In this document: positions 1 to 64,000 of the stretch, in pieces
Layout of the letters: the number at the start of each line of letters is the position of its first letter
How positions within the stretch are numbered: the first letter of the stretch is position 1
Assembly (NCBI GenBank): GCA_902634325.1
Contig: CACPJP010000003.1
Span: forward strand, 28,790 to 92,789
Direction of reading: 5' to 3'
Source of the DNA: an uncultured Pelagibacteraceae bacterium
Lineage (GTDB): Bacteria; Pseudomonadota; Alphaproteobacteria; Pelagibacterales; Pelagibacteraceae
Length of the DNA stretch: 64,000 bases
The notes under the pieces: generated by a model
Database searches by the model: none
Told to the model about the DNA's origin: nothing
What the model saw: the letters and a program-made list of their open reading frames with translations, nothing else
Made by a program: the position numbers and the translations under genes

Positions 1-362
1 TGAAATCCATCTACATCTTTACCAGGCAGTATGGTTTCAATAACTTTTCTTTTGTCTATATGCTTTGGCAAAGGTAGTTGAACTAAAATACCTGAAATTT
101 TTTTATCTTCATTCAGTTCATTAATTTTATTTAAAACAACCTTTTCTTCTACGTCCGCAGGATATCTAATGACCTCAGAATTCATTCCAACTTCTTTGGC
201 AAATTTTTCTTTATTTTTTACATAAATTTTACTTGCGGGATCTTCTCCAACTAAAATAACGGTTAATCCCGGAACAGCATTATGAGTAGACTTAAGTTCT
301 GCTACTCTCTTTTTTAATTCTTGTCTCAGTTCTGCAGCTGTTTTTTTTCCATCAATAATCAT
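1..362 (-). CDS. folD: FolD, methylene-THF dehydrogenase/cyclohydrolase (N-terminal part)
   Basis: This is the N-terminal 120 residues of the bifunctional cytosolic enzyme that interconverts 5,10-methylene- and 10-formyl-tetrahydrofolate using NADP. The ORF track misses it because it runs off the window edge. I translated it from an ATG at 362 (MIIDGKKTAAELRQ). The Y-x3-K active-site motif is seen in SKIYVKNK, followed by GILVQLPLP and PGKDVDGF, all standard FolD blocks. The Rossmann NADP-binding half lies outside the window. It starts 2 bp after the yggT stop and is probably cotranscribed with it. Confidence 0.93.
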   Translation of the reverse strand, partial: MIIDGKKTAAELRQELKKRVAELKSTHNAVPGLTVILVGEDPASKIYVKNKEKFAKEVGMNSEVIRYPADVEEKVVLNKINELNEDKKISGILVQLPLPKHIDKRKVIETILPGKDVDGF

Positions 363-364
363 AT

Positions 365-655
365 TCAGAACATCGCAGGTGCAAGAAATTCAAAAATTAA
401 ATTTCTTACAAACATTAAAAGTAAAATAAGAACTACCGGAGAAATATCTATGCTGCCCAGATTAGGTAAAAAATTTCTTATGGGTCTTAAAAGTGGATCA
501 GTCATTTTATAACTTATATCCAGCAAAGAATAAACTAAACGATTTGAAGTATTTAAAACATTAAAAGCTATCAACCAACTAAGTAAAGCATTAATAATTA
601 AAACCCAAATATAAATAGTCACAACACTATCAATTAAAATTAAAATAGATTTCAT
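365..655 (-). CDS. YggT family membrane protein
   Basis: A 96-aa inner-membrane protein with two long hydrophobic stretches (residues 1-30 and 65-95) around a polar centre. The central TDPLLRPIRNFLPNLGSIDISPVV matches the YggT/Ycf19 signature (NP-LRPIR..-P..G-iDlSP). The family is linked to osmotic stress tolerance and membrane or division organisation, but its biochemical role is not settled. The start ATG overlaps the stop of the upstream mechanosensitive channel gene by one base (TAATG), which suggests translational coupling. Confidence 0.88.
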   Translation of the reverse strand: MKSILILIDSVVTIYIWVLIINALLSWLIAFNVLNTSNRLVYSLLDISYKMTDPLLRPIRNFLPNLGSIDISPVVLILLLMFVRNLIFEFLAPAMF

Positions 656-1740
656 TATTTTTTCTCCACGTAAATTGATTGACTTGGAAATGCAAAAGAA
701 GCGTTATTTTTTTCTACAATTTGTTTAATTTCTATTGCTAACCTCTCTTTAACTGCAAGCCATTCATCCCAATCATCTGTAACTGTAAAACATCTTATAT
801 ACATATCTATAGAACTATCTGAAAACTTATCAATCCTAACAGCGTGACCCAGACTAGTTTTAAAATCCTTATGAGTGGTAACATATTTTTCTATTTCGTC
901 TCTAATTTTTTTAAGTTGCTCAATGGTTGTATTGTATTGCAAAGTAATAACCCAACTAATTATCCAGTTGGTTGTTTGGCTTATATTAATTACAGCATTT
1001 TCTGCAAATTGAAAGTTTGGGATTATAGCTATTGATTTATCAAATTTTCTAACAACCGTTGATCTAAATCCTATACCTTCAACAATGCCTTCGATGATAT
1101 TCTCAACAATAATCCAATCTCCAACTTTAAATCTTTTTTCTACTAATACCAAAATTCCTGATATTAAATTTTTAAATAAATCTTGGGCTCCTAATGCTAC
1201 TGCAACACCAAACAAACCTAATCCAGCGATTATTGGTCCTATCTTGATCCCCCAAAGTTCCAGAACTGCTGCTGCACCAAGAATTAAAATTAGAATTTTA
1301 ATTGCTTTGATAATCCAATTCAACAAATCTTTTGATAAAAGATCTCCTATTGATTTTATTAGAACGGAAAGAGGTCCAATTATTTGATGTATTGACCAGA
1401 AAATTAAAATTGTAATTAAAGTTCTGTTGGCATTATCAATAAAATTTTCAGTACTATCTCCAAGAGATACATAGCTAGTAGCTATAAAAAAACCTATAAC
1501 AATTGGAAAAAATTTTGTTGGGCCCTTTAATGACTCAACTAAAGAATTATCAAAACGATTTGTGGTTTTGGAAACATACTTTTCAAGACGTTTTATAATA
1601 AATTTTGCAAATAGGCCTCTTAGCAAAAGAAAAGCAAAAAATATTAGAAGAGCAATGATAATCTCAGAAATATTAATTCCTGATATTCCATTTTTCCAAA
1701 CCTCAACAAACAAACTTATAAATTGTTCTATTTTATCCAT
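655..1740 (-). CDS. MscS-family mechanosensitive ion channel
   Basis: A 361-aa small-conductance mechanosensitive channel homolog that would release solutes from the cytoplasm on hypo-osmotic shock. There are several N-terminal membrane segments. The pore-lining helix is seen as PIIAGLGLFGVAVALGAQDLFKNLISG, the Gly/Ala-rich MscS TM3. It is followed by the beta domain (KRFKVGDWIIVENIIEGIVEGIGFRSTVVRKFDKS) and an alpha/beta C-terminal domain. The length is slightly above the E. coli MscS core. It overlaps hemD upstream by 8 bp and abuts yggT downstream, giving a yggT-mscS envelope pair within the hemCD operon. Confidence 0.92.
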   Translation of the reverse strand: MDKIEQFISLFVEVWKNGISGINISEIIIALLIFFAFLLLRGLFAKFIIKRLEKYVSKTTNRFDNSLVESLKGPTKFFPIVIGFFIATSYVSLGDSTENFIDNANRTLITILIFWSIHQIIGPLSVLIKSIGDLLSKDLLNWIIKAIKILILILGAAAVLELWGIKIGPIIAGLGLFGVAVALGAQDLFKNLISGILVLVEKRFKVGDWIIVENIIEGIVEGIGFRSTVVRKFDKSIAIIPNFQFAENAVINISQTTNWIISWVITLQYNTTIEQLKKIRDEIEKYVTTHKDFKTSLGHAVRIDKFSDSSIDMYIRCFTVTDDWDEWLAVKERLAIEIKQIVEKNNASFAFPSQSIYVEKK

Positions 1741-2437
1741 TTTTAATTTGATCTATTTTTATCAATTCCTCGCCAGGATTAAAAATTTCAGTTTTCTTCC
1801 AACCTTTTAATTTTAAAAACTCTTCAATTTTTTTACTTATACACATAACTATGCAGTGTGTCATCAATTCAGCAAGAGAGTATTTTCTAACTATCTCATC
1901 AAAACTTTCGGCGCTTCTTTTAGAGTAAATAAGCGCAATATTTGCTGGATATTTTTTTATTAAGTCCATATTTTCTTTGTTGAGGTCTGTAATCTTGGTA
2001 GAAGTGTAGTTTATAATTTTACTTATTTTAAAACCCTCTTCTGTAAGCTCCTTGTCTAATTCGTAGGAAATAATATCTCCACATAAATAAGCTAAATTTT
2101 TAATATTTTTTTCTGAATTTATAATTATATTTTTAAGAGCATTCACTGTACCAGACGCGGCAACAGTATTGTTAAAACCTTTGAGCCTTAAGGATCTTTC
2201 TGTAAGATTCCCAACACAAAAACATTTTATGTTTTTGTCATCATTTTTTAATTTTAAAAACCTGACTGCATTTGCACTGGTAAATATTAATCCGTTATAA
2301 TCTTTTGTATTTATTGGTTCCATGTTTGCAGAAGCAATACTTAAAGTTGGTATATGAATTACTTTGTGTCCTGATGAAAAAAAATTCATCATAAGATCCT
2401 CGGAATCTATTAATGGCCTAGTAAAAATTATATTCAT
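1733..2437 (-). CDS. hemD: HemD, uroporphyrinogen-III synthase
   Basis: A 234-aa cytosolic enzyme that cyclises hydroxymethylbilane to uroporphyrinogen III. Sequence identity in this family is weak. Recognition rests on the N-terminal FTRP motif, the GLIFTSANAVRFL block (the conserved T-S-x-N-A/G-V motif), and the position directly downstream of hemC with a 4-bp ATGA-type overlap. The second domain contains IALIYSKRSAESF, equivalent to the family's FTSpSA-type segment. Its end overlaps the start of mscS by 8 bp. Confidence 0.88.
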   Translation of the reverse strand: MNIIFTRPLIDSEDLMMNFFSSGHKVIHIPTLSIASANMEPINTKDYNGLIFTSANAVRFLKLKNDDKNIKCFCVGNLTERSLRLKGFNNTVAASGTVNALKNIIINSEKNIKNLAYLCGDIISYELDKELTEEGFKISKIINYTSTKITDLNKENMDLIKKYPANIALIYSKRSAESFDEIVRKYSLAELMTHCIVMCISKKIEEFLKLKGWKKTEIFNPGEELIKIDQIKNG

Positions 2438-3354
2438 CTTTTTTTAGTAAAACTATTTCCAGACTTTTTTAAAATTTCTTCACCCGCTAATTTTCCAAGT
2501 AACTGTGATTGATTTGATTTACCTAATTTCATAACATTAAAAACTTTCTGCCCATCATCAGAGAAGAGCTGTGCATTAAGTTCTATGCTATCTTTTTTTA
2601 AAATTGCAGAGCAGCCTACTGCAGTATCACAATCTCCGCCCAAAGTTTTTAAAAAACTCCTTTCAGCCAAAGCACATATTTCTGTTTCATTGTGGTTAAT
2701 TTTTTTTAAAATTTTCTTAGTATATTGATCATCCTCTCTGCACTGAACAGCAATTACTCCTTGCCCAGCTGTCGGGATAAAGTCTTTTATTGAAAATGTT
2801 TCTTTTACATATTTTTCTAGATTCAACATTTTTAAACCCGCCAAAGCCAATATCGCGCCATCAAATTCTCCTGCTTCAACTTTTTTTATTCTTGTATCTA
2901 CATTGCCTCTAATATTCTCAACTTTAATATTTTTGTTAAACAACTTTAATTGAAGCTCTCTCCTTCTTGAACTTGAACCAATTTTCCCATTATCTAATTT
3001 TGATAATTTTTCAAATTTTTTGGAAACAAAAGACTCTCTTGGATCATTCCTTTCTATATAAGCCTGAATGATGAGCCCTTTTGTTTCGATAGAGTCCATA
3101 TCTTTTAAAGAATGAACAGCAATATCAATTTCTCTTTTGATCAACTTATCTTCAATTTCTTTACAAAATAAATTTTTTCCTCCAATTTCAGATATTTTTT
3201 TATTCTGAAATAAATCTCCTGAAGTTTTAATAGTTTCTATTGTTATTTTTTTACCTGCTGCTAGGTCAATATTCGATATTAAATCTTTAACTTTGTTGGC
3301 ATAAGCCAGTGAAAGTTTGCTACCTCTTGAGCCTATAGTTATTTTATTATTCAT
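2434..3354 (-). CDS. hemC: HemC, hydroxymethylbilane synthase (porphobilinogen deaminase)
   Basis: A 306-aa cytosolic enzyme that polymerises four porphobilinogens to hydroxymethylbilane. Family blocks: TIGSRGSKLSLAYA at the N-terminus, AVHSLKDMD, SSSRRRELQL, ENIRGNVDTRIKK, and the cofactor-attachment region FLKTLGGDCDTAVG, where the Cys would carry the dipyrromethane cofactor. It is the first gene of the leftward hemC-hemD-mscS-yggT-folD run and diverges from tsaD across a 38-bp gap, so the two promoters are practically interleaved. Confidence 0.95.
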   Translation of the reverse strand: MNNKITIGSRGSKLSLAYANKVKDLISNIDLAAGKKITIETIKTSGDLFQNKKISEIGGKNLFCKEIEDKLIKREIDIAVHSLKDMDSIETKGLIIQAYIERNDPRESFVSKKFEKLSKLDNGKIGSSSRRRELQLKLFNKNIKVENIRGNVDTRIKKVEAGEFDGAILALAGLKMLNLEKYVKETFSIKDFIPTAGQGVIAVQCREDDQYTKKILKKINHNETEICALAERSFLKTLGGDCDTAVGCSAILKKDSIELNAQLFSDDGQKVFNVMKLGKSNQSQLLGKLAGEEILKKSGNSFTKKR

Positions 3355-3376
3355 TTATCTATAAAGATATATATTT

Positions 3377-3382
3377 TATAAT
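3377..3382 (+). promoter_or_regulatory. -10 element candidate for tsaD
   Basis: A perfect TATAAT in the 38-bp hemC/tsaD gap ends 10 bp before the tsaD ATG. No good -35 is visible. If it is functional, the mRNA would start only about 3 nt before the start codon. AT-richness makes chance matches likely. Confidence 0.4.
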
Positions 3383-3392
3383 ATCTAATTTA

Positions 3393-4469
3393 ATGAAAAA
3401 AAAACTTACTTTTTTAGGAATTGAAACTAGCTGTGACGAAACAGCTGCATCAGTAGTACAGGAAAATGGAGATAGTGTTGCAAAAGTTTTGTCTAATGTA
3501 GTTTCCAGTCAAATCAAAGAGCATGAAAAATTTGGGGGTGTGGTCCCGGAAATTGCAGCCAGAGCACATGTTGAAAATATTGATTTTATTATTCAACAAG
3601 CCTTGGATAAGAGCAAAAAAAAGATTGAAGATATAGATGGCATAGCCGCAACAGCAGGACCAGGATTAATTGTGTGTTTAAATGTTGGCTATAATATTGG
3701 AAAAAGTTTGGCAGCTTTTAGTGAAAAACCTTTTTTATCAATAAATCATCTTGAGGGACATGCGTTAAGCCCTGGTATAGAAAACAAAATGTCTTTTCCA
3801 TATTTATTGTTATTAGTTTCTGGCGGACATTCTCAATATTTAATAGTCAAAGACGTAAATAATTATAAACAAATAGGAACAACGATTGATGATGCTGTTG
3901 GGGAAGCTTTTGACAAAACTGCAAAAGTTTTAGGTTTAGGTTATCCAGGAGGACCACAAATTGAAAAATTTGCAAAATTAGGGGATAAAGATACTTATAA
4001 CTTGCCTGAACCAATTATAAATAGAGCGGGATGTAATCTTTCTCTTGCTGGACTCAAAACTGCTGTTCTTAGAAAATCTAAAGAACTTACTTCAGACAAT
4101 GAAAGATATAATTTGGCCGCTTCTTTTCAGGAAACAATAAACAAAATTCTATCAAAAAAAACTAAGGTGGCTATGGAAAAATTTAGAATGGAAATATCAG
4201 ACGGTTCTTTAAGACCATTTGTTGTTGCAGGAGGGGTTGCTGCAAATGAAACTATAAGAAAAAATTTAAGAGAATTATCCAAAAAAATGGATTTCAATCC
4301 TATTTTCCCTTCAAAAGAATTTTGTGGCGACAATGCTGCTATGATTGCTTGGGCAGGCATTCAAAGATATAACAAAAAACTTTTTAGTGTTAAAAACGAA
4401 AACGTTCGATCTAGGTGGCCGCTAGATGATAATGCTCCTTTTTTAAAAGGACCAGGTTTAAAATTATAA
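3393..4469 (+). CDS. tsaD: TsaD, tRNA N6-threonylcarbamoyladenosine transferase
   Basis: A 358-aa cytosolic enzyme of the Kae1/Qri7/Gcp family that transfers the threonylcarbamoyl group onto A37 of ANN-decoding tRNAs, working with TsaB, TsaC and TsaE. Visible motifs: LGIETSCDETAASV, HLEGHAL (the two metal-binding His near residue 120), LLVSGGHSQY, GEAFDKTAKVLGLGYPGGP, VAGGVAAN and CGDNAAMIAW. Length is typical. It diverges from hemC, and the EVE-domain gene follows with no gap. Gene order hemC / tsaD with an EVE gene behind is common in alphaproteobacteria. Confidence 0.96.
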   Translation: MKKKLTFLGIETSCDETAASVVQENGDSVAKVLSNVVSSQIKEHEKFGGVVPEIAARAHVENIDFIIQQALDKSKKKIEDIDGIAATAGPGLIVCLNVGYNIGKSLAAFSEKPFLSINHLEGHALSPGIENKMSFPYLLLLVSGGHSQYLIVKDVNNYKQIGTTIDDAVGEAFDKTAKVLGLGYPGGPQIEKFAKLGDKDTYNLPEPIINRAGCNLSLAGLKTAVLRKSKELTSDNERYNLAASFQETINKILSKKTKVAMEKFRMEISDGSLRPFVVAGGVAANETIRKNLRELSKKMDFNPIFPSKEFCGDNAAMIAWAGIQRYNKKLFSVKNENVRSRWPLDDNAPFLKGPGLKL

Positions 4470-4889
4470 ATGAAATATTGGTTACTTAAAACCGAACCGG
4501 ATGAATGGTCTTGGAAAGATCAGGTTAAGAAAAGCGAAAGGGGAGTTGTTTGGGATGGTGTAAGAAATTTTCAAGCAAGAAATAATCTGAAGGGAATGGA
4601 TATTAATGATCTGTGTTTTTTTTATCATACAGGAAAAGAAAAAAAAATTGTTGGGGTTGTTAAAGTCATTAAAAAATATTTCGATGACAAAAGTGATAAA
4701 ACAGGAAACTTTGGGTCCATAATGGTTCGATCTTACAAAAAATTTGAGCTACCAGTTACGTTGAAAGATATTAAAAAGCATAGGTTTTTAATGCATCTAT
4801 CCCTTGTTAAACAATCAAGATTATCTGTTATGAACATCGATTCAAAAAGCTGGAAAATTATATGTAAGATGGGTAAAATAAATCTCTGA
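4470..4889 (+). CDS. EVE domain-containing protein
   Basis: A 139-aa single-domain protein of the EVE (PUA-like, thymocyte nuclear protein 1) family. [15 protein letters not shown] at the N-terminus, [31 protein letters not shown] and the C-terminal [11 protein letters not shown] are family signatures. EVE domains bind modified bases in DNA or RNA, and the aromatic cage residues are preserved here as far as can be seen. The ATG follows the tsaD stop codon directly, so the gene is almost certainly translated from the tsaD mRNA. The ligand is unknown. Confidence 0.9.
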
Positions 4890-4908
4890 ATTTACAATTG
4901 GATTAGTC

Positions 4909-6975
4909 ATGGCTAAAAGAAAGAAAAAGAAAAGAAAAAAGAAGACAAAAAAGAGAAATAAGAAAAAAAGAAGAAAATCACGAAAAAAAATTAAAGTAGT
5001 AAAAAAGAAGAAATCATCTAAAGAAACTGTAGACTCTGATGGTAACTCTGTCTTTAAAGTTTCGGAAGCTTGGGCAAAACAAGCCTACGTAAATAAAGCT
5101 CAATACGAAAAAAAATATAAATTATCTCTTAGAGATAATGAGGGTTTTTGGAAAAGAGAGGGAAAAAGAATAACTTGGATAAAACCTTACACAAAAGTAA
5201 AAGACGTTAAGTACAGCAAGCAGGAAGTAAACATAAAATGGTATTATGATGGAACTTTAAATGCTTCTGCAAACTGTATAGACAGGCATTTAGAAAAAAA
5301 AGGTAACAAAACTGCAATTATTTGGGTAGGAGATGATCCAAGTGACTCCAAAAAAATAACATATAAAGAACTTCACAAAAATGTTTGTAAAGCAGCTAAT
5401 GGTTTAAGAAGTATTGGTATTCAAAAGGGCGACAGAGTAACTATTTATTTAACAATGATTCCAGAGTTAGCATATATAATGTTAGCTTGTGCTAGAATTG
5501 GAGCAGTACATTCCATAATATTTGGGGGTTTTTCTCCTGACTCAATTGCAACAAGAATAAATGACTGTGAATCAGATTATGTTGTTACAGCTGATGAAGG
5601 AGTTCGTGGCGGTAAAATAATACCTCTTAAAAAAATCGCTGATGAGGCCATGATGCAGTGTCCTAATGTAAAGAAATGTATTGTTGTTAAAAGAACTGGA
5701 AATCAGGTAGATTGGAACAGTGAACGAGATGTGTCTTACGAAGAAATAACATCAAAAATTTCTGATAAGTGTCCTCCTGAGGAAATGAATGCGGAAGATC
5801 CCCTTTTCATTCTTTATACATCTGGTTCAACTGGAAAACCTAAAGGAGTTTTACATACAACTGGTGGCTACATGGTTTATGCATCAATGACTCACCAATA
5901 TATTTTTGATTACAAAAATAGGGACGTTTATTGGTGTACTGCTGATATTGGGTGGGTTACGGGTCATAGCTACATAATTTATGGTCCCTTATCAAATGGA
6001 GCTACAACAATAATGTTCGAAGGCGTACCAAATTACCCGGATAGTTCCAGATGGTGGCAGATAGTCGATAAGTATAAAGTTAATATTTTTTATACAGCTC
6101 CTACAGCAATAAGGGCATTAATGCGAGAAGGTGATGCTCCTGTTAAAAAAACTAGCCGTAAATCACTCAAACTTTTAGGCACAGTAGGCGAACCAATAAA
6201 TCCTGAAGCTTGGATGTGGTACTACAAAACCGTAGGGGAAAAGAAATGTCCCATAGTAGATACTTGGTGGCAAACAGAAACGGGCGGTATTTTAATTTCA
6301 CCACAACCTGGAGCTATAAATTTAAAACCTGGCTCTGCCACAAAGCCATTTTATGGAATCAGACCTGTAATCGTTGATGAGTCTGGAAGAATATTAAAAG
6401 GTGCCTGCAAAGGAAGATTATGCATGGCGCAATCTTGGCCTGGCCAAATGAGAACCGTTTATGGAGATCATCAAAGATTTATAGATACTTATTTTTCACA
6501 ATTTGATGGAAAATATTTTACAGGAGACGGATGTAAACGAGACAAAGATGGATACTACTGGATTACCGGTAGAGTAGACGATGTTATTATTGTATCAGGA
6601 CACAATTTAGGAACAGCAGAAATTGAAAGTGCTTTTGTAGCTCATACAAAAGTTGCGGAAGCTGCTGTAGTTGGTTTTCCTCATGAGATCAAAGGTAATG
6701 GACTCTACTGCTATGTCACCTTGAATGCTGGAGAAAATCCTAGCGGAGATTTAGAAAGAGAACTTAAACTTTGGGTCAGAAAACAAATCGGTCCAATAGC
6801 AACACCAGACCATGTACAATTTTCATCTGGTTTACCAAAAACTAGATCTGGAAAAATTATGAGGCGTATTTTAAGAAAAATTGCTGCTAATGAACATCAC
6901 AATTTAGGTGATACCACAACCTTAGCAGATCCTTCCGTTGTGGATTCATTGGTAGAAAACAGAAAAATTAAATAG
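4909..6975 (+). CDS. acs: Acetyl-CoA synthetase with poly-lysine N-terminal extension
   Basis: A 688-aa AMP-forming acetate-CoA ligase that converts acetate, ATP and CoA to acetyl-CoA, AMP and PPi. The adenylation motif [11 protein letters not shown] lies near residue 303, with [31 protein letters not shown], and the catalytic/acetylatable Lys motif TRSGKIMRR near residue 647. Typical Acs begins at about [11 protein letters not shown]. Here about 48 residues precede it, of which roughly the first 40 are almost all Lys/Arg. No in-frame ATG exists downstream until about residue 180, so the extension belongs to the ORF. The neighbouring SSS symporters fit an acetate or short-acid uptake role. 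Confidence 0.95.
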
Positions 6976-6977
6976 TT

Positions 6978-7589
6978 TTATTTCAAGTTAAATCTACTTG
7001 TTAATCTTTTAAAATCATCTTGTACATTATTCCATTTTAACAACATTGAATTAAGTACAATTTTTTTATCTAATTTTTTTAATTCATCTGCAATAGGTGA
7101 CCAATGATAAAGCTCATTACTACTGTACTCAAAGGGTTTTAAACTACAATGGTTCATCCAATTTATTTGTTGGTACCTTGAATTAAACTCTTTTGTTGCC
7201 CTTTCGTATGCTTCTGAATGCATCCCATTGGCTTTTTCTGTATTTAAAATTTCAAAAAAAACTTTGTTTGCTTCTTCTGTTTTGGAAAAATTTCTTTCTT
7301 TATATAAAAAAGAAAAACAAAAAAATGTACAATCAACTAAAGAAGCCGAATATACATACCATTTAGCGATATTGATTGAATTTAAAAAATCTTTATCTTC
7401 AAACATCAATACATGCTTTGCTCCCATTCTTGTTTTTAAATATCCATACAAGGTCATTTGACTGACAAGGGAAGATTGTTCTTGAATAAAATTTTTGACC
7501 TGTCCCAAGGACTTTATTTGACGATATTTTGCAAACATCCTTTTTAGAGGAAACAGGTATTTTTGTATATCTTTAAGATTCAATTTCAC
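6978..7589 (-). CDS. Conserved hypothetical protein, 203 aa
   Basis: I do not recognise a named family. It is a soluble, aromatic-rich protein without a signal peptide or membrane segment. It contains several Trp/Tyr-rich stretches (WYVYSASLVDCTFFCFSF, QQINWMNHCSLKPFEY, ELYHWSPIADELKKL) and a basic N-terminus. It converges on acs with a 2-bp gap and sits back to back with the DUF4212/SSS symporter operon. Location suggests, but does not prove, a link to acetate or organic-acid use. The ORF is long for this AT-rich sequence and its coding character is good, so it is likely real. Confidence 0.7.
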   Translation of the reverse strand: MKLNLKDIQKYLFPLKRMFAKYRQIKSLGQVKNFIQEQSSLVSQMTLYGYLKTRMGAKHVLMFEDKDFLNSINIAKWYVYSASLVDCTFFCFSFLYKERNFSKTEEANKVFFEILNTEKANGMHSEAYERATKEFNSRYQQINWMNHCSLKPFEYSSNELYHWSPIADELKKLDKKIVLNSMLLKWNNVQDDFKRLTSRFNLK

Positions 7590-7730
7590 GTTGTATTGCT
7601 AAAACTATCAAACTATTTTCCTTATTAAAAGGGTATCATATTAGGCCTTTATTGGGTTTTTTAACTTTTAATTGATGCTGTATTGGATATGCTCCCGCCA
7701 TTAACTCTTAATAAACAAGGGAGGAAAGAC

Positions 7731-7991
7731 ATGTCAAACAAAGAAGCGCATTGGACGAAGACTAGAAACCATATGTGGGTTACATTGGCGATCTGGTTCT
7801 TCTTCTCAATAGTAATATTTATGTTCGGTGAGTCGGTTAATCAAGCATCGTTTCTTGGTTATCCATTAGCTTATTATATGTCAGCGCAGGGATCACTTCT
7901 TGCGTTCGTAATTTTAATCTTTTGGTTTGCTAATAAACAGGAGAAAATCGACGACGATCACGGATATGGTGGCGAAAGGGAGGATGACTAA
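7731..7991 (+). CDS. DUF4212 small subunit of sodium/solute symporter
   Basis: An 86-aa membrane protein with two transmembrane helices (MWVTLAIWFFFSIVIFMF and YYMSAQGSLLAFVILIFWFA) and an acidic C-terminus. It is the small partner found directly upstream of VC_2705-type SSS transporters. The ORF track starts at 7683, but an excellent ribosome-binding site (GGGAGGAAAG) lies just before the ATG at 7731, so I place the start there. The stop overlaps the start of the large subunit (TAATG), showing tight coupling. Codon use looks more GC-rich than its neighbours, as expected for a highly expressed gene. Confidence 0.88.
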   Translation: MSNKEAHWTKTRNHMWVTLAIWFFFSIVIFMFGESVNQASFLGYPLAYYMSAQGSLLAFVILIFWFANKQEKIDDDHGYGGEREDD

Positions 7992-9826
7992 TGTTTAAAG
8001 GTGGTTTTATACAAAACCTTCCTAAGATCTACGGTTTATACACTGGTGGATTCATAGTTTTCATCTTATTGATGGCAATTTTGGAATCAGCTGGTGTTAG
8101 CGCAGCGAACATAGGAATTATGTTTGTGGCCTTTACAGTGTGTATATATGCATTGATCGGTTACTTATCTAGAACTATTCAAGTTGACGCTTATTATGTA
8201 GCGGGAAGACAAGTACCAACGGTATTTAATGGAATGGCGACAGCAGCTGACTGGATGTCAGGTGCATCGTTCGTTGCAATGGCTGGTGGTATTTATTTTG
8301 GTGGCTATACTTACATGGCATTCTTAGTTGGATGGACTGGTGGATACGTATTAGTATCAACTCTTCTAGCACCATACTTAAGAAAATTTGGTTGTTATAC
8401 TGTGCCAGACTTTATTGGAACTAGATACGGCGGAACTCTACCGAGATTCTGTGCAACACTAGTGCTAGTATTGGCTTCATTCACTTACGTGACTGCACAA
8501 ATTAACGCTACTGGAACAATTGCATCAAGAGCTTTACAAATTCCATTTGAACTTGGAGTTTGGGTTGGTCTAATTAGTATTTTATTGTGCTCTATGTTAG
8601 GTGGTATGAGAGCTGTAACTTGGACGCAAGTAGCTCAGTATATCGTTTTAATTATAGCGTACTTAATCCCAATATTTTGGATGGGTAATAAGTTAGGAAA
8701 CATATTCCCACACTTAATGTTAGGTGATGAAGTTCAGCGTTTAGCTGCTCTTGAAGCAGAATACGGTCTAGTTAAAAACAGTGCTGCGGACATTAAATCT
8801 GCGGGTGTACCAGGTGGATTAAAATATATTTCTAATCCTCACTCTGCTGTACCTGCTGGTGGAATGGCTGTATGGAAATACTTATCGCTTGCGATCTGTA
8901 TGATGGTTGGAACTGCATCGTTACCTCATATCTTAATGAGATACTTTACAACTCCTTCTGTTAAATCAGCAAGAAAATCAGTGGCTTGGTCACTGTTCTT
9001 TATCTTCTTGCTTTATTTCTCAGCACCTATGTTAGCGACACTATCTAAACTACAGTTAATGGATCCAAACTTACCTACTGCGATTATTGGTAAATCAATA
9101 TCAGAGGTTCAAAGTATTGCATGGGTTCAAAACTGGATGTCAGTAAAACAAGTATTTATTGCTGACTTCAACGGTGATGGAATATTACAGTTGAACGAAT
9201 GGTTTATGAGAGGTGACGTAGTAGTATTAGCGACTCCTGAAGTTGCTGGATTACCTTACGTTATTTCTGGATTAGTTGCTGCAGGAGGTATGGCTGCTGC
9301 CATGTCAACTGCCGATGGATTAGTTTTGGCGATATCAAACTGTTTATCACATGATATCTATTACAAAATAATCGATCCAAAAGCTGATGTTAGAAAAAGG
9401 CTGATCGTAGCTCGTGTACTTCTAGTAGTTATCGGTGCTCTAGGTGCTTATATCGCATCAATGAGACTTACTGGTATATTAGGAGCAGTAGCTTGGGCAT
9501 TCGACTTTGCAATGTCAGGCTTATTCTTCCCACTTGTACTTGGTGTATGGTGGAAGAGAGCTAACACAGCTGGTGCGGTTGCAGGAATACTTGGAGGTTT
9601 AGCTGCTGGTACAGCATATCTAATTTATGTTGGACCTAAATTTATGGCAAACACTCCTTGGCTTGGAATTGACCACTTAAGATTTGGTATCATTGGAGCT
9701 TCAGTAAGCTTAATTGCTATGGTTGTAGTAAGCTTAATGACTAAAGCACCTAGTGCTGCCACTCAGAAGATGGTTGATGACGTTAGAGTACCTAGCGGAA
9801 GAGCTATTCTTGGAAAACAACACTAA
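7991..9826 (+). CDS. VC_2705-type sodium:solute symporter (SSS family, acetate-permease-like)
   Basis: A 611-aa polytopic inner-membrane Na+/solute symporter of the SSS family, relative of acetate permease ActP. Family features: YYVAGRQVPTVFNGMATAADWMSGASFVAMAG, the core GGMRAVTWTQVAQYIVL, and GLVAAGGMAAAMSTADGLVLAISN. A large extracytoplasmic loop near residues 392-403 holds a canonical EF-hand loop (DFNGDGILQLNE). It is translationally coupled to DUF4212, and a strong terminator follows. Being next to acs suggests acetate or another short carboxylate as substrate; this is an inference. Codon choice suggests high expression. Confidence 0.93.
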   Translation: MFKGGFIQNLPKIYGLYTGGFIVFILLMAILESAGVSAANIGIMFVAFTVCIYALIGYLSRTIQVDAYYVAGRQVPTVFNGMATAADWMSGASFVAMAGGIYFGGYTYMAFLVGWTGGYVLVSTLLAPYLRKFGCYTVPDFIGTRYGGTLPRFCATLVLVLASFTYVTAQINATGTIASRALQIPFELGVWVGLISILLCSMLGGMRAVTWTQVAQYIVLIIAYLIPIFWMGNKLGNIFPHLMLGDEVQRLAALEAEYGLVKNSAADIKSAGVPGGLKYISNPHSAVPAGGMAVWKYLSLAICMMVGTASLPHILMRYFTTPSVKSARKSVAWSLFFIFLLYFSAPMLATLSKLQLMDPNLPTAIIGKSISEVQSIAWVQNWMSVKQVFIADFNGDGILQLNEWFMRGDVVVLATPEVAGLPYVISGLVAAGGMAAAMSTADGLVLAISNCLSHDIYYKIIDPKADVRKRLIVARVLLVVIGALGAYIASMRLTGILGAVAWAFDFAMSGLFFPLVLGVWWKRANTAGAVAGILGGLAAGTAYLIYVGPKFMANTPWLGIDHLRFGIIGASVSLIAMVVVSLMTKAPSAATQKMVDDVRVPSGRAILGKQH

Positions 9827-9844
9827 ATAAAATTATTTTATTAT

Positions 9845-9875
9845 AAAAGGGGCGATTTATTCGCCCCTTTTTTTT
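9845..9875 (+). terminator. Rho-independent terminator of the DUF4212/SSS operon
   Basis: Perfect stem AAAAGGGGCGA / TCGCCCCTTTT with a 5-nt loop (TTTAT) followed by a T-run, located about 20 bp after the symporter stop codon. It is one of only two strong hairpin terminators noticed in the window. Confidence 0.93.
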
Positions 9876-9911
9876 GCTTTAAGCAGTCAATTTCACATGC
9901 TAACTTAATTT

Positions 9912-10247
9912 ATGCCAATTTGGGTATTAACTGTAGATTATGTCCTGGGAATCATTATGTGGACACTAATAGGAAGATCCGCAATGAATATTTTCCAAAG
10001 AGAGGATTCGAATTTCTTTTTTATGAAAGCTTTTGTTAAGCTAACTAACCCTATCCTAAAACTCTTTGAATTTATTACTCCTAGTTTTTTAATACCAATT
10101 TTTGTACCATTATACGTTGCATGGTTCTTTTATATGATTAGATTTTATGCAATGCCTTATATTTTGGGCTATGATGTAATGGGTATGCTTTCATTTCCAT
10201 TAGAAAGTGATATTTCTAAAGAAATATATCGTCTATTTAATAGATAA
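9912..10247 (+). CDS. Small integral membrane protein, 111 aa
   Basis: Two or three hydrophobic segments (residues 4-25 and about 60-85) flank a polar centre. The pattern FVKLTNPILKLFEFITPSFLIPIFVPLYVAWFFYMIRF weakly recalls YggT (NP-LRPIR..-P), but this is only a resemblance. It lies 6 bp upstream of a second SSS symporter, an arrangement that parallels DUF4212 with its symporter. It may therefore be an accessory subunit. No family can be assigned with confidence. Its start is the only ATG near the 5' end and no Shine-Dalgarno is evident. Confidence 0.65.
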   Translation: MPIWVLTVDYVLGIIMWTLIGRSAMNIFQREDSNFFFMKAFVKLTNPILKLFEFITPSFLIPIFVPLYVAWFFYMIRFYAMPYILGYDVMGMLSFPLESDISKEIYRLFNR

Positions 10248-10253
10248 TTTAAA

Positions 10254-12185
10254 ATGACAGGGAAACTTTATATTTTGGGAATTTTTTTAACCTTGTATTG
10301 GGGTTTTTGTCTTCTTATAGGTTTTAAAAATCAAAAAAAAATCATATCTCCAGTTGACTTTTTTATATTTGGTAGACAACTTCCAAGTTGGGCTTTCTTT
10401 GCTATTGCAACAAGTACAGTTTTTTCTGGTTGGATATTTTTTTTACACCCAAGTTTAATTTTTACAAATGGATTTCCTTATTCGGTCACATCTTTATTCA
10501 TAATTGCAATCCCATTAGTTGGGATACTTTTTTCTAAAAGACAGTGGATGCTATCAAAAAGATTTGGATTTGTAACTCCTTCAGAAATGATTTCAATATA
10601 TTTTAAAAGTGATATTTTGAGAGTATTAATAGTTATTATAACTTTAGGTTTTGCAATACCTTTTATCGGAATGCAATTATCCCTGGGGGGATTATTGATA
10701 AATATTCTTTCAGATAATTTAATCGGTACTGGTTCTGCGGCTATTTTATTAGGAGGAATAATTACAGTTTATTTAAGCACCGGGGGAATTAAATCAATTA
10801 TTTATATTGATTCAATTCAATTTTTATTAATAGTTTTCGGGATAATTTGTGTCGGTTTTGTTGTGTATGAATTAGTTGGGGGCTGGAGTCTTTTAAATGA
10901 AAGTTTATCAAGAATTGCAAACTTAAAAGTAAATTTATTTAATTCTAAAGAAACTTATAATTCCTATCTCGCTATTCCAGGAACAATAAAAATTGTTGAA
11001 ATACTAAACGAAAGTTTATCCTATAATGGAATATGGACTTCGTCGATGATATTTACTTTTGTTTTTGCATTAACTGGGATGCAAATGTCTCCCAATATGT
11101 CCATGCTAACTTTTGCAAGCAAAGAAGTTCAATATTTTGGTACACAACAAATCTGGTTTTCTGCTTTTTTAATAGGATTTTTATTAATTTTTTTCACAAC
11201 AGCAATTGGTATTGGAGCAACATTGCTAGGAGGGAATAATTTTATTAATGAAAGCGGGAATAATATTTCAAATATTTTACCTCCAACAATGTATCCTAAC
11301 GAGGCCATAAGCTTAGTTCCTAATTTAATTAACCTTGTTGGGGAATACTCTTATGTCTTTTTTGGAATTTTGGCACTTTGCGCAATTGCATCTGTTCAGG
11401 CAACAAGTTCTTTATATTTAACTACAAGCGCAATAGTAACAAGAGATATATTAAAGAAATTTTTTGTTAAAAATTTGAACAACCAACAACAAATTTTTTC
11501 TTCTAGAATTGCTTTAATGTTGGTCTTTATTTCTTCCTTGAGTTTGTCGATTATATCTGGTGGAAAAATTATTGATCTCGGAAGCTTTGCTCTATCTATA
11601 GCTTGCCAAATGCTTGTACCATTAATTGCGATATGTTACTTCTCGTGGTTTACTAAACAAGGCGTCTCATGTGGAATTATTGTGGGAATAATTACAGTAA
11701 TTTTTACTGAAAGTATTGGTAAAAATCTTTTTGGTGATCTTATAGTTTGGAATAAGTGGCCACTGACAATTCACTCTTCTGCATGGGGAATATTTTTTAA
11801 TTTAGTTAGTGCATCTATTATATCTTTCATCACACAGGAAACTAAAGAAACCAACCATAAGAGAAAGTTTCATGATTTTATTGAAGAAAATAAAAACTAT
11901 TCTTTAACAAGAAGAAGTTTAAAACCAAGCGCATTGATAATTTTGATTGCCTGGCTATTTTTTGCTTTGGGACCCGGGGTTATAATGGGAAATGAATTGT
12001 TTGGTAAACCAGTTAATGTGGAAAGTTGGTCCTTTGGTATGCCATCTATTTGGGTATGGCAAATAGTATTTTGGATACTTGGGGTTTTATTGATTTGGTT
12101 TTTGGCTATAAAAATGGAAATGTCTACTTCTCCTCCAAAAACTATAATTTCACAAACAGATGATATTGGTAGCAGTTATAGGTGA
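10254..12185 (+). CDS. Sodium:solute symporter family protein (second SSS transporter)
   Basis: A 643-aa polytopic membrane protein. SSS features include SPVDFFIFGRQLPSWAFFAIATSTVFSGWIFF at the N-terminus, the STGGIKSIIYIDSIQFLLIV helix, and ALCAIASVQATSSLYLTTSAIVTRD near the middle. The C-terminus has two extra hydrophobic segments (ALIILIAWLFFALGPGV and WVWQIVFWILGVLLIWFLAIKME). The substrate is unknown. Compared with the upstream symporter it is more AT-rich with weaker codon bias, so probably less expressed. It follows the 111-aa membrane protein by 6 bp and likely shares its transcript. Confidence 0.88.
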   Translation: MTGKLYILGIFLTLYWGFCLLIGFKNQKKIISPVDFFIFGRQLPSWAFFAIATSTVFSGWIFFLHPSLIFTNGFPYSVTSLFIIAIPLVGILFSKRQWMLSKRFGFVTPSEMISIYFKSDILRVLIVIITLGFAIPFIGMQLSLGGLLINILSDNLIGTGSAAILLGGIITVYLSTGGIKSIIYIDSIQFLLIVFGIICVGFVVYELVGGWSLLNESLSRIANLKVNLFNSKETYNSYLAIPGTIKIVEILNESLSYNGIWTSSMIFTFVFALTGMQMSPNMSMLTFASKEVQYFGTQQIWFSAFLIGFLLIFFTTAIGIGATLLGGNNFINESGNNISNILPPTMYPNEAISLVPNLINLVGEYSYVFFGILALCAIASVQATSSLYLTTSAIVTRDILKKFFVKNLNNQQQIFSSRIALMLVFISSLSLSIISGGKIIDLGSFALSIACQMLVPLIAICYFSWFTKQGVSCGIIVGIITVIFTESIGKNLFGDLIVWNKWPLTIHSSAWGIFFNLVSASIISFITQETKETNHKRKFHDFIEENKNYSLTRRSLKPSALIILIAWLFFALGPGVIMGNELFGKPVNVESWSFGMPSIWVWQIVFWILGVLLIWFLAIKMEMSTSPPKTIISQTDDIGSSYR

Positions 12186-12197
12186 TTAAATATTTTT

Positions 12198-12225
12198 TTG
12201 ACATCTAATTATTTAAAACTATAAA
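12198..12225 (+). promoter_or_regulatory. Sigma70 promoter for rpe
   Basis: Consensus -35 TTGACA (12198-12203), a 16-bp spacer, and -10 TATAAA (12220-12225). The -10 ends 10 bp before the rpe ATG at 12236, so transcription would begin about 3-4 nt before the start codon. This is the best-formed vegetative promoter I can see in the window. Confidence 0.7.
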
Positions 12226-12235
12226 TAAATTAGAT

Positions 12236-12898
12236 ATGACCACTTCCATTAAGATATCACCTTCAATTTTAGCGTGTGATTTTAGCAAAATTGGAAAAGA
12301 GGTAGAAGCTTTGGAAAAGGCCGGCGCCGATTATATTCATGTTGATGTGATGGATGGTCATTTTGTTCCTAACTTAACAATTGGGCCTGATGTAATAAAA
12401 AAAATAAGACCTTTTAGTAAGAAAATTTTTGATGTGCATTTAATGATTTCTCCAGTAGATAAATATATTGAACAGTTTGCAAATGCTGGCGCTGATATAA
12501 TTACTTTTCATCCAGAAGCAACAAATGATACTGGAGAAACAATTAAATTGATAAGAAAGTTTAACAAAAAAGTTGGTGTATCACTTAAGCCGAAAAGTAA
12601 AATTGAAATTATAAAAAACTATTTAGATAAAATAGATTTAATTTTGATAATGAGTGTAGAGCCAGGTTTTGGAGGTCAAAAATTCATGCCAGAAGTATTG
12701 CCAAAATTAAAAGAATTAAAAAAAATTATAGATAAAGAAAAATATAATATAGATTTAGAAATAGACGGGGGTATAAATTTTCAAAACTCAAAAACTGTAA
12801 AGGAGGCTGGAGCCAACATATTGGTTTCAGGATCCACGATATTTAAGGAAAATAACGGAGACTTAAAAAAAAATATTAATCTACTTCGTGAAAAATAA
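12236..12898 (+). CDS. rpe: Rpe, ribulose-phosphate 3-epimerase
   Basis: A 220-aa cytosolic TIM-barrel enzyme of the pentose phosphate pathway, interconverting ribulose-5-phosphate and xylulose-5-phosphate. Seen motifs: SILACDFSKIGKEV, YIHVDVMDGHFVPNLTIGP (metal-binding His/Asp), VHLMISPVDKYI, ITFHPEA, MSVEPGFGGQKF and LEIDGGIN. Length is typical. It heads a rpe - heparinase-like - purH run with gaps of 3-4 bp, an order also known from other alphaproteobacteria. Confidence 0.96.
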   Translation: MTTSIKISPSILACDFSKIGKEVEALEKAGADYIHVDVMDGHFVPNLTIGPDVIKKIRPFSKKIFDVHLMISPVDKYIEQFANAGADIITFHPEATNDTGETIKLIRKFNKKVGVSLKPKSKIEIIKNYLDKIDLILIMSVEPGFGGQKFMPEVLPKLKELKKIIDKEKYNIDLEIDGGINFQNSKTVKEAGANILVSGSTIFKENNGDLKKNINLLREK

Positions 12899-12901
12899 TA
12901 A

Positions 12902-14548
12902 ATGACTAGTGTTAAAAGTATTTATATTTATTTTTTATCAATAAGAAAACTTATAATTAAATCAATCAAAGAGTTTATTTTCACTACTGGTTTTTATAAC
13001 AAATTATTGAACTCAAAAATTCCATCAAGATTTTTCTTTTACCCCAATCCATATTTATTGTCACCTTTATTAAATCACAAAGATTTATTAATTAAAATAT
13101 CAAATGAGGATGTAAGAAATTTTCGAATTAATTTTCTTAAAAATAAAGAAAAAAAAAGTATACATAATTTTTTATGGTTAAATTTAGTTGATAGAAAAAA
13201 TGAATTTGAAATAATTCAAAAAATTATAGAAGAATGGATAATAAAATATCAAAAATACAAAAAAGATACGTGGAGTAATAATTTAATTAGCATAAGAATT
13301 ATTAGTTGGATTTCCAATGCCGACCTTATTTTAAAAAATAATCAAAAAGATTTTAAACAGCTTTTTTATAAATGCCTTATGAGACAAATAACTTTTGTAA
13401 AAAAAAATTTACAAAACATATCTAATGAAAATAAAAAAATATCTGCTATTAGTGCAATAATATTGTCTGGGCTAGTATTCAGAGAATACTATAATAATTA
13501 CAAAATGGGTCTTAAGGAACTTAAAAAATTTATTGAAAATTCTTTTGATAAAAATGGTTTTCCTAAAAATAGGAATTTCGAAAATTTAGTTACATTTTTA
13601 CAATATTTTATTCTAATAAAAGAATGGATAAAAAATGGTCAAGAAATAGTACCTGACTATTTGGAAGAAATAATCGATAAAAATCTAGTCTGCCTCAATT
13701 CCTTAAATAGTCCGCTTAAAAAACTACCTTTATTTAATGGTTCTACCGAAAAAAATTTAGAGAACTTTTTAGAATACTTAGAAAAACTTAATTATAGTTT
13801 AAAAAAGAATTTAAAATCCGTTGGCCAAATTCAAATTGTAAAAAATAAAAAATCAACCTTATATTTTGATTCTGGAGAACCTCCTACACACAAACTTTCA
13901 AAAGATTACCAATCAGGTCCATTATCATTTGAGTATTCAAATGATAATGACAAAATAATTACAAATTGTGGTTATGGAAGAAAAATATCAAAAAAAATTC
14001 AACTTTTAAGTAAATTTACTTCTGCTCAATCAACATTATGTATTAACAACACTTCGGTTGTTAAATTTAAAAAGAATAGTTTAATTAACAAAGCTTATGG
14101 CTCAACTATTAGTAATTCATTTAAAATTTTTGATTTTGATAGAACAGAAGATAAAACAAATGTTACTGTTTCAGCAACTCACAATGCTTACCTTGATAAG
14201 TTTGGATATCTACATAAAAGAACTATTAAATTTTTTAAAAAAAATAACCAAATAGAAGGAAACGATCATTTAATCAAAAAAAATGGCAGTTCAAGTGTTG
14301 GGTTTTCTATTAGATTTCATCTGTATCCTGGAATCAATACAGTTAAAACTATTAGCGGCAAGAGCATACTCTTACAAGTTAACAAAAATAAAGCCTGGGT
14401 GTTTTCATCTGAAAATCAAAATATTAATATAGAGAAAAGTCTATTTTTGGGGGGTAATAAAGCATTAAATAATCAATGCATAGTAATTTATGGAGATACA
14501 AAAGATGAAGACGTTGATATTAAGTGGAAACTAAAAAAAGCCAGCTAG
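12902..14548 (+). CDS. Heparinase II/III-like protein
   Basis: A 548-aa protein with an alpha-helical N-terminal half and a beta-rich C-terminal half, the architecture of heparinase II/III-like proteins. The C-terminal part begins near YFDSGEPPTHKLSKDYQSGPLSFEY and contains ITNCGYGRK, VSATHNAYLDKFGYLHKRTIKFFKKNN and FSIRFHLYPGI, recognisable blocks of the family. No signal peptide is obvious. Between rpe and purH it occupies the place where many alphaproteobacteria carry a heparinase-like gene. The true substrate is unknown; an envelope-polysaccharide role is a guess. Confidence 0.82.
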   Translation: MTSVKSIYIYFLSIRKLIIKSIKEFIFTTGFYNKLLNSKIPSRFFFYPNPYLLSPLLNHKDLLIKISNEDVRNFRINFLKNKEKKSIHNFLWLNLVDRKNEFEIIQKIIEEWIIKYQKYKKDTWSNNLISIRIISWISNADLILKNNQKDFKQLFYKCLMRQITFVKKNLQNISNENKKISAISAIILSGLVFREYYNNYKMGLKELKKFIENSFDKNGFPKNRNFENLVTFLQYFILIKEWIKNGQEIVPDYLEEIIDKNLVCLNSLNSPLKKLPLFNGSTEKNLENFLEYLEKLNYSLKKNLKSVGQIQIVKNKKSTLYFDSGEPPTHKLSKDYQSGPLSFEYSNDNDKIITNCGYGRKISKKIQLLSKFTSAQSTLCINNTSVVKFKKNSLINKAYGSTISNSFKIFDFDRTEDKTNVTVSATHNAYLDKFGYLHKRTIKFFKKNNQIEGNDHLIKKNGSSSVGFSIRFHLYPGINTVKTISGKSILLQVNKNKAWVFSSENQNINIEKSLFLGGNKALNNQCIVIYGDTKDEDVDIKWKLKKAS

Positions 14549-14552
14549 GTTA

Positions 14553-16100
14553 ATGTCTCAAAAAATAAAAAATGCTTTAATATCGTTATCTGATAAATCT
14601 GGCATTGAAAAAATATTAAAAGTATTAAAGAAGTACAACATAAAAATAATTAGTTCAGGTGGAACTTATAAAGAAATAAAAAAACTTGGCTACAGTTGCA
14701 CTGAGATCTCAAAATATACAAAATTTGATGAGATACTTGATGGGAGAGTAAAAACTTTACATCCCAAAATTCACTCAGGAATTCTCAGCAAAAGATCAAA
14801 TAATAAACACAAAAGAGAAATGAATAAAAAAAAATTTAATTATATAGATTTGATAATTGTAAATTTTTACCCTTTTGAAGAAACAATCCAAAAAACTAAA
14901 AATTTTAAAAAAATTATTGAAAATATAGATATTGGTGGTCCTACAATGGTAAGGGGAGCAGCTAAAAATTTCAGTGATGTTTCAATTATTGTAGATAAAA
15001 AAGATTATACTTACCTCATAAGCGAGTTAAATAAAAACGAAGGTTCTACAAGCCTAAAGTTTAGAGAACAAATGGCTGGTAAAGCCTTTGGATTAACCGC
15101 TTATTATGACTCTATGATATCAAATTGGTTTAATAAAAAACTTAATATAATTTTTCCTGATAAAAAAACCATTTTTGGAAAAAAAATCACACAGCTGAAA
15201 TATGGTGAAAATCCTCATCAAAGAAGCAGTATATATGTGAATGATTTGTTTCATCAAGAGTTGGGTTTAAAAAAAATTAGAGGAAAAGCATTAAGTTACA
15301 ATAATTACAATGATATATTTGCTGGTCTAGAAATTTTGTCATCATTCAAAAAAACTGGGTCAGTTATAATCAAGCACGCAAACCCATCGGGAGCATCAAT
15401 TAATGCTTCTTCTATGAAATCTTTTCAAGAATCTTATCGGTCTGACCCAATAAGTGCCTTTGGAGGGGTTGTGGCATGCAATTTTAAAATTAATAAAAAA
15501 ATAGCAAAAGAAATGTCTAAAATATTTTTTGAGGTTATATTGGCAAAAAAATTTGATAAAGAGGCTTTAAAAATATTTAGTACAAAAAAAAATTTGATAT
15601 TGATAGACATATCAAAATTTAAGCACAAAAAAGAATACCAGATTAAACAATTTGATAACTCATTTTTAATACAAGATAAAAATAAGATAATATTTAAAAA
15701 GAAGGATTTAAAATTTGTTACAAAACTTAAACCAACCAAAAAAGAGACCGAAGCTGCTGAATTTGCTTTTAATATATGCAAATTTGCTAAATCAAACTCA
15801 ATTATAATTACAAATAACTTTTCAACTATAGGAATAGGAGCTGGCCAACCTAGTAGGATTGATAGTTGTAAAATTGCCATTCAAAAAGCAAAACAATCCC
15901 AACCTAAAAAACTTAAAAACTCTGTTGCTGCATCTGATGCTTTTTTTCCTTTTTCTGATGGAATTAAAAAATTAATTAAAGCTGGTGTGAAAGTAATAAT
16001 TCAACCTGGTGGCTCGATAAGAGATAAAGAATCAATCTTGGTGGCCAATAAAGCAAAGGTGAAAATGATTTTTACTGGTGTTAGACACTTTAATCATTAA
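14553..16100 (+). CDS. purH: PurH, AICAR transformylase / IMP cyclohydrolase
   Basis: A 515-aa bifunctional enzyme for the last two steps of IMP synthesis. The N-terminal IMP cyclohydrolase domain shows SLSDKSGIEKIL, ISSGGTYKEIKKLG, ILDGRVKTLHPKIHSGIL and DIGGPTMVRGAAKN. The transformylase domain shows KYGENPHQRSS, VIIKHANPSGAS, IGIGAGQPSRIDS, SDAFFPFSDGI and VIIQPGGSIRDKES. Length is typical. The end overlaps the convergent phhB stop by 4 bp. Confidence 0.96.
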   Translation: MSQKIKNALISLSDKSGIEKILKVLKKYNIKIISSGGTYKEIKKLGYSCTEISKYTKFDEILDGRVKTLHPKIHSGILSKRSNNKHKREMNKKKFNYIDLIIVNFYPFEETIQKTKNFKKIIENIDIGGPTMVRGAAKNFSDVSIIVDKKDYTYLISELNKNEGSTSLKFREQMAGKAFGLTAYYDSMISNWFNKKLNIIFPDKKTIFGKKITQLKYGENPHQRSSIYVNDLFHQELGLKKIRGKALSYNNYNDIFAGLEILSSFKKTGSVIIKHANPSGASINASSMKSFQESYRSDPISAFGGVVACNFKINKKIAKEMSKIFFEVILAKKFDKEALKIFSTKKNLILIDISKFKHKKEYQIKQFDNSFLIQDKNKIIFKKKDLKFVTKLKPTKKETEAAEFAFNICKFAKSNSIIITNNFSTIGIGAGQPSRIDSCKIAIQKAKQSQPKKLKNSVAASDAFFPFSDGIKKLIKAGVKVIIQPGGSIRDKESILVANKAKVKMIFTGVRHFNH

Positions 16101-16435
16101 GAAATTTTATCGACCTTAGCAGCTAAAACAAAATCACTTTCGTGCAATCCTTTTATTGCGTGTGTAAAAATTTTAATTTTTGCATACCCCCACCCAAACC
16201 AAATATCTGGATGGTGACCTTCTTTTTCAGCTATTTCGCCAACTTTATTTACAAAGTTTTGGCTCTCTAAAAAGTTTTTGAATTTAAAGTTTTTAATTAA
16301 ATAGTAAATTTTATCATCATCTGTTTTAACTTCCCAGCCATCAACCATTTTAAGATATTTGTGTATTTCAGTTATTTCAAATCCTGGGATACCACCTTTG
16401 CAAGGAATACATTTTTTATCGGCTAAGTCAGTCAT
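16097..16435 (-). CDS. phhB: PhhB, pterin-4a-carbinolamine dehydratase
   Basis: A 112-aa enzyme that dehydrates 4a-hydroxytetrahydrobiopterin during pterin cofactor recycling. Motif: EKEGHHPDIWFGWGYAKIKIFTHAIKGLHESDFVLAAKVD, the PCD/DCoH core with the catalytic double His. The ORF track starts at 16498, but its first 21 residues are translated tRNA-Gly sequence. The real start is the ATG at 16435 (MTDLADKKC), which is the family's usual N-terminus. It lies 18 nt downstream of the tRNA 3' end on the same strand and is probably cotranscribed with it. Confidence 0.92.
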   Translation of the reverse strand: MTDLADKKCIPCKGGIPGFEITEIHKYLKMVDGWEVKTDDDKIYYLIKNFKFKNFLESQNFVNKVGEIAEKEGHHPDIWFGWGYAKIKIFTHAIKGLHESDFVLAAKVDKIS

Positions 16436-16453
16436 AAATTTAGGTCTTTCTTT

Positions 16454-16528
16454 TGGAGCGGGAGAAGGGAATTGAACCCTCGGCCTAAACGTTGGCAACG
16501 TTTCGCTCTACCACTGAGCTACTCCCGC
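16454..16528 (-). tRNA. tRNA-Gly (GCC)
   Basis: Read on the minus strand: acceptor GCGGGAG pairs with CTCCCGC, D-arm GCTC...GAGC, anticodon stem AAACG/CGTTT with loop TTGCCAA (anticodon GCC), variable AGGCC, and T-arm GAGGG-TTCAATT-CCCTT. Discriminator T and an encoded CCA follow. All arms pair, so the cloverleaf is complete. Confidence 0.96.
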
Positions 16529-16544
16529 ATTATTACAGTTCAAT

Positions 16545-16574
16545 AATATAGTATATAAAATTTAAAAAGGTCAA
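16545..16574 (-). promoter_or_regulatory. Promoter for tRNA-Gly (and probably phhB)
   Basis: On the minus strand, TTGACC (16574-16569) is followed by an 18-bp spacer and TATATT (16550-16545). The predicted start is about 10 nt upstream of the tRNA 5' end. No separate promoter fits in the 18 nt between tRNA and phhB. Confidence 0.5.
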
Positions 16575-16577
16575 GTT

Positions 16578-17396
16578 TTATATGTAACCAAGTTCTGCCA
16601 TTTCTTCTCTAAGATTATTTTCTATTTTTTTTTGAAGTTCAGGCGTTAATTCGTTTTTCCAACTATCTTTTTGACCTTTTCTAAAAAATTTTCCATTTTG
16701 AGCTTCAATGAAACCCTTGTCACTTTCTAAATTTTTTAAATTAGAAAAACTACAAAGTTCTATTGTCTTCTTTATTCTTTCTTTGTCTAAATTAAATTTT
16801 ATTTTATCTTTCAGAAATAAAAGTATTTTCTCAAATTCTCCATATGAATTGTCTTTCAAATCTTCATATTTAACAATTATACCAGGGAAGTTTTTTCTTT
16901 TTTTCCATGACAAATAATTTATTTTCCAAGAACATGTTAATTCTGCTAAAGAAAACTTTCCATTATATCCAATAAAATTTTCATTTAGTAAATCGTCTAC
17001 TGAATTTTCAATTTTTATATTTGAGTGGGCTGCCATAGAGCAAACCACTGATCTTGGGTCACGGACAATATAAACATAAGCGCTGCTATTTTCTTTTGTT
17101 GTAAACCATTTTTCTTTATAAGCAATACACGCATTGTGTGTTTTAAAAAATTTAGTTTCATTACTCAAATTAATTTTTGATTGTGCAATATTCCAATAAT
17201 TACTAATTCCAAGAGGATCATTTTTTAATTTATTTAAATCTAAAAAAGTTGAAAAATATTTTGATTGAATAAAATTAGGTATTTCCTTCAAAATATCAAA
17301 ATCAAATTTATTTTCTCCTAAAAAGAAATACGATGAAAGCATAGCGCGTAACCATGTATTTCCGCTTTTTGGATACGATGCCAACCAAATAATCAT
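16578..17396 (-). CDS. Sulfotransferase domain protein
   Basis: A 272-aa PAPS-dependent sulfotransferase fold protein. The 5'-phosphosulfate loop is seen at the N-terminus (WLASYPKSGNTWLRAML) and the 3'-phosphate site as YVYIVRDPRSVVCSMAAH near residue 110. A C-terminal FFRKGQKDSWKNELTPE corresponds to the RKGxxxDWK motif. The acceptor is unknown; related bacterial enzymes sulfate lipids, sugars or small molecules. It is the last gene of the hemE-ubiH-sulfotransferase run, starting 2 bp after the UbiH-like stop. Confidence 0.88.
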   Translation of the reverse strand: MIIWLASYPKSGNTWLRAMLSSYFFLGENKFDFDILKEIPNFIQSKYFSTFLDLNKLKNDPLGISNYWNIAQSKINLSNETKFFKTHNACIAYKEKWFTTKENSSAYVYIVRDPRSVVCSMAAHSNIKIENSVDDLLNENFIGYNGKFSLAELTCSWKINYLSWKKRKNFPGIIVKYEDLKDNSYGEFEKILLFLKDKIKFNLDKERIKKTIELCSFSNLKNLESDKGFIEAQNGKFFRKGQKDSWKNELTPELQKKIENNLREEMAELGYI

Positions 17397-17398
17397 AT

Positions 17399-18529
17399 TT
17401 AATAAAAAATTCCTTTATTAGATAAATTTAAACTTAAATCTTTTAAAAATTTAAACTTATTTATATCTCTCAAAATTAAACTTTTTACAGGAGCTGCAAT
17501 TTTATTATCACTAAAAAATTTATTGATAAAGTCAATGCCAATACCAAAAAGAAAATTCTCAGGTTTTCTTAAGCTAACAAAATTATTAAAAATTTGTGAG
17601 TCCTTTAGTTGCATTCCAATAGACAAAAGGTTTTTAATTTCTTTGTTTAGAGTTTTTATATCTCTCAAAATTAAATTGTAACCTTGGCCTGCGATAGGAT
17701 GAACACTGTATGATCCTTCGCCTAAAATCAAAATGTTCTTTTTGGTATAGCTAACGCTCAGCTTGAGAGAGATAGGAAAAAAGTCAATTCTAGAAAAATT
17801 AAATATTTTTTCTACACCTAAAATAATTTTTAGTTTTTGCCTAACTAGGTTATTAATATTTTTTAAATTAAATTTTCTATTAAGACTCCAAACCAATGAA
17901 AAGGAATTTTTGCTTACAGGCAAAACAGCTAGCGGTCCTTCTTTAAAAAAATATTGACTCGGATTAAGATTTTTTAAATTATGTTTTACAACTGTTGTGA
18001 GAGCAATTTGTCGTGTATCATTCTGCACATATCTTTTGCCAATTAAATCATTAACCATATTTGATCCTTTGCCCGTACAAAGAAAAATGGAATCATAAAT
18101 TATTTTATTTTTTCCAAATAAGATGCCAGAACTATTAAGGTCTATCTTTTTAGTTTTTTTTTTTAAAATTGTAATGTTCTTACTTTTTTTAATTTTCTTT
18201 TTTAATAAAAATTTTAGTTTGTTATTATCTATAACATACATTAAATTTTTACCCTCATCCTCGAAGCTCATAAAATTTTTACTTACGCCCGATATTTCGT
18301 GATAAAGATTAATTTTGTTAGATGGCCAAAATAATTTAGCATTTTTATCTCCTAAAAATTTTAACAAAAAATCATAATTGCTTCGTGACAATGCCGTAGT
18401 TCTTTTGTCTTTTGGGTTTTTTTCAAAATTGGGAGCTACTAAATCTATTTTTAAATTTAGTCTGCTCAAAATGAAAGCAGTTGTTAAACCGGTCAGCCCA
18501 TCTCCAACAATACAAATTTTTTGTTTCAT
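17399..18529 (-). CDS. UbiH/COQ6-family FAD monooxygenase
   Basis: A 376-aa flavoprotein of the ubiquinone-hydroxylase family. The N-terminal dinucleotide fold ICIVGDGLTGLTTAFILSRL is degenerate GxGxxG, followed by KRTTALSRSNYDFL. The C-terminal FAD motif reads LILGEGSYSVHPIAGQGYNLILRD, where most relatives have GDAAH. HPIAGQG and the downstream RD are conserved. It would hydroxylate the ubiquinone ring at the membrane. It overlaps the hemE stop by 4 bp (ATGA), so it is translationally coupled to hemE. Confidence 0.87.
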   Translation of the reverse strand: MKQKICIVGDGLTGLTTAFILSRLNLKIDLVAPNFEKNPKDKRTTALSRSNYDFLLKFLGDKNAKLFWPSNKINLYHEISGVSKNFMSFEDEGKNLMYVIDNNKLKFLLKKKIKKSKNITILKKKTKKIDLNSSGILFGKNKIIYDSIFLCTGKGSNMVNDLIGKRYVQNDTRQIALTTVVKHNLKNLNPSQYFFKEGPLAVLPVSKNSFSLVWSLNRKFNLKNINNLVRQKLKIILGVEKIFNFSRIDFFPISLKLSVSYTKKNILILGEGSYSVHPIAGQGYNLILRDIKTLNKEIKNLLSIGMQLKDSQIFNNFVSLRKPENFLFGIGIDFINKFFSDNKIAAPVKSLILRDINKFKFLKDLSLNLSNKGIFY

Positions 18530-19536
18530 CTTTTTCTTTCCCTTAGAATTTTTATAACATACTCAATTATTTCTGGCTTGGTTTCTGGTATAACCCCATG
18601 GCCTAAATTAAATATGTAAGGATAATCTGAAAATATTGTAATAAATTTTTCAACATTTTTTTTTATATTTTCTTTTTCCGTTAAAAGAATTTTAGGATCC
18701 ATCCCCCCCTGTATTGGAATTCCGTTTACTTTATCTTTTATCCAACTTGGATCAATTTCATAATCTATACTGATACAGTCCGGTTTAACTATGGAACAGA
18801 AATTTATATAATTATTTTTAATTCCTCTTGGAAAACAAATTGCGGGTATTTTGGATTTTTTAATGTGTTCTACAATTTTTAAAGTAGGCATATAACAATA
18901 ATTTTCTAGTTCGTTGCCCGGCAAGAGATTTGCCCACGAATCAAATATTTGTATAACATTTGCTCCAGCTTCTATTTGTTTGTCGACATGTAAACAAATT
19001 GCTTCTTCAATTTTTTTTAAAATTTTGTTAGATGCAGACTTATTTTTATTAATATAATTTATATCAAAATTTTTTTTGGGGGACTCGCGATTCATCATAT
19101 AAACCAATAAAGTCCAAGGAGCGCCCACAAATCCTATTAGGTTTTGATTTTTTATTTTCTTTTTTACCTTTCTTATTCCTTCATAAACCGGGGATAATTT
19201 CTTTATAAATTCATTGTTATTGGTATTAATTATTTTATCTATATTTAAATTTCCCAATTTAGGGCCAAAATTCTTTTTGAACTCAACTTCCTGATTTAAT
19301 CCATAAGGTATCATCAAGATATCAGAAAATATTATTGCTGCATCAAGATCAAATCTATTCATTGGTTGTAAAGTTATGTCGGTTACTAAATCAGAGTTTA
19401 AACAGAGTTTAATAAAATTTTGGTTTTTTTCTCTTATTTTTCTAAATTCTGGTAAATATCTTCCTGCTTGTCTCATAAACCAAACGGGCATTAAAGAAGA
19501 ATTTCTATTTAGTATACATTCAGTTAGTTTATTCAT
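18526..19536 (-). CDS. hemE: HemE, uroporphyrinogen decarboxylase
   Basis: A 336-aa cytosolic enzyme that decarboxylates uroporphyrinogen III to coproporphyrinogen III. Motifs: PVWFMRQAGRYLPEFR (signature 1, including the substrate-binding Arg), AAIIFSDILMIPYGL, GFVGAPWTLLVYM, QIFDSWANLLPG, IPIQGGMDPKILL and FNLGHGVIPETKPE. The track begins at a TTG (19542); I prefer the ATG at 19536, two codons on. Together with ppsR it frames the gap that holds the chromosome origin in Caulobacter and Rickettsia. Confidence 0.95.
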   Translation of the reverse strand: MNKLTECILNRNSSLMPVWFMRQAGRYLPEFRKIREKNQNFIKLCLNSDLVTDITLQPMNRFDLDAAIIFSDILMIPYGLNQEVEFKKNFGPKLGNLNIDKIINTNNNEFIKKLSPVYEGIRKVKKKIKNQNLIGFVGAPWTLLVYMMNRESPKKNFDINYINKNKSASNKILKKIEEAICLHVDKQIEAGANVIQIFDSWANLLPGNELENYCYMPTLKIVEHIKKSKIPAICFPRGIKNNYINFCSIVKPDCISIDYEIDPSWIKDKVNGIPIQGGMDPKILLTEKENIKKNVEKFITIFSDYPYIFNLGHGVIPETKPEIIEYVIKILRERKR

Positions 19537-19809
19537 TATCAATATTATAGTTTTAAATTATAAATGATGTAATAGGCCATGTTAGCTATAGAAAATGGTA
19601 TAATTTTCAACTTATATACATACTAAAAGACATATATTTTGCTTATAAAGGCGTATTTTGTTTCATTGTTCACAGTGTTAATTATTAATTATTAAATTAT
19701 AAACATATAATAACTTGTTTGTAGTTTGTTAATTTAGAGTGAATAAAAAATCAACTTTATGAATTTTTGTTAAAATTTGGTACTTATTATAGAATAATTC
19801 ACATAATTA
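19537..19809. other. AT-rich hemE/ppsR intergenic region, candidate replication origin
   Basis: A 273-bp gap between divergent genes, the longest non-coding stretch in the window. It contains four 9-mers one base away from TTATNCACA (19612-19620 and 19666-19674 on plus, 19738-19746 on minus, 19795-19803 on plus), plus a 7-bp periodic TTAATTA tract at 19678-19695. In Caulobacter and Rickettsia the origin lies between the same two genes (hemE and the RP001/DUF299 gene). No perfect DnaA box is present, so the call rests mostly on synteny. Confidence 0.55.
19544..19549 (-). promoter_or_regulatory. -10 element candidate for hemE
   Basis: Perfect TATAAT on the minus strand, 7 bp before the hemE ATG at 19536. 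A -35-like ATTACA sits 18 bp further upstream. If used, the hemE mRNA would be leaderless or nearly so. Confidence 0.45.
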
Positions 19810-20631
19810 ATGACAACAAAATATCAAATATTTTTAATATCCGACTCAACGGGGGAAACCCTAGATAGAATTTTCTTGGCATTACAATCTCAGTTTGCAA
19901 ACTTTGAATATGATAAAAAAGAATTTGTTTTCATAAGAACAGAACAACAAATAAATAAAATTATAAACGAATGTAAAGATAAAAAAAATTCAGTAATTTT
20001 ATATACCATTGTAGACACAAAACTTGCAAAATTTTTAGCAATAGAAAGTTTAAAAAATAACATTCCTTGCTTTGGGGTTTTAGGAAATCTAATCTTAAGT
20101 TTTTCAAAACTTCTTAACCAAAAAGCAACACACAAACCCAGCGCCCAACACGTTTTGGATGAAGCTTATTATAAAAGGATAGAGGCAATACAATTTACAA
20201 TGTCACATGATGATGGAAAGAAAAACGAAGATATTGAAATGGCAGATATAGTTTTGGTAGGAGTTAGCAGAACAAGCAAAACGCCAACATCGGTGTATTT
20301 GGCTAATAGAGGGTACAAAACATTAAATATACCGCTTGTTTCTGAACAAAAAATTCCTCAGCTTTTAGAGAAAGAAAACAAAAAATTTTGTGTGGTAGGA
20401 TTATTTGCTGATCCAGAAAGATTATCAGAAACAAGAAAAATAAGAGCAAACGTTAATCAGTCTATTGATTTAAAATCTTATACAGATGTAGAGAAAATTA
20501 AAATTGAAGTAGAAAATTCAAAAAAAATTTTTAAAAAATATAATTGGCCCACAATAGATGTTACTCGTAGATCAGTTGAGGAAACAGCAGCATCTATAAT
20601 TAAAATTTTTGAAATTAAAAAAAATAAATGA
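19810..20631 (+). CDS. ppsR: PpsR, PEP synthase regulatory kinase/pyrophosphorylase (DUF299)
   Basis: A 273-aa bifunctional regulator that phosphorylates and dephosphorylates PEP synthase or PPDK. It starts with FLISDSTGETLDRIFLAL and contains the nucleotide-binding motif ADIVLVGVSRTSKTPTSVYLANRGYKTLNIPLV. ATIDVTRRSVEETA-type sequence (WPTIDVTRRSVEETAASI) closes the domain. It is the homolog of rickettsial RP001, the gene flanking the origin. It overlaps maf by 4 bp, starting a five-gene coupled run ppsR-maf-aroE-coaE-dnaQ. Confidence 0.93.
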   Translation: MTTKYQIFLISDSTGETLDRIFLALQSQFANFEYDKKEFVFIRTEQQINKIINECKDKKNSVILYTIVDTKLAKFLAIESLKNNIPCFGVLGNLILSFSKLLNQKATHKPSAQHVLDEAYYKRIEAIQFTMSHDDGKKNEDIEMADIVLVGVSRTSKTPTSVYLANRGYKTLNIPLVSEQKIPQLLEKENKKFCVVGLFADPERLSETRKIRANVNQSIDLKSYTDVEKIKIEVENSKKIFKKYNWPTIDVTRRSVEETAASIIKIFEIKKNK

Positions 20632-21209
20632 AAATCATTTTAGCATCAAAAAGTGGTGTAAGAAAAAATATTTTAGACAAGAATAATATTGAAAACGAAG
20701 TATGTATATCTAATGTTAATGAAGATGATATAAAAATGTCTTTAATTTCTGAAGGCGCGAATCCAATGCTTATATCAAAAAATCTGGCCGAGCTTAAGGC
20801 AAACAAGGTAAGTTCTAAAAAACCAGATGAAATGGTTTTAGGCGCCGATAGTGTAATCGATCTTAACGGGGAACTTGTTTCAAAACCAAAAGACAGAGAA
20901 GAAGCTTTAAAGATTCTTCAAAAATTAAATGGTAAAAAACACCAATTAATTAGTTCTGTATGTATATCTAAAAATGGTTCTATGATATGGAATTTTACAG
21001 ACGCTTCCACTTTAACCATGAAGCAACTTAATTTAGACGAAATTAAATCGTATTTAGCCAAAGTGGAAGACAAAGAATTATATGCTTATGGGGTTTATCA
21101 AATCGAAGCAGGCGGCAGATCTTTATTTTCAAAAATAGAAGGCAACGAAGATACGATTATGGGTTTGCCCGTTAAACAAATTAAGGATTATTTAAAAAAT
21201 ATTAAATGA
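20628..21209 (+). CDS. maf: Maf family nucleotide pyrophosphatase
   Basis: A 193-aa Maf/Ham1-fold protein that hydrolyses non-canonical or methylated NTPs, also implicated in division arrest. It shows an N-terminal LASKSGVRK (usually LAS-SPRR, here divergent), LAELKANKVSSKKPDEMVLGADSVI and LNGKKHQLISSVCI. It sits between ppsR and aroE with 4-bp overlaps on both sides. The weaker N-terminal motif suggests a divergent but probably active member. Substrate preference (dTTP/UTP type or m7GTP type) cannot be decided by eye. Confidence 0.9.
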   Translation: MKIILASKSGVRKNILDKNNIENEVCISNVNEDDIKMSLISEGANPMLISKNLAELKANKVSSKKPDEMVLGADSVIDLNGELVSKPKDREEALKILQKLNGKKHQLISSVCISKNGSMIWNFTDASTLTMKQLNLDEIKSYLAKVEDKELYAYGVYQIEAGGRSLFSKIEGNEDTIMGLPVKQIKDYLKNIK

Positions 21210-22003
21210 AAAAATATTTAGTTATAGGCAATCCTATCGAACATTCATTGTCCCCTAAATTGCACAATTACTGGATAAAAGAAAATAATATTGATGCAAT
21301 CTATGATAAAAAATCTATTAAAGAAGAAGATATAAAGGAAATTATTAGCAAATTAAAAAATGACAATATTTCAGGAATTAATGTAACAGTTCCTTTTAAA
21401 AAGAAAGTTATACCCTTTTTGAATGAGCTAACAACTCTTGCTCAAGAAACAGATTCGGTGAACACAATATATAAAAAAGAAAATAAAATTATTGGAGATA
21501 ACACTGATATTGGCGGGTTTGAGCATGCATTAAAACATATCAATTATAATGTTAGAGGGAAAAAAGCTTTTATTTTAGGAGCAGGGGGAGTTGCACCATC
21601 AATTATTTATGCTTTAAAAAAAATTGGCATTTCAAAAATTACTTTAAGCAATAGAACCAAAGAAAAAGCTGAATTTTTGAAAAACAAATATCCTGATTTG
21701 AACGTTATAAATTGGGGAGAAACTTCAAATTCTGACATCATAATTAATGCTACAAGTCTAGGTCTCAAGGAAAATGATGAAATAAAATTAGATTATTCTA
21801 AAATTGGTAAAAACAAACTTTTCTACGATATTATTTATAATCCAGGCAAAACAAAATTTTTAATCAAAGCAAAAAAGTTTAATAATAAAATTGAAAATGG
21901 CAAATATATGTTTGCTTGTCAGGCCCAATTAGCTTTTCAAATTTGGCACAATGTTAAACCAATAATAAATGAAAAGGTTCTTGAGTTATTAGAAAATGAT
22001 TAA
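21206..22003 (+). CDS. aroE: AroE, shikimate dehydrogenase
   Basis: A 265-aa NADPH-dependent enzyme that reduces 3-dehydroshikimate in aromatic amino acid synthesis. Motifs: VIGNPIEHSLSPKLHNYW (shikimate binding), NVTVPFKKKVIPFL with the catalytic Lys, GDNTDIGGFEHAL, and the Rossmann loop FILGAGGVAPSIIYALKKIG followed by LSNRTKEKAE. CQAQLAFQIWH closes the C-terminus. Length is typical. The end overlaps coaE by 8 bp. Confidence 0.95.
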   Translation: MKKYLVIGNPIEHSLSPKLHNYWIKENNIDAIYDKKSIKEEDIKEIISKLKNDNISGINVTVPFKKKVIPFLNELTTLAQETDSVNTIYKKENKIIGDNTDIGGFEHALKHINYNVRGKKAFILGAGGVAPSIIYALKKIGISKITLSNRTKEKAEFLKNKYPDLNVINWGETSNSDIIINATSLGLKENDEIKLDYSKIGKNKLFYDIIYNPGKTKFLIKAKKFNNKIENGKYMFACQAQLAFQIWHNVKPIINEKVLELLEND

Positions 22004-22547
22004 AATTGGTATTACAGGATCGATTGCATCAGGCAAATCAACTGTAGCAAAGATGCTATCAAAAAAAAAATATCCAATTTTTAACGCCGATTATGAGGTT
22101 AGAAAAATTTATAAAAAAAATTTTTTTAAAGATAAAGTATATAAAACATTAGGAGTTAAGAGCAAAAAGGAGATAAAAAGGATTATAAGTAAAAATCCAA
22201 AAAAATTAAAAACAGCAGAAAAAATAATTCATCCATTGATACGAAAAGAATTAAGAGCTTTTACGAAAAGAAATAGAAGAAAAAAATTTTTAATATTTGA
22301 AATTCCACTTTTGGTAGAAAGTAAGCTTATGAACAATTTTCATAAAATAATATTTGTAAATTCTAAAAGAGACATCAGGATAAAAAGATTCCAAAGAAAA
22401 GGAAAAAATATGAAACTTTTTAATGTTTTGGATAAAAGACAACTCAAGCCTGTAAAAAAAATTAAATTTTGTGATTATGTTATTCACAACAATAATTCTT
22501 TAAAAAAATTAAAAAAGCGTGTTAAACTTATTCAAAATAAATTATGA
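21996..22547 (+). CDS. coaE: CoaE, dephospho-CoA kinase
   Basis: A 183-aa P-loop kinase for the last step of CoA synthesis. Walker A GITGSIASGKSTVAKML is at the N-terminus, followed by IFNADYEVRKIY (the D-x-D/A-type site), EKIIHPLIRKELR and LIFEIPLLVESKLMN. It is slightly shorter than the usual about 200 aa and very Lys-rich, as expected from the AT bias. It is embedded in the aroE-coaE-dnaQ overlap chain, common in alphaproteobacteria beside the origin. Confidence 0.93.
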   Translation: MIKIGITGSIASGKSTVAKMLSKKKYPIFNADYEVRKIYKKNFFKDKVYKTLGVKSKKEIKRIISKNPKKLKTAEKIIHPLIRKELRAFTKRNRRKKFLIFEIPLLVESKLMNNFHKIIFVNSKRDIRIKRFQRKGKNMKLFNVLDKRQLKPVKKIKFCDYVIHNNNSLKKLKKRVKLIQNKL

Positions 22548-23215
22548 ACGAAGTAATTTTAGATACTGAAACCACAGGCCTATCATTAAAAGAAGATCAT
22601 AGAATTATTGAAATAGCTTGTATCGAAACAAATAATCTTATACCCACAAAAAAAGTTTTTTATAAACTTATTAATCCTGAAAGAGAAGTTTCAAAGGATG
22701 CTCTAAAAATTCATGGTTATGACAATGAAAAATTAAAAAAAGAGCCAAAGTTTAAAGAAATAGCAAATGAGTTCATCAAATTTATCTCAGGAAAAAAATT
22801 AATTATACACAACGCTCCTTTCGATATTGGTTTTATAAATCATGAATTGAAGAAGATTAATATGCAATTAATTGATTTAAAAAAAAATGTAATTGATACT
22901 CTTGAAATTGCTAGATCTAAATATCCAGGATCCTCGAATTCTCTAGATAGTTTATGCAAAAAATTTGATGTAGATTTGTCTAAAAGAACAAAACACAATG
23001 CACTATTAGACTGTGAACTTTTAAGAAAAGTTTATATCAATCTTATTGGAGAAAAAGAACCAACTCTGGTTTTTCAAGATAATAGTGAAAAAAATTTTTC
23101 TAATATAAAAAACGAACTAGTTGAATATTCTAAAACGATAGTAAAAATTTCTAAAAAAGAATTAGAAAATCATAAAAATTTTTTGAAAAGCGAAATGAAA
23201 AAAAATTATTTTTGA
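22544..23215 (+). CDS. dnaQ: DnaQ, DNA polymerase III epsilon subunit
   Basis: A 223-aa 3'-5' proofreading exonuclease. ExoI: VILDTETTGLSLKEDHRIIEIACIE. ExoII: LIIHNAPFDIGFINHEL. ExoIII: KRTKHNALLDCELLRKVYINL, with the HxAxxD pattern. The C-terminal tail, which binds polymerase alpha, is shorter and more charged than in E. coli. It overlaps coaE by 4 bp and converges on the SecB-like gene with a 10-bp overlap. Confidence 0.95.
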   Translation: MNEVILDTETTGLSLKEDHRIIEIACIETNNLIPTKKVFYKLINPEREVSKDALKIHGYDNEKLKKEPKFKEIANEFIKFISGKKLIIHNAPFDIGFINHELKKINMQLIDLKKNVIDTLEIARSKYPGSSNSLDSLCKKFDVDLSKRTKHNALLDCELLRKVYINLIGEKEPTLVFQDNSEKNFSNIKNELVEYSKTIVKISKKELENHKNFLKSEMKKNYF

Positions 23216-23628
23216 TTTTTTTTATTTTCATAAAGTTTTAAAAAATTAATTTTTTCCTCTATATTGATTTTTTTAAAACCTGATTTTTCAAATAAAATAA
23301 TAATTATATTTCTTATTTCTGGATATATGTCTGTTGGAACTTTTATCAGTATAATTTTTTCCAATTCGTTTCTTTCAATTTTTCCTTCGATTTGTACTAT
23401 AGAAGCGAGCTCAACAGATACATGAATATTTTTTGTATAATTTTTTTCCTTAGGCTCTAATCTTAAATTTACATTTACCTGTAAAATATTTTCTTTAATT
23501 TTATTACTATTTATGTCACAAATAAATCTGTAATTTTTTATATCTTTTTCGATAAGAAAATATGTTTTTGAATCAATTATCTCAAAAGATAAATCTCTGA
23601 TATACTTTGTTATTATTTTATAATTCAT
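23206..23628 (-). CDS. secB: SecB-like export chaperone
   Basis: A 140-aa protein with the features of a strongly diverged SecB, the cytosolic tetrameric chaperone for preproteins. The N-terminal KYIRDLSFE and the middle NVNLRLEPKEKNYTKNIHVSVELASIVQIEG resemble the family's YIKDLSFE and hVxL.a.v-. block. The C-terminal LIKVPTDIYPEIRNIIIILFEKSGFKKINIEEKINFLKLYENK matches the pAlLFP..R..i......GFPPl.L.PinF..LY end. It lies beside dnaQ and fxsA as in other alphaproteobacteria. Confidence 0.8.
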   Translation of the reverse strand: MNYKIITKYIRDLSFEIIDSKTYFLIEKDIKNYRFICDINSNKIKENILQVNVNLRLEPKEKNYTKNIHVSVELASIVQIEGKIERNELEKIILIKVPTDIYPEIRNIIIILFEKSGFKKINIEEKINFLKLYENKKNQK

Positions 23629-24034
23629 CTTTGTCTTTATCTACAATTTCTCCGTCAATATAGTTCTCTTTTTCTTTTATAGAAGATTTTCTTTCTAGAA
23701 AGAATAAATTTATTATTTTTTTTCTTGTAAATGGAATAAGCAATAAAAATCCAAAAAAATCTGTAATAAAACCTGGAATTATAAGAAGTAGTGCAGCAAA
23801 AGCTATCGAAGCTCCTGAGATCATTTCAAAAATAGGAGATTTGTTTTTATATAAATTATAAACACCAGATCTTAAAGTGTTCAAACCTTCTATTTTTGCA
23901 AAATAAATACCAATGACTGCTGTTAAAAATATAAGACCAACAGTAGTCAATGCCCCAATGTTTTGGCCTATTTTTATCATTACGAAAATTTCTACAGCTG
24001 GAACAGCTATTAAAAACAATAAAAGTGTGTTCAT
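23618..24034 (-). CDS. fxsA: FxsA family membrane protein
   Basis: A 138-aa inner-membrane protein. AVPAVEIFVMIKIGQNIGALTTVGLIFLTAVIGIYFAKIEGLNTL is the FxsA signature, with helices at residues 1-20, 28-48 and 70-100 (SIAFAALLLIIPGFITDFFGFLLLIPFTRKKI). In E. coli FxsA overproduction alleviates exclusion of phage T7. It overlaps secB by 11 bp and diverges from the Tim44-like gene. Confidence 0.92.
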   Translation of the reverse strand: MNTLLLFLIAVPAVEIFVMIKIGQNIGALTTVGLIFLTAVIGIYFAKIEGLNTLRSGVYNLYKNKSPIFEMISGASIAFAALLLIIPGFITDFFGFLLLIPFTRKKIINLFFLERKSSIKEKENYIDGEIVDKDKDEL

Positions 24035-24078
24035 TTGGCAGTTACTAAATTATATTATTAATGTATATTTATCAAACT

Positions 24079-24684
24079 ATGAGTAGTAATTTTGGATATT
24101 TGGACATTATACTTTTGGCAATGATTGCTGGATTTATAGTTTTAAGGTTAAGAAGTATATTAGGAAGAAAAACAGGTCATGAAGATAAAGTTTATACTGA
24201 CTTTGTAGATAAGAAGTTTGGACAATTTAAAAATCCAGAAGAAACAAATTTAAAAAAATCTCCTACAGAATTTAATGCAAATGACAAAAAAAAATTTCTT
24301 AAAGGTGCTGAAATAGCTTACGAAACAATACTTGCTTCTTTTTCGAAGGGAGATAAGGAGAGTTTAAAAAATTTACTAACTGAAAAAATGCAAGCAAACT
24401 TTTCCTCAGCTATTGAAGATAGAAATTCAAAAAAAATTAAATCAGAATTAACTTTCATTGGAATTAAATCATCCGCAATTCAAAAATTTGAAAAAACAAC
24501 AGAAGCTCTTTTTTTTACTGTAAAATTTGTAAGTGAAATTATATCTGTTAAAAGGGACAAAGATAATAAAATATTAGAAGGTGATCCTAATAAAATTAAG
24601 ACTGTAATTGATCATTGGAAATTTACACGAAAAATTTCTAGTCTAAGTCCAAATTGGTATCTTGCAGAAATTAAAAACTCTTGA
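24079..24684 (+). CDS. Tim44/TimA-like domain protein
   Basis: A 201-aa membrane-anchored protein, with an N-terminal anchor FGYLDIILLAMIAGFIVLRLRSILGRKTGHE that is typical of bacterial Tim44-like proteins. The Tim44-like domain starts around DKKKFLKGAEIAYETILASFSKGDKESLKNLL. The family is related to mitochondrial Tim44 and mRpL45. The ORF track starts at 24061; I favour the ATG at 24079 because the family begins close to this anchor and TATATT lies 9 bp before it. The start remains uncertain. Confidence 0.86.
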   Translation: MSSNFGYLDIILLAMIAGFIVLRLRSILGRKTGHEDKVYTDFVDKKFGQFKNPEETNLKKSPTEFNANDKKKFLKGAEIAYETILASFSKGDKESLKNLLTEKMQANFSSAIEDRNSKKIKSELTFIGIKSSAIQKFEKTTEALFFTVKFVSEIISVKRDKDNKILEGDPNKIKTVIDHWKFTRKISSLSPNWYLAEIKNS

Positions 24685-25091
24685 CAAAAGATTCTAACCA
24701 AAAAGATTGGGAGAATTTTTTAAATAATCCTTCAGATGTTTTTGATAAAGATAATATAGGAAAAAATAATCAAAAAAAATTGACCAAATATAAATTTGAT
24801 TTTCATGGTTATTCAATAGAGGATGCTAATAAAAAAATAGAGTATTTAATTTCTAAATCTTTAGAAGAAGGAATTGAAGAACTTCTTATTGTCACAGGAA
24901 AAGGTATTCATTCAAATAGAAAAGATGATATTTATGTTTCAAAAGACTATAACAAATTACAAAGTACATTACCTGAATTTATAAAAAATAATTCGGAATT
25001 AAGTTCTAAAATACAAAAAATAAGACAAGCACCCGAAGAACTTGGTGGTAGTGGTGCTTTAATTCTTAAATTAAAGAAAATTAAAGAATAA
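24681..25091 (+). CDS. Smr domain protein
   Basis: A 136-aa protein with a C-terminal Smr domain: [41 protein letters not shown] (the L/F-D-x-H-G and TGKG motifs), then [22 protein letters not shown]. Small Smr proteins act as endonucleases on RNA or branched DNA; the exact substrate here is unknown. The start is a TTG overlapping the upstream stop (TTGA). In other alphaproteobacteria a lytic transglycosylase gene (mltA) often lies between the Tim44-like and smr genes; it is absent here. Confidence 0.9.
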
Positions 25092-26451
25092 ACTTTGACA
25101 GATCTGTGTCTTTGACAAGATCACCTAAGTTTTTGCTAACGTAGTCTTTGTTAATTATAATTTTTTGTCCAGCTTTATCTGATGCTGTAAAACTAATTTC
25201 ATCTAAAACTTTTTCTATTATGGTGTGTAGTCTTCTTGCACCTATATTTTCTACAGTGGAATTTATTTCTGTTGATAATTTTGCCAACATATCAATTCCA
25301 TCTTCAGAAAAATCTAAATCGACATCTTCAGTTTTTAATAACGCTTTGTACTGTTTTATTAAACTGTTATCAGGCTCTTTTAAAATTCTTTTAAAGTCTT
25401 TTTCAGTAAGTGCTTTTAGCTCTACTCTAATTGGTAAACGTCCCTGTAGTTCTGGTAACAAGTCCGATGGCTTAGCTAATTGAAAAGCTCCTGATGCAAT
25501 AAATAAAACATGATCTGTTTTAACAGGTCCATATTTTGTGTTTACAGTTGTTCCTTCTATTAAAGGAAGTAAATCTCTTTGTACTCCTTCTCTAGATACA
25601 TCACCGCCCACCCTATCTGTTCTTGCAGACACTTTGTCTATTTCATCTAAAAATACTATTCCGTTATTTTCCGTTGAATCTTTGGCCTCTTTGATAATTT
25701 TATCTTCCTCAATCATTTTATCTGATTCCTGGGCTATTAAAATTTCATGAGACTCCTTAACAGTCATTTTCTTCTTTTTCCCTTTTGGACCCATAGATTT
25801 TCCTAGCATTTCTCCAAGGTTAACCATTCCAATATTAGCACCAGGCATTCCCGGTATTTCAAAACTTGGCATTCCTGATTTTGCTTCGTTTACTTCAATT
25901 TCAATTTCATTTTTATCTAGATCACCAGAACGCAATCTTTTTCTAAAACTTTCTCTTGTTGCTAAACTTGCTTTTTTTCCTACAAGAGCATCTAAAACTT
26001 TTTCCTCGGCAGCTTGTTGAGCCTTTGCATGAACTTCTTTTCTTTTTTTCTCTCTCTCCATTGCAATTGCTATTTCAATTAAATCTCTAATTATTTGTTC
26101 TACATCTCTTCCTACATAACCAACTTCTGTGAACCTAGTTGCCTCAACCTTTATAAAAGGTGCTTGAGCTAATTTTGATAATCTTCTTGAAATTTCTGTT
26201 TTACCAACTCCAGTTGGTCCAATCATTAATATATTTTTAGGAAGAACTTCTTCCTTCATTTCATCAGAAAGAGCCTGTCTTCTCCATCTATTTCTAAGCG
26301 CTACAGCCACTGCTCTTTTCGCTTGGCTTTGACCTATAACATATCTGTCTAATTCTGAGACTATCTCTCTAGGTGATAATGCACTGACCTTAGAACTAGT
26401 TTTTTTTCCAGTATCTTTGACAACTTTAAGATTTGAAACTTTTTGAACCAT
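25081..26451 (-). CDS. hslU: HslU, ATPase subunit of HslUV protease
   Basis: A 456-aa AAA+ unfoldase that feeds HslV. It contains [33 protein letters not shown], Walker [17 protein letters not shown], the pore region [16 protein letters not shown], Walker [13 protein letters not shown], and sensor motifs. The terminal DLSKFIL is the tail that docks into HslV. Length is typical. It follows hslV with a 2-bp gap. Confidence 0.97.
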
Positions 26452-26453
26452 AA

Positions 26454-26993
26454 CTAAACTTTTTCTGTTGTAATGTTGTTATTTGTAAACACACAAATTT
26501 CAGATGCAACTTTTAAGGCTTTTTTTGCTATTTCTTCTGCAGGCATATTTGTTTCCATTAAAACTTTTGCTGCAGCAAGAGCGTAATTTCCGCCTGATCC
26601 AATACCAATTATTCCGTCTTCAGGTTCTAATACGTCCCCTGTACCAGATATAATAAAACTTTTTTCCTTGTCTGCTACAGCCATTAATGCTTCTAATCTT
26701 CTCAAATATTTATCTGTTCTCCAGTCTTTAGCTAATTCGACGGCTGCTCTAGTTAAATTTCCTGCATGTTTTTCTAATTTAGCTTCTAACCTTTCAAACA
26801 ATGTTAGAGCATCTGCTGTTGATCCTGCGAATCCTGCAATCACATTTCTTTTCTCAATCTTTCGAACTTTTTTTGCTTTGCTTTTTAAAACAGTATTACC
26901 CAAACTTACTTGACCATCACCAGCTACTATAGTTTGATTTCCCTTCCTTATTAGGACAATGGTCGTTCCATGCCAATTTTGATTTGTGTTCAT
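26454..26993 (-). CDS. hslV: HslV, peptidase subunit of HslUV
   Basis: A 179-aa proteasome-like peptidase. The catalytic Thr follows a short propeptide ([31 protein letters not shown]), and [21 protein letters not shown] and [14 protein letters not shown] are conserved. It heads the hslVU operon and diverges from hisB. A sigma32-like promoter ends 7 bp before its ATG. Confidence 0.97.
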
Positions 26994-27000
26994 ATTAACT

Positions 27001-27029
27001 TATGTGGAGATTTAATTTGAATCTTCAAG
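27001..27029 (-). promoter_or_regulatory. Sigma32-like heat-shock promoter for hslVU
   Basis: On the minus strand, CTTGAAG (27029-27023, perfect -35 core), a 15-bp spacer and CCACATA (27007-27001), close to the CCCATNT-type -10. The -10 ends 7 bp before the hslV ATG at 26993. No Shine-Dalgarno is present. Confidence 0.6.
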
Positions 27030-27079
27030 GTTTTACATTGCGTTTATTGCTAAAATGTAAATTTAGCTATATATCTTCA

Positions 27080-27085
27080 TATAAA
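27080..27085 (+). promoter_or_regulatory. -10 element candidate for the his operon
   Basis: TATAAA ends 11 bp before the hisB ATG. The -35 is not clear. An inverted repeat TTTACATT/AATGTAAA (27032-27039 and 27054-27061) lies just upstream and could be an operator. Confidence 0.35.
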
Positions 27086-27096
27086 TCTCAAAATTT

Positions 27097-27687
27097 ATGA
27101 GCAGAAAAGCCAAAATTATAAGAAAAACCAAAGAAACAAATATATCTGCCGAAGTAAATTTGGACGGAAAAGGTAAATATCAAATTAAGACCAAAATAGG
27201 TTTTTTGGATCACATGTTAGAACAGCTTTCCAAACATTCTTTAATAGATATGAAGGTTGTTGCTAAGGGTGATACTCATATTGATTTGCATCACACAACA
27301 GAGGATACTGGTATTGCTATAGGGGAAGCCATAAAAAAAGCCGCAGGGAATCTCAAGGGGATTAAACGATTTTCAAGTAAAATTATTCCTATGGATGAAA
27401 CTTTAACAAGGGTTTCTATGGACATTTCTAATAGGCCATATCTGATTTGGAAAGTAGATTTGAAAGTTGAAAAACTTGGAGAAATGGATACTGAACTTTT
27501 CAAAGAGTGGTTCCAGGCCTTTTCTCAAGCCGCAGGCATTACTTTGCATGTAGAAAATATATATGGAGACAATAGTCACCACAAAATTGAATCTTGTTTC
27601 AAAGCCTTAGCCAGATCTCTCAGAGAAGCTTTGGAAATAGACAAAAGAATTAAAAACATTCTTCCTTCGACAAAAGGAAAACTTTAA
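27097..27687 (+). CDS. hisB: HisB, imidazoleglycerol-phosphate dehydratase
   Basis: A 196-aa dehydratase of histidine synthesis (stand-alone form, not fused to a phosphatase). Manganese-binding His motifs: [30 protein letters not shown] and [25 protein letters not shown]. It is the first gene of the his cluster and is followed after 8 bp by hisA. In most alphaproteobacteria hisH stands at that junction, but there is no room for it here. Confidence 0.96.
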
Positions 27688-27695
27688 AAGAATTA

Positions 27696-28439
27696 ATGAA
27701 AATATTTCCTGCTATAGATATTAAAGGGGGGAAGTGTGTTCGGCTTCTAAAGGGAAATTTTGACAAATCCACAGAATATAAAAAGTCTCCTATAGACCAA
27801 GCAAAGGAATTTTCAGACTCAGGATTTAGAGATCTTCATATAGTTGATTTAGACGGCGCCCTAAAAGGAGAACCAGTAAACGGAGAGTTAATCGAAGAGA
27901 TATGTAAATTAACAAAAATAAGGATTCAAATTGGCGGCGGAATAAGATCAATCGATCATATAAAAAAATTAATTGATATTGGCGTTGATAGAGTAGTTAT
28001 AGGCACTATGGCTGTTGAGGATACTAAATTTCTCGAGAATATTTGTAGTAAATTTAAAAATAAAATCGCAGTAGCTCTTGATGTTCGTAATGGATTTATT
28101 GCATTAAGAGGTTGGAAAGAACAAACAAAAATTCTGGCGTCAGATTTTTTAATGAAAATTAAGAATATAGGTGTTTCAAGAATAATTTATACAGATATTG
28201 AAAGAGACGGAACTTTAACACGACCAAATCTTCCAGAAACTTTAAAATTTGCTAAACTTTTAAATTACAATGAAAGAATTCCAGTTGTGGTTTCAGGAGG
28301 TGTTGGTTCTATAAACGATATAGTTGCTATTAAAAAACTTACTCAGCCTCCAGAGTTAGAAGGTGTGATAGTAGGTAAAGCAATGTATGATGGAACTTTA
28401 AGTGATCATAATATAGTTAATTTATTAGTAGATTATTAA
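27696..28439 (+). CDS. hisA: HisA, ProFAR isomerase
   Basis: A 247-aa TIM barrel, 1-(5-phosphoribosyl)-5-[(5-phosphoribosylamino)methylideneamino]imidazole-4-carboxamide isomerase. Motifs: IFPAIDIKGGKCVRLLKG (catalytic Asp), HIVDLDGALKGEPVN, IQIGGGIRSIDHIKKLIDIGVDRVVIGT, YTDIERDGTLTRPN (second catalytic Asp) and VVVSGGVGSINDI. Ends directly before hisF. Confidence 0.96.
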   Translation: MKIFPAIDIKGGKCVRLLKGNFDKSTEYKKSPIDQAKEFSDSGFRDLHIVDLDGALKGEPVNGELIEEICKLTKIRIQIGGGIRSIDHIKKLIDIGVDRVVIGTMAVEDTKFLENICSKFKNKIAVALDVRNGFIALRGWKEQTKILASDFLMKIKNIGVSRIIYTDIERDGTLTRPNLPETLKFAKLLNYNERIPVVVSGGVGSINDIVAIKKLTQPPELEGVIVGKAMYDGTLSDHNIVNLLVDY

Positions 28440-29195
28440 ATGTTAAAAAGAATTATACCTTGTCTAGATGTTAGCAATGGCAGAGTTGTTAAAGGAATTA
28501 ATTTCATTAACCTCGTTGATGCTGGGGACCCAACTGAACAAGCTAAATTTTATAGCGAAAATGGTGCAGATGAGATTTGTTTTTTGGACATCACTGCATC
28601 TAATGAAAATAGAAATACTATTTTAGATGTAGTAAAAAAAACATCTCAACAATGTTTTGTTCCGCTAACCGTCGGTGGGGGTGTTAGAAATCTTAATGAT
28701 ATTTCAAACTTACTAAGTTCAGGAGCAGACAAAGTCTCAATTAATACCGCTGCAGTAAATAATAAAAGTATTGTAAAAGAATCGGCTGAAAATTTTGGAT
28801 CTCAGTGTACTGTTATCGCAATTGATGCAAAGAAGATTGACAAAAATAAATGGGAAGTATTTACGCATGGAGGAAGAAATTCTACAGGCAGGGATGTTCT
28901 TAGTTATGCTAAAGAAGTAGAAGAACTTGGTGCAGGCGAAATACTCTTAACTTCTATGGATAGAGATGGAACTAAAAAAGGATATGATTTAGAATTAACT
29001 GAGCTAATTTCCAATTCAGTAAATATTCCAGTTATAGCCTCAGGTGGTGCCGGTAACCTCGATCATTTGTATGATGGCTTTAAAAAAGGCAAAGCTAGTG
29101 CAGCATTGGCTGCATCAATATTTCATTTTGGTGAGTTTTCAATACAAGATGCAAAAAAATATTTAGACTCAAAGGGAATTCCTGTAAGAATTTAA
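28440..29195 (+). CDS. hisF: HisF, imidazole glycerol phosphate synthase cyclase subunit
   Basis: A 251-aa TIM barrel that closes the imidazole ring, using ammonia delivered by HisH. Motifs: [19 protein letters not shown] (catalytic Asp), [60 protein letters not shown] (second catalytic Asp) and [13 protein letters not shown]. It is a stand-alone subunit; no glutaminase domain is fused. The partner HisH is not in this window. Confidence 0.96.
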
Positions 29196-29198
29196 AAA

Positions 29199-29474
29199 AT
29201 GTTTAAAACTCTAGAAGAATTGATTGCTATTATTCGTCAACGAAAAGGATCTTCGTCTGAGAAATCCTATACAAATAAATTATTAAATGACAAAAAATTA
29301 ATTGTTGCAAAAGTTAAAGAAGAAGTAACAGAACTTATCAGTGCAATTGAACAAAATTCAAATAAAATTCATGAAGCAGCGGATGTTTTGTATCATTTAA
29401 TGGTGCTTTTGGAAGCAAACGGTATTAAAATCGAAGATGTAATGGACGAATTAAAAAAAAGACAAAAGAAATAA
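29199..29474 (+). CDS. hisE: HisE, phosphoribosyl-ATP pyrophosphohydrolase
   Basis: A 91-aa all-alpha MazG-like hydrolase. LEELIAIIRQRKGSSSEKSYTNKLLNDKKLIVAKVKEEVTELISAIEQ and EAADVLYHLMVLLEANGI hold the EExxE and ExxD metal-binding patterns. It is a stand-alone enzyme, not fused to HisI. It follows hisF by 3 bp. Confidence 0.95.
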   Translation: MFKTLEELIAIIRQRKGSSSEKSYTNKLLNDKKLIVAKVKEEVTELISAIEQNSNKIHEAADVLYHLMVLLEANGIKIEDVMDELKKRQKK

Positions 29475-29475
29475 A

Positions 29476-29610
29476 ATGATAAATTGGCACAAAAGAGTGG
29501 TGAAGCGGTTTAAGAAAAAATTCAATGTTTCTGATTATGGAGTAGCCTGGATATCTTTTATTAAAGGATTAATTCTTGGTTTACTGATTTATCATTTTTT
29601 TATTAAATAA
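29476..29610 (+). CDS. Small membrane-anchored protein, 44 aa
   Basis: This ORF is below the track's length limit. It starts 1 bp after the hisE stop and ends 4 bp before the HIT gene, so it fills the gap exactly. Sequence: a basic N-terminus (INWHKRVVKRFKKKF), a polar turn (NVSDYGVAW) and one transmembrane helix (ISFIKGLILGLLIYHFFIK). I do not recognise a family. The exact packing and the plausible topology (positive-inside, C-terminal anchor) support it being real. Confidence 0.65.
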   Translation: MINWHKRVVKRFKKKFNVSDYGVAWISFIKGLILGLLIYHFFIK

Positions 29611-29614
29611 TAAA

Positions 29615-29980
29615 ATGGCATACGACAAAAACAATATTTTTGCTAAAATTTTAAGAGGTGAAATACCTTGTAAAAAAATTTATGAAAATGATTTTGTTCT
29701 TTCATTTCATGATATTAATCCACAAAAGAAAATACATGCTTTAGTTATTCCGAAGGGATCATATGTAAATTTGGATGATTTTATTCAAAATGCCAAAGAA
29801 AAAGAAATTACAGAGTTCTTCAAAGCAATATCTCATGTTGCCAAATTACTTGAAGTATCGAATGCAGAAGGTGGATATAGAGCTTTATCTAATATAGGCA
29901 AAAATGGGGGACAAGAAGTTCCCCATCTACACTTTCATATTTTTGGTGGAGAAAAAGTCGGGAAAATGGTTTCTAATTAA
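29615..29980 (+). CDS. HIT family nucleotide-binding protein (Hint-type)
   Basis: A 121-aa histidine-triad protein. IFAKILRGEIPCKKIYENDFVLSFHDINPQKKIHALVIPK is the standard N-terminal block, and GGQEVPHLHFHIFGG carries the HxHxH triad. Hint proteins hydrolyse adenosine phosphoramidates and acyl-AMP. It is located at the end of the his cluster and converges on lolA with an 8-bp overlap. The same his-HIT adjacency occurs in other alphaproteobacteria. Confidence 0.94.
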   Translation: MAYDKNNIFAKILRGEIPCKKIYENDFVLSFHDINPQKKIHALVIPKGSYVNLDDFIQNAKEKEITEFFKAISHVAKLLEVSNAEGGYRALSNIGKNGGQEVPHLHFHIFGGEKVGKMVSN

Positions 29981-30542
29981 TTGTCGGAATATTAAATAGT
30001 TTTTCATCAAAGCTTTGGTTTTTATTAAGATTGTTAATTTTGAAATTAGTATAATTACCATTTAGATCGACAATTTCCCATCCAGACAAGTCAAAGCTTT
30101 CTCTATCAAAAAAAAATACTATTTCCCCTTTATTTTCTTCAGAGTATTTGATTTGAAAAGACTTTTGTTCTGAACTTAAATTTCCTTCCAAAATCAAATT
30201 CTCAAATTTTTTTTTATCTAAAATGTTTACAAAATACGATTTTGAAACAGGATAAAAATATGTTTTGTTGTACCTTTTGTGATAAATTACGAGATTTTTT
30301 CTATTAACTATAACTTCTTTTTGATTTTTATTTTCGTATATGCATTTTAAAAAATGAGGTCTTTTTAAAAAACAAACTCCACTCTCTTTTTTACCAAAAG
30401 AGGCTTGAACAAAATCAAATCTAAGAGTTTTTATATTATTTAGATTTTCAATAATTTTCGACTTATCATTAGCTAGTAAATTTGTAGTATTTATTGAGAC
30501 TATAAAAGTTAGTAAAATTAATATAAATTTTTTTTTTAACAA
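29973..30542 (-). CDS. lolA: LolA-like outer-membrane lipoprotein carrier
   Basis: A 189-aa periplasmic protein. It has an N-terminal signal peptide (KKKFILILLTFIVSINTTNLLA) and a LolA-like domain: LNNIKTLRFDFVQASFGKKESGVCFLKRPHFLKCIYE, then VVNRKNLVIYHKRYNKTYFYPVSKSYF. It would ferry lipoproteins from the inner to the outer membrane. It follows ftsK by 3 bp, the usual alphaproteobacterial ftsK-lolA pair. Confidence 0.88.
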   Translation of the reverse strand: MLKKKFILILLTFIVSINTTNLLANDKSKIIENLNNIKTLRFDFVQASFGKKESGVCFLKRPHFLKCIYENKNQKEVIVNRKNLVIYHKRYNKTYFYPVSKSYFVNILDKKKFENLILEGNLSSEQKSFQIKYSEENKGEIVFFFDRESFDLSGWEIVDLNGNYTNFKINNLNKNQSFDEKLFNIPTIN

Positions 30543-30545
30543 AAA

Positions 30546-32600
30546 TTATAAAACCTCTCTTTTACCTGTATGGTTGGCTTTACTTACGATTCCACTGCTT
30601 TCCATTTGATCGATTATTCTTGCAGCTCTATTATAGCCAATTTGTAATTTTCTTTGAAGAAAACTAGTTGATGCTTTTTTTTCTGTTTGAACAATTTTAA
30701 GAGCAGCTTCATATAATTCGTCATTACCTTCGTTTGAGTCGCTTTCGTTTATATTATTATCTTGTATTGTTGTTATTTCTTCCATGTAATCTGGATTTCC
30801 TTGGGACCTTAAAAAACTAGTGATTTTTTCAATTTCCCCTTCAGAAATGTACGGACCATGAATCCTAAATATTTTATTGGCTGATGACATAAATAGCATA
30901 TCCCCCTTGCCCAAAAGTTGCTCAGCCCCTTGTTCACCCAAGATAGTCTTACTGTCAATTTTTGAGCTTACTTGAAAAGATATTCTTGTTGGAAAGTTAG
31001 CTTTGATTGTTCCCGTAATAACATCAACACTTGGTCTTTGAGTGGCCATGATTATATGAATTCCAGCTGCTCTTGCCATAGCAGAAAGTTTTTGGACATA
31101 GCTTTCAATTTCTCTACTTGAGATTAACATTAGGTCAGACATTTCATCTACAACAACAACTATGTATGGCATCTTTAGTTTATGTTTTTGATTGTAGCCG
31201 TCTATGTTTCTTACTCCTTCAGAACTCATTAATTTATATCTATTTTCCATTTCTCTAACCGTCCAGCTCAATGCAGCCGTTGCTTTTTTTGCATCGGTAA
31301 TTACAGGGGATAAAAGATGAGGAATTCCTTCATACGAAGAAAGTTCTAACATTTTTGGGTCAATTAAAATAAATTTACAGTTATTTGGATTATGTTTGTA
31401 AAGAAGAGAAGTTATTATTGTATTTATACAAACTGATTTTCCGGACCCCGTAGTTCCAGCTATTAATAAATGGGGCATTGATGTTAAATCAGCAATTATT
31501 GGTGATCCAGAAATACTTTTGCCTAGAGCTATAGGAAGTTTTATTTCTTTTTTAGAAAAAGAATTAGAAGAGATAATTTCTGACAAAATTACCCCATCTC
31601 TTTTAGTATTTGGTATTTCTATTCCTACTGTGTTTCTTCCAGGTATTATAGAAACTCTGGTCGAAACAGAACTTGTATTCCGAGCAATATCATCTGATAG
31701 ACTTACTATTTTTGAGACTTTAATTCCGGGTGCAGGTTCAAATTCATATAAACTTACTACTGGACCATTACTAACTTTTTTAATTTTTCCTTTTACTCCA
31801 AAATCTAATAGAATTTTTTCAATAAATTCCGAACTAGGATTATTCGAAGTAGAACCTTTTATGCTATGTTTTTTTTCTAACAGGTTTACTGTCGGTAGTT
31901 TATATTCTTTGGTTTTATTATCTGGTAAATTTTTAAAAGAAAAAGATTGTTGTTTTGTTTCAAGAGATTCCTTTTCATCTCCAATAGTATCAATATAGCT
32001 ATTTTCACTCGATGTATTTTTAATATTTTTTCCTATAGAGAATTTTTCTATAATTTTTTTAAAATTAATTCCAGAACCCAGAACAAAAAATATTAAGGTT
32101 AGTAGTAAAATTACGATTTTATTTAGATCATTTTCTATTAGAGGATAAAATTTATTTATAAAATAAAAACTTCTCTCACCTAAAAAACCAGAATTTCCAT
32201 TATCAATTAACCAAAAGGAATTATTATTAGTTAAATATATAAATAGACATCCTAAATTAATATATAGAATAGTATAAAATATTTTGCTTAATAGGTTTTT
32301 AATCTTCTTATTTATTATTAAATTTATTCCCCAAGATAATATGCTAACAGAAATCAAAAAAGATATTAGCCCAAAAGATTGAAGAAAAAAATCTGCTACA
32401 ATATTCAAATATTTTTGAAAAATAACCTCTGTATTAGGATCGTTAATCTTGTAAATTAGAGTGGAATTTTCAGGGGAGTAGCTAAATAAGGAATAAGAGA
32501 ATATGAAAAAAATGCTTATTAATAAAAGACCAAAGAGCTCAATAAATCTCTTTTTAAAAAAAATTAAAGTATTATCGTAAATATTCTTGTCTAATTTCAT
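30546..32600 (-). CDS. ftsK: FtsK DNA translocase
   Basis: A 684-aa septal DNA translocase. Four N-terminal transmembrane helices (within residues 15-180), a short linker and the motor: Walker A LIAGTTGSGKSVCINTI near residue 380, Walker B PYIVVVVDEMSDLM, and ATQRPSVDVITGTIKANFPTRISFQVSS. The C-terminal winged-helix gamma domain is present (ALKIVQTEKKASTSFLQRKLQIGYNRAARIIDQME). It is much shorter than E. coli FtsK because the linker is minimal. AGGTGA lies 8 nt before the ATG as ribosome-binding site. Confidence 0.96.
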   Translation of the reverse strand: MKLDKNIYDNTLIFFKKRFIELFGLLLISIFFIFSYSLFSYSPENSTLIYKINDPNTEVIFQKYLNIVADFFLQSFGLISFLISVSILSWGINLIINKKIKNLLSKIFYTILYINLGCLFIYLTNNNSFWLIDNGNSGFLGERSFYFINKFYPLIENDLNKIVILLLTLIFFVLGSGINFKKIIEKFSIGKNIKNTSSENSYIDTIGDEKESLETKQQSFSFKNLPDNKTKEYKLPTVNLLEKKHSIKGSTSNNPSSEFIEKILLDFGVKGKIKKVSNGPVVSLYEFEPAPGIKVSKIVSLSDDIARNTSSVSTRVSIIPGRNTVGIEIPNTKRDGVILSEIISSNSFSKKEIKLPIALGKSISGSPIIADLTSMPHLLIAGTTGSGKSVCINTIITSLLYKHNPNNCKFILIDPKMLELSSYEGIPHLLSPVITDAKKATAALSWTVREMENRYKLMSSEGVRNIDGYNQKHKLKMPYIVVVVDEMSDLMLISSREIESYVQKLSAMARAAGIHIIMATQRPSVDVITGTIKANFPTRISFQVSSKIDSKTILGEQGAEQLLGKGDMLFMSSANKIFRIHGPYISEGEIEKITSFLRSQGNPDYMEEITTIQDNNINESDSNEGNDELYEAALKIVQTEKKASTSFLQRKLQIGYNRAARIIDQMESSGIVSKANHTGKREVL

Positions 32601-32665
32601 TTATCGAATCACCTGCTTTACTTTGTATCATTTATTAAAAATTGATAAAGTTTTAATAAAGAAAT

Positions 32666-33676
32666 ATGAAAAAAGCAGTTATTTTATTTAATTTAGGTGG
32701 TCCCGATAATTTAGAAAATGTGGAACCGTTTCTCTTTAATTTATTTAACGATCCAGCAATTATTAGTATTCCATCATTTTTAAGATACCCTTTGGCAAAA
32801 TTTATTTCAAAAAGAAGAGCACCTATTGCAAGGAATATTTATAGAGAAATGGGAAACAGATCACCCATTCTTGAATTAACAGAGCAGCAAGCAAAGAGTT
32901 TAGAAAAAAATTTATCAATACAAGGAAACTATAAATGTTTTGTTGTTATGAGATGTTGGCATCCACGTGCAGCTAATGTAATAAAAAAAGTTCAAGTATA
33001 TAATCCTGAAGAAATAATACTTTTACCATTGTACCCACAATTTTCTGCCACAACTTCAGGATCATCAATCAATGAGTGGAAGAAATTATGTGAAAAAGAA
33101 AACTACAAAGTAAAGACTAAAACAATTTGTTGTTACCCAACAGAAGACAGTTTTATAGAATCACACGCTTCTTCAATTAAAAGAACAATAAAAAAATTGA
33201 ATGATAAAAATTTTAAATTAATTTTTTCTGCACATGGTTTACCTGAAAGTAAAATTAGAAAAGGTGATCCTTATCAATGGCAAGTTGAAGAGACAGTAAA
33301 AGAAATAATGTTAAAATTAGCAGATGAGAATTTGGATTATGCAATAACCTATCAGAGCCGAGTAGGACCAATGAAATGGATTGGACCATCTACAGATGAA
33401 GAAATCGTTAAGTACTCAAAAGAAAAAAAGGGTTTGGTTGTTGTGCCAGTAGCATTTGTTTCCGAGCATTCAGAAACTTTGGTTGAATTAGACATTGAAT
33501 ATAAAAAATTAGCTGAAAAAAATGGGTGTAGTTTTTACAAAAGAGTACCAGCTTTGGGAGTTGAAGAAAATTTTATTAAAGCATTAACAAAACTAATTTT
33601 AAAACCAGAAGAAAGAGGAAATTTTGTATCATCTCTCACCTGTCCCAATAAATTTACAAAGTGCCCGTGTAAATGA
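32666..33676 (+). CDS. hemH: HemH, ferrochelatase
   Basis: A 336-aa enzyme that inserts Fe2+ into protoporphyrin IX. Motifs: VILFNLGGPDNLENVEPFLFNLFNDPAII, GNRSPILELTEQQA, LLPLYPQFSATTSGSS, LIFSAHGLPESKIRKGDPYQWQVEET (catalytic His), YQSRVGPMKWIGPSTDEEI and VPVAFVSEHSETLVELDIEY. The C-terminus CPNKFTKCPCK has three Cys. It diverges from ftsK and overlaps the next gene by 4 bp. hemH, an alginate-lyase-like gene, hemJ and rho lie in succession. Confidence 0.96.
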   Translation: MKKAVILFNLGGPDNLENVEPFLFNLFNDPAIISIPSFLRYPLAKFISKRRAPIARNIYREMGNRSPILELTEQQAKSLEKNLSIQGNYKCFVVMRCWHPRAANVIKKVQVYNPEEIILLPLYPQFSATTSGSSINEWKKLCEKENYKVKTKTICCYPTEDSFIESHASSIKRTIKKLNDKNFKLIFSAHGLPESKIRKGDPYQWQVEETVKEIMLKLADENLDYAITYQSRVGPMKWIGPSTDEEIVKYSKEKKGLVVVPVAFVSEHSETLVELDIEYKKLAEKNGCSFYKRVPALGVEENFIKALTKLILKPEERGNFVSSLTCPNKFTKCPCK

Positions 33677-34839
33677 AAAAACTTTTAGGAATCTTAGTTT
33701 TAAGTTTGTGTTTTATTAATACTGCTGCAGCAAATATTAAAAAACCAAAGATTCAAAACATTGGAGTAGTTTTTCCAATTATAGAAAATAAAAAATTTCC
33801 TTGTAGAGTAAATGCTATTTATACACCAATAAAACCAATAGAAGAAGTTAAGGCACCATCCGGATATGGTTTAGATGATAGATTTAACTATACTTACGAT
33901 CGTATAGAAAAAGTAAGTGTAAGTTGTTCTAGCGGTGATCTTAAAGCTTGCGAGTCTATATATAAAACATTATTAAGCTGGGCGGAATCAAATGCAGCCA
34001 AAAGAACAGGACCTTCTGATGAGGATGGAAGACATTGGAATGATACTTTGACAGTTAATTTATATGTAGCCGCTCCAATGATAACTGCATATTCTTTTGT
34101 AATACAAAGAATTGATATTCCCCAAGAGGAAGATAAAAAAATTAAAAAATGGTTAAAAAAAATAGTTAGAAGAAATCAACATCTTATGTATGATAAAACT
34201 TACGATTATGGAGGTGCACGAGGAATACCCAAGAGAGCCCATAACCATGCGCTTTCATCAGCTATGTCACATTTATCATTAGCAATTCTTTTAGGTGATA
34301 ACAAAACTTTTAAAAAACCATTTAAAAATTGGATAGGTGCTGTTAAGTACCAGCGTAAAGATGGAAGCCTTCCTATTGAAACCAGAAGAGGTGGAAGAGC
34401 AATGTTTTATCAAGGTAGAGCAATGACCGCACTTGCCACAATTGCCGTGATGGCGGAAAATCAAAATATTGATATATGGAATATGAAATTTAAGAAAATT
34501 AAAGACTATCATAACATTGTAAAATTTTTTGTTGATTTTGCTGAAAATCCAGAGATAGTTTTTAAGTATGCGAAGGAAAATAGGCATCCTGGTCCTGCTA
34601 AAGATTATAAAAATCAAGATTTAGATAGTAGCGGATCTGTTTGGGGTTGGGTTCCTGCATATGTAAGCAGATTCCCAAATCATGAAAATATAAAAAGAAT
34701 TAAATCTTGGAAAAAAGAAAATATGAACAAATATCAAAGATTAATGCGTAGTGCTCTGGATGGAGTTGGAACTAGCTATGTAGATTTTGCAGCTTCTTGG
34801 AACGTAGGGGCTGAACCAAATTGTCATTTTGTAAAATGA
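33673..34839 (+). CDS. Alginate lyase-like (PL5-type) exported protein
   Basis: A 388-aa protein with a signal peptide (KKLLGILVLSLCFINTAAA). It has an alpha-helical toroid domain similar to alginate lyase: HWNDTLTVNLYVAAPMITAYSFV, a KRAHNHALSSAMSHLSLAILLGDNKTF helix with the conserved N-H, and YQRKDGSLPIETRRGGRAMFYQGRAMTALATIAVMAE, the typical DGSLP..-RG.RA-.YH block. It would cleave uronate-containing polysaccharide in the periplasm, though substrate and even activity are unproven. It overlaps hemH by 4 bp and hemJ by 4 bp. Confidence 0.83.
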   Translation: MKKLLGILVLSLCFINTAAANIKKPKIQNIGVVFPIIENKKFPCRVNAIYTPIKPIEEVKAPSGYGLDDRFNYTYDRIEKVSVSCSSGDLKACESIYKTLLSWAESNAAKRTGPSDEDGRHWNDTLTVNLYVAAPMITAYSFVIQRIDIPQEEDKKIKKWLKKIVRRNQHLMYDKTYDYGGARGIPKRAHNHALSSAMSHLSLAILLGDNKTFKKPFKNWIGAVKYQRKDGSLPIETRRGGRAMFYQGRAMTALATIAVMAENQNIDIWNMKFKKIKDYHNIVKFFVDFAENPEIVFKYAKENRHPGPAKDYKNQDLDSSGSVWGWVPAYVSRFPNHENIKRIKSWKKENMNKYQRLMRSALDGVGTSYVDFAASWNVGAEPNCHFVK

Positions 34840-35270
34840 ACACATATTTATTATTTAAATCTCTTCATTTAATTGCAGTCATATCCTGGATGGCTGGCTT
34901 ATTATATTTACCAAGAATTTTTGTGTACCATGTTGAAAATTATGAAAAGAAAGAAACTCTAGATATTTTTGAAACTATGGAAAGAAGACTTTATAATTAC
35001 ATAATGAGACCAGCAATGCTCTTTGCCTGGATATTTGGGATTGTCTTAATTTATTTAAATGGTCTAGATGTTTTGGCTAATTTATGGATCCAAATCAAAC
35101 TTGCTTTAGTAATTCTTTTGTCTATTTATCATGAATATTTAGGCAAATGTCTCAGTCAGCTTAAAAATAGAACAAACACAAAAAGTGCTAAATTTTATCG
35201 TTATATAAATGAGGTCCCAACCGTGTTGCTTATAGCTATAATATTTATCGTGGTTTTTAAGCCTATTTAG
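34836..35270 (+). CDS. hemJ: HemJ, protoporphyrinogen IX oxidase
   Basis: A 144-aa inner-membrane enzyme with four helices that oxidises protoporphyrinogen IX. YLLFKSLHLIAVISWMAGLLYLPRIFVYHVEN holds the conserved His residues, MRPAMLFAWIFGIVLIY follows, and WIQIKLALVILLSIYHEYLGK has the conserved K and H. The track starts at 34821, but the ATG at 34836 overlaps the upstream stop (ATGA) and gives the family's usual N-terminus. Confidence 0.93.
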   Translation: MNTYLLFKSLHLIAVISWMAGLLYLPRIFVYHVENYEKKETLDIFETMERRLYNYIMRPAMLFAWIFGIVLIYLNGLDVLANLWIQIKLALVILLSIYHEYLGKCLSQLKNRTNTKSAKFYRYINEVPTVLLIAIIFIVVFKPI

Positions 35271-35272
35271 AC

Positions 35273-35300
35273 TTGAATATTAATTTTAAATCACTATATT
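35273..35300 (+). promoter_or_regulatory. Sigma70-like promoter for rho
   Basis: TTGAAT (35273-35278), a 16-bp spacer and TATATT (35295-35300). It leaves a leader of roughly 27 nt before the rho ATG at 35334, unlike the near-leaderless spacing at several other genes. Confidence 0.45.
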
Positions 35301-35333
35301 AGTACTTACTTACCTTAATAAACAATAATCACT

Positions 35334-36605
35334 ATGAATTTACAGGAATTGAAGCAAAAATCGCCATCCGAGCTAATATCTAAAGCTGAGAAACTTGGTA
35401 TTGAAAATCCAAGCACATTAAGAAAACAGGAAATTCTTTTTTCTATCTTAAAAAAGTTAGCTGAAAAAAATGAACAGATCACCGGCGGAGGGGTGTTAGA
35501 AGTTTTACAAGACGGTTTTGGCTTTCTTAGAGCAATAGAGTCAAATTATCTTCCAGGACCCGATGATATTTATGTAAGTCCTAGCCAGATAAGGAAATTT
35601 GGTTTGAGAACAGGAGATTCTGTAGAAGGAGAAATTAGAGCACCAAAAGACGCCGAAAGATACTTTGCTTTATTAAAAGTAAGTCAGATCAATTTTGAAA
35701 CTCCGGAAAAAGCAAGAAATAAAATAGCATTCGATAATTTAACCCCGCTTTATCCAGACAAGCAATTAAAAATGGAAGTGGAAAAAAATACAACAGAAAA
35801 AAAACCAGACCAAACTGCAAGATTAATTGATCTCGTGAGTCCAATTGGAAAAGGACAAAGATCACTTATAATTTCACCACCAAAGGCAGGTAAAACAATT
35901 ATTTTACAAAACATTGCAAACTCTTTAGAGGTAAATCATCCCGAATGTTATTTGATGGTTCTATTGATAGATGAGCGACCAGAAGAAGTCACAGATATGC
36001 AGAGAACAGTAAAGGGAGAAGTAATAAGTTCTACTTTTGATGAGCCAGCTTCAAGACACGTTGCTGTTGCAGAAATGGTTATAGAAAAAGCTAAAAGATT
36101 AGTAGAACACAAAAAAGATGTAGTTATTTTGTTAGACTCAATTACTAGATTAGGAAGGGCTTATAACGCTGTAGTTCCAAGTTCAGGAAAAGTGTTAACC
36201 GGGGGTGTTGATGCAAATGCACTTCAGCGTCCAAAAAGATTTTTTGGAGCCGCAAGAAATGTTGAGCAAGGAGGATCTTTAACTATTATATCGACTGCTT
36301 TAATAGATACTGGAAGCAGAATGGATGAAGTAATCTTTGAGGAATTTAAAGGAACAGGTAATTCAGAATTAATTCTAGATAGGAAAATTGCAGATAAAAG
36401 AATTTATCCTGCAATTGACATAACTCGTTCGGGTACTAGAAGAGAAGAACTTCTATTCAAAAAAGAGGATTTATCCAAAGTTAATGTCCTTAGAAGAATT
36501 ATAAGCCCAATGGGTACCATGGATGGAATAGAATTTTTAATGTCTAAACTTAAAAATACAAAGAATAATGCAGACTTTTTTGTTTCAATGAATAAGCCTG
36601 GATAG
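35334..36605 (+). CDS. rho: Rho transcription termination factor
   Basis: A 423-aa hexameric RNA helicase. The N-terminal Rho domain ([42 protein letters not shown]) precedes the OSB cold-shock-like domain [45 protein letters not shown]. The ATPase core has [15 protein letters not shown] (Walker A) and [17 protein letters not shown] (Walker B). Typical length. In many alphaproteobacteria mnmE comes soon after rho; here about 3.6 kb of other genes intervenes. Confidence 0.97.
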
Positions 36606-36627
36606 ATCTTCTTAGCTACTTAAAATT

Positions 36628-37317
36628 ATGATCTTAAGCATTGTGGTTCCAGTTTATAACGAAGAAAAAACTTTGCTAAAATCCTTACAATCCCTTAAAA
36701 ATTTAAATGCAAACTTAGGTAAGCATGAGATCATCGTTATTAATGATGGATCAACTGATAATTCTGGTAAAATTTTAAATGAAAATAAAAATTTATACGA
36801 CAAACTTATCTCAAATGAATCAAACAGAGGAAAAGGATATTCTATAAAACGAGGATTGTTAGAATCTACAGGAACACATATTATCTTTCATGACTCAGAT
36901 CTAGAATATGACTCAAAAGATATACTCAAATTTCAAAAAATATTTTCTGATTTTGATGCTGATGGAATTGTTGGTTCACGTTTTAATTATGCAGATTATA
37001 CGAGATCGCATAATATACTTAATAAATTTGCGAATCACATTTTAACTCTTACTTTTAATTTATTATATAATACAACTTTTACAGATATTTATTCATGTTA
37101 TTTTGCTTTTAAAAAAGAACTTTTAGATCCAAACCAACTTCAAACAATGGGGTTTGAACAACACGCCGAGATACTTTGTAAAGTAATCAAAAAAGGTGAA
37201 AAATTTTATGAAGTGCCAATTAATTATAGTGGCAGATCTTACAAAGAAGGAAAAAAAATAAAACCACACGATTTCTTTTTTGTTTTATTTCAAATTTTTT
37301 TAAGACGTTTCTTCTAA
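36628..37317 (+). CDS. Family 2 glycosyltransferase (polyprenyl-phosphate sugar transferase type)
   Basis: A 229-aa GT-A fold enzyme similar to dolichol-phosphate mannose synthase/ArnC-like proteins but without the C-terminal membrane helices. Motifs: LSIVVPVYNEEKTLLKSLQSL, EIIVINDGSTDNSGKIL, NRGKGYSIKRGLLESTG and the metal-binding HDSDLEYD. GSRFNYADYTRSHNILNKFANHILTLTFNLLYNTTFTDIYSCY is characteristic of the DPM1-like group. It likely makes a lipid-linked sugar. It converges with an 18-bp overlap on a GT-C-like membrane protein. Confidence 0.88.
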   Translation: MILSIVVPVYNEEKTLLKSLQSLKNLNANLGKHEIIVINDGSTDNSGKILNENKNLYDKLISNESNRGKGYSIKRGLLESTGTHIIFHDSDLEYDSKDILKFQKIFSDFDADGIVGSRFNYADYTRSHNILNKFANHILTLTFNLLYNTTFTDIYSCYFAFKKELLDPNQLQTMGFEQHAEILCKVIKKGEKFYEVPINYSGRSYKEGKKIKPHDFFFVLFQIFLRRFF

Positions 37318-38499
37318 GGATTTTATATTTAAGTTATATAAAGAAAAAAAAGCAAGCAGAAAAGTAAAAGACTTTAAAACTCTATTAGCACTCGTTTCAA
37401 GGTGGTATGCCAATTCATATGGCGTAGAAAAATATACAATTAATAACAATGCCAAGTAAGAAAAAAATAATAGCATTACAAAAAAAAATAATTTTTTATT
37501 AAAATTCAAATAAAATGATGTAATAAAAAACAATAATGCAATTATAGCTTTTTCATTTGATAAAACCAGATATTTAAAAAATAATATATAACTATCAAGA
37601 ACTAATATTCTATTTACCAGATTTTCTCTTATTAATTCTATGGTAAAGTCTGTATTTGTAATTCCATTTTTATAACAAAAAACTTTCCATAATATAATTG
37701 GAATAAATGAAAAAAATAAAATAATAAGCTTTTTTGAATCTGTAAATATTTTTTTTTCTAATAATTTTATAAAAATCGTAGTAAAAAAAAGTAATATAAG
37801 TAAAGCGAATCCTTCATTTTTTATTAAGGACAAAGTTATACATAGCAAAAATGTTATGAAAATTAATGAATTTCTATCATTTTCATTAATTCTAGAAAAA
37901 AATATTTTAAAAAAACAATATCCTATAGTTACAAAGTATAAAGCTACTGCTCCATCTATTCCTCCAAGAAACAAGTGTGTTCCTATAAAAAATATTAGTA
38001 ATGAAAGCAAAATCATATATTTTTTATTTGAAATATAAGAAGACAAAAATATTAATGGAGGTAAATAAACAAATGTGTAAGCACTTTTGGGAAATACTTC
38101 ATGCCAATAACCGCTTAAAAAGGCAAAAGAAGCGGAAAAGCTGTGAAATAACAATGGATAATCATTATGACTAAAAGCCGCGTAATTATCAGCAACAGAA
38201 TAAAGTGACTGATCAAAAAAAATTCTTTTTGCATGAAATAAATATAAACTTCTCAAGTCCCAGCCCTTTGCGGTTGTACCTAAGCAAATCAATAGTATAA
38301 GCAAGAAATATATCTTAAGCGTCAAATTATTTTTAAAATTTTTTAAATAAAAATATGCAACTGTAAGAAAAAAGAGAATTATATTTATTTTTAAAGTAAT
38401 ATTAAAAAAACCTATGCTTATAAGAAGATAATTATTAAGAATTAATAGCAAAAGTACTATTGAAATTTTATAATTAAATTGTTTAAGTTCTACTGGCAT
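37300..38499 (-). CDS. Polytopic membrane protein, possible GT-C glycosyltransferase
   Basis: A 399-aa protein with about ten hydrophobic segments. After the first three helices comes GTTAKGWDLRSLYLFHAKRIFF and then NYAAFSHNDYPLLFHSFSASFAFLSGYW. The acidic residue in the first loop and the DYPLL motif are what GT-C enzymes using polyprenyl-phosphate sugars show. No full family assignment is possible. Its neighbour GT2 would supply the donor. Overlaps the 126-aa gene upstream by 10 bp. Confidence 0.62.
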   Translation of the reverse strand: MPVELKQFNYKISIVLLLLILNNYLLISIGFFNITLKINIILFFLTVAYFYLKNFKNNLTLKIYFLLILLICLGTTAKGWDLRSLYLFHAKRIFFDQSLYSVADNYAAFSHNDYPLLFHSFSASFAFLSGYWHEVFPKSAYTFVYLPPLIFLSSYISNKKYMILLSLLIFFIGTHLFLGGIDGAVALYFVTIGYCFFKIFFSRINENDRNSLIFITFLLCITLSLIKNEGFALLILLFFTTIFIKLLEKKIFTDSKKLIILFFSFIPIILWKVFCYKNGITNTDFTIELIRENLVNRILVLDSYILFFKYLVLSNEKAIIALLFFITSFYLNFNKKLFFFVMLLFFSYLALLLIVYFSTPYELAYHLETSANRVLKSFTFLLAFFSLYNLNIKSLEETS

Positions 38500-38870
38500 T
38501 TTTGTAATTCTATAAATTTTCCTTTAAATATACTTTCGCAGTTATAATTCTCTTCTATTAAGGATAACGTATATTTTGATTTTTCATCAAATTTTATTGG
38601 ATAATTAAATTCAATTATTCTTTGATAACTATACATATCATTTCTTAAACTTTTGCTTAAATTAAATTTTTGAATTTTATTAGAAATTAATATTTCATTT
38701 GTTTCAATTATTGCTTTAGGTAACACATGATTTATATGAGAATTTTTTTTAAATGGATTTTTTAAAACTTCAAATTCAAAATTACTTCTTTTATTCCAAT
38801 AGTAAAAAATCTGAATAATTCCTACTATAAAAAAAAAAGTTAATAATTTTTTATTTTTTAGATGAATCAT
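38490..38870 (-). CDS. Hypothetical membrane-anchored protein, 126 aa
   Basis: I do not recognise a family. It has one N-terminal signal-anchor ([17 protein letters not shown]) and then a soluble domain of about 95 residues with two Cys near the end ([20 protein letters not shown]), likely a disulfide in the periplasm. It is embedded by 4-10 bp overlaps between ogt and the GT-C-like gene, so it is probably part of the same operon and possibly an accessory to the glycosyltransferase. Confidence 0.55.
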
Positions 38871-39325
38871 TTAAATATTAATCCTTCAAATTTTAGTAAT
38901 TTTTTTTTTAATTTTGTTCCTCCTGGGGCTGAGAAACCACCTAAAGTGCCATCTGACTTTAAAACTCTATGACACGGAACAATTAACACATGTTGGTTTT
39001 TTCCACAGACTCTGCCCACATATCTTGGTGAAACTTTTAATTTTTTTGCAATTTCTCCATAACTTTTTGTTCTCCCTTTTTTGATTTTTTTTAATTCTCT
39101 CCAAATTTTTTTTTCAACAGTTTTTCCTTCAACTTTAATCTTTCCATCTATTATCTTTTTTTTATTTTTAAAATACAAAATTATATTTTTTTTAATTTTT
39201 CTTAACTTTTTAGTTTTTTTTCCTTTATTTTTTTCCTTTTTAAACTGAATCTTCGTTATAAAATTTTTATTTTCAGAAACCGAAATCCATCCAAATCTGG
39301 TATTGAAAGATATTATATTTTCCAT
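38867..39325 (-). CDS. ogt: Ogt, methylated-DNA-protein cysteine methyltransferase
   Basis: A 152-aa suicide repair protein for O6-methylguanine. The active site is [25 protein letters not shown], with the invariant PCHRV, preceded by the recognition helix [26 protein letters not shown]. The ORF track begins at 39394 within the upstream methyltransferase. I place the start at ATG 39325 ([16 protein letters not shown]), 7 bp past the upstream stop, which matches the usual N-terminal length. The middle part is very Lys-rich. Confidence 0.93.
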
Positions 39326-39332
39326 AACTATT

Positions 39333-40178
39333 TCAGTTGTTTTTAACCAAATAATATCCCCACAATATAAAAGTGTCATTATTTTTTGAATCAAATTCTT
39401 TTGAGATTTTATTTGGCGGTTTTCCTATATTACCCTTTATTGTTTGATTAATTGAAAAATTAAAGCTCTCAAACAATTTTTTATATTCATAGTGTCTTAA
39501 TCTATTTTGATAAAGGTAATTATTATTATATTTTTTCCATTCATCCTTGGAATATTTTAAAAAATTCAAGGCAGATATATTTTTGTCAGTGTGGCTATAA
39601 TGATCGCTATAATCTATTAAAGACGAAATATAACCATTTTTTTTTATTATCTTTTTTAAATTACTCAAACACGAATGAAGATCTCTTGGCGAAAAGTGTT
39701 CAAGAGTAGCGGTATTAATGCACATATCAAAAAGCTCTTTTTCATCTACTAGTCTTTTAAGATCAAATGGAGCTTTATATTCAATATTATAAATTTTTTT
39801 TATATCTTCGACACCATTTACGTCATCTTTTTTTTCCTTATTTAAAATTTTGGATATATGAAAATTGGCTTCATTAAATAAAGCAAAATCAATCATTTTA
39901 TTGATATCTATTACTGTTTGTTTGATTTTGTTCTCAAAAATATATGAGAAAAAAATATTTTGTTCTAGTGATTTTCCAGCACCAATTTCAATAAGAGAAT
40001 TAACTTGGAGTTTACTGATATTATTGCCATGCACTTCCCAATTTTTATTTATACTGTTTATGTTGATTTTTGATCTTTTTGTTATTAACTTTTGAACCAA
40101 ATAGAAGAATTTTTCTAACTTTAAAAAGTCGAATATTTTGTAAAGTAAGGACTTTGTCTTCCAATTTATTTGAAACAT
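39333..40178 (-). CDS. Class I SAM-dependent methyltransferase-like protein
   Basis: A 281-aa protein with a Rossmann methyltransferase core. Motif I is [16 protein letters not shown], the acidic loop is TVIDINKMI, and [48 protein letters not shown] covers motifs IV-VI. The substrate is unknown. In glycan-related gene groups such enzymes often methylate sugars, and the neighbours (GT2, GT-C-like) fit that. It diverges from mnmE. Confidence 0.75.
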
Positions 40179-40220
40179 AGTGTTTTCTAAAATATTTGAG
40201 GATAAACTAATTTTAATAAA

Positions 40221-40226
40221 TATAAT
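40221..40226 (+). promoter_or_regulatory. -10 element candidate for mnmE
   Basis: Perfect TATAAT ends 11 bp before the mnmE ATG in the divergent gap. The surrounding DNA is nearly pure A/T, so the chance of a random match is high. Confidence 0.35.
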
Positions 40227-40237
40227 ATATTTTAAAA

Positions 40238-41569
40238 ATGAATATTTTCGCTCTTTCTTCCGGACGTGGTCCTTCAGGGATTGCTATTTTGAGATTATCT
40301 GGAAAAGGTAGTCTTCAAATTTCAAAACTGATAACAAAAAAAAATGAAATAAAATCAAAAGAAGTTAACCTTTGTAAATTCTACGATCCTTCAAATGGTA
40401 AAATGATCGACGAAGGACTACTTCTCTGGTCGCCTGGCCCGAATAGCTATACAGGGGAGGATTTAGCAGAATTTCATACTCACGGAAGTAACGCCGTTGT
40501 TAGTTGCTTTTTAAGAGTACTTGGAGAACAAGAAAATTGCAGATTAGCGGAACCAGGGGAATTTACTAAGCTTGCATTTCAAAACAATAAGATAGACCTA
40601 ATAGAGGCCGAAAGTATAGGGGATCTTATACACGCTGAAACAGAGCTTCAAAGACAACAAGCTATAAAACTGATTCAAGGCAATGCATCAAATTACTATA
40701 ATTCTTTAAGAGAAAAGCTAGTTAAATCTTTGTCTTATATTGAAGCAAAAATAGATTTTGCTGAGGATGATCTTCCAGAGAATGTCTTAAAAGAGGTACA
40801 GACATCTATAAAGCAAGTTCACAAAGATATTAAACAAATATTAGAGGACCAAAAAATTGGAGAAAAAATTAGAGATGGATTCAGAATATCTATTGTCGGA
40901 GATGTAAATGCAGGAAAGTCTTCTCTATTAAATCTTCTTTCTAAAAGAGAGGCTGCCATTGTATCTGAACAAGAAGGCACCACACGAGACGTAATAGAAA
41001 CCTATCTCAATATTGATGGCTACCCTGTCATCTTGGCAGATACTGCTGGGATCAGAAAGGTTAAAAATAGAGTTGAAAAAGAAGGAATAAAAAGAGCTAT
41101 CAAGAAAGCTAAAGATGCTGATCTAATTTTAGTTATGGTTGATGTATCTAAAAAAACAATCAATAAAGATCTAAAAAAATTAATTAATGAAGACTGCATA
41201 TTAGTTTTTAATAAGTCAGACTTAAGTAAAAAAACTCCAAAAAATGAGTTTAAGAAAAATGATCAAATTTTGCTATCAGTAAAAAACAATAAGAACATCG
41301 ATAATCTTATAAAGTTGATAAAAGAGAAATTGAGTAAAAAATTTATGAAAGCAAACAATATTTTAGTTACTAGAGAGAGACATCGAGCCAAACTTAACGC
41401 GGTATTAAAAGAAATAGAAAAATTTTTAAAAAAAGACCAAAAAAAAGAAATCGAAACAGCCGCAGAAGACCTTAGACTGGCCACAAGACATCTTGGGGGT
41501 ATAGTAGGCAAGGTTGATGTGGAAGAGATACTCGGTTCTATATTTCAGGACTTTTGTATTGGGAAATAA
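40238..41569 (+). CDS. mnmE: MnmE, tRNA modification GTPase
   Basis: A 443-aa GTPase that with MnmG makes 5-carboxymethylaminomethyl-uridine at tRNA wobble position 34. The N-terminal tetrahydrofolate-binding domain starts SSGRGPSGIAILRLSG. The G domain lies at about residues 220-370: GDVNAGKSSLLN (G1), DTAG (G3) and FNKSDL (G4). The essential C-terminal motif FCIGK closes the protein. Starts the mnmE-mnmG-rsmG-parA-parB cluster. Confidence 0.97.
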   Translation: MNIFALSSGRGPSGIAILRLSGKGSLQISKLITKKNEIKSKEVNLCKFYDPSNGKMIDEGLLLWSPGPNSYTGEDLAEFHTHGSNAVVSCFLRVLGEQENCRLAEPGEFTKLAFQNNKIDLIEAESIGDLIHAETELQRQQAIKLIQGNASNYYNSLREKLVKSLSYIEAKIDFAEDDLPENVLKEVQTSIKQVHKDIKQILEDQKIGEKIRDGFRISIVGDVNAGKSSLLNLLSKREAAIVSEQEGTTRDVIETYLNIDGYPVILADTAGIRKVKNRVEKEGIKRAIKKAKDADLILVMVDVSKKTINKDLKKLINEDCILVFNKSDLSKKTPKNEFKKNDQILLSVKNNKNIDNLIKLIKEKLSKKFMKANNILVTRERHRAKLNAVLKEIEKFLKKDQKKEIETAAEDLRLATRHLGGIVGKVDVEEILGSIFQDFCIGK

Positions 41570-41616
41570 CCCATCTTTGAGCTTGTAAAATCATATTTCA
41601 TCGATACATTTCATTT

Positions 41617-43488
41617 ATGAACAATAAAATGACCTTTGATGTGGTTGTAATAGGTGGTGGACATGCTGGATGTGAGGCTGCGGCAGCATCGGCCAGAATG
41701 GGCGTAAATACTGGTCTTTTTACACATAAAATAGAGACTATAGGTGAAATGTCGTGCAATCCGGCCATAGGAGGACTGGGAAAAGGTCATTTAGTTCGAG
41801 AAATCGATGCCTTGGATGGGGTTATGGGTGATGTAGCCGACAAATCAGGAATTCAGTTTAGATTATTGAACAGAAGCAGAGGTCCAGCAGTCAGAGGACC
41901 GCGAACTCAGTCAGACAGAAAGCTTTACAAGAAATATATGCAGGAGCTATTGCTCAACTATGAAAATTTAGAGGTGATAGCCGATCCTGTTGTAAAATTT
42001 ATCTTCGAGAAAGATAAAATTAAAGGTTTCATTTGTCAAAGTGGAAAAGAGGTAATGTGTGGTCAACTAATTCTTACCACAGGAACCTTCTTGAATGGTT
42101 TAATCCACATAGGTGAAAAACAAATACCTGCTGGAAGATATGACGAAAAGCCCTCTACAGGATTGAGTGAGCAATTAGAAAAATTTAACATAAAAATTGG
42201 AAGACTTAAAACCGGAACACCTCCAAGGCTGGATGGAAGAACTATCAATTACGATGATTTAGAAATGCAGCCGGCTGACAGGGAGCCATACTTTTTTTCA
42301 TTCCTAACAACGAAAGCTATAAATAAGCAAATTAACTGCGGCGTGACCTGCACTAATGACTCGGTGCACAAAATCATAAGTGACAATATTTCAAGAAGCG
42401 CAATATACTCTGGTAACATCAAAGGGGTGGGCCCAAGATATTGTCCATCCATTGAAGACAAAATTGTTAAGTTTAAGGAAAAACAAAAACACCAAATTTT
42501 TTTAGAACCCGAAGGCTTAGAAGATCACACGGTATACCCAAATGGTATTTCGACTGCTCTGCCTGAGGATGTTCAGCTTAAAATATTAGCTAAAATTAAG
42601 GGTTTAGAAGAGGTCAAAATGGTAAGAGCAGGATATGCCATAGAGTACGATTATGTGGACCCGAGGGAGCTAAAAGCGAGTCTAGAAGCCAAAAAAATAG
42701 GGTCTCTTTTCTTGGCTGGCCAAATCAACGGGACAACAGGTTATGAAGAAGCTGCGGCTCAAGGATTGATAGCTGGAATTAATGCTGCCCTGAAAGTTAA
42801 AAAAAGGGATGAATTTATTTTGGATAGATCAAGCTCATACATTGGAGTGATGATAGACGACCTCATTACGAAGGGTGTTTCCGAACCCTACAGGATGTTT
42901 ACGTCTCGAGCTGAATACCGATTGTCATTGAGAGCGGATAATGCAGATCAAAGACTTACGCCTATGGGTATAAAAATGAATTTAGTGAAAGTTAATAGAA
43001 AAAAATTATTTAATGAAAAACAGAAAAAGATAAACAGTTTAGAAAAATCTTTGTCAAAAAAATTTATGACACCAAACGCTGCTGCTAAATATTCTATTAA
43101 GATTGCAATGGATGGAGTCAAAAGATCCGGACTAGATATCTTGGGAATAAAAAATGTTAAATTAAATCATCTAAGAGGGATTTGGGCTGATATACCCCAA
43201 TATGGACACTTCATTGATGAACAGGTTGAAATAAATGCCCATTATTCAGGCTACCTACCTAAACAAGAGAGTGACATTAGAACTTTTAAAAAAGATGAAA
43301 GTTTAGTGATACCAAATGAGATTGACTATGACTCTTTCAGTGGACTCTCTAATGAAATTAAGTCGAAATTGAAATTGATAAGACCAAAGACCTTAGGACA
43401 GGCCCTGAGGATTGATGGAGTGACCCCGGCTGCAGCAATAATTCTATTAGGAGCTATCAAAAAGACAAAACACAGGGTTCCAGCCTAA
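41617..43488 (+). CDS. mnmG: MnmG (GidA), tRNA uridine-34 modification enzyme
   Basis: A 623-aa FAD/NADH-dependent partner of MnmE. N-terminal FAD motif [22 protein letters not shown], then [56 protein letters not shown] and [25 protein letters not shown]. The C-terminal helical domain ends in [19 protein letters not shown]. Length is typical. Followed after 7 bp by rsmG. Confidence 0.97.
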
Positions 43489-43495
43489 AATACGC

Positions 43496-44134
43496 ATGAA
43501 CCCTAGTGAATCTAAAGTAGAATCAAAGCTAGTTTTAGCTAAAAATCTTAATTTTAATGATAAAAAGCTGGAACTTATCGAATTATTTGTACAAGAGGTT
43601 TTAAATTATAATCAAAAGTATAATTTAATCTCACGTAGCTCTGAAAAAGATATTTGGAACAGACATGTTCTGGATTCTGCTCAACTAGTTAAACATATAG
43701 ATCATAAAAATTTTAATAGCTTAGCTGATTTAGGTACAGGAGGCGGTTTTCCTGGAATTATGCTATCTATTTTTTATAGTGATATTTTCACGTTTCACGT
43801 GAAACTTTATGAAAAATCTAAAGTCAAAGTTAACTTTATTAAATCCATTATAGATAAATTAGGATTAAGAAACGTATATATATATGATAATGATTATCAA
43901 TCTCATATAATAGATACAGATTACATAGTTTGTAGAGCATTTAAGAAGCTACCTGAAATATTAAGAATTTCACGTGAAACTATGAAAAGGCCTCACAAAC
44001 TGATTGTTATGCTGGGAAAGAGTGCACAGGATGAATTAAATAAAGCTTCAAAGGGTATGATTTATAAGTATAAGCTAGTACCCAGCATCACCGAGAGTGA
44101 TTCAAAAATACTTTTAGTTGATGCTACAAAATAA
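43496..44134 (+). CDS. rsmG: RsmG (GidB), 16S rRNA m7G527 methyltransferase
   Basis: A 212-aa methyltransferase. NYNQKYNLISRSSEKDIWNRHVLDSAQL and the SAM motif LADLGTGGGFPGIMLSIFY are diagnostic; ICRAFKKLPEILRIS follows. Two near-perfect parS palindromes are embedded in the coding sequence (43791-43806 and 43966-43981), so the gene also serves as a centromere platform for the ParAB pair directly downstream. Confidence 0.95.
   Translation: MNPSESKVESKLVLAKNLNFNDKKLELIELFVQEVLNYNQKYNLISRSSEKDIWNRHVLDSAQLVKHIDHKNFNSLADLGTGGGFPGIMLSIFYSDIFTFHVKLYEKSKVKVNFIKSIIDKLGLRNVYIYDNDYQSHIIDTDYIVCRAFKKLPEILRISRETMKRPHKLIVMLGKSAQDELNKASKGMIYKYKLVPSITESDSKILLVDATK
43791..43806. other. parS centromere site 1
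   Basis: The perfect 14-bp palindrome GTTTCACGTGAAAC lies inside rsmG. Over the 16-bp consensus TGTTTCACGTGAAACA only the two outermost bases differ (C and T). ParB, encoded about 1.1 kb downstream, would bind here. Confidence 0.85.
43966..43981. other. parS centromere site 2
   Basis: AATTTCACGTGAAACT matches TGTTTCACGTGAAACA at 13 of 16 positions, including the uninterrupted TTTCACGTGAAAC core. It lies 175 bp after site 1 in the same gene. Confidence 0.78.
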
Positions 44135-44137
44135 ATT

Positions 44138-44938
44138 GTGACTGGATCTATAATATCAGTAATAAATCAAAAAGGTGGAGTCGGAAAAACTACGACCGTT
44201 ATAAACCTAGCAACAGCTTTAGCAAAAAAAGGAAAAAAAATCTTAGTAATCGATCTGGATCCTCAAGGCAATGCCACGACTGGTTTGGGCAAGTCAAATA
44301 ATGATGAAGAGAAAAGCATCTACAATGTCCTTATAGGTAAGACATCAGCTCAGGGCGCAATTCAAGAAAGTAGTGTGCCTGGCCTGGACCTTATAGGATC
44401 AAATGTGAACCTATCTGGGCTAGAGGTTGAAACAGCAAATGATGCCAATAGAGCCTTCTTGCTAAAAGAGATTTTAAGCAAGGGAAATGAGTCATGTTTT
44501 AAGAAGTATGAGAATATTTTTATCGACTGCCCACCTTCCTTGAGCTTGCTAACGGTCATGTCTTTAGTCTCCGCAGATGAATTACTAATACCTCTTCAAA
44601 CAGAGTTTTTTGCATTAGAAGGAATCACACAGCTAGTTAAAACGATCGATAGAATAAAAATTAATTTGAATCCAGGACTTGGAATTAGAGGAGTCCTTCT
44701 TACTATGTTTGATAAACGAAACAAACTGTCGTCACAGGTAGATGTTGAGGCCAGGAAGCATTTTAAAGATAAAGTCTACAAAACTGTTGTGCCGAGAAAT
44801 GTCAGATTATCCGAAGCCCCATCTCACGGGATGCCATGTTTGATTTATGATAAAAATTGTTCAGGCAGCAAATCTTACATAAATTTAGCAGAAGAGTTTA
44901 TTAGTCAAAGCAATCAGTCTATGGGTAGTGCAGCATGA
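44138..44938 (+). CDS. parA: ParA, chromosome partitioning ATPase
   Basis: A 266-aa Walker-type ATPase. The deviant Walker A ISVINQKGGVGKTTTVINLATAL is at the N-terminus, then VIDLDPQGNATTGLG (A'), and FIDCPPSLSLLTV (Walker B). It forms gradients on the nucleoid that pull ParB-parS complexes. The start codon is GTG at 44138, 3 bp past rsmG. It overlaps parB by 4 bp. Confidence 0.96.
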   Translation: MTGSIISVINQKGGVGKTTTVINLATALAKKGKKILVIDLDPQGNATTGLGKSNNDEEKSIYNVLIGKTSAQGAIQESSVPGLDLIGSNVNLSGLEVETANDANRAFLLKEILSKGNESCFKKYENIFIDCPPSLSLLTVMSLVSADELLIPLQTEFFALEGITQLVKTIDRIKINLNPGLGIRGVLLTMFDKRNKLSSQVDVEARKHFKDKVYKTVVPRNVRLSEAPSHGMPCLIYDKNCSGSKSYINLAEEFISQSNQSMGSAA

Positions 44939-45783
44939 ATGCAGCAAAAAAAGGTCTTGGGAGAGGATTATCTGCTCTATTTGGTGATATTGAAAAAAAA
45001 TCAGGATCGAATCAAACCAATATAAACAAAGTTCCAATAGCTGATTTACAAAGAAATAAATATCAGCCAAGAACTTTATTCGACGAAGAAAAGCTTATGG
45101 AGTTGTCCTCTTCTATAAAAGAAAATGGTATTATACAGCCAATAGCAGTGCGTCTTAACAAATATGAGCCTGGGAAATATGAAATTATTGCCGGGGAAAG
45201 ACGATGGCTAGCTGCTCAAAAAGCTGGTCTGAATGAGATACCTGTAGTTGTTTTAGACATTGATGATCAGAAAAGTTTAGAGATTGCAATAGTTGAGAAT
45301 GTTCAAAGACAGGATTTAAACGCGATTGAAGAAGCTAAAGGCTACCAAAGATTGGTTAAGGAATTTGGTTATGATCATGAAAAGATTTCAAAATTTATGT
45401 CTAAAAGCAGAAGTCACATAAGTAACACATTAAGATTACTAACACTTCCAAAAGACATAATTAGCATGATCGAAGAAGGACTATTGTCGGCCGGTCAAGC
45501 CAGGCCTCTTATTGGACTTCCTAATGCCAGCAGTATTGCTGAAAATATTGTTAAGAAAAAATTTAGTGCTAGAGAGGTAGAATCATTAATAAAAGAAAAA
45601 AGAACATCTAAAAAATCTGAAAAAAAAGAAGATCCAAATATCACTTTTGTTCAGAATGAAATTGAAAGTAAATTAGGCATGAATGTTCAGATAATAAATA
45701 AAAAGAATAACTCTGGCAAATTAATAATTAAGTATTCGTCTTTAGGTCAGTTCGAGCTTTTATCTAAAAAGCTTAGGAAGTAG
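44935..45783 (+). CDS. parB: ParB, chromosome partitioning CTPase/DNA-binding protein
   Basis: A 282-aa centromere-binding protein. It has the N-terminal GLGRGLSALFGD box, the CTP-binding region NKYQPRTLFDEEKLMELSSSIKENGIIQPIAVR with YEIIAGERRWLAAQKAGL (GERR), ENVQRQDLNAIEEAKGYQRLVKEFGYDHEKISKFMSKSRSHISNTLRLLTLP (helix-turn-helix), and a C-terminal dimerisation region. It binds the parS palindromes in rsmG. Converges on holA with an 11-bp overlap. Confidence 0.96.
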   Translation: MNAAKKGLGRGLSALFGDIEKKSGSNQTNINKVPIADLQRNKYQPRTLFDEEKLMELSSSIKENGIIQPIAVRLNKYEPGKYEIIAGERRWLAAQKAGLNEIPVVVLDIDDQKSLEIAIVENVQRQDLNAIEEAKGYQRLVKEFGYDHEKISKFMSKSRSHISNTLRLLTLPKDIISMIEEGLLSAGQARPLIGLPNASSIAENIVKKKFSAREVESLIKEKRTSKKSEKKEDPNITFVQNEIESKLGMNVQIINKKNNSGKLIIKYSSLGQFELLSKKLRK

Positions 45784-46777
45784 AAGCTGCTTTATCACAA
45801 AGATTTACAATTAGATTTTTAATTAAAATATCGTTATTTGGATTCATTCCTGTTTTTATTAAAATTTCTGTATCAAACAACATTTTTTTTGCTTCTTCTA
45901 ATTTTTTAAGGTTCCAATTTTTAATTTGCTTATAAAAAGTTGGTTTATCTTTCCAAAAAATGGGAGGCCTTAAGTTGTCAATAGCTTTTTCAATATTTTT
46001 ATCTCTTTGATATTGATTATTTAAATCGCAAAGTTTTTCTATCCTATGATTTAATACATTTAAGTAAAGGTAAGCATCCTCATTTTGAAGAATGACATTT
46101 CCTAGATTTTTGTTCAAATTTTCTTTTTCTGCACCCAAACAAGCATCCCTGATGTTATCAAAGTCCAAATTATTGGCGTTATTTAACACTTCTAGAAGCT
46201 TCTCGAATTTGATTTTTTTATCTAAAAAAAGAGATTTAATTTTATCTATTTCATAAGACAAAGTTTTTCTATCTAGCCCAGAGTTATTGACAAGAAAATT
46301 TATGGTTTGTTGGCTTAATCCTGAATAATTAGACAGTTTTTTTCTTAAATATTCAGAAAGGGTTCTTTCGTTGTCTTGATAGCAAGCAATAATTCCTATT
46401 TTTTTTTCTTTTTCAAAAATTTGTCTAATAGATGATTTTTTTTCTAAATTTTGTGCAAATAAAAATATTTTTAGATCAGGATTAGGGTTTTCTAAAATCT
46501 TAATGATTTTATCTTTAATTTTTTCTGAAATTTCATTTATGAAAACAATTTTTTTTTTACTAAATAGTGACGTATTATTTATTTGTTCATCTAAAAGTTT
46601 ACCATTTTTTATAATTTCATTTTGATCAAAATTAATTTGTTCGTATTCTTTAAAATGTTTTTTTATCTGATCCTTAATGTCATCTTTCATTCCAATATTT
46701 TCTCCATATATTAAAGAGATAAAATATTTTTCAATTAAAATTATGTTTTTTTCAACTAAAAAACTTTTTAAGATCAT
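45773..46777 (-). CDS. holA: HolA, DNA polymerase III delta subunit
   Basis: A 334-aa clamp-loader subunit. It opens with ILIEKYFISLIYGENIGMKDDIKDQIKKHFKE and carries NGKLLDEQINNTSLFSKKKIVFINEISEKI, a block typical of delta. The C-terminal part has VLNNANNLDFDNIRDACLGAEKENLNKNLGNVILQNEDAYLYLNVLNHRIEKL. It is the usual neighbour of lptE and leuS in alphaproteobacteria. The start is 3 bp past lptE. Confidence 0.9.
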   Translation of the reverse strand: MILKSFLVEKNIILIEKYFISLIYGENIGMKDDIKDQIKKHFKEYEQINFDQNEIIKNGKLLDEQINNTSLFSKKKIVFINEISEKIKDKIIKILENPNPDLKIFLFAQNLEKKSSIRQIFEKEKKIGIIACYQDNERTLSEYLRKKLSNYSGLSQQTINFLVNNSGLDRKTLSYEIDKIKSLFLDKKIKFEKLLEVLNNANNLDFDNIRDACLGAEKENLNKNLGNVILQNEDAYLYLNVLNHRIEKLCDLNNQYQRDKNIEKAIDNLRPPIFWKDKPTFYKQIKNWNLKKLEEAKKMLFDTEILIKTGMNPNNDILIKNLIVNLCDKAASTS

Positions 46778-46780
46778 ATT

Positions 46781-47251
46781 TTAATTATAAATTAGATTGA
46801 GATCTTTTGTTATTTCTTCAGCTATATTGTCAATCATATTATCAATAATTTTTTTTTCACGATTTAAAGTATCAATATGTACATTCGAGGCTTTATAAGT
46901 GCTTCTTTGAGAAAAACTTTTATCAAGTATTTTTTCACGATTTGACTCAGAAATTATTGTTAAATTAAATATTACCTTTACACTATATTCTGAAGCTGAA
47001 CCATCACTATCTCTATTGGTTATGTCTCTTTTCTTAAGAACATTTATATTAAATAATAGATTATTTTGTGCACCCTCTACTTTGCTAAATTTATTCACTA
47101 ATGACTGACCTAATCTTTTATCACCACTAATAACAGAATTATTTAAATTAAATTTTTGATTTTTTTCATTTAACAAAGGTTGGTAACCACATCCTGGATT
47201 TAAAGCCAAAACTATTAAAAAGAATGTAATTTTTAAAAATTTATAAATCAT
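46781..47251 (-). CDS. lptE: LptE-like LPS-assembly lipoprotein
   Basis: A 156-aa outer-membrane lipoprotein. The signal sequence FLKITFFLIVLALNPGCGYQPLLNEK carries a lipobox ending in Cys, followed by the GYQPL block shared by LptE proteins of this class. It plugs the LptD barrel. Between leuS and holA, as in other alphaproteobacteria. Presence suggests that LPS is made. Confidence 0.88.
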   Translation of the reverse strand: MIYKFLKITFFLIVLALNPGCGYQPLLNEKNQKFNLNNSVISGDKRLGQSLVNKFSKVEGAQNNLLFNINVLKKRDITNRDSDGSASEYSVKVIFNLTIISESNREKILDKSFSQRSTYKASNVHIDTLNREKKIIDNMIDNIAEEITKDLNLIYN

Positions 47252-47252
47252 A

Positions 47253-49787
47253 CTAAGTGGTAATGAAATTAATTATTTTATTTTTAACAAAAATATTTTT
47301 TACAATTTTCTTATCCTTTAAATTTTTCTTAATATTCTCAATCTTTTTGGCTTCTATCAAGGCTTCCTTTTCTGACAAGTCTTTTTTTGTAACAATTAAC
47401 CCTCTTTTTTTTCCATTAACCTGAACTACTAGTGTAATTTCCTGGTCTTTTAATAATGATTTACTTCCTTTTGGCCATTGAATTTCTTCATAAAAATTTT
47501 TCCCCTCTAATTTTGATAAACACTCATATGACAAATGAGGCGCAAAAGGCATGATGATTTTAATGAATTTAGCTTGTGATTCTAATAAGGTTTTATTGCT
47601 TAATTTTTTTGTCAAATTATCCTCAAAAAGACTAGTTATTTCGTATATTTTCGCTATAGCTACGTTTAGATGAAAATTTTCAATTAGATCAGAGATTTTG
47701 AAAAGATATTCATTAAATTTTGTTAAGAATTTTTTTTCATCTCCTGTATCAGATTTTTCATCTTTTTTATCTAGTATCTTATTATTTAGATTCCATATTC
47801 TTTGGATAAACTTATGTGCTGCAGAGACACCCTCAGTTGACCATTGAACATCACGATCTGGTGGACTATCAGATAGTATAAACCACCTTACTGCATCAGC
47901 TCCATAAATTTTTATCATGCTTTCTGGGTCAACAATATTTTTTTTTGATTTCGACATAGCTTCAGATGGGCCAACTTTAACTTTTGAACCATCAATTTTA
48001 GATGCAAATCCCTCTTTCGTCTTTTGAATTTCATCCGGACTTAACCACTTTCCTTCCTTATCTTTATATGTTTCGTGACAAACCATTCCTTGTGTGAAGA
48101 GGCCTTTAAAGGGCTCTTTTACTTTAACTTTATTATTGCAAAACTTAATTGCTCTCATAAAAAATCTTGAATATAATAAGTGCAAAATTGCGTGTTCAAC
48201 ACCACCGATATATTGGTCAACAGGCATCCAATAGCTAAAGGACTTTTCATCAAATGGTTTGCTACTAAGCCTTGGAGAACAAAATCTTATAAAATACCAA
48301 GAAGAGTCTACAAATGTATCCAAAGTATCGGTTTCTCTAATTGCCGATTCTCCCGTTTTTTTGTATTTAGTTTTTTTCCAAGTAGGATGGTTATCAAGAG
48401 GATTTCCTTTATAGTTTAAATCAATATCTTTGGGTAGTTTTATGGGAAGCTCACTTTTATCTACTGGCACAACATCACCATTGTTAAGGTGAATCATAGG
48501 TATTGGACAGCCCCAATATCTTTGTCTGGAGACACCCCAATCTTTTAATCTAAAAGTAATTCTTTTTTTTCCAATTTTTTTCTTTTCAATTTCACTTACA
48601 ATTTTTTCTTTTGCCTTTGAAACACTAAAATTATTAAGAAAATCAGAATTTATAATTTTTCCATCACCAGTGTAAGCACCATTTATTTCTGTATCGGTCG
48701 TATCTTCTGGTTTTACTACAGGAATAATTTCAAGTTTGTACTTTTTTGCAAAATCAAAATCTCGTTGGTCATGTGCTGGACACCCAAAAATTGCTCCAGT
48801 TCCATAGTCCATCAAAATAAAGTTTGCTACATACACTGGGATTTTTTTTTGTTTTATAAACGGATGTTGAGCCATTAAATTGGTTTTAAAGCCAATTTTT
48901 TCTGCATTTGCAATTGCTTCTTCAGTTGTACCAACTTGAGAACATTTTTTTTTAAATTTTATAAAATCTTCTGAATTTTCTAACTTTTTGCATATGGGAT
49001 GATCGACTGATACAGCTAAAAAAGTGGCGCCAAATATAGTATCTGGACGAGTTGTAAAAACTTTTATATCTACATCTTTATTCCATACTTTAAAATTGAT
49101 TTCACAGCCCAAAGATTTTCCAATCCAGTTTTTTTGCATCAATTTAACTTTTTCTGGCCACTCTTTTAAAGTTTCGAGATCTTTAAGCAGTTCATCAGCA
49201 AACTTTGAGATATTAAAAAACCATTGATATAATTTTTTTCTTTCTACTAATGCATTTGAACGCCAACCCCTTCCATCAATCACTTGCTCATTTGCTAAAA
49301 CTGTTTTTTCTACCGGATCCCAATTAACATAAGTTTCTTTTCTAATAACTAGTCCCTTATTGAAAAAATCAATAAATAGCTCTTGTTGATGCTTGTAGTA
49401 CTCCTCATCACATGTGGAGATTTCTAAATCCCAATCAATAGACAAACCTAGTAACTGAAGCTGATGTTTCATCGTAGAAATATTTTTTTTAGTCCAATCA
49501 CTTGGGTTTAGATTATTTTCTCTTGCTGCATTTTCTGCAGGTAAACCAAAAGAATCCCACCCCATAGGATGAAGTACATTAAACCCTTTCATCATTTTGT
49601 ATCTGGCAATTACGTCTCCAATTGCATAGTTTCTGACGTGTCCCATATGAATTTTTCCTGATGGATAAGGAAACATTTCTAGACAATAAAATTTTTTATT
49701 TTTATCAGTATTTTTGAAAGAATTTTTTTTATTAAACCAAAAAGTTTGCCACTTTTTGTCAATTTCTACTACATTGATTTTATTCAT
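47253..49787 (-). CDS. leuS: LeuS, leucyl-tRNA synthetase
   Basis: An 844-aa class Ia synthetase. The HIGH-type motif reads [23 protein letters not shown], the editing domain carries [21 protein letters not shown] and [19 protein letters not shown], and the KMSKS motif is [13 protein letters not shown]. Typical size. It lies 1 bp upstream of lptE. Confidence 0.97.
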
Positions 49788-49798
49788 TAAATTTTAAA

Positions 49799-50347
49799 CT
49801 AATTCTTCTTTTTCTTTGACTGAGAATCTAAAAGAGCAGCTTTTTTTATAATATCTGTTCTAATCGCATCTTCTAATTTATTTGAATTAATTTTTCTTAC
49901 TATGCAGTTGTTCGTTTGGGCTTTACAGGTTTTTTTATGAATTATAATTCTTATGCTATCACCTCGAATTTCATTTGATAGAAATCTGATGGTAAATTTT
50001 AGTGAATCATCAATTGTGTTTGAATCTGTATACCAATCCGTAATTATCATTCCTCCCGAATAGTCTACAGTTACTAAAGGCATAAAATCTATTACATCAA
50101 AAGTTGCTCTCCAAAGTGGATTTGATGTACTAAATTCATACGTAGTTTTTCCACCCTTTCCTACATTCTTTAATGACCAACCACGACCTTCTTCAATATT
50201 TTTCCTAGCTCTTTTTTCACCCTCCATCTCCATTGTTCTTGCATCGCCACCTTTAGGTAGTTTAAAACCTCCTTCACATGCACTTAAAATGAGGCAAAGA
50301 AACAGGACACATGAAGCTTTTAAAAAAATCTTAATTAAATTTTGCAT
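49799..50347 (-). CDS. DUF3576 lipoprotein
   Basis: A 182-aa predicted lipoprotein with lipobox LCLILSACEGG. The body contains GWSLKNVGKGGKTTYEFSTSNPLWRATFDVIDFMPLVTVDYSGGMIITDWYTDS, a hallmark of DUF3576, which in alphaproteobacteria sits upstream of leuS. The function is unknown. It has a basic C-terminus (SQSKKKKN). Confidence 0.88.
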   Translation of the reverse strand: MQNLIKIFLKASCVLFLCLILSACEGGFKLPKGGDARTMEMEGEKRARKNIEEGRGWSLKNVGKGGKTTYEFSTSNPLWRATFDVIDFMPLVTVDYSGGMIITDWYTDSNTIDDSLKFTIRFLSNEIRGDSIRIIIHKKTCKAQTNNCIVRKINSNKLEDAIRTDIIKKAALLDSQSKKKKN

Positions 50348-50529
50348 CTTGATAATTTTTTATAATCCAAAGAACCCCAATAAACATTAAAAAAACCTTC
50401 ATATTTATGTGATATTTTTGCAACATTTTATGAAAAAAAACACAAAACATCAATAAATCAATGAAAAAAATGGTCTTTTTGTTTAATTTTTCACTGTTTA
50501 TTTAAATAAACAAAAACATGGAGATAAAC
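50348..50529 (+). promoter_or_regulatory. Porin leader and promoter region with palindrome
   Basis: A 182-bp A/T-rich gap between DUF3576 and the porin. It ends with an 18-bp perfect palindrome TGTTTATTTAAATAAACA (50495-50512), then the Shine-Dalgarno GGAG (50520-50523). TTTTTGTTTA (50476-50485) can also pair with TAAACAAAAA (50507-50516), so two folds are possible next to the ribosome-binding site. Function unknown. Confidence 0.5.
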
Positions 50530-51558
50530 ATGAAAAACATAACAAAAGTAGGTTTATCAGCACTAGCTGGATCACTAGCTTTCACTTCTGTTCAAGCAGG
50601 AGACATGAGCATTTCAGGTAGTATGATTACCTCTTATACGAAAAAGGGTGGTTACAGCACGACTGGTAACCCTCTAGGTATGAGCAAAGCACTAACTGTT
50701 ACAGGTTCAGGTGAACTAGACAATGGTGTTTCTGTTGCATACAAACAAACTATTACTGACGCAATGGGTTACAACGACTCTGAACTTGTGTTCACTGGCG
50801 TTCCTATGCTTGGTGATGCGACTATAGCAATGACATCTGCTGGTTCTCCACTTAGTGCAATTGATGATTTAACACCAATTGCTTTTGAAGAAGCAAACGC
50901 TTCTGTTGGATCAATCGACGATGTTAATGGTGCTGACGGCGACTATGGTATTAGATATACTTTAGCTGACGTAGCTGGCACAGGTGTTACACTTGATGCT
51001 ATGTACGTACCTAAACTTGGTTCTGGAGACGCTCCTGCAGAAAAAGGAGTATCTGGAGATGGTGCAAATGCTGGAAACGAAGACGCATATGAAGTTGTTC
51101 TTAAAGGAGCAGTTCCAGGCGTTGAAGGTTTAACATTTGCAGTAGGTGGTGCGCAGCTTAACAAAAGCGCAACTGAAACTGTTGCTGCATCTGATTTAGA
51201 TCAGCAAGAAGGTACAGTTAACTTAAACTACGCTATTGGTAGTTTAAAAGTTGGTGCACAAAAATCTGTAGTAGATGTTCAAGGTACTGCTGAAAACATC
51301 TTCAGAACAGATTACGTTGGTGTATCTTACGCGATATCAGATAATCTTTCAGTTTCTTATAACTGGATTGAATCTGATAAACACCGTCAAGGTCAAGCAG
51401 GCGCAGAAACTGTAAGTCAAGAGTTCGATTCAATCAGCTTATCATATACTGCTGGTGGAATGACTATTGGTATACTTGATGCAGATGTAGACAATGCTAC
51501 GTATACATCAGCTAGAGAACAGTCTGCTCGTGCAATTCAAATGACTGTTGCATTCTAA
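50530..51558 (+). CDS. Outer-membrane porin
   Basis: A 342-aa outer-membrane beta-barrel. Signal peptide MKNITKVGLSALAGSLAFTSVQA precedes a Gly/Ser/Thr-rich body with repeated amphipathic strands such as FRTDYVGVSYAISDNLSVSYNWIES. It ends IQMTVAF, the C-terminal Phe recognised by the BAM machinery. Two starts exist: 50518 and 50530; GGAG lies 6 bp before 50530, so this is chosen. Richer codon choice than neighbours and a strong terminator point to very high expression. Confidence 0.92.
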   Translation: MKNITKVGLSALAGSLAFTSVQAGDMSISGSMITSYTKKGGYSTTGNPLGMSKALTVTGSGELDNGVSVAYKQTITDAMGYNDSELVFTGVPMLGDATIAMTSAGSPLSAIDDLTPIAFEEANASVGSIDDVNGADGDYGIRYTLADVAGTGVTLDAMYVPKLGSGDAPAEKGVSGDGANAGNEDAYEVVLKGAVPGVEGLTFAVGGAQLNKSATETVAASDLDQQEGTVNLNYAIGSLKVGAQKSVVDVQGTAENIFRTDYVGVSYAISDNLSVSYNWIESDKHRQGQAGAETVSQEFDSISLSYTAGGMTIGILDADVDNATYTSAREQSARAIQMTVAF

Positions 51559-51562
51559 GTAA

Positions 51563-52141
51563 TTAAAAATTATTTTTTAAAAAAGCCGGCATGTATTTGC
51601 CGGCTTTTTTTTTGTCCTTCAAGAACGCACACCCATGTATGTTTAAAATATTTGTTTTTCTAAAATTCTTTTCATTTAATCCTCCTAGAGCTATGAATTT
51701 TTTTGAAAAATTTCTCGTTAGTAGATTGAATTTCATTGTCCCAAGATGGCCTTCTTTATGCTTATTGGAAGTTTCAAATATCCTTGATAATACAATATGA
51801 TCACAACCCTGATGTATTTTTTCATTGATTTCAGACATGTTGTGAGCACTTCCAATGATTTCTATATTAGGATTGATTTTTTTTAAATGTTTAAACTGTT
51901 TCTTATTATGAGCAGATATGTAGAATTTGCTTGATCTAAGAAAAAATAAAGTTTTTACATCGTTAGGAATAAATAAGCCGATGTTTCTTTTAGTACATTT
52001 GTTGTTAAATTTTTTTAAATCATTCCTTTTAAATTTTTTTGGATTTCTTAAGATTAAAATTGCACCTATTTTTTTTACATAATCTAGGTTAAGCTCTTTC
52101 AGTTTTTCTGTTATGAAATATAGATAAAATTTTTTTATCAT
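51563..52141 (-). CDS. ThiE/TenI-like protein (thiamine phosphate synthase superfamily)
   Basis: A 192-aa TIM-barrel-type protein. YLYFIT at the start, IGSAHNMSEINEKIHQGCDHIVLSRIFETSNKHKEGHLG and FIALGGLNEKNFRK resemble the ThiE/TenI pattern G-S-x-H, GaDy-hlGpvf.T.SK and AlGGI. Key catalytic residues of true ThiE are not evident, so the activity is uncertain. The last 15 residues (KKAGKYMPAFLKNNF) are encoded through the porin terminator hairpin. Its ATG shares two bases with that of the divergent yggS. Confidence 0.72.
   Translation of the reverse strand: MIKKFYLYFITEKLKELNLDYVKKIGAILILRNPKKFKRNDLKKFNNKCTKRNIGLFIPNDVKTLFFLRSSKFYISAHNKKQFKHLKKINPNIEIIGSAHNMSEINEKIHQGCDHIVLSRIFETSNKHKEGHLGTMKFNLLTRNFSKKFIALGGLNEKNFRKTNILNIHGCAFLKDKKKAGKYMPAFLKNNF
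51579..51613 (+). terminator. Rho-independent terminator of the porin gene
   Basis: Stem GCCGGCA / TGCCGGC with loop TGTATT, flanked by A- and T-runs (AAAAAA/TTTTTTTTT), so it can act in both directions. It lies wholly inside the 3' coding end of the convergent ThiE-like gene. Confidence 0.92.
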
Positions 52142-52805
52142 GAATGATGAAGTTATAAATAAGTTAAAATTGATACAACATAATATAGAAAACTTAAATT
52201 ATAATGTAGACAAACCAAATATAATTTGTGTTTCTAAAACATTTTCAATGCCAAAATTAAAACCCCTTATTGATTTCGGCCATTGTCATTTTGGTGAGAA
52301 CAAAGTTCAAGAGGCAGTTGAAAAGTGGAGTAAAATTAAAGAAACACATAAAGGTCTAAAAATTCACATGGTTGGAAAATTACAAACGAATAAAGCTAAA
52401 AAGGCAGTACGTTTGTTTGATTTCGTTCATTCTTTAGACAGCATAAAGTTAGCTGATGCTTTAAAAAAAAGTGAATCCGAATTTAATAAAAAAATATCTT
52501 ATTTTATTCAAATTAATATTGGAAATGAAACTCAGAAATCCGGAATTTATGCTAAAGACGCAAAAGATTTTTTAAAGTACTGCGTTGAGGAAGCAAAACT
52601 AAATATTATAGGATTAATGGTTATTCCACCAAACGATGAAAATACAGCCAAATATTTTCAAGAAACTTCAAATTTAAATTCTAAGCTTGGACTAAAAGAT
52701 TTAAGCATGGGTATGTCTTCTGACTATGAATTGGCCATAAAATTTAAATCCACTTTTTTAAGAATTGGATCTGGAATTTTAGGACCAAGAAATCTTAAGG
52801 AATAA
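52140..52805 (+). CDS. YggS/PLPBP family PLP-binding protein
   Basis: A 221-aa PLP homeostasis protein. The PLP Lys lies in IICVSKTFSMPKLKPLI, followed by HCHFGENKVQEAVEKW, IHMVGKLQTNKAKKAVRLFDFVHSLDS and LSMGMSSDYELAIKFKSTFLRIGSGILG. Length is typical. The start codon overlaps the divergent ThiE-like gene start (CATG). It converges on the YkuD-type gene with an 11-bp overlap. Confidence 0.94.
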   Translation: MNDEVINKLKLIQHNIENLNYNVDKPNIICVSKTFSMPKLKPLIDFGHCHFGENKVQEAVEKWSKIKETHKGLKIHMVGKLQTNKAKKAVRLFDFVHSLDSIKLADALKKSESEFNKKISYFIQINIGNETQKSGIYAKDAKDFLKYCVEEAKLNIIGLMVIPPNDENTAKYFQETSNLNSKLGLKDLSMGMSSDYELAIKFKSTFLRIGSGILGPRNLKE

Positions 52806-53286
52806 GTATTTTTGTTTTTTTTGTAATATAAGGCAAAATTTTAATTAAATCTTTTTTTGGTATAGCAATGCATCCTTTTGTAGGACTAAATTTTTTATTT
52901 GCAATATGTAAAAATATTGCACTTCCTTTATTTTTAATTACCGGTTTTGTATTAAAGTTTAAAATCAATATTAAATCGTACATATTATTTCTTAAGTATA
53001 ATTTTTCAGCGCTTTTTTTAAATGGGAAATGAATTAACTTATTATAGTAATGCGAGCTTGGATCATCACACCAGCCCATCTTTGAGCTTATTGATCTTTT
53101 TTTTAGTTTACATTGAATTTTCTTAATTCTATCTTTTCTATAAAGTAAAAATTGAAATTTAAATTTTCCTTTAGGAGTTTTGAGATCACCCTCCCTTTTT
53201 TTTGAGGTTAGACCTTTTTTTCCTATTGAGCATTTAATCTTATAGTTATAAAAGTAAAGAAAGTTATTTTTTAACCGTATATGCAT
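52795..53286 (-). CDS. L,D-transpeptidase family protein (YkuD-type, COG3786-like)
   Basis: A 163-aa protein with the C-terminal catalytic motif SAIFLHIANKKFSPTKGCIAIPKKDL, with His and Cys placed as in the COG3786 subset of YkuD proteins. GDLKTPKGKFKFQFLLYRKDR is the usual N-terminal block. It probably modifies peptidoglycan cross-links or another envelope linkage. No signal peptide is visible. Its start codon abuts that of the divergent regulator (ATGCAT). Confidence 0.85.
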   Translation of the reverse strand: MHIRLKNNFLYFYNYKIKCSIGKKGLTSKKREGDLKTPKGKFKFQFLLYRKDRIKKIQCKLKKRSISSKMGWCDDPSSHYYNKLIHFPFKKSAEKLYLRNNMYDLILILNFNTKPVIKNKGSAIFLHIANKKFSPTKGCIAIPKKDLIKILPYITKKTKILIP

Positions 53287-53913
53287 AATAATTCTTATTC
53301 AATTAATGTGGCATGTTTTTGTAGTGAAAATTTTACCAAGTCTTTAGAGGAAATAAAATCATTTTTTAGTTTTAGACTTATTACTTTAGAGACCAATACA
53401 AGTCATTTAATAAATAAAAACTACAATGCAATAATTGTTGAGTCAACAATGAATAAAAAAATTAGTCTGAGTGACATTAATATTCCTAAAATTATTATAC
53501 AAAGTAAAAATGAAAAAAAAATTTCGAGAAAACCATTTGAAATAAATTTTAAGTTACCCATTAACATTGTTCAATTTAATAAGGCTGTTGTAGATCTGTC
53601 AAAAAAACATGAATTTAATAAAAATTCTTTAATAAAAATAAAGAATTATGTATTAGATAAAAATGAAAGAGTTTTAAGGTTAGATGATAAAACTTTAAAA
53701 ATTACAGAAAAAGAAATTTATTTTATTGAAACTCTTCATTCATCAAAAAAACCTTTAAGCAGAAATTATATTCTTAAGAATATCTGGTCTTATTCTTCTG
53801 ATGCTGATACTCACACAGTTGAAACTCATATTTATAGACTTAGACAAAAAATTAAAGAAAGTTTTGGTGATAAAAATTTTATTAAAAATACCCCAGATGG
53901 GTATGCACTTTGA
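53281..53913 (+). CDS. OmpR-type winged-helix regulator with degenerate receiver
   Basis: A 210-aa protein. The C-terminal winged helix is clear: LDDKTLKITEKEIYFIETLHSSKKPLSRNYILKNIWSYSSDADTHTVETHIYRLRQKIKE and a NTPDGYAL end. The N-terminal 110 residues look like a receiver but have NYNAIIVESTMNKK where the phospho-acceptor Asp should be; Glu takes its place. So it may be phosphorylation-independent. The likely target is the adjacent envelope gene; this is inferred from position only. Confidence 0.82.
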   Translation: MHNNSYSINVACFCSENFTKSLEEIKSFFSFRLITLETNTSHLINKNYNAIIVESTMNKKISLSDINIPKIIIQSKNEKKISRKPFEINFKLPINIVQFNKAVVDLSKKHEFNKNSLIKIKNYVLDKNERVLRLDDKTLKITEKEIYFIETLHSSKKPLSRNYILKNIWSYSSDADTHTVETHIYRLRQKIKESFGDKNFIKNTPDGYAL

Positions 53914-54026
53914 AAAAAAGAAATAAAATTGCTAAAGATTTGTTTTCAAAAAAATACCACAAAAGAATTATCAAACCTAAAAAAGGCAAAGGCAGTTACA
54001 GTAGAAAGAAATTTAAGAAAGTCTAG
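53910..54026 (+). CDS. arfA: ArfA-like alternative ribosome-rescue factor, 38 aa
   Basis: Too short for the ORF track. It starts at TTG (53910) overlapping the regulator stop (TTGA) and ends at 54026, inside the 3' end of the convergent kinase gene. The sequence KDLFSKKYHKRIIKPKKGKGSYSRKK matches the core of E. coli ArfA (LFRQRVEKNKKGKGSYMRK). ArfA recruits RF2 to ribosomes stalled on non-stop mRNA. It lacks the hydrophobic C-terminal tail of full-length E. coli ArfA, which is removed in the active form. Confidence 0.85.
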   Translation: MKKRNKIAKDLFSKKYHKRIIKPKKGKGSYSRKKFKKV

Positions 54027-54942
54027 CTCCAATTTTTTGTATGATTTTTGAAGACATTTCTGTGCCTTTTTCAAGGCTTTCTTGCAGTGATAAATTATTT
54101 ATATATCCATGTAAAAATCCAGCAGCAAAAAGATCCCCGGCCCCTGTTAAATCCACAATTTTTAAATTTTTTTGAACACCACATTCAAACACATCATTTT
54201 TATTTATTACAACACTGCCTTTTTCACCCCGAGTTATAATTATTAATTTTCCGAGATTTTTTCCAAAAGAAATCACTTCATCAAAGTTTTTAGTATTAAT
54301 TAAAGATAAAATTTCTTGTTCATTTGCAAATGTAATGTCTAATTTATTTTTTACTAAATCTAAAAAATGTGATTTGTGTCTATCAACGCAAAACTTGTCG
54401 GATAGTGACATAGCAACCCTGTTTGAGTTGCTTATAGCTTTTTCAAAAGCTTTTTGAGGGACACCTTCATCCCAAAGATATCCTTCTAAAAAAGTTATTT
54501 TGCTCTTTTTAACAACATCAGCATCAACATCATTTTCATTGATTTTGCCTGCAATTCCTAAGAAAGTACACATCGTTCTTTCTGAGTCAGGTGTTATTAA
54601 AATTAAACAAGTTCCAGTAGACAAGTTTTCTTTTTTTTTAGAATAAAAGTATTTAACTTTTTCTTTTTTAAGACCTTCTTCATACTTATTGCCCAAGTCG
54701 TCTTTATTAATTTTACCTATGAATCCGACATTATTACCTAGTTGTGCTAGACCTACAATGGAATTTGCAACAGATCCTCCCGCAACAGTTTCTTCAATTT
54801 TTAAATTAGATAACAATTTTTTAAATTCTTTTTCATCAACTAATTTCATTGTGCTTTTATTGAGTTTATTTTTAGTCAAGAAATCATCATCAACTTTACA
54901 GATAACATCTACTATTGCATTTCCCATTCCTAAAATTTTCAT
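54013..54942 (-). CDS. PfkB-family (adenosine kinase-like) sugar kinase
   Basis: A 309-aa ribokinase-fold enzyme. GMGNAIVDVICKVDDDFL at the start, then VAGGSVANSIVGLAQLGNNVGFIGKINKD, and the anion hole LTGAGDLFAAGFLHGYI near the C-terminus. Alphaproteobacterial relatives are called adenosine or PfkB-type kinases. The track starts at 55050 inside nth. I start at ATG 54942, 1 bp after the nth stop, because it gives the standard N-terminus. Confidence 0.9.
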   Translation of the reverse strand: MKILGMGNAIVDVICKVDDDFLTKNKLNKSTMKLVDEKEFKKLLSNLKIEETVAGGSVANSIVGLAQLGNNVGFIGKINKDDLGNKYEEGLKKEKVKYFYSKKKENLSTGTCLILITPDSERTMCTFLGIAGKINENDVDADVVKKSKITFLEGYLWDEGVPQKAFEKAISNSNRVAMSLSDKFCVDRHKSHFLDLVKNKLDITFANEQEILSLINTKNFDEVISFGKNLGKLIIITRGEKGSVVINKNDVFECGVQKNLKIVDLTGAGDLFAAGFLHGYINNLSLQESLEKGTEMSSKIIQKIGARLS

Positions 54943-54943
54943 A

Positions 54944-55597
54944 TTAAGCTTTCTTTGTTTTAATTGGTATTTTACGATTAGGATAACAAGTAGTACAGAT
55001 TTTACAAGTGAGGCCATAACACTCTCTTGCTTTACAATATTCTCTTCCATAATAAATTATTTGAAGATGAAGTTTATTCCAAGATTTTTTAGGAAATAGT
55101 CTTTTTAAATCCTTTTCAGTTTGAACAACATTTTTACCATTAGTTAAACCCCATCTTTGTGCCAAACGATGAATATGTGTATCTACAGGAAAGGCTGGAT
55201 ATCCAAATCCTTGAGACATTACTACACTTGCTGTTTTGTGACCTACACCTTGTAAATTTTCAAGATCCTTAAAATTTTTGGGAACCTTTCCACCATGTTT
55301 TTCTACCAATTGTTTTGAAAGCAAATATACACTTTTGGCTTTGTTTCTAAAAAAACCCAAACTTTTTATTAGCTTTTCAATTTTTTTTCTTCCCAATTTT
55401 ACAAAATGTTCTGGTTTATAATATTTTGGATATACGTTTTTAGTTGCTTTGTTTACATTAATATCTGTGGTTTGTGCAGATAGTGCTACAGACACTAATA
55501 GGGTAAACGTATTTTTATGTTTGAGTGGAATAGGAGTTCTAGGATAAATTTGATTAAGAATTTTTAATATTATTTTGGCTCTTTTATTTGTACTCAT
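54944..55597 (-). CDS. nth: Nth, endonuclease III
   Basis: A 217-aa DNA glycosylase/AP lyase for oxidised pyrimidines. The helix-hairpin-helix LENLQGVGHKTASVVMSQGFGYPAFPVDTHIHRLAQRWGL holds the catalytic Lys and Asp. ALSAQTTDINVNKAT is the N-terminal block. The C-terminal Cys cluster reads CKARECYGLTCKICTTCYP: five Cys with spacing C-x4-C-x4-C-x2-C-x2-C instead of the usual C-x6-C-x2-C-x5-C. It is in the dnaJ-dapB-nth-kinase run. Confidence 0.94.
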   Translation of the reverse strand: MSTNKRAKIILKILNQIYPRTPIPLKHKNTFTLLVSVALSAQTTDINVNKATKNVYPKYYKPEHFVKLGRKKIEKLIKSLGFFRNKAKSVYLLSKQLVEKHGGKVPKNFKDLENLQGVGHKTASVVMSQGFGYPAFPVDTHIHRLAQRWGLTNGKNVVQTEKDLKRLFPKKSWNKLHLQIIYYGREYCKARECYGLTCKICTTCYPNRKIPIKTKKA

Positions 55598-55607
55598 TGT
55601 TTTAAAT

Positions 55608-56384
55608 TTATTTAAAATTTAAAACATTTCTCATTGAGTATAAACCTGGTTTTTTGTTTATTAACCATTTTGCTGCAGTTAAAGCCCCTTCTGAGTATAA
55701 AGCCCTGTCAAAAGATTCGTGATTTAAAGTGACTATTTCTTTTCCACTTGAGAATTTTACCTCATGTTCTCCAACGACTTTACCTTTTCTGATGGAACTA
55801 AAATTGATTTTTTTGCTGTACGGGAAAGACTTTTTGTTAAAATATTTTTTTCCCATAATTTTACTTAAATCTTTATTTTTTCCTGACGCTATACCCTTTC
55901 CAAGCATCAAAGCCGTGCCTGAAGGATGATCTTTTTTATGTTTATGATGTGCTTCAAAAATCTTGGCCAAAAAGTTATTTCCAAGAGATTTTGATGCAAT
56001 CTCAGTTAAATAAACAAGTAAATTTACACCCAAGCTCATATTTCCTGCTTTAAGTATAGGTATTTTTCTAGAGTATTTTTTTATCAATTTCTCTTCTCTT
56101 TTTGAAAAACCCGTTGTTCCAATTACCACTCTTTTTTTTAATTTCGAAGCAATTTTAAGCACTTCTAAAGTGCATTTTGGAACTGTAAAATCTATAATTA
56201 CATTTGCATTTTTGAATGCATTTTTTGAATTTAATTGAGGTTTTAGACCTGATACTTTTTTATTAACTATTCTGTTTTCTGTAACAGAAACAAGTTTAAA
56301 GTTTTTAGTAGCTTTAGAAGATTTGATGAGCTGCTGACCCATTCTTCCAAGACATCCGGTAATAGCTAAATTGATTTTTTTCAT
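55608..56384 (-). CDS. dapB: DapB, 4-hydroxy-tetrahydrodipicolinate reductase
   Basis: A 258-aa NAD(P)H-dependent reductase of lysine/diaminopimelate synthesis. NAITGCLGRMGQQLIKS-type Rossmann motif (AITGCLGRMGQQLIK), VIDFTVPKCTLEVL, VIGTTGFSKREE and the substrate motif EAHHKHKKDHPSGTAL. Directly abuts dnaJ (0-bp gap), the conserved alphaproteobacterial dnaK-dnaJ-dapB order. Confidence 0.95.
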   Translation of the reverse strand: MKKINLAITGCLGRMGQQLIKSSKATKNFKLVSVTENRIVNKKVSGLKPQLNSKNAFKNANVIIDFTVPKCTLEVLKIASKLKKRVVIGTTGFSKREEKLIKKYSRKIPILKAGNMSLGVNLLVYLTEIASKSLGNNFLAKIFEAHHKHKKDHPSGTALMLGKGIASGKNKDLSKIMGKKYFNKKSFPYSKKINFSSIRKGKVVGEHEVKFSSGKEIVTLNHESFDRALYSEGALTAAKWLINKKPGLYSMRNVLNFK

Positions 56385-57518
56385 TTAATTTTTCCAGAAT
56401 TTTTTAGCTTTATCAAAGAAAGTCTTAATCAATGGATTTGATTTAGTGTCTTCCAAAGTCTTAAATTCTTCGAGCAGTTCTTTTTGTTTTTTGGTTAAAG
56501 ACGTTGGTACTTCAGTTATAATTCTGATGTATAGATCTCCAAATACATTTCTTCTTAAGATTGGCATGCCTTTTCCTTTGAGTCTTAACTGTTTTCCGCT
56601 TTGGGTTCCAGATGGAATTTTGATTTTTGTTTTTCCACCATCAATTGAAGGTACTTCAACTGTTGTTCCCAAAGCTGCATCAGCAATAGAAACTGGTAAC
56701 TCATAATAAAGATTTTCCTCTGATCTTTTAAAAATGTTATGAGGTTCCACTGATACGAATAAATATAAATCTCCATTTATCCCACCTTTGTTACCAGCCT
56801 CACCTTTCCCCGCAAGTCTTATTCTTGTTCCATCATCAACTCCTTTTGGAATTTTAACCGAAACAGATTCATCGGACTGCATTTTCCCCATTCCACTACA
56901 TTTATTACATGGATTACTAATTTTTTCTCCTTCACCACTACACTGAGGACAAGTTTGCTGTATGGTGAAGAATCCCTGACTAGACCTTACCTTTCCTTGT
57001 CCATCACAATAACTACATACAGAAGGTTTTGAACCTGGTTTAGCTCCACTTCCAGAACATGTTTTACATTTTTTATAAGTTGTATAATTTATTTTTTTTT
57101 CAGTACCAGTAAATGCATCATTTAGATCTATTGAAATATCATACCTTAAATCGCTACCTCTATTGTTTGATCTGCTTCTTCTTGATCTACCAGAGGTTCC
57201 AAAGCCAAAATCTCCAAAAACATCCTCAAAAATATCAGAGAAAGATGAAGAAAAATCAAAATTACCAAAACCCCCTTGCCCCCCACCAGCACCTTGAAAA
57301 GCCGCATGTCCAAACTGATCATAATTTGCTTTTCTTTTATCATCAGAAAGTACGTGATAGGCTTCACTTGCTTCTTTGAATTTTTCTTCAGCACTTTTAT
57401 CACCCTTATTTTTGTCTGGGTGATATTTAAGTGCCAATTTTCTATAAGCTTTTTTGATTTCGTCTTTATTGGCTGATTTATTTATACCTAAGACTTCATA
57501 ATAATCTCTTTTTGCCAT
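56385..57518 (-). CDS. dnaJ: DnaJ co-chaperone
   Basis: A 377-aa class I Hsp40. J domain at residues 1-70 ([35 protein letters not shown], with HPD), a Gly/Phe-rich linker ([18 protein letters not shown]), four CxxCxGxG zinc motifs ([32 protein letters not shown]) and the C-terminal client-binding domains. It stimulates DnaK ATPase. Lies 29 bp downstream of dnaK. Confidence 0.97.
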
Positions 57519-57547
57519 GAGAAGCTTTGCTCCTGTTAATTGTAGTC

Positions 57548-59467
57548 TTAGGCTCTTTTTTCTTTGTCTTCTTTTGTGTCTACGACTTCTGCATCAACAA
57601 CATTATCTTTTTCTTTATCGTCTTTATTATCTTTTTTATTAGCAGCCTTTCCATCAGATTTTTGCTGACTTTTGTAAACCGCTTCCCCTAATTTCATCGA
57701 GGCCTGAATTAAAGACTGAGTTTTTTTCTTAACCTCTTCTGTGTCTGTTCCTTTTAAAGCATTTCTTAGATCTGAAATGGCAGTTTCTATAGCTTTTTTC
57801 TCAGCTTCACTGATTTTAGAGCCATGCTCTTTAAGATTTTTTTCAGTGGAATGAATTATGGTATCAGCTTGATTTCTTGAATCTACCGATTCTCTTTTTT
57901 TCTTATCTGATTCTTTGTTCGCTTCAGCATCTCTAACCATTTTTTGAATTTCCTCTTCGGACAATCCACCCGATGCTTGAATTTGAATTTTTTGTTCTTT
58001 ACCTGTACCTTTGTCTTTTGCAGATACGTTAACAATCCCGTTTGCATCTATATCAAAAGTTACCTCAATTTGAGGAACACCTCTTGGAGCAGGAGCAATT
58101 CCTACAAGTTCAAAATTACCTAAAATTTTATTGTCTGATGCCATCTCTCTTTCGCCTTGAAGTACTCTTATTGATACAGCAGGCTGATTATCCTCAGCAG
58201 TTGAAAAAACTTGGCTTTTTTTAGTTGGTATAGTTGTGTTTTTATCAATTAATTTTGTAGAAACTCCTCCAAGGGTCTCGATACCTAAAGACAAAGGAGT
58301 AACATCTAAAAGCAAAACATCTTTAACATCACCTTGTAGTACACCTGCTTGGATTGCGGCTCCCATTGCAACTACTTCGTCAGGATTAACACTTTTATTA
58401 GGATCTTTTCCAAAAAAGTTTTTAACAGTTTCAACAATTTTTGGCATTCTAGTCATTCCACCAACTAAAACTACTTCGTTTATTTCTGCTGCTGAAAAAC
58501 CTGAGTCTTTAAGAGCAGTTTTGCAGGGTTCTAAAGTTCTTTCTACTAAACTTTCCACCAGAGCTTCTAATTTAGCTCTAGTAAATTTTAAATTAATATG
58601 TTTTGGTCCTGTCTTGTCGGCTGTAATGAAGGGAAGATTTATTTCAGTTTGTGTTGCAGAAGATAATTCTATTTTAGCTTTTTCTGCCGCTTCCTTTAAT
58701 CTCTGCAATGCTAGTTTGTCGGTTTTTAAATTAATTCCACTATCTTTTTTAAATTCTGAAACTAAATAATCTACAATAGCATCATCAAAATCTTCACCAC
58801 CTAAAAAGGTGTCTCCATTTGTAGATTTTACTTCAAATACACCATCACCAATTTCTAAAATAGATACATCAAAAGTACCACCGCCAAGATCATAAACAGC
58901 AATTTTTTTTCCACCTTTTTTATCTAAACCATATGCTAATGAAGCTGCGGTAGGTTCATTAATAATTCTTAAAACTTCCAGGCCAGCAATTTTTCCAGCA
59001 TCTTTTGTTGCTTGTCTTTGTGCATCATTAAAATAGGCTGGCACTGTTATCACAGCTTTAGTAACTGGCTGGCCCAAATGTTTTTCAGCTGTTTCTTTCA
59101 TTTTTTGAAGAATAAATGCCGATATTTGAGATGGAGAATATTTTTTACCTTTCCCTTCTATCCAAGCATCGTTCTTATCTGATTTAACTATTTTAAATGG
59201 AACTTTTTCAACATCTTTTTTTACAGATTGGTCATCAAAAGTTCTTCCTATTAATCTTTTAGCAGCAAAAATTGTATTATTAGGATTTGTAACAGCCTGT
59301 CTTTTTGCAGGTTGTCCCACTAATCTTTCATCTTTATCAAGAAAAGCAACTACCGAAGGAGTTGTTCTTTGTCCTTCAGTGTTTTCAATAACTTTAGCCT
59401 GCTTGCCTTCCATTATGGCTACACATGAATTTGTTGTTCCTAAATCTATTCCGATTACTCTACTCAT
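57548..59467 (-). CDS. dnaK: DnaK, Hsp70 chaperone
   Basis: A 639-aa Hsp70. [17 protein letters not shown] starts the nucleotide-binding domain, with [20 protein letters not shown] and [13 protein letters not shown]. The substrate-binding domain has [18 protein letters not shown] charged C-terminal tail ends EDKEKRA. Preceded by a sigma32-like promoter that ends 9 bp before the ATG. No CIRCE element was found upstream. Confidence 0.98.
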
Positions 59468-59476
59468 AATGCTTGA

Positions 59477-59505
59477 TATATGGGTGTTGTTTGTGTTTCT
59501 ACAAG
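59477..59505 (-). promoter_or_regulatory. Sigma32 heat-shock promoter for dnaKJ
   Basis: On the minus strand, CTTGTAG (59505-59499), a 14-bp spacer and CCCATATA (59484-59477). It matches the E. coli sigma32 consensus CTTGAAA-N11-16-CCCATNT well. The -10 ends 9 bp before the dnaK ATG at 59467, in the 45-bp grpE/dnaK gap. Confidence 0.72.
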
Positions 59506-59512
59506 ACGGTAA

Positions 59513-60091
59513 TTACTTTTTTTCCTCATTTTTTTCCTCATTTTTGCCTTCTTTTTTCACGCTTTTTTTAGAAACAGCAACCAAAGATGGTCTAAGCAGT
59601 CTTTCTCCCAACATATAACCAGCTTGTATTTCTTGTACGATGGTTCCAGCCTCTACATTATCATTTTCTATTTCCGTCATAGCTTGATGAAAATTTGGAT
59701 CAAATTTTTTCTTAGCCGTATCAATCTTTTCTATTTTATTTTTTTTAAAAATTGAAATTAGATCTTTTTCAATAATCTCGATATTCTTTAAAAACTTATC
59801 TAAATCTTTATTGCCTTTTAAAGCCGAATCATTTTTAATTGAAATATAGGCTCTCTGTAGATTGTCCAATATAACCAAGTTTTCTCTTGCAAAATTAAAA
59901 CCTCCAAAATCAATTGCTTCCTTAATATCTTTTTCAAATCTTTTTCTTTGGTTTTCTAACTCGGCAAGAGATCTTAGTAGTTTATCCTCAGTATCTTTAA
60001 GCTTTTCTTCAATACTCAGCTCTTTTTTTTCTTCCTTTTTTGGAATTTTATCATCTTTATTTTTTTTATCTTCGTCGTTTAAATTAGTCAT
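59513..60091 (-). CDS. grpE: GrpE nucleotide-exchange factor
   Basis: A 192-aa Hsp70 nucleotide exchange factor. A long N-terminal coiled coil (IPKKEEKKELSIEEKLKDTEDKLLRSLAELENQRKRFEKDIKEA) leads to FDPNFHQAMTEIENDNVEAGTIVQEIQAGYMLGERLLRPSLVAVSKK. Its end contains a KNEE repeat. Diverges from rdgB. hrcA, often next to grpE, is absent here. Confidence 0.95.
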   Translation of the reverse strand: MTNLNDEDKKNKDDKIPKKEEKKELSIEEKLKDTEDKLLRSLAELENQRKRFEKDIKEAIDFGGFNFARENLVILDNLQRAYISIKNDSALKGNKDLDKFLKNIEIIEKDLISIFKKNKIEKIDTAKKKFDPNFHQAMTEIENDNVEAGTIVQEIQAGYMLGERLLRPSLVAVSKKSVKKEGKNEEKNEEKK

Positions 60092-60097
60092 ATTTTC

Positions 60098-60126
60098 TAT
60101 ATAGTTATGAAATACTTAATTTCTAG
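60098..60126 (-). promoter_or_regulatory. Weak sigma32-like promoter for grpE
   Basis: On the minus strand, CTAGAAA (60126-60120), a 15-bp spacer and CTATATA (60104-60098), ending 6 bp before the grpE ATG. The -35 differs at one base from CTTGAAA, the -10 is poorer. Its layout mirrors those at dnaK and hslV. Confidence 0.4.
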
Positions 60127-60131
60127 GCCTT

Positions 60132-60725
60132 ATGTATAAAATTGAAAAGATATTAATAGGAACACATAACAGGGGAAAATTTAAAGAAATAAGCGACTTA
60201 TTACCAGAGAAAGTGGAAAAAATCTCACTTAATGAGTTTAATCTAAAAAGTCCAAAAGAAGACGGCAAAACATTTCTTGAAAATTCTGAAATCAAAGCTA
60301 ATTTTTTTTGCCAAAAAACGAAACTAATCACTTTGTCAGATGATTCTGGCTTAGAGATAGATTGTTTAGGTGGAGAACCTGGGATTTTTTCTTCTAGGTG
60401 GGCAGAAAAGTTTGGAAATTTTGATAACGCAATGACAGAAATTCTTAATAAAGTCAAAAAGTCAAACAAAGGAACTGAAGCCCAATTTATTTGCAGTTTA
60501 ACTATCCAATGGCCGAATGGAAAAAAAATTACAGAAGTTGGAAAAATAAAAGGAAATATATCTCAAAAAAAAGGAATTAATGGTTTTGGTTATGACCCAA
60601 TTTTTGTTCCCAAAGGTTATTCTAAAACATTTGGAGAGATGGATTACAAAAAAAAACTTTCAATAGATCATCGATATATTGCTTATAAGAAATTAGAAAA
60701 AAAAATTACAGCCTATTTTGAATAA
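60132..60725 (+). CDS. rdgB: RdgB, XTP/dITP diphosphatase
   Basis: A 197-aa Ham1-family enzyme that removes non-canonical purine NTPs. Motifs: KILIGTHNRGKFKEISDLL, NSEIKANFFCQKTKLITLSDDSGLEIDCLGGEPGIFSSRWA, and GFGYDPIFVPKGYSKTFGEMDYKKKLSIDHRYIAYKKL. Typical length. Diverges from grpE and converges on the LpoA-like gene with a 20-bp overlap. Confidence 0.95.
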   Translation: MYKIEKILIGTHNRGKFKEISDLLPEKVEKISLNEFNLKSPKEDGKTFLENSEIKANFFCQKTKLITLSDDSGLEIDCLGGEPGIFSSRWAEKFGNFDNAMTEILNKVKKSNKGTEAQFICSLTIQWPNGKKITEVGKIKGNISQKKGINGFGYDPIFVPKGYSKTFGEMDYKKKLSIDHRYIAYKKLEKKITAYFE

Positions 60726-61869
60726 AATTTCCATCTTCTAGTTTATAAATACTTAATTTTTGTAAAATTTTGTTTTCTGATATTGTAAATTTTCCAATTT
60801 TACCTTTAATTTCTGATTTAAAATTAAAATTATTTACAGATTTTATAGTGCCTATGTTATTCCATATATAGTAAATCAATCCTACGCTATCATAAGCTAA
60901 AATTATAATCTCATTTGGTTTATAATTGTAAGTTTTTTGAAATTTATTACTGAATTTTTTAAAATTTTTTAAATTTATTGAGGGAAAAAAGAAATTTTTA
61001 ATGGATGTTTCGTCCAATATACTTTTATCAAACCATTGATTACTTGTTATTATTAATACGTCCTTTTCTGATACATCTGTATAGGCCAAAGAAGTAAGCA
61101 CACTTTTTAAACTATCACCAAAGTCAATAATAACTACCGAGTCAAAATCTATTTTTCCCAAAGTGTACTTCTGTTTTAAGATATTTAATTCTCTCACGTC
61201 CTTGGGTTTTTCGGACCCCTCCAATTTCTTTATTCTGGAATTTAAATTAATTTTTCTTTTTTTATAATTTGTTAACTTCTCTATTTGTTGTGTTAATATT
61301 TTCGGATCCTGGTTGTATTTAAATAATTTAGTGTTGGTAAAGTTTACTAGTTTTATTTTTTTTTCAACGTGTTTTGAATATTCATTTTTTGGATATAAAA
61401 TTACTGTTTTCTTTTTTTTCTCATTTTTAATAAATTTCTTTATTGCTAATAATTGTGATTCAAGATTAATTCCCATCATTAAAATATTTTTATTGATACT
61501 AGAGTCAATATTTGAAAGAGATAAAAAAATTAAATCTTCAAAATTATTCAAGTTTTTGTGGACTTTTGAATCTACAGGACCAATTATAATTTTTATTCCC
61601 TCTTTTTCAAATTCTTCACATGCCTGAATTATTTTTTCATTTTTTGAACCAATATCTTTAGGATATATTTTTATGTAGGGATCATTTATATCCTGAATCG
61701 CCAAATTAACTGCGTATAACATTTCTTCTCCCAACGATTTAAATTCTCCCGAGAAAGGAGCCAAAACACCAATTTTTAGAAAGTTTTCATTTTTATTTTC
61801 AATAGCTAAAACAAAAGTGTTAAAACTGATAAGCGAATAAGATAAAATTATTTTTAAAATGTTTTTCAT
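60706..61869 (-). CDS. LpoA-like penicillin-binding protein activator / periplasmic binding-fold protein
   Basis: A 387-aa exported protein with signal sequence KNILKIILSYSLISFNTFVLA. The rest is a type I periplasmic-binding fold: LKIGVLAPFSGEFKSLGEEMLYAVNLAIQDI and IIIGPVDSKVHKNLNN, then ILAYDSVGLIYYIWNNI. Next to rsmI, where LpoA (YraM) relatives are found in proteobacteria. No ABC permease genes are near, so a cell-wall role is more likely than solute uptake. Confidence 0.8.
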   Translation of the reverse strand: MKNILKIILSYSLISFNTFVLAIENKNENFLKIGVLAPFSGEFKSLGEEMLYAVNLAIQDINDPYIKIYPKDIGSKNEKIIQACEEFEKEGIKIIIGPVDSKVHKNLNNFEDLIFLSLSNIDSSINKNILMMGINLESQLLAIKKFIKNEKKKKTVILYPKNEYSKHVEKKIKLVNFTNTKLFKYNQDPKILTQQIEKLTNYKKRKINLNSRIKKLEGSEKPKDVRELNILKQKYTLGKIDFDSVVIIDFGDSLKSVLTSLAYTDVSEKDVLIITSNQWFDKSILDETSIKNFFFPSINLKNFKKFSNKFQKTYNYKPNEIIILAYDSVGLIYYIWNNIGTIKSVNNFNFKSEIKGKIGKFTISENKILQKLSIYKLEDGNFIQNRL

Positions 61870-61875
61870 ATTTAT

Positions 61876-62715
61876 ATGAGTGATTTCTTACCAGGTTTAT
61901 ATATTGTTTCAACTCCAATAGGCAATTTAGAGGATATTACATTAAGGGCTTTAAATGTATTAAAAAATTCAGATAGAATTCTTTGTGAGGACACAAGGAG
62001 GTCTTTAAAATTATTAAATCATTATGGAATAAAAAATAAATTAATATCAAACCATAAATTTAACGAAAAAAAGGTACTTAATTCTACTATTGAGTTAATA
62101 AAAAAGAAAAATATAGTTTCATTGATTTCAGATGCTGGGACACCAGTTTTGTCTGATCCAGGACTAGTTCTTGTAAAAGAGTGTATTAAAAAAAAAATTA
62201 GGATCTTTCCAATACCAGGAACATCAGCAATAACAACCGCAATGAGCGTTTCGGGGTTTGATGACAAATACCTTTTTTATGGATTTTTGCCAAAAAAAGA
62301 GAAGGAAGTAGAAAAAATAATTGGTGGATTACAAAATATTAATTTCAGCATTATTTTTTTTATTCCTGCTGTAAAAATTAATTTCTATATTAAATATTTT
62401 AAAAAATTTTTCAAAAGAAGAAAAATTTTTATTGCTAGAGAAATGACTAAAATACATGAAACTTTTTATAGAGATAATTTGGAAAGTTTTGATAGTTTTA
62501 AATCCAATCCAAAAGGTGAGCTGACAGTTATTTTATCAAAAAAAAATAATAAAGATTTTGAAAATATAGCCAAGAATTATGATCACCTAAAAGTTGAAAT
62601 AGCAAAATATTTAAAAAGATATAGCTTGAAAGATGTTGTAAAACTAGTATCAGAGAAAAATAATTTATCCAAAAAGAAAGTTTATGATTTATGTTTAAGT
62701 ATCAAAAAACAGTAA
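61876..62715 (+). CDS. rsmI: RsmI, 16S rRNA 2'-O-methyltransferase (C1402)
   Basis: A 279-aa methyltransferase. LYIVSTPIGNLEDITLRALNVLKNSDRILCEDTRRSLKLLNHYGI is the standard start, then VSLISDAGTPVLSDPGLVLVKECI and PIPGTSAITTAMSVSGFDDKYLFYGFLPKK. Six bp separate its ATG from that of the divergent LpoA-like gene. Overlaps the BON gene by 25 bp. Confidence 0.95.
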   Translation: MSDFLPGLYIVSTPIGNLEDITLRALNVLKNSDRILCEDTRRSLKLLNHYGIKNKLISNHKFNEKKVLNSTIELIKKKNIVSLISDAGTPVLSDPGLVLVKECIKKKIRIFPIPGTSAITTAMSVSGFDDKYLFYGFLPKKEKEVEKIIGGLQNINFSIIFFIPAVKINFYIKYFKKFFKRRKIFIAREMTKIHETFYRDNLESFDSFKSNPKGELTVILSKKNNKDFENIAKNYDHLKVEIAKYLKRYSLKDVVKLVSEKNNLSKKKVYDLCLSIKKQ

Positions 62716-63302
62716 AAAAATATTTACTTTTAGCTTTCATATTTTTTATTTTGAGTTCTTGCGTTGGTAGTTCTTCCGTTGGCATTTTTGGTTCGGGAGT
62801 TAGCGTGGCTTATGATCCTAGAACAGTGGGTATGCAGATTGACGATTCCATTATGCAAAAGAATTTAACTGCGAGACTAGCTTTACATGAAAAAAAGTAT
62901 TTAATTTACATAAGCACAAAAGTACTTGATGGGAATATCTTTTTATCTGGCAAGGTTGAAGAACCCGAAGAAAAGCTTAAGATTATTAAACTTGCTTGGG
63001 AAACAAAAGGGGTAAGATCAGTAAAAAGTGCTATAACAATTAAGGGAGAAACCAACTTTAAAAATTCTGCCAAGGATGCTCTTGTCACGACTCAGCTTAG
63101 AACAGCTTTAATTTTTAATAAGGATATTAAAGCTACAAATTACAATATTGATACAATTAATGGTAAAACTTATATTTTTGGAATTGCAATGACTCAAGAG
63201 GAAAAGAAAAAGGTTATTGAGGAAGCAAAAGAAATATATGGAGTTAAAGAAGTTGTACCGAGTATAATCTTGGTTGATGAGTTAAGTAGAAAGAAAAATT
63301 AA
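62691..63302 (+). CDS. BON-domain lipoprotein
   Basis: A 203-aa protein with a lipoprotein signal (YLLLAFIFFILSSCVGSS). Two BON domains follow: about residues 50-115 (DSIMQKNLTARLALH...VRSVKSAITI) and 125-195 (DALVTTQLRTALIF...VKEVVPSIIL). It resembles DolP/OsmY and would attach to the outer membrane from the periplasmic side. The start lies inside rsmI (25-bp overlap); no later start retains the signal. In other genomes yraN often lies between rsmI and this gene, but not here. Confidence 0.88.
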   Translation: MFKYQKTVKKYLLLAFIFFILSSCVGSSSVGIFGSGVSVAYDPRTVGMQIDDSIMQKNLTARLALHEKKYLIYISTKVLDGNIFLSGKVEEPEEKLKIIKLAWETKGVRSVKSAITIKGETNFKNSAKDALVTTQLRTALIFNKDIKATNYNIDTINGKTYIFGIAMTQEEKKKVIEEAKEIYGVKEVVPSIILVDELSRKKN

Positions 63303-64000
63303 TTACTTTTCTTATTTTTGTAGTCAATGACATTTGCTGAGTAAGCCGCAACAGATGCAAGGTTTAGTATGTCACTTGGAGATGATCTCAGAGGAGCAAT
63401 TTCTATTGGTAATCCTAATCCAATTAAAAGTGGACCAATTGTTTTTGCTCCACCAATAGTTTTCATCAGTTTAGTTGATATGGCCGCACTATGAAGAGCA
63501 GGCATTATCAAAATATTAGCATTACCTACTATTTTAGAAAATGGATATGTTTCTTTGTACTTGGGATTTAAAGCTACATCCGGCTGCATTTCACCATCAA
63601 AATCGAAATCTACATTTTTATCTTTTAAAATCTCAATAGCTTCCCTAACATGCTTTGTATTTCTGGACTTTGGTTTCCCAAATGTAGAGTGAGATAAAAA
63701 AGCTACCTTTGGTTCAAAACCAAATAATTTAGCAACTCTAACACTAGACATTGCGATTTTTGTTAATTTTTCTGCAGACGGAAAATCATTTACTTGTGTG
63801 TCAGCAATAAAGATAGTTTTTTTGGGTGTAATGAGCATGTTTAGACCAAACAAAATTTCACCAGGTCTAGCATCTACCACTTTTTTAAGACTTTCAATGG
63901 ATGCAGCATAATGCCTAATATTTCCTGTTACCATTGCATCCGCATCTCCACAATCAACCATAGAAGCACCCCAGATAATTCTATCATTTCTGATTAATCT
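63299..64000 (-). CDS. maeB: NADP-malic enzyme MaeB, C-terminal phosphotransacetylase-like part
   Basis: A 234-codon portion of a longer gene that begins beyond the window. The track starts at an internal Met (63961), but the frame is open to the edge (RLIRNDRIIWGAS before it). Blocks such as VDCGDADAMVTGNIRHYAASIESLKKVVDA, FLSHSTFGKPKS, DFDFDGEMQPDVALNP and KTIGPLLIGLGLPIEIAPLRSSPSDILNLASVAAY are those of the regulatory Pta-like domain of proteobacterial MaeB. Overlaps the BON gene end by 4 bp. Confidence 0.88.
   Translation of the reverse strand, partial: RLIRNDRIIWGASMVDCGDADAMVTGNIRHYAASIESLKKVVDARPGEILFGLNMLITPKKTIFIADTQVNDFPSAEKLTKIAMSSVRVAKLFGFEPKVAFLSHSTFGKPKSRNTKHVREAIEILKDKNVDFDFDGEMQPDVALNPKYKETYPFSKIVGNANILIMPALHSAAISTKLMKTIGGAKTIGPLLIGLGLPIEIAPLRSSPSDILNLASVAAYSANVIDYKNKKSN

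Follow-up and report, generated by a model that had tools for sequence, protein, structure and literature searches.

The question raised by the dnaK locus of this SAR11 genome is whether a heat-shock promoter ending just before the start codon gives an mRNA with almost no leader and, if so, whether this reflects a separate mode of translation initiation under stress. The window, a stretch of 64,000 nucleotides from an uncultured member of the Pelagibacteraceae, contains dnaK as the second gene of the co-directional grpE-dnaK-dnaJ operon, 45 nt after grpE, with the promoter standing in that gap (Table 1). On the minus strand, nucleotides 59505-59477 read CTTGTAG-AAACACAAACAACA-CCCATATA, followed by the nine nucleotides TCAAGCATT and the dnaK ATG at 59467. 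The start codon is correct: the amino-terminus it specifies is the standard DnaK amino-terminus, and the protein passes TIGR02350. No Shine-Dalgarno (SD) sequence is present in the 9-nt gap; the initial annotation, which had placed a good sigma32 promoter at this distance from a start codon lacking an SD, was right in coordinates and spacing. One species of the genus is represented by the single-cell genome AG-435-M21, which shares an identical DnaK with the relative G019.

Table 1. Positions of the heat-shock genes and their control elements in the window.
Feature	Coordinates	Strand	Basis or remark
hslU, 456 aa	25081..26451	(-)	TIGR00390, 610 bits; 2 nt after hslV
hslV, 179 aa	26454..26993	(-)	TIGR03692, 271 bits
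hslV promoter CTTGAAG-N14-TCCACATA	27001..27029	(-)	Core -10 ends 8 nt before the ATG
dnaJ, 377 aa	56385..57518	(-)	TIGR02349, 454 bits
Hairpin AGGAGC-AAA-GCUUCU enclosing the dnaJ SD (AGGAG, 57530-57534)	57520..57534	(-)	Contrast to dnaK inside the operon
dnaK, 639 aa	57548..59467	(-)	NCBIfam TIGR02350 / NF001413, above cut-off
dnaK -10-to-ATG gap, 9 nt, without SD	59468..59476	(-)	Sequence
dnaK -10 element CCCATATA	59477..59484	(-)	Sequence; core CCATAT and spacer of 14 kept in 27/27
dnaK -35 element CTTGTAG	59499..59505	(-)	Sequence; motif in all 27 dnaK loci of the genus
grpE, 192 aa, first gene of grpE-dnaK-dnaJ	59513..60091	(-)	Best E 3.6e-47 among NCBIfam GrpE models, short of their narrow cut-offs; gene order
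grpE promoter CTAGAAA-N14-ACTATATA	60098..60126	(-)	Core -10 ends 7 nt before the ATG

All 27 dnaK loci of the genus with a readable start have the full motif score, most of these genomes being partial and, as relatives, non-independent samples. The distance from the end of CCATAT to the ATG is 10 nt in 24 of them and 9 nt in the other three. The spacer is always 14 nucleotides long; its sequence drifts, while the distance to the ATG is fixed. Comparison of upstream spacing among relatives had been proposed as a check, with loss of the motif as the adverse outcome; the motif is not lost, and the spacing close to the ATG is kept for dnaK, hslV and grpE within the genus. An automatic count gives two SDs for the dnaK loci of the genus, both directly behind the -10, in bases that are predicted to lie outside the transcript.

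The promoter belongs to a small and specific set. The window has two exact matches to CTTGNA-N16-CCAYAT, one upstream of dnaK and one upstream of hslV, where dinucleotide shuffles give an expectation of 0.07. In 1.15 Mb of sequence from three genomes of the genus this strict pattern has nine sites, eight of which are directly upstream of groES, dnaK, hslV or lon. A looser scan of the geometry was run on three genomes of the genus (1.15 Mb) and on 0.4 Mb of a sister genus; among intergenic sites at most 120 nt from a start, it returned only groES, dnaK, hslV, lon and grpE. The heat-shock promoters share the geometry CTNG-N18-CCAYAT; when the five are aligned on the first base of the -35, CCAYAT falls at the same position in each, the exceptions being grpE of this genus, which has CTATAT, and one clade of lon, in which the spacer is one nucleotide longer. 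RpoH is encoded in the host genome (G000:C2:2788-3597; TIGR02392, 355 bits, above cut-off), and from these features we infer that the dnaK promoter depends on sigma32. The designation of the site as a good sigma32-type promoter is thus borne out by its sequence, its conservation and the nearly exclusive association of strict sites with heat-shock genes. The second match to the pattern in the host genome (C11:24536) was dismissed as chance; it lies antisense within an open reading frame that looks MraY-like by eye. ClpB appears to be absent, because a search for it gave weak cross-matches alone (HslU and others).

The layout recurs at three further promoters. For grpE, the core -10 ends 7 nt before the ATG in all 17 loci scored in the genus (gene starts of relatives were called with a regular expression, and several loci of grpE escaped it) and 7-10 nt before it in 49 loci of the family. 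For hslV the distance is 7-11 nt in 25 of 25 genomes of the genus, L176 being included by taking its upstream in-frame ATG, and for lon the end of CCAYAT is 7-12 nt from the ATG in 15 of 15 loci. By layout, grpE, hslVU and lon are near-leaderless, starting with AUG and lacking an SD. The layout at grpE and hslV had been pointed out before, and both are found, the grpE site at 60099-60126 and the hslV site at 27002-27029; lon, which had been missed, joins them. In one subclade (L160, L163, L165 and others), about eight codons ahead of hslV there is an in-frame ATG or an open frame that spans the -10 region, and the start could be misplaced there. The grpE gene and rdgB diverge from a 40-bp gap (60092-60131), in which the grpE -10, ACTATATAG, has near symmetry and could work in either direction.

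An accepted way to recognise leaderless genes in silico is a -10 placed some 10 bp ahead of the start codon (PMC3160421), and the -10-to-start distances of dnaK, grpE, hslV and lon all lie within about 6-12 nt. A study of transcription start sites (TSS) in S. meliloti accepted promoters ending 5-12 nt before the mapped TSS (PMC3616915); applied here, the same rule would give dnaK a leader of 0-5 nt, and grpE, hslV and lon leaders of about 0-3 nt in most genomes. The eighth base past the -10 is an A in 24/27 dnaK, 17/17 grpE, 12/15 lon and 18/25 hslV loci of the genus. If transcription starts at this base, the mRNAs of grpE (60091) and of most lon genes would begin at the A of the ATG, while the predicted dnaK 5' end, at best guess, would be near 59470, leaving the three-nucleotide leader AUU before the AUG. 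Near-leaderless mRNAs from these four promoters are likely, because motif, geometry, heat-shock-gene specificity and RpoH are all present, and the dnaK mRNA would probably be translated by 5'-end (leaderless-type) initiation. An A at -3 and a T at -2 precede the dnaK ATG in all 27 loci. The conserved ATH triplet was considered as an isoleucine start or as a mark of +1 and set aside as weak evidence; ATT directly before the ATG does not prove a start at -3, since dnaK genes with a leader often have it too (34/59). A literature search of a limited collection found no study of TSSs or leaderless genes in SAR11.

The same type of promoter precedes groES, but here a leader is present: the end of CCAYAT is 28-31 nt from the ATG in 26 of 26 genomes of the genus, and the leader of about 20 nt carries a strong SD in every one. 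A rule by which all sigma32 targets are leaderless fails at this gene. The third gene of the operon, dnaJ, also retains an SD, which sits in a 6-bp hairpin in nearly all variants of the genus. Thus the proposal that heat-shock mRNAs here are leaderless holds, by position, for dnaK, grpE, hslV and lon, and does not extend to groES or dnaJ. Across 18 distinct sequences of the dnaJ hairpin, 95% of cells pair and two pairs have changed on both sides, with a covariation score reached by just six of 500 shuffles; the single-sequence energy is ordinary (z of -0.2 to -0.5). Compensatory variants include AGGAGU-AAA-ACUUCU, in L009 and L024; in some species the hairpin is fourU-like (UUUUCU). Predictions of fourU-type SD hairpins before Brucella dnaJ and Staphylococcus groES are cited in PMC3280987. 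The dnaJ hairpin is a candidate SD-occluding RNA thermometer, a lead rather than a result. HSP20 was not found in the host genome, which is 61% complete. Of the 16 genomes of the genus searched, the host included, five (L305-L309) have hsp20 with a AAAGGAGG SD leader. In these five an upstream TTGCT could pair with the AAAGGAGG SD in a ROSE-like manner; an Rfam search of the hsp20 leaders matched no known thermometer.

Beyond the genus, the dnaK promoter stands farther from the gene. The other genera of the family have the same promoter with 16-32 nt to the ATG (42 in one case), and their dnaK leaders contain an SD-like motif (AGGA, AAGG or GAGG) in 41 of 64 rows, about two-thirds; in a related family (f2) the distance is 23-30 nt. 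The sister genus L029 retains a spacing of 23 nt, with AAAGGAAA. A quick DnaK tree, in which some forks have moderate support, requires three changes to the short form: one at the base of this genus, one in L070 (12 nt) and one in L076 (8 nt). Because sister genera keep their leaders and the tree puts the shortening at the base of the genus, the dnaK leader was lost in this genus; as read from the tree, the loss is derived here, with two further independent cases. L076 and L073 have near-identical DnaK proteins but -10-to-ATG distances of 8 and 23 nt respectively, so that outside the genus, too, a leader was deleted naturally and recently. Short spacing is seen for grpE across the whole family (mode 8 nt) and for hslV in three of four other genera scored; these short forms are older than that of dnaK, given their spread beyond this genus.

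SDs are scarce in general. In three genomes of the genus they precede 9-16% of first genes, against 3-5% for a control interval, yet the 16S tail, CACCTCCTT, is intact. These are direct counts, combined with footprinting over 18 genomes, since an expectation-maximisation search for sigma70 -10 boxes lacked the power to estimate what fraction of genes is leaderless across the genome. In the footprinted regions, inspected by eye, mnmG has a conserved -10-like TACATT 6 nt before its ATG, and a DUF3576-like gene may have a similar near-leaderless layout. Within the mnmE-mnmG gap (41570-41616), CATCTTTGAGCTTGTAAAATCATATTTCATCGATACATT, which includes this TACATT, is nearly invariant in the compared genomes of the genus and exceeds the length that a promoter would require; it may be a sigma70 promoter of near-leaderless layout or an element linked to the origin. 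The porin open reading frame probably starts 12 nt too early at 50518, the true start being the next ATG; ATGGAAATAAAC there matches the SD stretch AAGGAGATAAAC of its relatives.

Taken together, we consider it probable that an RpoH promoter internal to the operon was moved next to the dnaK ATG by loss of a leader of about 10-14 nt, and that the resulting near-leaderless mRNA would be a product of promoter compaction in a streamlined lineage, whose ribosomes would initiate mostly without SDs, rather than of a dedicated stress mode. Read-through from the grpE promoter would also reach dnaK and give it a long leader. That dnaK is mainly expressed in this way, translated by coupling or non-SD initiation while its internal promoter is weak or silent, agrees with the co-directional genes, their narrow gap and the conserved promoter of grpE itself. 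It is nevertheless unlikely: the dnaK promoter keeps its full consensus in all 27 loci while the spacer drifts, its counterpart persists across the family and the order at a different leader length, where a silent promoter would decay, and in this genus it is closer to CTTG/CCCAT than the grpE promoter is. That the motif is an ordinary sigma70 promoter, leaving dnaK outside RpoH control, is extremely unlikely; TTGTAG-N18-TATATC would pass as a poor sigma70 site, and the S. meliloti TSS paper notes that RpoH and RpoD motifs are alike, but neither the CTTG nor the CC of the -10 changes among dnaK, groES and lon (with slight variation in hslV), and nearly all sites found by the strict pattern belong to heat-shock genes.

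The initial annotation had gone further and suggested a different initiation mode under stress, in which leaderless heat-shock mRNAs would be selectively translated by 70S or altered ribosomes in the heat. In its favour, four of the five sigma32-type promoters are near-leaderless, against about 1-2 of 9-10 other first genes judged by eye (Fisher p 0.02-0.06, the heat-shock sample being small at five promoters). No stress-specific mode is concluded here, because groES and dnaJ keep their SDs, SDs are scarce across the genome, mnmG looks similar and dnaK is leadered in nearly all other genera. In addition, leaderless mRNAs are common in Caulobacter, where their translation in normal growth matches that of other mRNAs (PMC4117421), and the MazF stress-ribosome model was not reproduced (PMC9031893). 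Selective translation is thus very unlikely. A related idea, that dnaK, grpE, hslVU and lon through leaderless mRNAs, and groES/EL and dnaJ through SDs, form two routes whose different responses to stress set the balance of chaperones and proteases, is decidedly unlikely as well.

The promoter compaction that we favour has familiar elements. The promoters described here resemble proteobacterial RpoH promoters in their CTTG -35, their CCCAT-type -10, their targets (dnaK, groE, hslVU, lon and grpE) and the presence of an RpoH gene. The known classical RpoH promoters precede leaders with an SD; unlike these, four of five in this genus abut the ATG. Bacterial leaderless genes share the -10 about 7-12 nt before the ATG, the missing SD, the AUG start and the occurrence in alphaproteobacteria, known sets being the TA-led genes (PMC3160421), 375 leaderless in Caulobacter (PMC4117421) and 171 in S. 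meliloti (PMC3616915). Such surveys used sigma70-like -10 boxes or mapped 5' ends, whereas the evidence here is comparative and concerns a heat-shock sigma factor. Within SAR11, dnaK of the sister genera and groES of this genus combine the same promoter geometry with a leader, often carrying an SD-like motif.

The dnaK locus is a clear case of a core chaperone gene whose leader has disappeared from a single genus and persists in its sister genera, and the natural pairs make the costs and benefits of leaderless initiation testable. It also serves as a warning that a heat-shock gene without an SD should not be read as a sign of a stress-specific initiation mode, and it shows how promoters can become compacted in ocean bacteria that are very abundant and have streamlined genomes.
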